A stretch of DNA of 23,094 nucleotides from a virus. Of the stretch, positions 1-23,094 are shown one piece after another (position 1 is the stretch's first letter; each line of letters opens with the position of its first letter). A program made the position numbers and the translations under genes. The stretch is from IMG/VR virus record IMGVR_UViG_3300047174_000264, positions 1 to 23,094 of that record, one strand, 5' to 3'. The notes beneath the pieces are model-generated. The model was not told the DNA's origin. It was given only the letters and a program-made list of their open reading frames with translations, and did not search any database.

Positions 1-413
1 CCCGCGCGATTGAACTCCGTGCCATCGACGTTGCGGAAATGCGTGAATCGATACCACGGTAGTGACGGCAAGATGCGCACGAAGAGCGCGTTGACGTACT
101 GTATGTTCTTCATCTGCAAGACGATGGTGTCGCTGCCCGTACCATCGATAAACTCGCTGATTCGGCAGTAGTCCATCGGGAATCGCAGCGCCTTAACCAC
201 GCGTGCGGTCGCCTCGGGAATCACGTCGCTCAGGAGCATCGCATTGAACGACGTGAGCGTGCCGTCGGGGTCCTGAAACTTGCTGAGATCGGTTCCGAGC
301 AGCAGTCCCATGATGCGCGACACGTTCGTGTGCGGCCTCGGCTGGTCGTCGTCGAAGCGATAGAAACGCGGCGGTATCACCGGAGCCACGGAAACGCCGT
401 TCATGTGCGCCAT
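1..413 (-). CDS. Unassigned phage protein after the capsid gene (partial)
   Basis: The frame is open from an ATG at 413 to the left edge, giving 137 residues with the C-terminus missing. It begins MAHMNGVSVAPVIPPRFYRF; an in-frame stop lies a few codons upstream, so the start is at 413 or at the next ATG at 404. Neither has a convincing Shine-Dalgarno sequence. I recognise no domain and see no signal peptide or membrane segment. The gene lies just downstream of the major capsid gene, separated by a strong hairpin, where head-completion, connector or tail genes usually lie, so a structural role is likely by position only. The overlapping open frame at 193-438 is a frame shadow of this gene. 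Confidence 0.6.
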   Translation of the reverse strand, partial: MAHMNGVSVAPVIPPRFYRFDDDQPRPHTNVSRIMGLLLGTDLSKFQDPDGTLTSFNAMLLSDVIPEATARVVKALRFPMDYCRISEFIDGTGSDTIVLQMKNIQYVNALFVRILPSLPWYRFTHFRNVDGTEFNRA

Positions 414-442
414 CCATTCGCGAGAGGGTTATCGGCACCTAC

Positions 443-474
443 GAAAAGAGCGCCGCTCGCGCGACGCTCTTTTC
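443..474. terminator. Rho-independent-type hairpin, possibly bidirectional
   Basis: GAAAAGAGCG at 443-452 pairs perfectly with CGCTCTTTTC at 465-474 across a 12-base loop. The A-rich 5' arm and T-rich 3' arm give a U-rich end in either direction. It lies in the 80-base gap after the capsid gene and its small downstream gene, so it could end or attenuate the capsid transcript before the next minus-strand gene. Confidence 0.7.
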
Positions 475-493
475 TCTTCCCTACGAAGACCCG

Positions 494-616
494 TTAGACT
501 CGACGCGTCGCGATGAGCGAGATGAGCGCCGAGACGATGCGCTCCGCGATGGTGAAGCCGATTCCGAAGAGGAAGCCGACTCCGATGATCTCCCACCACG
601 GGCCACCGAGAGGCAC
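494..616 (-). CDS. Small 40-aa membrane peptide coupled to the capsid gene
   Basis: A GTG at 616-614 overlaps the TAG stop of the capsid gene by one base (TAGTG), and the frame runs to a TAA at 494-496. The 40-residue product has a glycine-rich hydrophobic stretch at about residues 9-23 (IIGVGFLFGIGFTIA) followed by an amphipathic helix and a basic end (ATRRV), which looks like a one-pass membrane peptide. The open frame continues upstream inside the capsid gene, but that part is Arg/His-rich shadow sequence. The same TAGTG junction is used elsewhere in the window, which supports translational re-initiation. The function is unknown. Confidence 0.5.
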   Translation of the reverse strand: MPLGGPWWEIIGVGFLFGIGFTIAERIVSALISLIATRRV

Positions 617-1689
617 TAGCTCAGGCTCGACGCGAGCGAGAGATTGAAGCCTTTGATGAGGCCTTGGTACTGCGTGATTCCGACTTGCAGCATCGAGGTC
701 TCGTAGACGATGCCGCGGTCGGCGGTCTGGATCGCGAGCAGTTCGTTGTAGTGGAGCGGGTCCACGTCGACCATCTCGATGACGTTGCCCGAGTTCTTGT
801 CGTCGGTCGTCATGTCGTCGATGAAGAGGATTTGCTCGTAGCCCGTGGTCGCATCGGGGAGCATATACTGATCGTCGATCAGATCGACGGTGCCCGTTCC
901 GAAGTTCCACGAGTCCACTTCGAAGCCGCCGGAGAACTTGCCGTCTCCGCCCGCGTTCGTTTGACGGATCGCGTAGTAGAGGCCGAGGAGTTCCGTCATG
1001 GCCTGCTTCATCGCGTAGCTCATGACCAGCGCGCGGACCTTACCGCCCGCCTTCTTGATGGCGAAGCACTCCTGGACGATGGCCGAATACATGAGGCCCG
1101 ACCCGCCGCCCGCGGAGAGGTCGAGGATGTTGTAGCCGTCGTTGACGATCTGCGTGATGAGACCATCGAAGATGAGACCACCGGAGGCGCTCGAGTCGCC
1201 ATTGATGATCGCCCACTCTTCCATGAGCCCGACGTTTATCATCTTGACGTCGCGTTGCTGCGCCTTGATGTCGATGTAGGACTCGTCTTGAGCTTTGTCT
1301 TGCCACGGGATCGTCACGGTGTCGCCGAGATTGGCGTACGGCCGCGCGACGTATTCGTACTGCGGGTCGACCGAGTTCGGCAGGCCGCCCTTCGCGAAGA
1401 AGCCCGCGCTCGGATCGGTGCCGAGGAACTTCGACGTAGTCTGATTCAGGCCAGCGTTCGAGACGAGCTTGTAGTAAGCGTGCGCCTTGCCGTTGCCCTT
1501 TTTACGAGCGATGCGATTGCGCAGCGGCGTATCGACATTCGCAGCGAGCTTGAGCTTGTCTTCGAGGTCTTGCCGAACCAACTCGAGACCGACGACGCCC
1601 GTCGTCGACTTCGCGATGCGATTCCGCTTCTCGTCGAATGTCGCAAGGTTCGCAACGATTTCGTCCGTGCTCAGGGTGGTCATCGACAT
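616..1689 (-). CDS. Major capsid protein (HK97-fold type)
   Basis: This 357-residue protein is the likely major capsid subunit. The ATG at 1689 is preceded by GAGGAG seven bases upstream; the apparent longer frame would need a TTG at 1704 lying within the ribosome-binding site. The N-terminal 40 residues are helical and charged (TLSTDEIVANLATFDEKRNR). The middle carries YYKLVSNAGLN and MEEWAIINGDSS, and the C-terminal half has alternating beta segments and a TSMLQVGITQYQGLI end. This layout fits HK97-fold capsid proteins, perhaps the SU10-like family. Position directly downstream of the protease-scaffold gene is the classical order. Expression is probably set by the structured 120-base leader (1690-1809) and the terminator downstream. 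The family call is by eye. Confidence 0.8.
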   Translation of the reverse strand: MSMTTLSTDEIVANLATFDEKRNRIAKSTTGVVGLELVRQDLEDKLKLAANVDTPLRNRIARKKGNGKAHAYYKLVSNAGLNQTTSKFLGTDPSAGFFAKGGLPNSVDPQYEYVARPYANLGDTVTIPWQDKAQDESYIDIKAQQRDVKMINVGLMEEWAIINGDSSASGGLIFDGLITQIVNDGYNILDLSAGGGSGLMYSAIVQECFAIKKAGGKVRALVMSYAMKQAMTELLGLYYAIRQTNAGGDGKFSGGFEVDSWNFGTGTVDLIDDQYMLPDATTGYEQILFIDDMTTDDKNSGNVIEMVDVDPLHYNELLAIQTADRGIVYETSMLQVGITQYQGLIKGFNLSLASSLS

Positions 1690-1703
1690 CCTATGTCTCC
1701 TCA

Positions 1704-1753
1704 AACTTCCGGGTTGAAATAACCGATGTTGGTCCGGTCATAGACCGGAAGTT
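1704..1753 (-). promoter_or_regulatory. Nested inverted repeats in the capsid-gene leader
   Basis: AACTTCCGG at 1704-1712 is the exact reverse complement of CCGGAAGTT at 1745-1753. Inside this pair, CCGGTC (1734-1739) and GACCGG (1743-1748) form a competing 6-bp hairpin with a 3-base loop, and GGTT/AACC (1712-1724) form a third small stem. The outer arm ends one base before the GAGGAG ribosome-binding site at 1697-1702. The RNA could therefore switch between structures and affect capsid translation. It may be a control element, but function is inferred only. Confidence 0.5.
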
Positions 1754-1755
1754 GT

Positions 1756-1793
1756 GGCGCGTGTGGTGCGCTTTCGCAGCGTCCACACGCGCC
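1756..1793 (-). promoter_or_regulatory. Very stable hairpin after the protease gene
   Basis: GGCGCGTGTGG at 1756-1766 pairs perfectly with CCACACGCGCC at 1783-1793, with an inner TGCG/CGCA stem (1767-1778) and a 4-base bulge. It lies 16 bases past the protease stop and has no U-tract, so it is a poor intrinsic terminator. It could be an RNA processing or stabilising element that separates low-level protease-scaffold from high-level capsid expression. Confidence 0.5.
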
Positions 1794-1809
1794 TTCCTGC
1801 TTGGAAAGG

Positions 1810-3201
1810 TTACGCGACCGCTTGCGCGTTGCTCGCGAGTTCGCTCATCTCGACTTCGACGCGCGTCAATTCGCGAAGAACTTGATCTTTGCGAACGATT
1901 TCGTCGTTCGAGAGACGGACGCGCGAGTTCATCTTCGCGATGAAGCCGTCTTTCTCGGTGTTGAGTTCGCCGAGGCGCTTCGCAAGCTCGCGATAGCGCG
2001 CGCCCGAGCCCTTCTCGAGCTTCTCGCCGTTCTCGCCGACGACGTCGCCGACGGTCTTGGAGATCGGCGTACCCGCTTCGCCTTCGGCACCCTTGCGAGG
2101 AGCCACGGCCGCGCCGCCGCCGAGCGACTTCGTCAACTCGTCGACCTTCGCCGCGAGCGTCTTCGTTGCGTCGCCGACGGCCTTATCGATGCGCTTCTGA
2201 ATCTCGGCTTCCGACTTGCGGCGATTGCGCATCGCGCGGCGCTTGCGGAGACTTCCGGTGCGGCGGCTCATCTGAATCTGGCCGTCATCCGCGCCCTGGT
2301 CGCCGATGCCGTCGTCGTCCATGTCCTGGGCGTCGTCATCGCCTTCGGTCGCATCTTCGTAGTGGCCGACGTGATCGTCGATTCCGGCCATCTTACAAAG
2401 ATCGCGGTGCATATTGGCCGCGTTCGTCGCGTGGTCTTCGAGATCGATGTTGCCCATGTCGTTGCTCGCGCCGGGGTCGGCCTCGGCTGCATCGGCCATG
2501 CCGTCCATGTCGTCCTTCTTGATCGGAACGACCTTGGCTGACTTGCTGAGAACGAGCAGACCGTCGCTGCGCTTCGCGTCGAGATCGCTCTTCTTGATGA
2601 GTAAGAATTCTTCGCCCGAGTCTACGCCCTTCGTGAGATTGCGAACCTCGGTTGCGACGGCCTTGAGTTCCATGCGTGCTCCTTGTTGGATGTTGCCGAG
2701 GACGTTGGTCGCCTCGAGTACGCCGTTTTTGCGCTTGTGTATCGCAGTGATAACACAATGCGGATTCGCGGGACTATCTACGAGGGATAGCTCGTTGAGT
2801 CGATAGGCGGTGATTCGGTTCACCGGATTTCCGGTTGACTTATCGACTTCGCGCTTCGCGGCTAATTGCTGGCCGCCAATCGAAAAACCTGTAAGCGTGC
2901 CGTCTAAAACCTTTTTCCACGTATCTTCCGCGCCTTCGCTAATCCGCGCGCGGACATAGATTCGTTTGCGCACCGGATCGGCCCACCACGAAACGCTTCG
3001 ACCGACGGCTTTATTGCCGTGCATCTCGCGGATATTTCCGGGCCACGCAGAGAACGCGCGCTTCGATGCGCCGAAGTCAACGATGTCGCCTTGCGTGTCC
3101 GGCTGATGATCCTCAACCTGCGCAATCCCTGTAACCGTACGCTTTTTAACGTCGATATTGGCTTTGCTGATTGCGGCGTAGATCGTGAATGCTTTACCCA
3201 C
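1810..3201 (-). CDS. Prohead protease fused to scaffold-like C-terminus
   Basis: The 463-residue product starts with a GTG that overlaps the upstream stop (TAGTG at 3203-3199). Residues 1-150 look like a phage prohead (S78/XkdF-like) serine protease: REMHGNKAVG with candidate catalytic His61, TGFSIGG with candidate Ser107, and the family signature LNELSLVDSPANP at 135-147. Residues 160-463 are different: an acidic low-complexity section (about 230-290), a basic RKRRAMRNRRK patch, and coiled-coil-prone helices at about 325-355 and 405-460. This fits an internal scaffold joined to its maturation protease, expected to act inside the prohead and then cleave itself out. It is followed by the hairpin leader and the capsid gene. 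Confidence 0.85.
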   Translation of the reverse strand: MGKAFTIYAAISKANIDVKKRTVTGIAQVEDHQPDTQGDIVDFGASKRAFSAWPGNIREMHGNKAVGRSVSWWADPVRKRIYVRARISEGAEDTWKKVLDGTLTGFSIGGQQLAAKREVDKSTGNPVNRITAYRLNELSLVDSPANPHCVITAIHKRKNGVLEATNVLGNIQQGARMELKAVATEVRNLTKGVDSGEEFLLIKKSDLDAKRSDGLLVLSKSAKVVPIKKDDMDGMADAAEADPGASNDMGNIDLEDHATNAANMHRDLCKMAGIDDHVGHYEDATEGDDDAQDMDDDGIGDQGADDGQIQMSRRTGSLRKRRAMRNRRKSEAEIQKRIDKAVGDATKTLAAKVDELTKSLGGGAAVAPRKGAEGEAGTPISKTVGDVVGENGEKLEKGSGARYRELAKRLGELNTEKDGFIAKMNSRVRLSNDEIVRKDQVLRELTRVEVEMSELASNAQAVA

Positions 3202-3533
3202 TAACGAATCCCCAACGTTTTCTTTACCTCGGCGACGATCTGCGCGACGAGCGGTCGGAGGCTTATCACCGCCGACTCCACTTCGTCGCCGCCCGTGACG
3301 ATGAACGTCACGTCTTTGCTACCGACGCGTTGCTCGATGAGTTGACGCTGAACGAGCCGCGCGACTTCCAAACGCTCGACCGGGTTATCGGTCAGAACCT
3401 TGAAATGCACGACGAGCGTCTCCGTCGCTTCTTTTTCGATAGCACCAAACGGCAAAGCCGCCGCGGGGCCTGTGCGCTCCACGGACGGCTTGCCAAAGTC
3501 TGCGGGGATAACCGCAGTGGTGCGAGTGCTCAC
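3201..3533 (-). CDS. Unassigned 110-aa head-operon protein
   Basis: The GTG at 3533 directly follows the TAG of the upstream gene (TAG|GTG), and the stop overlaps the GTG of the protease gene (TAGTG). The product has a short low-complexity N-terminus, then two beta-like and helical segments (ETLVVHFKVLTDN, RLEVARLVQRQLIEQRV, KDVTFIVTGGDEVE) and an amphipathic C-terminal helix ending in KKTLGIR. It looks like a small, soluble alpha/beta protein. I recognise no family. Tight coupling to the protease suggests a role in head assembly, by context only. Confidence 0.75.
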   Translation of the reverse strand: MSTRTTAVIPADFGKPSVERTGPAAALPFGAIEKEATETLVVHFKVLTDNPVERLEVARLVQRQLIEQRVGSKDVTFIVTGGDEVESAVISLRPLVAQIVAEVKKTLGIR

Positions 3534-4265
3534 CTAGGTCGTCGGGAACCGCGTGAGCCAGCCGTAGACGACGAGTCCCGGAGCAGGCGTTACGGTCGTG
3601 TCGATGCCGACTTGCGCGTACGCGGGCGGCGTGTAGACCGCACCGTAGAGCGGGTCGGCTCCGGCTGCGAGCGGGCCCTTGTCCTCGTACGTCGTTCCCG
3701 GCGCGACGTTGCGCGCGACGAGCGTGTACGGATCGCCCGTGGCCGCGGGCGTCTGGAAGATATCGAACGTCACGCCCGTGATGTGCTGCGCGGCGGGAAG
3801 CACGATAGAGACGTAGTTCGCTGCGGTGAGCACGGCCGCGGTATCCACGACTTCCTCGAGCGCCGAGGCTATGCCCCAGAGATATCGCGCGCCGTCGTAA
3901 GCGGCACCGCTCGGGCTCGCCGCGGGGAAACCGTACGGAGGCTTGCCGCCGAGGAAGTTGAGATAGTTGCCATCGACGTTCTGCGCGCCGCCAGACGGAA
4001 ACTCGAGCGGATACGCCGGGAGGATACCGTAGTAGCGCGTCGTCGTTCCCGCGGTGCCCGTAAACGTCGGAGTCGCGATGGCGAACGTCTCGGCGAGCGC
4101 GTTCATGGCGGGCCCGAGCCATCCTTGAATGCTCGAGTAGTCGCCGTAATCGCCGAGAAAACCATCATTGATTAAGTAATCGAACTTTTGATTCGATTGC
4201 TGCAAGAGCGCGCTCGTGGTCTTCGGAAAATCCGCCGCGAGTTGAGTGTTGTTGCGAACGCCCAT
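3534..4265 (-). CDS. Unassigned 243-aa probable virion protein
   Basis: The ATG at 4265 has AGGAG seven bases upstream, and that ribosome-binding site overlaps the stop of the gene before it. Residues 1-60 are helical (ALLQQSNQKFDYLINDGFLGDYGDYSSIQGWL). The rest is rich in Gly, Ala, Pro, Thr and Tyr with many predicted beta strands (YVSIVLPAAQHITGVTFDIF, YTLVARNVAPGTTYED), as in phage decoration, fibre or neck proteins. No domain is recognised. The gene lies between the giant modular protein and the protease, so a virion role is inferred from location and composition. Confidence 0.75.
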   Translation of the reverse strand: MGVRNNTQLAADFPKTTSALLQQSNQKFDYLINDGFLGDYGDYSSIQGWLGPAMNALAETFAIATPTFTGTAGTTTRYYGILPAYPLEFPSGGAQNVDGNYLNFLGGKPPYGFPAASPSGAAYDGARYLWGIASALEEVVDTAAVLTAANYVSIVLPAAQHITGVTFDIFQTPAATGDPYTLVARNVAPGTTYEDKGPLAAGADPLYGAVYTPPAYAQVGIDTTVTPAPGLVVYGWLTRFPTT

Positions 4266-4273
4266 GTGATCTC

Positions 4274-4663
4274 CTAACCTAGTCGATCCCTAGCATCATA
4301 AAGCAAAGGACCATGAAGCGCGTGCTCCGGCTTGCTCGGACGAAAGATTCCAATGCGCGAACGCATTTCACCTTCAGGTGTCTCTCGCATTGTGTTGGCA
4401 TAGCTTATCGTATCTGAATAAGGCGAGCCGGGATAGGTTTCGAAAACGTGCTCGCTTCGATGACCTAGGTGATCGACATCGTCGCCGACGCGATGATAAC
4501 GCGCGGGCGCGACGCCGCCGTTCTGATGCGAGACGACCATCACGTCGTCTTGATCGTTGAGGTCCTTGGGTTCGATCTCGCCATATCCGTGCGCCTCGAG
4601 CGCCTTCGCTTCCGCGATAGCATCGGGGTGAGCATCATAGATTGTGGCTTCCGATAACCTCAT
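4274..4663 (-). CDS. Unassigned 129-aa protein coupled to the giant gene
   Basis: The ATG at 4663-4661 overlaps the TGA of the 1718-aa gene (ATGA), with GGGGAG about 11 bases upstream; the frame ends at a TAG at 4274. The open frame extends further upstream, but that part lies inside the giant gene. The product is acidic at first (ATIYDAHPDAIAEAKALEAH, DLNDQDDVMVV) and His-rich in the middle (RYHRVGDDVDHLGHRSEH). No domain, signal or membrane segment is visible. It could be a partner or chaperone of the giant protein, but nothing beyond the overlap supports that. Confidence 0.7.
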   Translation of the reverse strand: MRLSEATIYDAHPDAIAEAKALEAHGYGEIEPKDLNDQDDVMVVSHQNGGVAPARYHRVGDDVDHLGHRSEHVFETYPGSPYSDTISYANTMRETPEGEMRSRIGIFRPSKPEHALHGPLLYDARDRLG

Positions 4664-7600
4664 GAGGCAGCAAGCTCCCCTTGGGCCGCGCGGCGACGCG
4701 TCTCCGGGTCGGCGTTCTGCGTCGCCCAGCCGTGATCGCGCGAGAAGTCTAGCCGCATGACGCCATCCGGGTCGGTCATCGCCGAGCGGAAGGCGGCGAT
4801 GTGCTCTTTGCTCGGCGTCCACGTCGGAGGCACCCACTGATGCCAACCTTCGCGCGTCATCGGAACGAGAAGCGGCTCATCATCGCCCGCGAGCGGCTTG
4901 ATGACGTCGCTTGCGGCCTGCATCGCCTTGATCATTTTCCGCCAATGCTCTTTGTAGGCGGCCGTCGGCGTGTGATCCCCACCGGGCGTCACGAATTGCC
5001 CCTTCGCGTGAATCTCACTGCGCGGCGCGAGCGTGTATTCGGTGTCGCCGTTATCCTGAATGACGTGTTCCATCTCGCCAGCATACAGGCTGTTCGTTGG
5101 GGAGTTGACGCCGTGCCAGATTTCCTCGGGTCGAACGAGACGATGCAACTGCGCGCCGCTATCGAAGCCGATAGCATAGGGTGCGTATCCGGCGAGCGTC
5201 ATCTCGGTCGCCTTAATCTTCTCGCCCTTGCGACCCTCGGCCAGCGCGTGTGCCGCGGTCTTGCCCATCATCGACGATGCTGCATCTTCCTGAATGCCGC
5301 GCGCGAATGGAATCGTTCCGTTCTCGTCGACCGTGCGCTCGAAGCTCGCGTGCGTGATCGCCTTGTGAAGAAGAAGCGCTTTAAGGAATCCGGGCGTGAT
5401 CTCTTGCGAGAGTTTGTTTGCGTGAGTGATCGCTTCCATGCCCGTCTTTCCAGGCTTGACGTTCTCCCACGGTGGCCGACCGCGTAGCATATTGCTCGCG
5501 ACGCGCATCTTGAAACACGTATCGTTTTGCGTGCTTGCGGCCCACGTCGAAAGGGTACTGTCGACTTCTTGTTCGTCCGTCGGCGAGATTCCGAGCTTTT
5601 GCGCGATAGCGTTAAAGATCGCGCGCGTGACGCCGCCCGCTTTGCCTTTCACTTTACCATCGTTTTCGTAGCCGACTTTGTTGCTCTTTTGCATATCACG
5701 AATGACCTGCTCGGATGGCATTGCGGCTCGCGCAGCCTCGAGCATCGGCTTATAGAGATTCTGCGACATCCGATACGCGTGCTGCGATGCGAATGCGACG
5801 CCGCCCGGAGGAAGCGAGCCGTGCGGATCGGCGTGCGCTTCGGGATCGCCTTTGTCGAGCGCCTCTTGGTGTGCTTTGATGAGTGGCTCGATAACGTCGG
5901 CCGCTTTCTTAAACGCGGCTTGCCCAATGGCTTTAACTGTCGTCGAGCCAGGCGGCACGTCGAGGTGCGTGAGATCGTGCACGCGACCATCGGAGCCCGT
6001 GATCGATTCGCGTTGCGGCGTAAGGGCGTTCGGGTGCGCGCTCGTGCGGCCTTTATCCGGAGATACCGAAACCGCCGTCGTCGCGCTGTTTACATGATAC
6101 GGAAGCTCGCTCGTGTGCGGCGTTTCAGGTCCGAGTGCGTCGGGTCGAAGAAAATCCGGATGCGCGTTTGATGGAATCGCAGGCGGAGTGATCGTACCCG
6201 CGGGGACGAACCTATTATGCTGCGGATTCGCGGCCTCTTTGCGCTGCGCATAGTAATCGTGCAACCACTTCGCCGAATCGGCGTTGCCCATGTAGCCCGC
6301 GTTATCTTTCGCTTCTTGAATCGCGGCGGCTTGCTCTTCGGGCGTTTCGGCGTGCAGCATCGCGGGCGTCATGCCCTCGGGTAGAACGCGATGGTGATTG
6401 AGGACGCGGTTCATCACTTCGTGCGGACGCAGAAATGGGCTCGGCAGTTTATCGACCGCTCCAAGAAAGAGGCCCTGAATGTTCGCTTGTGGGTGCGCTG
6501 GTTCGGCATTTATATTCGCGTAGTGTGCTTGAAGAAATGCTGCGCTCTCCGGATTGATCGCGGCGATGCGTTTGACGGCTTGATCCTGCGACTCGTGGCT
6601 ATCGGTATCCGTATTCGTGCGAACGAGGTCTTTCGGCGTCACGCCCTCGGGGAGCAGATGCTTGTTCTTGAGCATGAGCGCGAGCGGCGTCTTCGACGTG
6701 AGCGGATTCGCGCCGCCGTGCTTCTCCATGAAAGCCTTGTCGAATTGACCACCCGTTCCGCTTCCGTCGTTCGCCTCGCGGGTCGAGAAGTGCATGACGT
6801 ACTGCGGCACGCCGGGGAGCTTGACGGGCTTCGCGCTGTAACTTTTGCCGAAGTGCTTCCACGCTGCTGCGACGCGCTCTGCTGATGCTTTCGATAGCGG
6901 GGTCACGGCGAGATAATGAAGATAGTCAGGGTCTTTCTCGAACGCTTGAAGGTATAGCATTCCGCCCTTCGGCCCGAACTTGCCGATTTTCGTGATCATG
7001 CGTTTAACGTCACGTTGCCCGTACGCACCGATAGGCTTGAAGTCACCGTTCAGAAAGAGCGGACCGAGATGATCGTTATTCGGTCCTTCCGGTGCCGTCG
7101 ACTGATGAATGCCGGGCGTGAGCGCGAGCGCTTGCGCGACGTGCTTCGAGTGCACGCCGTGGAGCGATAGGGTGCCCATATCCCCGTCGCCGAGCGAAGA
7201 GTCTTCGGACGGAGCTACGGTCGAATCGATACCTGCATCCTTGAACGCACCGTGAAGCGCCTCTTGAGCCGACGCGGGGATCGATGCACCGTTAAACGCT
7301 GCCGCAATTTGTGGATTCTTCACGGCCTGAGCCGCTACCAAGTTCGCATACTGCTGAAGATGATTGCTGAAGACGCCTTGATCCTGTGCAATCTTCGCGA
7401 GCTTACTGACCTGTTGCGTAACCCACGAATGATGCACGGCTTGTGGCGTGAAGACTGAGTAATCGAGGTTGGCCTTTGCTGCTGCCGCTTTTGCTTTTGG
7501 CGTCAGCGGAGCCGCCGTCTTGATCGGCTTTTCGATGTACGGATTGTCTTCGGCTTTCGGAACCTGCGCATTCGGATCGGGCTGCGCGACGACAGTGCCG

Positions 7601-9816
7601 TAATTGCCCTTGACGACTTTGATGCCACCTGCGGTCGCCGCTGCTTTGTACGGTTGTCCGGTAAGATGCGTGAGGATCGAAGCCATCTTAATTGCGGGCC
7701 ACGCATTCGTCCATTTTTTCTGCGCGAGCGCGACGAGCGTGGCGGCGCTCGACGTTGCAGCCTTCGCGAACGCGTGCTCGTCGTTGGTTCCGATAGCGAC
7801 GTAAACCGAATCCGGAATAGACGACGCGTACGATGGGGAGGCCGCCAGCGCGAGCTTCGCAACGTTCGCGATGTGCGGGTCTTGGTTGACGCCAGCGAGC
7901 AGAGCGTCGCCGACCGGAGGGGCGGGTATGCCCGTCTTTTCAGGCTCGGCTGGCGTGATCGATGACGCAAGCGCCATCGCATTCGCTTGCTGCTCGGGGG
8001 TCTTGAGCTTCGGAATCGCCCACTTGAGCGCGGCCTTGATGCGGCCGTTAATCATATCCGCGTGCTCGACCGCATCCTTGCCCGTGAATCCGGCGTCCGC
8101 GACAATCTTCGCGACGTCTTCCGGCTTGACGGTCTGCGCGACGTGTACGGCCTGGTCCGCGACGGTCTGATCGCTAAGACCCTGGAATATCTTGCCTGCG
8201 CCGAACTTCGCATCGCGCATCGTGTCGAGTTCCGGCACGGCGTCTTTCGAGTAGTTGCTCTTAAGAGCGCCCTGCGCGCGATACTTCAGCGCGCCGCCGT
8301 TATCGAGTCGGTGAGCCTGCCCATCGGGCGTGAACATGATGTTGTCATGCGTGAGCCCGACGACGTCGTGATTCGCGAGGATCGCGTCGGCGGCGAAACC
8401 ACTCATGATCTGCGGATGTGCGGCGAGGTTGAATGTGCTGTCAGACGTGACGCCGCCCGTGTTCTGCTTGCCGTTCTCGATGAGCGGCGAGAAGATCGCC
8501 TTCTTGCCATTGATCGTAACGAGGCGCGAATCGGGCGCATTGATGCCGAGTTTTTTGTAAACTTGGTTCGCCATGAACTCGGTCTGCATTTGCTCGACGT
8601 TGCTGTAGAATTTCGCGTAGCCTTTGGTGCCATCGTCGAGTTCGAAGAAGCCGCCGGGATTCGTACCGCCGACCTTTTTTCCAGCGATAGGCGTCGCTTC
8701 GACATTCTCCCATGCCTCGGCTGTGGTCGGCTCGGGCGCTTTCGCTTGCGCCTCTTCCGATTGCGGCAGCGGTTCGCCAGGCGCGGGGATGATCGACGCG
8801 GGCTCGGCAGGTGCGTCAGGAGCCGCGGGCGGCTGGTAGCTCGGCGCTCCGGTGCCATTGAAGTTCGGTGGCGACCACAGCGACGACGGGACGGCACCCT
8901 TGACTTGCTTGACCTTCTTGCCGTGCTGCGCGAACGTCTTGCCCGTCATGAGGTGCAGGAACGCCGCCGCCGACTTCGCCTCGAGCGACGTGCTATGTTC
9001 CATCGCTTTGAGTGCCAGCAGTGATTGCGGATTTTGCAGCGCTAACTTACGCGCACTCGCGACGTCGCCCGTCTCGAGCGCAACGTGAATGCCGTGCGCG
9101 TCGGAAACCGCGTTCGCCGCAGCGATAGTTCCGGGTTGCGGCTTCTCGACCGCGTCGAGATCGACGAGCTTCGGAGCGCCGACGGGTTTCGGCTGCGGCG
9201 TGACGTTGTTCTGCGCCGCGATAGCCGAGAGCGGGTTTTCTTTCGGGACGCCGCCTTCGAATTTAACGTAGTTTCCGAACTGCGACCACGTGCCATCCGT
9301 CGCCGCGTTCAAGAATGCAGCGGCAATCTTCGCCTGCTTCTCGGAACTGTATTCCTCCGCGGCGATGCCGAAGAGAATTTCAGGATTCGCGTGCACGAGC
9401 TTCTTTGCCGCGTAAATCTCGCCGTTCGCGAAGTGCTGCTTGACTTGCTCGGTGCCCGCAACGCACGCCTGAACGTTCGAGGGCGGCTTGAGCGCAGCGC
9501 TTACCGGAAGATAGCCACTGTGCGGCGCTCCGGTCGCGCTATCGAGTGCGGGATGATCGTCGGAAATGCCGTGCTGCGCCGATGCGCCCATCCAACCCGG
9601 CTCGTTCTCCCAACCAGCCTTCGGGTTCGACGGAGGATCGACCGGACCGTCATTCTCTTGATCGCTTGCAGCGAACGCCCCATGCGAAAAACCCGACGTC
9701 CACTTTCCGAATTCATCGCGGGGTTGCTGCTCCCACCATTTTTCGTACTTGCGGAGATCATTCGAGATCGGCGCGGTGAGCTTCGTGAGTGCACGAAAGC
9801 TCTCGAGCGTCGTCAC
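4660..9816 (-). CDS. Giant modular virion-locus protein, kinase-like and ART-like modules
   Basis: This 1718-residue protein starts with a GTG overlapping the previous stop (GTGA). Residues 31-42 carry the phage linker motif PRDEFGKWTSG. A helical repeat occurs three times (around 130-180, 245-300 and 675-735; for example HANPEILFGIAAEEY and LQNPQSLLALKAMEH). Between copies two and three, about 375-560 resemble the PI3/4-kinase and HipA fold: candidate Lys402 (GYAKFYS), a catalytic-loop-like NHDVVGLTHDN (Asp491, Asn492) and a metal-binding-like RLDNGG (Asp505). A second repeat with LPEGVTP / LPEGMTP is centred near 1057 and 1147. Near the C-terminus, FARGI (Arg1506) and GEMEHVI (Glu1581, Glu1583) resemble the R...ExE pattern of ADP-ribosyltransferases, although the usual STS is not clear. 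No membrane segment is seen. It may be an internal or ejected virion effector. The gene call is secure; domain functions are tentative. Confidence 0.9.
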   Translation of the reverse strand: MTTLESFRALTKLTAPISNDLRKYEKWWEQQPRDEFGKWTSGFSHGAFAASDQENDGPVDPPSNPKAGWENEPGWMGASAQHGISDDHPALDSATGAPHSGYLPVSAALKPPSNVQACVAGTEQVKQHFANGEIYAAKKLVHANPEILFGIAAEEYSSEKQAKIAAAFLNAATDGTWSQFGNYVKFEGGVPKENPLSAIAAQNNVTPQPKPVGAPKLVDLDAVEKPQPGTIAAANAVSDAHGIHVALETGDVASARKLALQNPQSLLALKAMEHSTSLEAKSAAAFLHLMTGKTFAQHGKKVKQVKGAVPSSLWSPPNFNGTGAPSYQPPAAPDAPAEPASIIPAPGEPLPQSEEAQAKAPEPTTAEAWENVEATPIAGKKVGGTNPGGFFELDDGTKGYAKFYSNVEQMQTEFMANQVYKKLGINAPDSRLVTINGKKAIFSPLIENGKQNTGGVTSDSTFNLAAHPQIMSGFAADAILANHDVVGLTHDNIMFTPDGQAHRLDNGGALKYRAQGALKSNYSKDAVPELDTMRDAKFGAGKIFQGLSDQTVADQAVHVAQTVKPEDVAKIVADAGFTGKDAVEHADMINGRIKAALKWAIPKLKTPEQQANAMALASSITPAEPEKTGIPAPPVGDALLAGVNQDPHIANVAKLALAASPSYASSIPDSVYVAIGTNDEHAFAKAATSSAATLVALAQKKWTNAWPAIKMASILTHLTGQPYKAAATAGGIKVVKGNYGTVVAQPDPNAQVPKAEDNPYIEKPIKTAAPLTPKAKAAAAKANLDYSVFTPQAVHHSWVTQQVSKLAKIAQDQGVFSNHLQQYANLVAAQAVKNPQIAAAFNGASIPASAQEALHGAFKDAGIDSTVAPSEDSSLGDGDMGTLSLHGVHSKHVAQALALTPGIHQSTAPEGPNNDHLGPLFLNGDFKPIGAYGQRDVKRMITKIGKFGPKGGMLYLQAFEKDPDYLHYLAVTPLSKASAERVAAAWKHFGKSYSAKPVKLPGVPQYVMHFSTREANDGSGTGGQFDKAFMEKHGGANPLTSKTPLALMLKNKHLLPEGVTPKDLVRTNTDTDSHESQDQAVKRIAAINPESAAFLQAHYANINAEPAHPQANIQGLFLGAVDKLPSPFLRPHEVMNRVLNHHRVLPEGMTPAMLHAETPEEQAAAIQEAKDNAGYMGNADSAKWLHDYYAQRKEAANPQHNRFVPAGTITPPAIPSNAHPDFLRPDALGPETPHTSELPYHVNSATTAVSVSPDKGRTSAHPNALTPQRESITGSDGRVHDLTHLDVPPGSTTVKAIGQAAFKKAADVIEPLIKAHQEALDKGDPEAHADPHGSLPPGGVAFASQHAYRMSQNLYKPMLEAARAAMPSEQVIRDMQKSNKVGYENDGKVKGKAGGVTRAIFNAIAQKLGISPTDEQEVDSTLSTWAASTQNDTCFKMRVASNMLRGRPPWENVKPGKTGMEAITHANKLSQEITPGFLKALLLHKAITHASFERTVDENGTIPFARGIQEDAASSMMGKTAAHALAEGRKGEKIKATEMTLAGYAPYAIGFDSGAQLHRLVRPEEIWHGVNSPTNSLYAGEMEHVIQDNGDTEYTLAPRSEIHAKGQFVTPGGDHTPTAAYKEHWRKMIKAMQAASDVIKPLAGDDEPLLVPMTREGWHQWVPPTWTPSKEHIAAFRSAMTDPDGVMRLDFSRDHGWATQNADPETRRRAAQGELAAS

Positions 9817-11015
9817 TCCGCGTCTTCGTCCTCATCGTCATCGTCGTCGGCGTCGACTTCTTCGCCCGTCGCATCGGCGGCCGGAACGAATTGCGCGACG
9901 ACAAGCTCGGGCTCTCCGTTGACGGTCACCTTCTCGGCATCCATCGTATACGGAACCTTCCACGTCTTGTCTTCATCGCTACAACGCACGTACGCGTGCT
10001 CGGGGAACGTCGCGACAACGTCGAGGTAGTGCGGATAGTCGCGCGGCTCGCTCGGCCCGTCGCCGTAGATGCGATTGCCCGCGTCGTCATACTCCGGCTT
10101 CTTGTCGCAGCCAGAGCCCATACACACAGGTCCCTTGATGCGTCGCAGCGTCTCTTCGAACGAGCCGACGTAGTTGCCAGCGCCCATCGGCGCGGGAACG
10201 GCGAGGACGTCACCCTTCAGAAGCTCACCGACCGTGCGAACGCCCTTCTTAAAGATATCACCGACGGTCATGGACTTATCTTTCTTCGAGCGCTTTTCGT
10301 GCGAATCGACGACGTCTTTCATCGCCGCTTTCTTAGCCTTGAGATTCTCCGAGCTTTTATCAGAGACGTGTGCGCCGAGATGCGTGTCGTTTTCGCCGTG
10401 GTCGTTGTGCAAGAACGCGTGGTGCGTCGAGCCCCAACTGTGCCACGCGCCGCCCTCGCCTTGATGACCGCGGCCGGACACGACGCGACCGACGTGGTTG
10501 CCCTTCGCATCGTGGATCGCCGTATGGCCGCCGCCGACTTTCTTCGCCGAGTATTTCGCGCCGGACGACGACGTGAATTGACCCGTCTTCGGATCGTGCT
10601 TAACGTCTTTGAAAATATCGCCCGCAGTTATCGACTTCGCTGCTCCTTGCGCTGCTTGAAAGCGCGCTCGCTGTGCCTGAAATTTCTCGTGCGCTTCGGC
10701 CATCTTGCGCCCGGTCGCCATGCGGCCTTCGTGCATTTCGTCAGCGCCCGTCCCGGTTTTCGGACCACCTACCGTGCCACCCGCGTGCAGGTGACCGTGA
10801 TGCTGAACCACGGTGCCGTCCTTCGTCGCTTTCGCGGTGCCCTTGATCGTGCCGAGAACCTTGCCCTCACCGCTGTGGAGCGCGAGGCCCTTCGAGTTGT
10901 GATCGTACTTCACCGCATAGCTCGCGCCGCTCTTCGACGTGAACTGTCCCGACTTCGCGTCATGCTCGTGACCGCTCGAATCCTCGGCCTTGAAAATATC
11001 ACCGACAGTTATCAT
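9813..11015 (-). other. Possible internal translation start, 400-aa C-terminal product
   Basis: Inside the 946-aa gene, Met547 (ATG at 11015-11013) is preceded by GAGGAG with a 9-base spacer. It is followed at once by ITVGDIFK, the start of the second repeat unit. The short form would hold four of five TVGDIFK motifs and the acidic tail but lack the zinc finger. Internal starts are known for some phage head proteins; here it is an inference from the sequence signal alone. Confidence 0.3.
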
Positions 11016-12653
11016 TTTCGTGGTCTCCTCAACCTTGGACTCGGGGTCGATCTTCTTTGGCTTCTTCGGAACCTTCGGCGGTTTGGCGACTTTGAGATTC
11101 TTGATGTGCGTCTCATCGACGCCGTCGCGTGTTTTGTGATCCTTGACGATGAAGTCCGACTCGAAGGGCTGCCCGATTTTGATCGTGCCTTTATCGTAGC
11201 CGTCGAGGTGCGAAGCCGTGTGGAAGACGTTATTCGGATTCGACGTGAACCACTTAATCGAGTTGCCGTCCTGGTCGCGTAGCAAGCAGATATAGCCGCC
11301 GCCGTAGTCGTTTTCGTAACGAATGGGCGGCTTCTCGAGCGTCAGCGTATGGTTCGTGACCTTCTCGCCCGGCTTGCCCACGTGAACGCTATTCGCATCG
11401 GCCTCAGATCGCGTGAATCCCTTTGCGTTGCGTGTCTTCTCCGTGATTTCCGAGCGCTGAATGTGCCCGCTATTGACGAGGTGCTCTTCGGCGACACGAA
11501 GCTCTCTGCGCGCCTTCTCTTCACTCATCTTCCCGGTCTTGAACGCGTGGAGCGCGAGCGCTGCGCGCCCGCCGCTACCGGGTCCGCCGCCACCCGAGGG
11601 GTCCGCTTCGAACTCGAGGTGCGCACGATTCGAGAGCGCATCGTAGAGATCGGGATTCTTTTTCCGTGCTTCGTACTCGGCGAAAAGCTCGTCCTCGCGC
11701 ATCGCATCGCTTTTGGCCTTGCTGCGCTTCAGACGCGATGCAATGGTCTTCGGCTGCTCGATACGCACCGACTCGGTCTTATCGCCGCCACAGCGAAAGC
11801 AAACGCCATCTTCGATGTGCTTGTACGGCGTCGTTCCCGTGCCGTTGCAATTCGTGCACTCCATGTCGGCGACGCCCGCTTTTTTACCGTACTTTTTCTC
11901 GTGCGCGGCCTGGGCTCGCTCGACCGATTCGTCGTTGTCGTAGTCGACGTCTTCGCTCGTGTCCTCGGTGGAAGACGACTCGTCTTTCTTCGATCCTCCG
12001 CCGCCGGAGGTGAACTTGCCATCCGAGCCGTGCTTTGCACCGTTATCGTCGACCACTTTGAAAAGATCGCCGACGGTACGGAACTTCTCCGTCTCGGTCT
12101 CTTTCTCGATTTCATCCGGTGCGAAGTGCGCGTGGATGGCATCGATAGCTTTTCCGCGGTCGAGGAAGTGACGATCCGGACCCATCGCAGCACTCGAGAC
12201 GGTCACGATCTTCTGCTTGCCAACCTTCGCCGGATCGATAGTTCCCTGCGCGACGCCGCCGTGAAAGATAACGCTGCGGCCGTCATGCTTCGAATCGCCG
12301 ATTTTCAAGGGGACGATCTTGAGATCGGGGTGGCGCGACTCATCGACGTCGTCGCCTTCCTCGAGGCGCGCGATAGCCGCTTGCGGCGTCGAGACGGGCT
12401 TATTCATCGTCGCGCTATGGTAGGTTGCCATCGGCTTGCCGTGGGGGTCCGAGGTGTAGTGAAGCAGACGTCCCGCGTCCGCGACGCCGACCACGAGCCC
12501 ATCACGGTTAGCATACGGCGAGGCAGCGATGGCATCGCCGGGCTCGGGACGCTTCATCGTCGTCTGTGTCGGAACGTCGCCCTTGCGGACACGCCGCGGC
12601 GCGAGCGCCGAAAGCGACGTCAGGATCGCTAGGTTATCGGAAGCCGCAACCAT
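9813..12653 (-). CDS. 946-aa modular virion-locus protein with TVGDIFK repeats
   Basis: The ATG at 12653 has AAGGG seven bases upstream, and the stop overlaps the giant gene (GTGA). The protein is built of units that each begin with a T(V/A)G(D/E)(I/L)(F/L)K motif, at residues 193, 549, 676, 796 and 807. Three of these are followed 17-22 residues later by a G(K/Q)FTS motif. A zinc-finger-like unit (Cys266, Cys269, Cys285, Cys288; CTNCNGTG ... CFRCGG) precedes a beta-rich segment with DQDGNSIKWFTS at about 455-475. The last 20 residues are almost all Asp and Glu. An internal ATG at 11015 has GAGGAG upstream and might give a shorter form. Location between MuF and protease suggests a virion component; the biochemical role is unknown. 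Confidence 0.88.
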   Translation of the reverse strand: MVAASDNLAILTSLSALAPRRVRKGDVPTQTTMKRPEPGDAIAASPYANRDGLVVGVADAGRLLHYTSDPHGKPMATYHSATMNKPVSTPQAAIARLEEGDDVDESRHPDLKIVPLKIGDSKHDGRSVIFHGGVAQGTIDPAKVGKQKIVTVSSAAMGPDRHFLDRGKAIDAIHAHFAPDEIEKETETEKFRTVGDLFKVVDDNGAKHGSDGKFTSGGGGSKKDESSSTEDTSEDVDYDNDESVERAQAAHEKKYGKKAGVADMECTNCNGTGTTPYKHIEDGVCFRCGGDKTESVRIEQPKTIASRLKRSKAKSDAMREDELFAEYEARKKNPDLYDALSNRAHLEFEADPSGGGGPGSGGRAALALHAFKTGKMSEEKARRELRVAEEHLVNSGHIQRSEITEKTRNAKGFTRSEADANSVHVGKPGEKVTNHTLTLEKPPIRYENDYGGGYICLLRDQDGNSIKWFTSNPNNVFHTASHLDGYDKGTIKIGQPFESDFIVKDHKTRDGVDETHIKNLKVAKPPKVPKKPKKIDPESKVEETTKMITVGDIFKAEDSSGHEHDAKSGQFTSKSGASYAVKYDHNSKGLALHSGEGKVLGTIKGTAKATKDGTVVQHHGHLHAGGTVGGPKTGTGADEMHEGRMATGRKMAEAHEKFQAQRARFQAAQGAAKSITAGDIFKDVKHDPKTGQFTSSSGAKYSAKKVGGGHTAIHDAKGNHVGRVVSGRGHQGEGGAWHSWGSTHHAFLHNDHGENDTHLGAHVSDKSSENLKAKKAAMKDVVDSHEKRSKKDKSMTVGDIFKKGVRTVGELLKGDVLAVPAPMGAGNYVGSFEETLRRIKGPVCMGSGCDKKPEYDDAGNRIYGDGPSEPRDYPHYLDVVATFPEHAYVRCSDEDKTWKVPYTMDAEKVTVNGEPELVVAQFVPAADATGEEVDADDDDDEDEDAE

Positions 12654-12677
12654 AGGTCATCCCTTCGACTCCGGCGC

Positions 12678-13580
12678 TCACTCGTCATTTGACGGGAGCC
12701 AAACGCAACGGCATCGCGGGTGCAGCGGGATGCACGGCACCCACGCGTCGGCCTTCTTGCCGTAATTCGTGTTCGCCATGACCTCGGAGATTTTATAGCG
12801 CTTGCCGTCGATGAGGAGCAAGCACTTATCGCACGTGCGCGTGTCGTGCGCGCTCGAGCCTATGCAATACTTCTCGCCAGCGTCCTCGAGTTCGCGAAGG
12901 CGACCTTGGGATTCAGCGCGCGCGGTCTCCGTGATCGCGACGACGTCCCATTGCGTCGTGTAATCGTCAAGTTCGTTCGCGAGCTTACGCGCGACTTCGC
13001 GCGGGTTCGCGCCTTCCTGGACACCGTTAATCAGTGCAGTGCGTAGATTGCCCTTGAGGTCTTCGAACGCCGCACTGATCTCGTTAAACGTGTGGTGTTG
13101 GAGGAATTGAATTGCTCGGCCATCGGTCGGCAACATCGGCCGATGGATCGGTTTTTTGAGCTTCTCGCTCGCGAGCATCTGCCCGAGCATATAGGCCTTA
13201 GCCGGATGCGTTGCGAGATCGGCGAGAGCCTTCGCCTTCCACGCATCGACGGTCGTGTCGACGGCGAACGGGTCGAAGTTCTCGAATTGAAAGCCTTCCT
13301 CGTAGAGTTCGTCGACCAAGGCTTTCAGCGCGCGATAGGCCTCTTTCTGTCCCTCGGTGAGCGCTTCGTAGAGCGCCTTCTCTTGGCGTGCAATCTCGTC
13401 GAGACCGTGATCGCCTGCCCTCTTACCATCCTCGCCGCGCTTCTCGATATTCTGGAGCTTCGGACATCCCCACGTGTCTTGGAGAATGCGAATGACGGCC
13501 CGCGTGTGCACGGGGGCCGCCTTCACTTTGAGGATTGCTAGAGAGAACTGAGCGTCCAGCAGCGCCGGAACGCCGTGCAC
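12678..13580 (-). CDS. MuF-like minor head protein (SPP1 gp7 family)
   Basis: The 300-residue protein has the C-terminal hallmarks of the Mu F / SPP1 gp7 minor head family: AITETARAESQGR, then a Cys-containing domain DTRTCDKC (Cys250, Cys253), DGKRY, and a final CIPLHPRCRCVW (Cys283, Cys290, Cys292). The middle third is helical and charged. The GTG start at 13580 directly abuts the TAG of the gene before it (TAG|GTG). In other phages this protein sits at the portal vertex and helps head assembly or genome entry. The position directly after portal and the 123-aa gene fits. No extra toxin domain is fused to this copy; the large modular proteins follow as separate genes. Confidence 0.85.
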   Translation of the reverse strand: MHGVPALLDAQFSLAILKVKAAPVHTRAVIRILQDTWGCPKLQNIEKRGEDGKRAGDHGLDEIARQEKALYEALTEGQKEAYRALKALVDELYEEGFQFENFDPFAVDTTVDAWKAKALADLATHPAKAYMLGQMLASEKLKKPIHRPMLPTDGRAIQFLQHHTFNEISAAFEDLKGNLRTALINGVQEGANPREVARKLANELDDYTTQWDVVAITETARAESQGRLRELEDAGEKYCIGSSAHDTRTCDKCLLLIDGKRYKISEVMANTNYGKKADAWVPCIPLHPRCRCVWLPSNDE

Positions 13581-13952
13581 CTAGGGCTGGAAGCCGTCGA
13601 CCGAAGCGTTCTCGAGCGGCGCGGCCGTGATCGGAGCGCCGGGCGTGTTCGTGAACGCGAGCGTATCGCCCACCTTAGATCGCAAGACGTACTCCGCGGG
13701 TTTACCTGCGAAAAACGCGACGTTCGAGCCGAGCAATCCGGACGGGCCTTGCGCGAGGATGCGCGCGTCGGCCGCGGCATCGGCGATGCGCGCCGTGATG
13801 CGGAAACCGAGTGCCGGAACCGTATCGCCTTCGATGGGACCCGGCGTATCGTCCCAACGCAGTGCGAGATTCATATCGATGACGTTCGTGAGTGCGGTCC
13901 CGTTTTTCGTTACGGCACCCGTCGTCAGATTGATAACGTACGCGTCAGCCAT
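13581..13952 (-). CDS. Unassigned 123-aa protein between portal and MuF
   Basis: The ATG at 13952 has GGAG five bases upstream, and the stop abuts the GTG of the MuF gene. The product is beta-rich and Thr/Ala-rich (AYVINLTTGAVTKNG, MNLALRWDDTPGPIEG, LGFRITARIADAAAD, GDTLAFTNTPGAP), without a signal peptide or membrane segment. It resembles a small phage structural protein, such as a decoration or accessory head protein, but I do not recognise a family. The fixed place between portal and minor head protein suggests a virion role. Confidence 0.8.
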   Translation of the reverse strand: MADAYVINLTTGAVTKNGTALTNVIDMNLALRWDDTPGPIEGDTVPALGFRITARIADAAADARILAQGPSGLLGSNVAFFAGKPAEYVLRSKVGDTLAFTNTPGAPITAAPLENASVDGFQP

Positions 13953-13960
13953 AGGTCTCC

Positions 13961-15838
13961 TTACGAAACGACGAGCTTCGCTAACTCGCGAGCCATGTGT
14001 TCGATGCTATTCATTTTTTCGACCGCGTCGCCTCCCTCATCGGGATCGTTCTGCTGTGGCGACTTAGGTTGCCCCGGCTTCGGCGGTCCGTTGCTGTGCG
14101 GCTGTTGCGCGGTGGGGTCTTGCTGGCCGGGCGCACCCGGTGCTTCTTGACCCGGTGCTCCACCTTGCTGCGCGTTCGGGTCTTGCGGTGCGGGAATGTT
14201 CGGTAGGTCCTCAACCTTCATCGGCGAGCCACCTTGGAAGACGACGTGCACGTCGCCGCCGGGGATCGGACCCATGTCGAGTTCTTTGCGCTCTTCGTTA
14301 ATCGAGAAGATACCAGCGCTCACGAGTGAGATCGCTTTTTCGGCCTTGTCGAGACGATCTTCTTTCGACCCGCGCTCGAATGCAATCTTCACGTCCTTGA
14401 ACGGGAAGCACGGCACGACGCGACCCGCGAGCGAGTTCGTGTTTTCGGGGTCTTCGCGCAGCCACATATTGCCGCGAACGATATTGACGTTGAGCTTCTC
14501 TTCGATGACGATGGCGAACGAATCGATGCCACGCGTCTGCGAGAGATTCGATTGATCCTCGGCCGTCGCTTTCGCTTTGAGGTCTTCGGTGAATCCGATA
14601 TCGCTCAGACCGAGACCGTACGCTGCGCACTTGCGATTGGCCCAAAACTTGAGCTTCTCGATGGTCGTGTCGTCGTTGTCTTTGCCGTTTTGCAGCGGCA
14701 TGAAGCCTTTAACACCTTCGGCATTCGCAACGAAGATGCCACGATGTAGGCCTTGCGAAACGCGCGCGTCCCATGCCTTTTCGATAGCGCGGCGCTCGCC
14801 TTCCTGAACGTTCGGGCCGAGATCGAAGACGAAATTCGGCATATTGTTATTTGCGAACGCATCGACGAGATACGCATCGGCGTAAACCCCGCCGACCATT
14901 TGATCGATAAGCGCTTCCGCCGGGCTCTTGCCGTAGCCATTCTCCTGCGGATTGCACATGATATAGCAGATTTCGGCCATGTTGAAGTACGCGCGGATGG
15001 TCGAGTCGACAACCCAATCGTACGCGACGCCGGGCGGCAGCGGAATCGACATATCCTTCGCACGATACGGTCGAACTTGATAGCCGGGCAACTGATAGAT
15101 TTCGCCGAGCTTCCCGTCGAGTGTGGGGTTCTTCACGATGACGCCAGCGTCGAAGAGCGTGATGTCATCGACGATGAGGTCCATGAATTCGCGGAACGTG
15201 TTCTGCGTGAGGTTCGGCGTACGGAAGACGCGCTCGACTTCTTCGATGTGCGACTTCGCAATGGCGTCGTGCGCGGCGACGACGTTCTCAAAGAAGTTGC
15301 GAATCTTCGGCGACGTCGCGGGCTCTTCGCCGTCCTTGATGACCTCGCGCAACACGTCTTTGAGTGCGCCCGTCGCGCGCTCGTAAATCGACATCGACAT
15401 CGCCTGCGGTTGGAATTCGATCTGAAATCCCGGCAGCGCAAGGTTGACGAGTACGACGTTTTCCCAGCGCTCGAGATCGGCCTTGATCGCGTCGAGATCG
15501 GGGACGACTTTCCACTTCATCTCGCCGATTGCGCGCCGGATCGTGGAGCGGATGGCGTACATGATGTCGTCGCGCTCGACCAACTGCTTGAGCGCCATCA
15601 TGTTCATGAGGTTCTGGCGCGATGCGGGTCGCTCGGCGATGCCCGTCTGCTGGAGGCGCGTTAGTGGAGCGAGGCCCTTACCGTTCGCACCTTTGCGCGG
15701 CTCGAGGTTCCGACGCGTCGGCCCGGCCATCTTCGCAAGAAAGTTCGAAGCCACCGACGGAATACCGCCGAGGCTTCGAGCAGGCACGAGCGCGCGGTCG
15801 GCGCGAGCCGGAACGGGCGGCAGCGCGAGATAGTCCAC
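13961..15838 (-). CDS. Phage portal protein
   Basis: The 625-residue product matches the portal family in length and pattern. It has an N-terminal helical section (QNLMNMMALKQLVERDDIMY, AIRSTIRRAIGEMKWKVVP), a FMDLIVDDITLFDAGVIV segment typical of portal stems, a MCNPQENGYGKSPAEALIDQ motif, and the WANRKCAAYGLGLSDIGF region. The last 90 residues are a Pro/Gln/Gly-rich low-complexity tail (about 540-600) ending in a short helix. The GTG at 15838 has GGAGG only three bases upstream. The portal forms the dodecameric channel for DNA entry and exit. It is preceded on the same strand by a PAPS-reductase-like gene rather than a terminase. Confidence 0.9.
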   Translation of the reverse strand: MDYLALPPVPARADRALVPARSLGGIPSVASNFLAKMAGPTRRNLEPRKGANGKGLAPLTRLQQTGIAERPASRQNLMNMMALKQLVERDDIMYAIRSTIRRAIGEMKWKVVPDLDAIKADLERWENVVLVNLALPGFQIEFQPQAMSMSIYERATGALKDVLREVIKDGEEPATSPKIRNFFENVVAAHDAIAKSHIEEVERVFRTPNLTQNTFREFMDLIVDDITLFDAGVIVKNPTLDGKLGEIYQLPGYQVRPYRAKDMSIPLPPGVAYDWVVDSTIRAYFNMAEICYIMCNPQENGYGKSPAEALIDQMVGGVYADAYLVDAFANNNMPNFVFDLGPNVQEGERRAIEKAWDARVSQGLHRGIFVANAEGVKGFMPLQNGKDNDDTTIEKLKFWANRKCAAYGLGLSDIGFTEDLKAKATAEDQSNLSQTRGIDSFAIVIEEKLNVNIVRGNMWLREDPENTNSLAGRVVPCFPFKDVKIAFERGSKEDRLDKAEKAISLVSAGIFSINEERKELDMGPIPGGDVHVVFQGGSPMKVEDLPNIPAPQDPNAQQGGAPGQEAPGAPGQQDPTAQQPHSNGPPKPGQPKSPQQNDPDEGGDAVEKMNSIEHMARELAKLVVS

Positions 15839-15847
15839 GGGCCTCCG

Positions 15848-15857
15848 TTTCCGGAAA
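15848..15857. repeat. Perfect 10-bp palindrome upstream of portal
   Basis: TTTCCGGAAA lies just upstream of the portal ribosome-binding site, in the 46-base gap after the PP-loop gene. It could be a protein-binding site or a short RNA hairpin. It shares the TTCCGG core with the inverted repeats in the capsid leader. It may be chance. Confidence 0.25.
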
Positions 15858-15884
15858 TCCGCGCGCGCTCCCTGTACCGATAAC

Positions 15885-16775
15885 CTAGGTCACCGCTTCG
15901 TCGAACATCGATGGCTGCTTGTAGCAATTCACGCACATCGGTCCCGCGGGCTCGGTCGGCGCTTCGTCGCCTTCGAGCGGCGTCGCCCATTTGCACCGAG
16001 GCTCACCCGCCGCCGCGAGTTCCCGCTCGAGCTTGCGAATGCGACGCACGACCGGGTCATCGGAGAAGAACGTCTCGATAAGATCGAGTTCCTTGGGATC
16101 GCCGAACGCTCCGCAGAGGCACTCACCGCTAATGTGGAGCGTCGAGGACGATGGGCTCATCTCGACGCTGTGGCGCTCGCGCTCGGATTGCATCCGGCGG
16201 TCCGACCAATCGATGAGGGGCTGGCACCATATCTGCGCGCCGTTTTTCTCGTGCGGTGCCGTCGTGCCCATCCTTCGACGCGATTCTTCTGCGCGCGCGC
16301 CGGAGATGAGCATGATCTCGTCCATCTTCTCTCGCTTTTGAATCGCGACGAAAGCCTCGAGGGCACGCTGCTTGAGGAGAATATACATCCGGCGATGGAA
16401 GGCCGGGCCGGGGAAGCCGTTCTTGCGCACCGCGTCTTCGTACATGATCGGAGCACGCGCCTCATGGAATCGGATGCCTCGATCCTCGCAGAACTTCTCG
16501 GCGAACTCGCGCGTCGACCGTAGCCCGATGCCCGTATTGATGTGCAGCGCGCCCGTGATGAGGCCGGGGAACGTGCGCCACATCGTATCGAGGGTGACCG
16601 AGGAATCTTTGCCGCCAGAGAAGAGCACGAAGGCCTTGATCGGCTTATAGAGCGAGAGCGCTTCTGCGACGATCTCTTCGGGTTCGCGCGCCGGGATAAG
16701 ACGAATCTGCTCGAGCGGGTCGGCCATGCGCGGTCTCTTGGCGCGGGCTCGCCCAATTCCTACAGGTTTTGACAT
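15885..16775 (-). CDS. PAPS-reductase / DndC-like PP-loop protein
   Basis: The 296-residue protein has the ATP-pyrophosphatase P-loop SGGKDSS at 53-59, a HINTGIG strand at 78-84 and the GARAEESRRRMG motif near 159-170, as in the phosphoadenosine phosphosulfate reductase superfamily. Four C-terminal cysteines in SGECLCGAF (Cys219, Cys221) and CVNCYK (Cys281, Cys284), plus Cys261, could bind Zn or an Fe-S cluster. Phage members of this superfamily are often suspected of sulfur-based nucleic acid modification or sulfur metabolism; which applies here cannot be told. The ATG at 16775 has AGGA five bases upstream. It is the first gene of the leftward structural block, divergent from the DUF932 gene. 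It could equally be involved in tRNA thiolation. Confidence 0.82.
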   Translation of the reverse strand: MSKPVGIGRARAKRPRMADPLEQIRLIPAREPEEIVAEALSLYKPIKAFVLFSGGKDSSVTLDTMWRTFPGLITGALHINTGIGLRSTREFAEKFCEDRGIRFHEARAPIMYEDAVRKNGFPGPAFHRRMYILLKQRALEAFVAIQKREKMDEIMLISGARAEESRRRMGTTAPHEKNGAQIWCQPLIDWSDRRMQSERERHSVEMSPSSSTLHISGECLCGAFGDPKELDLIETFFSDDPVVRRIRKLERELAAAGEPRCKWATPLEGDEAPTEPAGPMCVNCYKQPSMFDEAVT

Positions 16776-16794
16776 CGATTCCTAGCTATGACTC

Positions 16795-16823
16795 TTGACT
16801 TATTCTGCGCGCTAGGCTAACGT
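16795..16823 (+). promoter_or_regulatory. Sigma70-like promoter of the DUF932 gene
   Basis: TTGACT (16795-16800, five of six consensus bases) is followed after exactly 17 bases by TAACGT (16818-16823, weak -10). The expected start site is near 16830, at the first base of the GCGGC hairpin. It lies in the 88-base divergent gap between the leftward structural block and DUF932. I found no clear promoter for the leftward genes there. Confidence 0.5.
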
Positions 16824-16829
16824 GGTGGA

Positions 16830-16845
16830 GCGGCGCTTTTGCCGC
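16830..16845 (+). promoter_or_regulatory. 5' leader hairpin of the DUF932 transcript
   Basis: GCGGC (16830-16834) and GCCGC (16841-16845) form a 5-bp stem with a 6-base loop at the predicted 5' end of the RNA. A GAAAGG ribosome-binding site follows at 16852-16857. The same order (GCGGC, loop, GCCGC, GAAAG, start) is found in the two leaders at 22.1-22.3 kb. Confidence 0.4.
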
Positions 16846-16863
16846 CTCTACGAAAGGCATTTC

Positions 16864-17964
16864 ATGTACGCACTCCAGGACCAGACCGTCCGTAAAGTCG
16901 TCGCCATCGCGACAGAAGAGAACGGGGGCAAAGGCCCCATCCCGAATTACGTGCCCAGCCTCGATCTCAACGAGATTCTCGCAACCGAGCGCGAGCGCGC
17001 CGCAAAGCGAGTCGACGGCATCTTCGAACTCGGCGGCCTTCGCTTCGTCGAAGCCGGACCCAAAGACATCGCGCTCACGGGCGACTACGACGCTCTGCGC
17101 CAACCGAAGACCCTCAACGCGACGGCCGAGTACCATGTCGCGCAGAAGGTCGGCGTTCCCGCTCCATTCTTCTCGAAGTGCTCGTCCGACCTGAAGCTCC
17201 GCATCCTCGCGGAGCACGGCAAGAACCTCGAGGGCAAGCGCGTCACGAAGACCATCGATGGCGAGAAAGTCGAAGTCGAGAAGGCGGCTCTGATCCGCAT
17301 CGACCACGACGGCCGCGTTCGCGCGATGCTCTCGCCGAGCTATACGATTTCGGACAACCTTCCGCTCATCGAGGCGAGCATCAAGCTCCTCAATACGGGC
17401 GGCGCGACGGCCGCGTACCTCAACATCGGCGACAACCTCATGAACGGCCGCCTGCTCTTCCCGAGCAAGGAACAGACCCTCGGCAACGGTGATCGCTTGG
17501 TGCCGGGCGTGCAGATTCGTAACTCCGAAGTCGGCCTTTCAAGCTACGCGTGGGAAACGGCCCTCTTCCGGGTGCAATGCTGGAACGGCCTCATCTCCGC
17601 CGACGGCTCGATGGGCGGCATCTTACTGCGCCACACGGGCAAGGCGAACCAAGACCTCTTCTCTCGGCTCGACGAGGCCATGAACTCGATCATCGCCGCA
17701 CAGCCGCGCCTCATGCAGCGCGTGTCGCGCGCGACCGAGATCGTGGTCGACGACGGCGAGGAGTTCATCCGCAACGGCGTGTCTCGCTACGGCGTGCCGA
17801 AGAACATGATCGACACGCTCATCGAAGAGGCGCGCGTGACCGAGGCGAAGACGGCCTACGACTACCTCAATGTGCTCACGGCGACGGCCCAGGGCAAGGG
17901 GATCGACCAGCGCATCGCCATCGAGCGGTCCGCAGGCAAATGGCTGGCGGGCCTCAAAAACTAG
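16864..17964 (+). CDS. DUF932 family phage/plasmid protein
   Basis: The 366-residue protein resembles the DUF932 (phage/plasmid-like TIGR03299) family in length and in segments such as VPAPFFSKC, RAMLSPSYTISDN, RNSEVGLSSYAWETALFRVQ and WNGLISADG, with a basic, helical C-terminus. The family is common in phages and plasmids; its function is not established, though a DNA-associated early role is often assumed. The ATG at 16864 has AAAGG eight bases upstream; a longer frame from a GTG at 16822 would start upstream of the predicted transcription start. The gene stands alone between its own promoter and a strong terminator, so it is probably expressed independently and strongly. Confidence 0.85.
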   Translation: MYALQDQTVRKVVAIATEENGGKGPIPNYVPSLDLNEILATERERAAKRVDGIFELGGLRFVEAGPKDIALTGDYDALRQPKTLNATAEYHVAQKVGVPAPFFSKCSSDLKLRILAEHGKNLEGKRVTKTIDGEKVEVEKAALIRIDHDGRVRAMLSPSYTISDNLPLIEASIKLLNTGGATAAYLNIGDNLMNGRLLFPSKEQTLGNGDRLVPGVQIRNSEVGLSSYAWETALFRVQCWNGLISADGSMGGILLRHTGKANQDLFSRLDEAMNSIIAAQPRLMQRVSRATEIVVDDGEEFIRNGVSRYGVPKNMIDTLIEEARVTEAKTAYDYLNVLTATAQGKGIDQRIAIERSAGKWLAGLKN

Positions 17965-17982
17965 GCCGCTCGACAGTGGCGC

Positions 17983-18019
17983 GCAAAGAGGGCTGGGGGT
18001 TTCCCCTGGCCCTCTTTGC
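17983..18019 (+). terminator. Strong terminator-like hairpin after DUF932
   Basis: GCAAAGAGGGC (17983-17993) pairs perfectly with GCCCTCTTTGC (18009-18019), and GGGG/CCCC extends the stem inside a small loop. It lies 18 bases after the DUF932 stop. The following ATTAAATTGT is only modestly T-rich. It separates DUF932 from the next operon. Confidence 0.7.
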
Positions 18020-18026
18020 ATTAAAT

Positions 18027-18071
18027 TGTAGCCACGACCTATTGCATTTCTTGCGCGGACCTAGGTATACT
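18027..18071 (+). promoter_or_regulatory. Promoter with duplicated upstream element, leaderless start
   Basis: A 22-base element (18027-18048; TGTAGCCACGACC followed by TATTGCATT) recurs with one change at 22192-22213. It includes the -35 TTGCAT (18042-18047). An 18-base spacer leads to TATACT (18066-18071; five of six consensus bases). A start six bases further falls on the A of the ATG at 18078, so the transcript should be leaderless. The conserved block upstream of the -35 may be an activator or repressor site. Confidence 0.7.
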
Positions 18072-18077
18072 AAGATC

Positions 18078-18473
18078 ATGAGCAACGCGAATCCCGCCTC
18101 CTACGAGGACTCAATCCAATACCCGGTGACGCCCATGTGTCACACGAACCGCACCCTCACGTTCGAGCTTCCCGCGACGGTCTACGTCGATGGTCGGCCC
18201 GCGGACGTGCCGGATGGCGCGAAGCTCATGCTCTCGTGCCCGGATTGCGGCACCGTCTACGTGGCGACGAACAAAGGCCTCGAGCTTCGTGCTCGCAAGG
18301 TCGAGGGCAACGATCTCGAGGGCGCATTTGCGAAACTGCGCATGGCGCTGGGATCGTGGCCGACCGGAACGACGACGAACCACGACGGCGAGTCGATCTG
18401 CTCGAAGTGCTGCTCGCTTGATCTGCGCACGGACGGCGAGAACGTCGTGTGCGGGGAGTGCGGCCACTCGTAA
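18078..18473 (+). CDS. Zinc-ribbon protein, first gene of rightward operon
   Basis: The 131-residue product starts MSNANPASYED at an ATG that coincides with the predicted transcription start; no Shine-Dalgarno is present. The frame is open much further upstream, but that part overlaps DUF932 and is shadow sequence. It holds CPDCGTVY in the middle and CSKCCS ... CGECGHS at the C-terminus, suggesting two zinc-binding knuckles. The segment between them is helical. Such proteins can bind nucleic acid or other proteins; no specific function is evident. The stop overlaps the next start (TAATG), so downstream genes are probably translationally coupled. Confidence 0.75.
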   Translation: MSNANPASYEDSIQYPVTPMCHTNRTLTFELPATVYVDGRPADVPDGAKLMLSCPDCGTVYVATNKGLELRARKVEGNDLEGAFAKLRMALGSWPTGTTTNHDGESICSKCCSLDLRTDGENVVCGECGHS

Positions 18474-18715
18474 TGGCGTGCACCGTCTGCGCGCCGCGCG
18501 TCAACGGGAAACCGTACGCGCTCGCGACCGCGGGTCCGTCGGGGCTGCACGAATGCAGCGGCCGTCGCGTGACGTCGCGCGTGATCTCTTGGCACGTCAC
18601 CTACGAAGCCGCGTATCGCGCGCGCCTCGCATACCGCCGCAAGCACGCAAACGCGCGCGTCTGGATAACGCCGTCGAAAGCCGAGAGCGAACGTAAGACG
18701 TGGGGGCACGTCTAG
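18473..18715 (+). CDS. Small 80-aa basic protein
   Basis: The ATG at 18473 overlaps the previous TAA (TAATG), and the stop overlaps the next GTG (TAGTG). The product starts MACTVCAPRVNGKPYALA and becomes strongly basic (SGRRVTSRVISWHV, YRARLAYRRKHANARVW). It has one CxxC and a distant Cys near residue 36. It may bind nucleic acid, but no family is recognised. The longer frame from 18449 would overlap the first gene without a better ribosome-binding site. Confidence 0.65.
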   Translation: MACTVCAPRVNGKPYALATAGPSGLHECSGRRVTSRVISWHVTYEAAYRARLAYRRKHANARVWITPSKAESERKTWGHV

Positions 18716-19491
18716 TGTTTTTGTATCACGGCACGAACGAGTCAAACCTTGCGTCGATCCTCGAGAAAGGCCTGCTCCCGCGTCGATCTGCGCCGGGGAA
18801 TTGGTCGGGCGCTATCGCGTCGATGAAGGCTTGCGTCTATCTGAGCGACTCGATAGCTCCGATGTTCGCCGCGTGGTGCCAGAACGAATCCGAAGGCGAA
18901 GATTATGCGTTAACTCCCGACCGGGGGCTCGTAATCGAGATCGATACCGATTGGGTCGACGAGGAGTTTCTTCTGCCAGACGAAGACTTCTTGAAGATCG
19001 CCGTCGCGAAGAACGATGGGCACCCGATGCCGATGCCGTGTGATCCCGCGGACGTTCTGACGCTCATGATGGCGAACGCCGAACTGTGGAAGGCGAGCCT
19101 CTCCGTGCTCGGCACGTGCGCGCACCTCGGCGACATCAGCCCGAAGGCTATCACCCGCGTCGCACTTTTCAAGCGAGACGCGATGCACCTCGCGCGCTTC
19201 GATAACTCGGTGAACCCGATGGCGTTCTATCTCATGGCGCAAACGCATCGCGAGAATCTTGCGTTCCTCTTCGACGGAACGCTGCCATCGCCGCCGCCCG
19301 TTTTTTTTGAACTCGGTCGCTTCGTTTCACCAGGGCATCCGGAATACGAGAGCCTCGTGCAAACGAACAACGACGCTCTGATCGCTCATCGCTCTCGCAC
19401 CGTGGAGGTCCTCACCTATGACCGAGCGCTTCAAACTGCTGGTCGAAGAGATCAAACGCAACGTCGGGGAGACGGTATCGCTGCTTCTTGA
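18715..19491 (+). CDS. Small ADP-ribosyltransferase/PARP-like protein
   Basis: The 258-residue protein opens with FLYHGTNESNLASILEKGLL and then has ACVYLSDSIAPMFAAWC and RGLVIEIDTDWVDEE. The order HGT, Ile-Leu-x-x-Gly, Tyr-Leu-Ser and Ala is typical of PARP-like ADP-ribosyltransferase folds and of related RNA 2'-phosphotransferases or DarT-like proteins, with His4 of the HGT and Tyr of VYLS as candidate NAD-binding residues. The acidic residue that would complete catalysis is uncertain (perhaps DEE near 80-85). The GTG start at 18715 overlaps the previous TAG (TAGTG); an upstream GTG at 18700 is possible. The 3' end overlaps the next gene by 74 bases. It could modify host proteins or nucleic acids early in infection. 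Confidence 0.65.
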   Translation: MFLYHGTNESNLASILEKGLLPRRSAPGNWSGAIASMKACVYLSDSIAPMFAAWCQNESEGEDYALTPDRGLVIEIDTDWVDEEFLLPDEDFLKIAVAKNDGHPMPMPCDPADVLTLMMANAELWKASLSVLGTCAHLGDISPKAITRVALFKRDAMHLARFDNSVNPMAFYLMAQTHRENLAFLFDGTLPSPPPVFFELGRFVSPGHPEYESLVQTNNDALIAHRSRTVEVLTYDRALQTAGRRDQTQRRGDGIAAS

Positions 19492-19912
19492 CGACATCAA
19501 TGTCGAGTCGTCGCTCACGGTCGTACGTTGCGACGGCGGTCGGATGAATATCTCTATCGATCCTTCGTTTTACAGCAACAGCCACATCAGACGCCATCTC
19601 TTCGACGAGATCATCCCGACGACGCTGCACGCCGTGCACGCGAAGGAACTGATCTACGTCTGCACGGCGTGGACGGCATTTCTCGAGGACGGGTTGCCGA
19701 ACAACGTGCGTGAGGACGAGCTTCTCGCGCGCAACCATCCCGAGCGTAAAGAGAGCGTGTGCGTCTACGCATTCGACGCCGATGATCGTTACGTCGAGGT
19801 TGCGCACATCAAGCGCAATCTCGGTAAGACCGCGGAGCTTGGTCCGTGGCGTCGCTACGATGGACCGAGCATGACCGGGCTCGCCGCGAACCTCTGGGAC
19901 GCGCTTCGGTGA
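19418..19912 (+). CDS. Unassigned 164-aa early protein
   Basis: The ATG at 19418 has GGAGG about ten bases upstream and lies inside the end of the ART-like gene; the stop overlaps the next GTG (GTGA). The product begins MTERFKLLVEEIKRNVGETV and has mixed alpha/beta character (LTVVRCDGGRMNISIDPSF, ELIYVCTAWTAFLEDGLP, ESVCVYAFDADDRYVEVA). No motif or membrane segment is recognised. The close overlap with the ART-like gene suggests joint expression. Confidence 0.75.
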   Translation: MTERFKLLVEEIKRNVGETVSLLLDDINVESSLTVVRCDGGRMNISIDPSFYSNSHIRRHLFDEIIPTTLHAVHAKELIYVCTAWTAFLEDGLPNNVREDELLARNHPERKESVCVYAFDADDRYVEVAHIKRNLGKTAELGPWRRYDGPSMTGLAANLWDALR

Positions 19913-20109
19913 GAAAGTGCAACGATTGCGGCACGACCAAGCCGCCCAAAGCGTGGAACGGCCAGCGCTGGATGCTCGATGACGTCTTCGAGAAAGACCC
20001 GTCGCGATACGTGTGGATTTGCGCCGACGGCATCTCGTGCGTGCAACGGATGAAGCAGAAGGAAGCCGAAGTTCTGGAGGTGCTCGGTGGAACCGCGGCC
20101 CTTAACTGA
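19909..20109 (+). CDS. Small Cys-rich protein
   Basis: The GTG at 19909 overlaps the TGA of the previous gene by four bases (GTGA). The 66-residue product begins RKCNDCGTTKPPKAW and later has WICADGISC, giving Cys4, Cys7, Cys38 and Cys44, a likely zinc site. It ends in a short charged helix that overlaps the next gene by 23 bases. No function is known; phages commonly encode small zinc-ribbon proteins of this kind. Confidence 0.65.
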   Translation: MRKCNDCGTTKPPKAWNGQRWMLDDVFEKDPSRYVWICADGISCVQRMKQKEAEVLEVLGGTAALN

Positions 20110-20431
20110 CGACGAAAAGGCGGCTATTCGGTCGAGTTATCACGCGCAGTGCAAGGCGACCGAAGCGATTCTTTCAACGTGGTCAGACTCTGATCTGCGT
20201 GACGTGATCGAGACTCACTTCTGGCGCACGGAAGACGCCATCGAATTCATCGTGCAAGAGGAACTCGTGCTCGATGATCTCGACACCTACTTCGATTTCG
20301 ATGCCTATCCCGAGCACTACGTGGCGCTTGTAAAGGCCGGGATCATCAAGGATGTCGCGCCGCCACCATCGCCGACCGTGAGCGCAGCGGACATGGAAGG
20401 CCAGCCTAAACTGATCGAGGACGCGCCATGA
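20087..20431 (+). CDS. Unassigned 114-aa acidic protein
   Basis: The GTG at 20087 has GGAGG six bases upstream, and the stop overlaps the next ATG (ATGA). The product is acidic and largely helical (TDDEKAAIRSSYHAQCKATE, DVIETHFWRTEDAIEFIVQE, ELVLDDLDTYFDFDAYPEHY) with a Pro-rich hinge near 90. No domain is recognised. Strong negative charge is a feature of some phage anti-defence or DNA-mimic proteins, but this is only a note on composition. Confidence 0.7.
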   Translation: MEPRPLTDDEKAAIRSSYHAQCKATEAILSTWSDSDLRDVIETHFWRTEDAIEFIVQEELVLDDLDTYFDFDAYPEHYVALVKAGIIKDVAPPPSPTVSAADMEGQPKLIEDAP

Positions 20432-20595
20432 GTTGGCTATCTCCACCGATTCCGGACGAGTTCGAAGACGCCGTCGACCGCATGATTTACGCTCGTGGTC
20501 GCGCGGACGCGTGGCGCAAGTGCGTCTACATCGTCGGCTTCGAAGTGTTCATCATCCTCGCGGTGATCGTCACCAACGCGTTCCGACACTGCTAG
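20428..20595 (+). CDS. Small 55-aa membrane protein
   Basis: The ATG at 20428 overlaps the previous TGA (ATGA). The 55-residue product starts MSWLSPPIPDEFEDAVD and has one hydrophobic segment at about 32-52 (VYIVGFEVFIILAVIVTNAF), so it is probably a single-pass membrane protein. It is the last gene of the rightward operon. Its TAG (20593-20595) lies in a CTAG that also provides the stop of the convergent minus-strand gene. Confidence 0.6.
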   Translation: MSWLSPPIPDEFEDAVDRMIYARGRADAWRKCVYIVGFEVFIILAVIVTNAFRHC

Positions 20596-20771
20596 GGTTC
20601 GAAGCAGCCCTCACAGAGATCGACGATGGCGCGAAGCCTCCGGTCGAATCCTTGCACCCATCCGGCGGCTCGTGCGACCCGCAGAGCGCCGGGGATCGAT
20701 AGCGCTTCGAACTCGCCCTTCGTGCCGCAGCGGTCGCACGTGACGACGTGGAGCTTGCGTACGGCTACCAT
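20592..20771 (-). CDS. Small zinc-ribbon protein, last gene of leftward operon
   Basis: The ATG at 20771 lies seven bases into the end of the previous gene. The 59-residue product has CDRCGTKGEFEA near the start and DLCEGCFEP at the end, a CxxC...CxxC zinc-ribbon pattern, with a helix between. The open frame extends further upstream, but the coupled ATG fits better. Its TAG stop (20594-20592) is part of the CTAG shared with the convergent gene. No terminator is visible, so the two operons run into each other. Confidence 0.6.
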   Translation of the reverse strand: MVAVRKLHVVTCDRCGTKGEFEALSIPGALRVARAAGWVQGFDRRLRAIVDLCEGCFEP

Positions 20772-20857
20772 TCGCGCAGCCTCGCGTGCTCGGGATCGTC
20801 GATGTCGTAGGCCCACCAGCGCCACAGCCGCTCGAGCATCGCGCGGAACTTACACAT
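20765..20857 (-). CDS. Tiny 30-aa protein in leftward operon
   Basis: The ATG at 20857 has a strong GAGGAG seven bases upstream, and the frame runs to a TAG at 20765. The 30-residue product (MCKFRAMLERLWRWWAYD ... LREW) is Trp- and Arg-rich, an amphipathic-helix candidate. It overlaps the genes on both sides by a few bases, like all genes in this operon. It is likely a real small protein because of the ribosome-binding site and spacing, but the role is unknown. Confidence 0.5.
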   Translation of the reverse strand: MCKFRAMLERLWRWWAYDIDDPEHARLREW

Positions 20858-21143
20858 CGAGCGGCTCCTCGGGATCGCACGGCACGAAGACGACGTAACC
20901 CATCGCGATGAAGAGCGCTTGCAGAACGTCGGTGATTTGCGTTTCCCAGAAGCCGCGGCACCACACGTCTTCGCCGTGACCCACGACGCCGTGGTGGTGG
21001 CAGATTTGATGACCACGCTTCTTCCAGCCGTCGGCAAGCTCGCGCATACGCTCGGCACTGATCGGCGAGTTGACGCCGAAGACGCAGGTCGAGCAGCGCT
21101 CCTCGCATACCTTGGCCGGGAACTGCGGCTCGAGGAGACTCAC
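20850..21143 (-). CDS. Cys-rich 97-aa phage protein (CxxC...C...CRGF)
   Basis: The GTG at 21143 overlaps the previous TGA (GTGA). The product has CEERCSTCVF near residue 12-21, then HQICHHHG and VWCRGFWETQ, followed by a hydrophobic helix (VLQALFIAMGYVVFV). A similar spacing (CxxC, then C-H, then CRGF) is something I associate with small hypothetical proteins of actinobacteriophages; a zinc or Fe-S site is likely. The longer frame to 21392 is shadow sequence over the next gene. Confidence 0.65.
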   Translation of the reverse strand: MSLLEPQFPAKVCEERCSTCVFGVNSPISAERMRELADGWKKRGHQICHHHGVVGHGEDVWCRGFWETQITDVLQALFIAMGYVVFVPCDPEEPLDV

Positions 21144-21319
21144 AGCGCACCCAAGTGTTCGCCGGACTCCTCGTCGATGACCGTGACGACCCAGCGCTGG
21201 CCGAACGGCCGCACGTTGTAGCGGTAGAAGCCACCCTCGCGCTCTTCGCGCGCGCGTTGCTCCGCGGCGACCGCTTCGGCTTCCTCGAGCGTGTCGTATT
21301 TCGTCCAATCGGAAGTCAT
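21140..21319 (-). CDS. Unassigned 59-aa protein
   Basis: The ATG at 21319 has GAGGA about seven bases upstream and overlaps the previous stop (TGATG); a GTG one codon earlier is possible. The product starts MTSDWTKYDTLEEAEAVAAE, a charged helix, followed by beta segments (GGFYRYNVRPFGQRWVVTVI) and an acidic end. This layout resembles small single-domain phage proteins with a helix packed on a sheet. No function is recognised. Confidence 0.65.
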   Translation of the reverse strand: MTSDWTKYDTLEEAEAVAAEQRAREEREGGFYRYNVRPFGQRWVVTVIDEESGEHLGAL

Positions 21320-21582
21320 CACCGGATCGGTCCTCGCTTGACGCGCTTGACCTTCGTGGCCGCTCCCTCGGCCTCTGGCGCGTTCCGGACAATGTCGGCG
21401 TAAATTCGTACGCCGCCCTTACGCGCGGCTTGAGAGAGCGTCTGTGGGGTCAAGAGACCCTGCTTCTGCCGCGCCTTCGCGAAGACGTCGTGCTGGGTGC
21501 ACGCTTTGGCGATGGCGACGCGGACGCTCGAGGCCTCGATGAAGTAGCGCCACGTCTGATTGATGGTGACGGTGACGGTCAT
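21319..21582 (-). CDS. Unassigned 87-aa basic protein
   Basis: The ATG at 21582 has GGAGG five bases upstream and overlaps the previous TGA (ATGA). The product starts MTVTVTINQTWRYFIEASSV and continues with a helical basic part (AKARQKQGLLTPQTLSQAAR) and a Lys/Arg-rich tail (KVKRVKRGPIR). It may bind nucleic acid. The basic tail and short length resemble small phage regulators, but no known motif is present. Confidence 0.65.
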   Translation of the reverse strand: MTVTVTINQTWRYFIEASSVRVAIAKACTQHDVFAKARQKQGLLTPQTLSQAARKGGVRIYADIVRNAPEAEGAATKVKRVKRGPIR

Positions 21583-21803
21583 GGCAGCCTCCGCCCGTAC
21601 CACGTTGAGAACTTGTCGCGTTCGCTCTGGGTGGGCTCTTCCGGCGGGTCCCAATAGCCCGGCGGCCGATTCTCGTCAGCGCTCGCGGCCAGCGCCGCAA
21701 AGGCGCAGCACCCGCCGAGAGCGATGAGGATCGAGCCGACCGAGACGCCGCCCTGGGTGTGAAAGAAGAGATCGTGAAGAGCCTGAGCCGCGGTGATCGT
21801 CAT
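21579..21803 (-). CDS. Small 74-aa membrane protein
   Basis: The ATG at 21803 overlaps the TGA of the previous gene (ATGA). The product has one hydrophobic segment at about 19-41 (VSVGSILIALGGCCAFAALA) and a Pro-rich cytoplasmic or periplasmic tail (ENRPPGYWDPPEEPTQSE). It is probably a single-pass inner-membrane protein. The function is unknown. Confidence 0.65.
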   Translation of the reverse strand: MTITAAQALHDLFFHTQGGVSVGSILIALGGCCAFAALAASADENRPPGYWDPPEEPTQSERDKFSTWYGRRLP

Positions 21804-22117
21804 TTCGACACCTGACGCGCGCCCTGCACGCGGCCGAGGGTCTGGCCGAAGAGAAACGCGGCTGCGGCGAAGGCGCTCGACCCGAAGCGAATCGTGCCCG
21901 AGTCCATCTTGATGTCGACGTTGTAGAGCGAGAACTCGCCAGGTCCCTTACGTTGGAACGTCGCGACGACGTCTTCGCCGAGAAGCTCGAAGGTGTGCGT
22001 GAAGCCTTTCGTTCCGTCGACCGGACCGTCAGCCTTGCTGCTGATGATGATCGAAGCGATTTCGCGGATGGCCTCGTGGGCGATTCCGTCTTTGGGGCGC
22101 TCGGAGAGCATGATCAT
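21800..22117 (-). CDS. Unassigned 105-aa protein, first gene of leftward operon
   Basis: The first ATG is at 22117 and a second, in frame, at 22111. Upstream lies the AGAAAG leader (22132-22127) shared with the divergent gene at 22282. The product is mixed alpha/beta: a helical N-terminus (GIAHEAIREIASIIISSK), strands (GFTHTFELLGEDVVATFQR, EFSLYNVDIKMDSGTIRFG) and a hydrophobic Ala/Phe-rich stretch (SSAFAAAAFLFGQTLG). I recognise no family. Being promoter-proximal, it is probably the most abundant product of the leftward operon. Confidence 0.7.
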   Translation of the reverse strand: MIMLSERPKDGIAHEAIREIASIIISSKADGPVDGTKGFTHTFELLGEDVVATFQRKGPGEFSLYNVDIKMDSGTIRFGSSAFAAAAFLFGQTLGRVQGARQVSK

Positions 22118-22157
22118 GGATGGTCACTTTCTGCGGCTCGCGCCGCGGCGTAGGAGT

Positions 22158-22190
22158 ACCTTACCATAGGCGCGCTGCAAATGCAAGCAA
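22158..22190 (-). promoter_or_regulatory. Leftward promoter of the 22117-20592 operon
   Basis: On the minus strand, TTGCTT (22190-22185) and TATGGT (22168-22163) are 16 bases apart. Alternatively TTGCAT (22186-22181) and TAAGGT (22163-22158) are 17 bases apart. Either choice gives a start near 22152-22156, a few bases before the leader hairpin. The two possibilities cannot be separated by eye. Confidence 0.5.
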
Positions 22191-22191
22191 A

Positions 22192-22235
22192 TGTAGCCAC
22201 AACCTATTGCATTCTTCATTCGGATGGTGTACCAT
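22192..22235 (+). promoter_or_regulatory. Rightward promoter with duplicated upstream element
   Basis: The 22-base element at 22192-22213 matches the one at 18027-18048 with one change (A for G). It contains the -35 TTGCAT (22207-22212), which is followed after 17 bases by TACCAT (22230-22235). A partial palindrome, ATGG/CCAT, overlaps the -10 and may be an operator. The start should be near 22242, ahead of the GCGGC/GCCGC hairpin. Confidence 0.65.
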
Positions 22236-22281
22236 CGGTTTACAAGTCGCGGCCACGAGCCGCAGAAAGCGACCAACACAA

Positions 22282-22518
22282 ATGAGCGCCTACACCAACT
22301 CCGCAAACGTGAAGATCGAAGCCGAAAACTACCTGAGAGCGTACAGCGATGCGCGCCAGCCGCAGAAAATGGCAGCGACCTCGGCGATGTCCGACGCTCA
22401 GGCCGAGATGGTCTTCGACCAGACGACCAAGGCGAACTTCCTCATGAACGTCGCGAAGTTCATCGTCATGATGGAAGCCGACGAGGTGAACGCCGTCGTG
22501 GTCGGAACGCGGACGTGA
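22282..22518 (+). CDS. Unassigned 78-aa protein, first gene of second rightward operon
   Basis: The ATG at 22282 follows the shared AGAAAG leader; the Shine-Dalgarno match is weak. The product is helical (NSANVKIEAENYLRAYSDAR, MSDAQAEMVFDQTTKANFLM) with a short C-terminal strand (NAVVVGTRT). The frame extends upstream to 22120, but that part covers the promoter region. The stop overlaps the next GTG (GTGA). No function is recognised. Confidence 0.65.
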   Translation: MSAYTNSANVKIEAENYLRAYSDARQPQKMAATSAMSDAQAEMVFDQTTKANFLMNVAKFIVMMEADEVNAVVVGTRT

Positions 22519-22934
22519 TCCTCAAACAGATCAAGAAGGCCGCGACGGCCCGGTCGCTCGGCGAACTCTACGCGCACGCGTTCGTGTGCACGTACTATGA
22601 AGTGAAGCTCATCGGTGGGGGAATCCGCGTGACGCCGATTCCCCCGCCGTCCGGCGTCGTCTTTACGTCGTTCACGCCGAGCACCGGACCGGGCGATAGT
22701 CTCGTCGCGGGCATCCCGCTCTACGTTCAGGTCATCGCTGGCTTCGTGCGCGCGGCTGGCGGTCGACCGGGTGCCGCGGCGCTCGATCTCTACGAGACGC
22801 TCCAGCGCAAGCCCCAGGGCTCAACGGATCGACTCCGCGCGGCCCAGCGCAAGGCGCTCGGCGTGATCCTCGAGCACAACATGACGCTCGAGCACGACGA
22901 ATGGCGTCGGCGCTGCCAGGCTGCTGCGCGATGA
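22515..22934 (+). CDS. Unassigned 139-aa protein
   Basis: The GTG at 22515 overlaps the previous TGA (GTGA) and the stop overlaps the next ATG (ATGA). The product starts with a basic helix (ILKQIKKAATARSLGELYAH), then a Pro-rich linker (RVTPIPPPSGVVF) and a helical C-terminus (GAAALDLYETLQRKPQ, LRAAQRKALGVILEHNMTLE). The upstream extension of the frame overlaps the first gene in a different frame and is not used. No domain is recognised. Confidence 0.65.
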   Translation: MILKQIKKAATARSLGELYAHAFVCTYYEVKLIGGGIRVTPIPPPSGVVFTSFTPSTGPGDSLVAGIPLYVQVIAGFVRAAGGRPGAAALDLYETLQRKPQGSTDRLRAAQRKALGVILEHNMTLEHDEWRRRCQAAAR

Positions 22935-23029
22935 AAGTTACGTTCATGCTGTGCTGGTTTTGGCTCGTGCTCATCGTGGCGATGGTCTTCTTCTCCATCG
23001 CATGGCTCTTCGGTCTGGGGCATCACTGA
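22931..23029 (+). CDS. Tiny 32-aa membrane peptide
   Basis: The ATG at 22931 overlaps the previous TGA (ATGA), and the stop overlaps the next ATG (TGATG). The 32-residue product is almost entirely hydrophobic (FMLCWFWLVLIVAMVFFSIA), a single membrane-spanning peptide. Two-sided overlaps make it a probable real gene. Function is unknown; small membrane peptides in phages include superinfection-exclusion and lysis regulators. Confidence 0.55.
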   Translation: MKVTFMLCWFWLVLIVAMVFFSIAWLFGLGHH

Positions 23030-23094
23030 TGAGCGAATCGTTCAGGCCTTTCTGCGAACGCTGCGACTATGAAGGTGCGTGGACTAAATCCGAG
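23029..23094 (+). CDS. Cys-rich protein (partial, runs off right edge)
   Basis: The ATG at 23029 overlaps the previous TGA (TGATG), and the frame stays open to the right edge (22 residues). The visible part, MSESFRPFCERCDYEGAWTK, contains CxxC followed by an aromatic and Gly, as at the start of a zinc ribbon. The rest is outside the window. Confidence 0.5.
   Translation, partial: MSESFRPFCERCDYEGAWTKSE

What the first reader, a model, noticed from the sequence alone, without database searches (positions are those of the whole stretch)
22121..22275. Divergent operons carry mirror-image hairpin leaders
A 20-base inverted repeat with one mismatch gives both the leftward and rightward transcript a GCGGC-loop-GCCGC hairpin followed by AGAAAG and GACCA just before the start codon. 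Because this falls in the RNA leaders, it may be a translational control or stability element duplicated onto both sides, or a DNA-binding pair controlling the divergent promoters.
Basis: seen in the sequence. Interest (0 to 1): 0.6.

Follow-up and report, generated by a model that had tools for sequence, protein, structure and literature searches.

The report
Hairpin abutting the ribosome site
In this uncultured phage, the two messages read outward from one control region probably each begin with the same small RNA hairpin pressed against the ribosome-binding site; the same kind of start cassette recurs in many unrelated phages, where its base pairing is conserved, so it is most likely a portable device for protecting and starting phage messages.

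Summary
In detail: 20-nt arms 22121-22140 and 22256-22275 are 95% complementary. It is the only such pair within 350 bp in the record; shuffles give 0.04 in the whole window. Each arm holds the 3' half of a GCGGC-loop-GCCGC hairpin plus the start-proximal AGAAAG. Both hairpins lie 11-13 nt downstream of a sigma70-like promoter, so they should sit at or near the RNA 5' ends. A third leader, before the DUF932 gene (16830-16845), has the same stem.

A collection scan found more than 120 phage stretches with GCGGC-loop-GCCGC-AGAAAG-start codon. In those phages, genes that did not bring the contig in also carry hairpins abutting the Shine-Dalgarno-like sequence (58 against about 20 per 5-nt bin). 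One-step stem variants were compensated nine times and broken never. One phage repeats the module about 14 times. Rfam has no match.

Best reading: an RNA leader hairpin that protects the 5' end and keeps the ribosome site open. It is less likely to be a DNA operator pair. The function is inferred from known 5' stem-loops (T7 gene 10, ompA); nothing was measured. Host unknown.

The parts
22121..22140 (-). left arm of the 20-nt inverted repeat (3' half of left hairpin + AGAAAG + TGACCA)
22256..22275 (+). right arm of the 20-nt inverted repeat (3' half of right hairpin + AGAAAG + CGACCA)
22133..22146 (-). left leader hairpin GCGGC-GCGA-GCCGC, -9.2 kcal/mol as RNA
22127..22132 (-). AGAAAG, presumed Shine-Dalgarno-like sequence, directly abutting the left stem
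   Evidence: sequence; role inferred
22249..22263 (+). right leader hairpin GCGGC-CACGA-GCCGC, -7.8 kcal/mol as RNA
22264..22269 (+). AGAAAG, presumed Shine-Dalgarno-like sequence, directly abutting the right stem
   Evidence: sequence; role inferred
22158..22186 (-). left promoter-like site TTGCAT-17-TAAGGT, 11 nt upstream of the left hairpin (TTGCTT-16-TATGGT overlaps)
   Evidence: consensus match only
22207..22235 (+). right promoter-like site TTGCAT-17-TACCAT, 13 nt upstream of the right hairpin
   Evidence: consensus match only
22194..22206 (+). TAGCCACAACCTA upstream of the right -35 and between the divergent promoters; repeated at 18029-18041; candidate regulator or upstream element
21800..22117 (-). 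first gene of the leftward operon, 105 aa, no family match
22282..22518 (+). first gene of the rightward operon, 78 aa, no family match
16795..16823 (+). promoter-like site TTGACT-17-TAACGT of the DUF932 gene
16830..16845 (+). third leader hairpin GCGGC-GCTTTT-GCCGC, 6 nt after the -10, followed by CTCTAC-GAAAGG and ATG 16864
16864..17964 (+). DUF932 gene (366 aa) served by the third leader

Best explanation
The finding is a pair of 5'-leader RNA hairpins. Host-type RNA polymerase starts leftward and rightward transcripts from two divergent sigma70-like promoters, and each RNA is predicted to begin, within a few nucleotides, with a stem GCGGC/GCCGC that ends exactly at the Shine-Dalgarno-like AGAAAG, 9-12 nt before the start codon. 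The hairpin most likely acts in cis as a 5' cap-like clamp: it leaves almost no single-stranded 5' end for pyrophosphohydrolase or 5'-end-sensing RNases, and it keeps the ribosome site out of other pairings, so these phage messages are long-lived and well translated. The same cassette serves a third transcript of this phage (DUF932) and recurs in unrelated phages. Shown: the repeat, the hairpins, their place between promoter-like sites and start codons, their recurrence and the conserved pairing in other phages. Inferred: transcript starts, 5'-end protection, translational benefit, and that AGAAAG is the working ribosome site.
For: Hairpins and repeat. TTG-16..18-TANNNT promoter geometry 4-15 nt upstream: 3 of 3 leaders here; 8 of 96 distinct leaders elsewhere against 0.46 in shuffles (maximum 3 in 300), and 1 against 0.47 at 16-27 nt. 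Third leader with the same stem and a 6-nt loop. Unrelated phage contig L064: TTGACG-17-TAACGT-12 nt-GCGGC-CGA-GCCGC-AGAAAG-6 nt-ATG. At other genes of those contigs, GC-rich hairpins are enriched 0-4 nt before the Shine-Dalgarno-like sequence (58 against 14-31 in the other bins, the L158 contig family left out), with no such peak in unselected phage loci or bacterial loci. One-step stem variants: 9 compensated in 6 contigs, 0 broken, 0 wobble; shifted controls 2, 0, 0 compensated. One contig repeats the module about 14 times, alternating GCGGC-ACA-GCCGC and GCGGG-RCAAT-CCCGC. Precedent: a T7 gene 10 stem-loop placed upstream of the SD raised reporter expression 1.5- to 3-fold in Cupriavidus (PMC6146998), and 5' hairpins stabilise mRNA in E. 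coli and Bacillus (review PMC3997798).
Against: No transcript start, RNA half-life or translation was measured. The promoters are weak consensus matches (7-8 of 12; the stricter scan found none in the region). AGAAAG is a weak Shine-Dalgarno sequence. Folding z-scores of the whole leaders are modest (-0.9 to -1.9). No diverged homologue of this very locus was found, so conservation of pairing is shown in other phages, not at this site. Most leaders elsewhere lack a recognisable sigma70 promoter, so a position at the extreme 5' end is not general. In many phages, as in most of the 20 records, the strict motif occurs only once.
Confidence: 0.62

Rival explanations
1. The two arms are DNA operators: one regulator binds both, just downstream of the two starts, and represses or loops the divergent promoters together.
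For: Mirror-image placement around a divergent promoter region; each hairpin is also a DNA palindrome; the arms share AGAAAGYGACCA beyond the stem.
Against: Half-site spacing varies (4, 5, 6 bp) in the three leaders; in other phages the palindrome abuts the Shine-Dalgarno-like sequence and changes only in compensated fashion; a separate repeated promoter element is a better operator candidate.
Confidence: 0.12
2. The hairpins are RNA sites for a phage protein or for the polymerase itself, as with nutL/nutR boxB or HK022 put sites, so that both early operons are controlled together by antitermination or by translational repression.
For: One hairpin on each of two divergent transcripts close to the promoters is the layout of nut and put sites (general knowledge); the left loop GCGA is a GNRA tetraloop; shared CGA loop ends and AGAAAGYGACCA could be a recognition sequence.
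Against: Loops differ (GCGA, CACGA, GCTTTT here; CGA, ACA, AGGA, AAGAA elsewhere), no boxA-like sequence was seen, and the fixed feature is contact with the Shine-Dalgarno-like sequence rather than a loop.
Confidence: 0.14
3. The repeat is a recent local inversion-duplication of a promoter-leader segment with no selected function of its own.
For: The two arms share sequence beyond the stem; both promoters have TTGCAT-17.
Against: The sequences between promoter and hairpin are unlike each other, the loop differs by an indel, a third leader elsewhere has the same stem, and unrelated phages have the same cassette.
Confidence: 0.07
4. Chance GC-rich palindromes in a 61% GC genome.
For: Six GCGGC-N3..8-GCCGC palindromes occur in the window, three of them in coding sequence.
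Against: The three others are exactly in the leaders of three promoter-led genes; the inverted repeat is unexpected (0.04 per window).
Confidence: 0.05

Closest known systems
Phage T7 gene 10 (phi10) leader stem-loop
   Same: Hairpin at the 5' end of a phage message upstream of the Shine-Dalgarno sequence; shown to raise expression when transplanted (PMC6146998).
   Different: T7 polymerase promoter, different stem; as recalled, the T7 stem lies farther from the Shine-Dalgarno sequence, while here it abuts it directly.
5'-terminal stabilising stem-loops of bacterial mRNAs (ompA, papA, aprE)
   Same: Short stable 5' hairpin that shields an mRNA from decay that starts at the 5' end (review PMC3997798).
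   Different: Known cases are single cellular genes; this is a recurrent cassette with one preferred stem used by unrelated phages. No stability was measured here.
Lambda nutL/nutR boxB hairpins and HK022 put sites (from general knowledge)
   Same: Hairpins on both divergent early transcripts.
   Different: No boxA-like partner seen, variable loop, fixed contact with the Shine-Dalgarno-like sequence, also present before non-divergent genes.
Rfam cis-regulatory leader families
   Same: A conserved short structure upstream of genes.
   Different: No Rfam family matched the window; in three other phage loci only sub-threshold chance matches appeared.

Membership tests
5'-terminal mRNA-stabilising stem-loop | stem-loop close to the RNA 5' end | tested here: inconclusive
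   Predicted only: hairpins start 6-13 nt after the -10 hexamer; no mapped start
5'-terminal mRNA-stabilising stem-loop | pairing, not sequence, is conserved | tested here: met
   9 compensated against 0 broken one-step variants in other phages; not testable at this locus, no diverged homologue
5'-terminal mRNA-stabilising stem-loop | lengthens mRNA half-life | not testable with these tools
   needs RNA decay measurement
DNA operator pair | fixed half-site spacing across sites | tested here: not met
   4, 5 and 6 bp between GCGGC and GCCGC in the three leaders
nut/put antitermination site | boxA-like sequence next to the hairpin | tested here: inconclusive
   none seen by eye in 22121-22282; no dedicated scan was run
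nut/put antitermination site | conserved loop recognised by a phage protein | tested here: not met
   loops differ in length and sequence
intrinsic terminator | GC stem followed by a U-run | tested here: not met
   stems are followed by AGAAAG; scan found none at the hairpins
known Rfam family | score above gathering threshold | tested here: not met

The most novel reading that the evidence does not exclude
A portable phage translation-start cassette exists: a GC hairpin, preferentially GCGGC/GCCGC, that ends exactly at the Shine-Dalgarno sequence, kept by selection on pairing and shared by unrelated phages, perhaps because the stem stacks on the Shine-Dalgarno/anti-Shine-Dalgarno helix and so favours phage messages on host ribosomes.
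Probability: 0.25. Interest if true: 0.68.

Novelty: new variant of a known kind. Interest (0 to 1): 0.47.

Why it matters
Leader hairpins are known from single model phages. Here one geometry, a stem touching the Shine-Dalgarno sequence with a preferred stem, recurs across unrelated uncultured phages and shows compensatory change. If it holds, it is an annotation landmark for gene starts and promoters in phage dark matter, a candidate Rfam family, and a ready-made expression part. It also makes a direct test possible of whether contact between a 5' hairpin and the Shine-Dalgarno helix matters.

Tried and rejected
Searches for relatives of the two flanking genes, the portal, the capsid and DUF932 gave only one near-identical contig (12 mismatches in 9,967 bp) that does not reach the divergent region, so no covariation could be tested at the site itself. 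The exact 18-mer AGCCGCAGAAAGYGACCA matched only coding sequence of unrelated contigs. The 14-mer of the finding gave 120 mostly coding chance hits, with L064 the one clear leader among them. My crude gene caller misjudged many evident leaders and was not used for counts. A strict sigma70 score found few promoters before leaders elsewhere; the TTG/TANNNT geometry test, chosen afterwards, is the one reported (one search was a failed script). BLAST of short leaders against named phages gave only chance-level matches; the two inspected are not this leader. The literature searches found no description of this element, which in an open-access library is weak evidence of absence.

Full report
What is there. 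The window is one whole virus record of 23,094 bases, a fragment of an uncultured tailed phage: major head protein, head maturation protease, minor head protein and portal on the minus strand, PAPS-reductase-like and DUF932 genes diverging at 16.8 kb, and near the right end a divergent region between a 105-aa gene (21800-22117, minus) and a 78-aa gene (22282-22518, plus), neither with a known family. The inverted repeat is as described, and shuffles give 0.04 such pairs per window.

Anatomy. Read as RNA, the leftward leader is UACGCC-GCGGC-GCGA-GCCGC-AGAAAG-UGACCAUCC-AUG and the rightward one AAGUC-GCGGC-CACGA-GCCGC-AGAAAG-CGACCAACACAA-AUG. The 20-nt repeat is the 3' half of each hairpin plus the sequence down to GACCA; the 5' halves also match but are shifted by a one-base difference in the loop. 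Upstream of each stand TTGCAT-17-TAAGGT (11 nt before the hairpin) and TTGCAT-17-TACCAT (13 nt before it). If transcription starts about 7 nt after the -10 hexamer, the hairpins begin at about +5 and +7.

A third leader. The DUF932 gene, also promoter-led, has TTGACT-17-TAACGT, six bases, GCGGC-GCTTTT-GCCGC, CTCTAC-GAAAGG and ATG 16864. Of six GCGGC-N3..8-GCCGC palindromes in the record, three are in coding sequence and three are these leaders. A fourth promoter-like site (18042-18071) has no room for a leader: its start codon lies six bases after the -10 hexamer, so that RNA would be leaderless.

Recurrence elsewhere. Among hits of the 14-mer, contig L064, an unrelated phage with terminase- and capsid-like proteins (read from the translations, not profile-searched), has TTGACG-17-TAACGT-12 nt-GCGGC-CGA-GCCGC-AGAAAG-CACAAC-ATG. 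Several contigs have two to five copies. In 20 whole records the pattern read backwards occurs zero times, against 29 forward; 20 of those 29 brought the records in.

Independent tests in those phages. Because the hits were chosen for the hairpin, I left them out and looked at other start sites of the same contigs. GC-rich 5-bp hairpins ending 0-4 nt before a Shine-Dalgarno-like sequence number 58, against 14-31 in every more distant 5-nt bin, with the richest contig family removed; unselected phage loci and bacterial loci show no such peak. These counts include overlapping registers of the same hairpin, in all bins. Stems one change away from GCGGC/GCCGC directly before a Shine-Dalgarno-like sequence were compensated nine times (six contigs) and broken never; controls shifted by 15, 25 and 35 nt gave 2, 0 and 0 compensated. 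One or two of the nine may be chance, and four come from one phage. That phage (IMGVR 3300018050_001860, 75 kb) repeats, about 13-14 times in the roughly 16 kb held here (a related contig, L247, has one more), a module of a larger hairpin, a short TTAGGG-like spacer, the small hairpin and AGAAAGG-ATG, with the small stem alternating between GCGGC and GCGGG forms.

Mechanism. Pairing is conserved, the loop is free, the stem ends exactly at the Shine-Dalgarno-like sequence, and where a sigma70-like promoter can be recognised it stands 4-15 nt upstream (8 of 96 against 0.46). This fits a leader hairpin that closes the 5' end and keeps the ribosome site open. A T7 gene 10 stem-loop placed before the SD raised expression 1.5- to 3-fold in Cupriavidus (PMC6146998), and 5' hairpins protect mRNAs (PMC3997798). 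In phages where the cassette lies between genes behind a larger hairpin (11 of 96 with a perfect stem of at least 7 upstream against 1.3 in shuffles), processing between the two hairpins would give the same protected 5' end; this is conjecture.

Regulation of the divergent pair. A shared element TAGCCAC[AG]ACCTA lies directly before TTGCAT at 22194-22206 and 18029-18041 and, for the left promoter, upstream in reverse. It was found in no other viral contig except the near-identical one. It is a better candidate than the hairpins for a regulator site.

Limits. Nothing was measured; the host is unknown; the near-identical contig does not cover the divergent region; all collection scans were capped, so frequencies across phages and bacteria are not known. 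I rate the element a new variant of a known kind (phage and bacterial 5' leader hairpins), not a new kind.

Noticed in passing
18029-18080: Promoter-like site TTGCAT-18-TATACT whose predicted start coincides with ATG 18078, so the cysteine-rich (zinc-ribbon-like) protein there may be made from a leaderless mRNA.
   Followed up: partly
22194-22206 and 18029-18041: Shared TAGCCAC[AG]ACCTATTGCATT element in front of two promoters; absent from all other viral contigs scanned except a near-identical one.
   Followed up: partly
17011-17032 and 20457-20478 (approximate): A second inverted repeat of about 22 nt with at most one mismatch per 20 nt, arms in coding sequence 3.4 kb apart.
   Followed up: no
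22353-22371: A partial third copy of the arm (GCGCCAGCCGCAGAAAATG) inside the first rightward gene, out of frame.
   Followed up: no
4660-9816 (minus): A 1,718-aa open reading frame in the head-gene region without any PHROG match.
   Followed up: no
L158 and L186 (contig IMGVR_UViG_3300018050_001860): A repeated intergenic module CCCGCTCCCGAATCCCGAAAACTGGAGCGGGGTTAGGG + small hairpin + AGAAAGG + ATG before about 14 genes, all on one strand.
   Followed up: partly
20185-20286: Nine of the 12 differences from the near-identical contig L125 are clustered in one gene (20087-20431).
   Followed up: no
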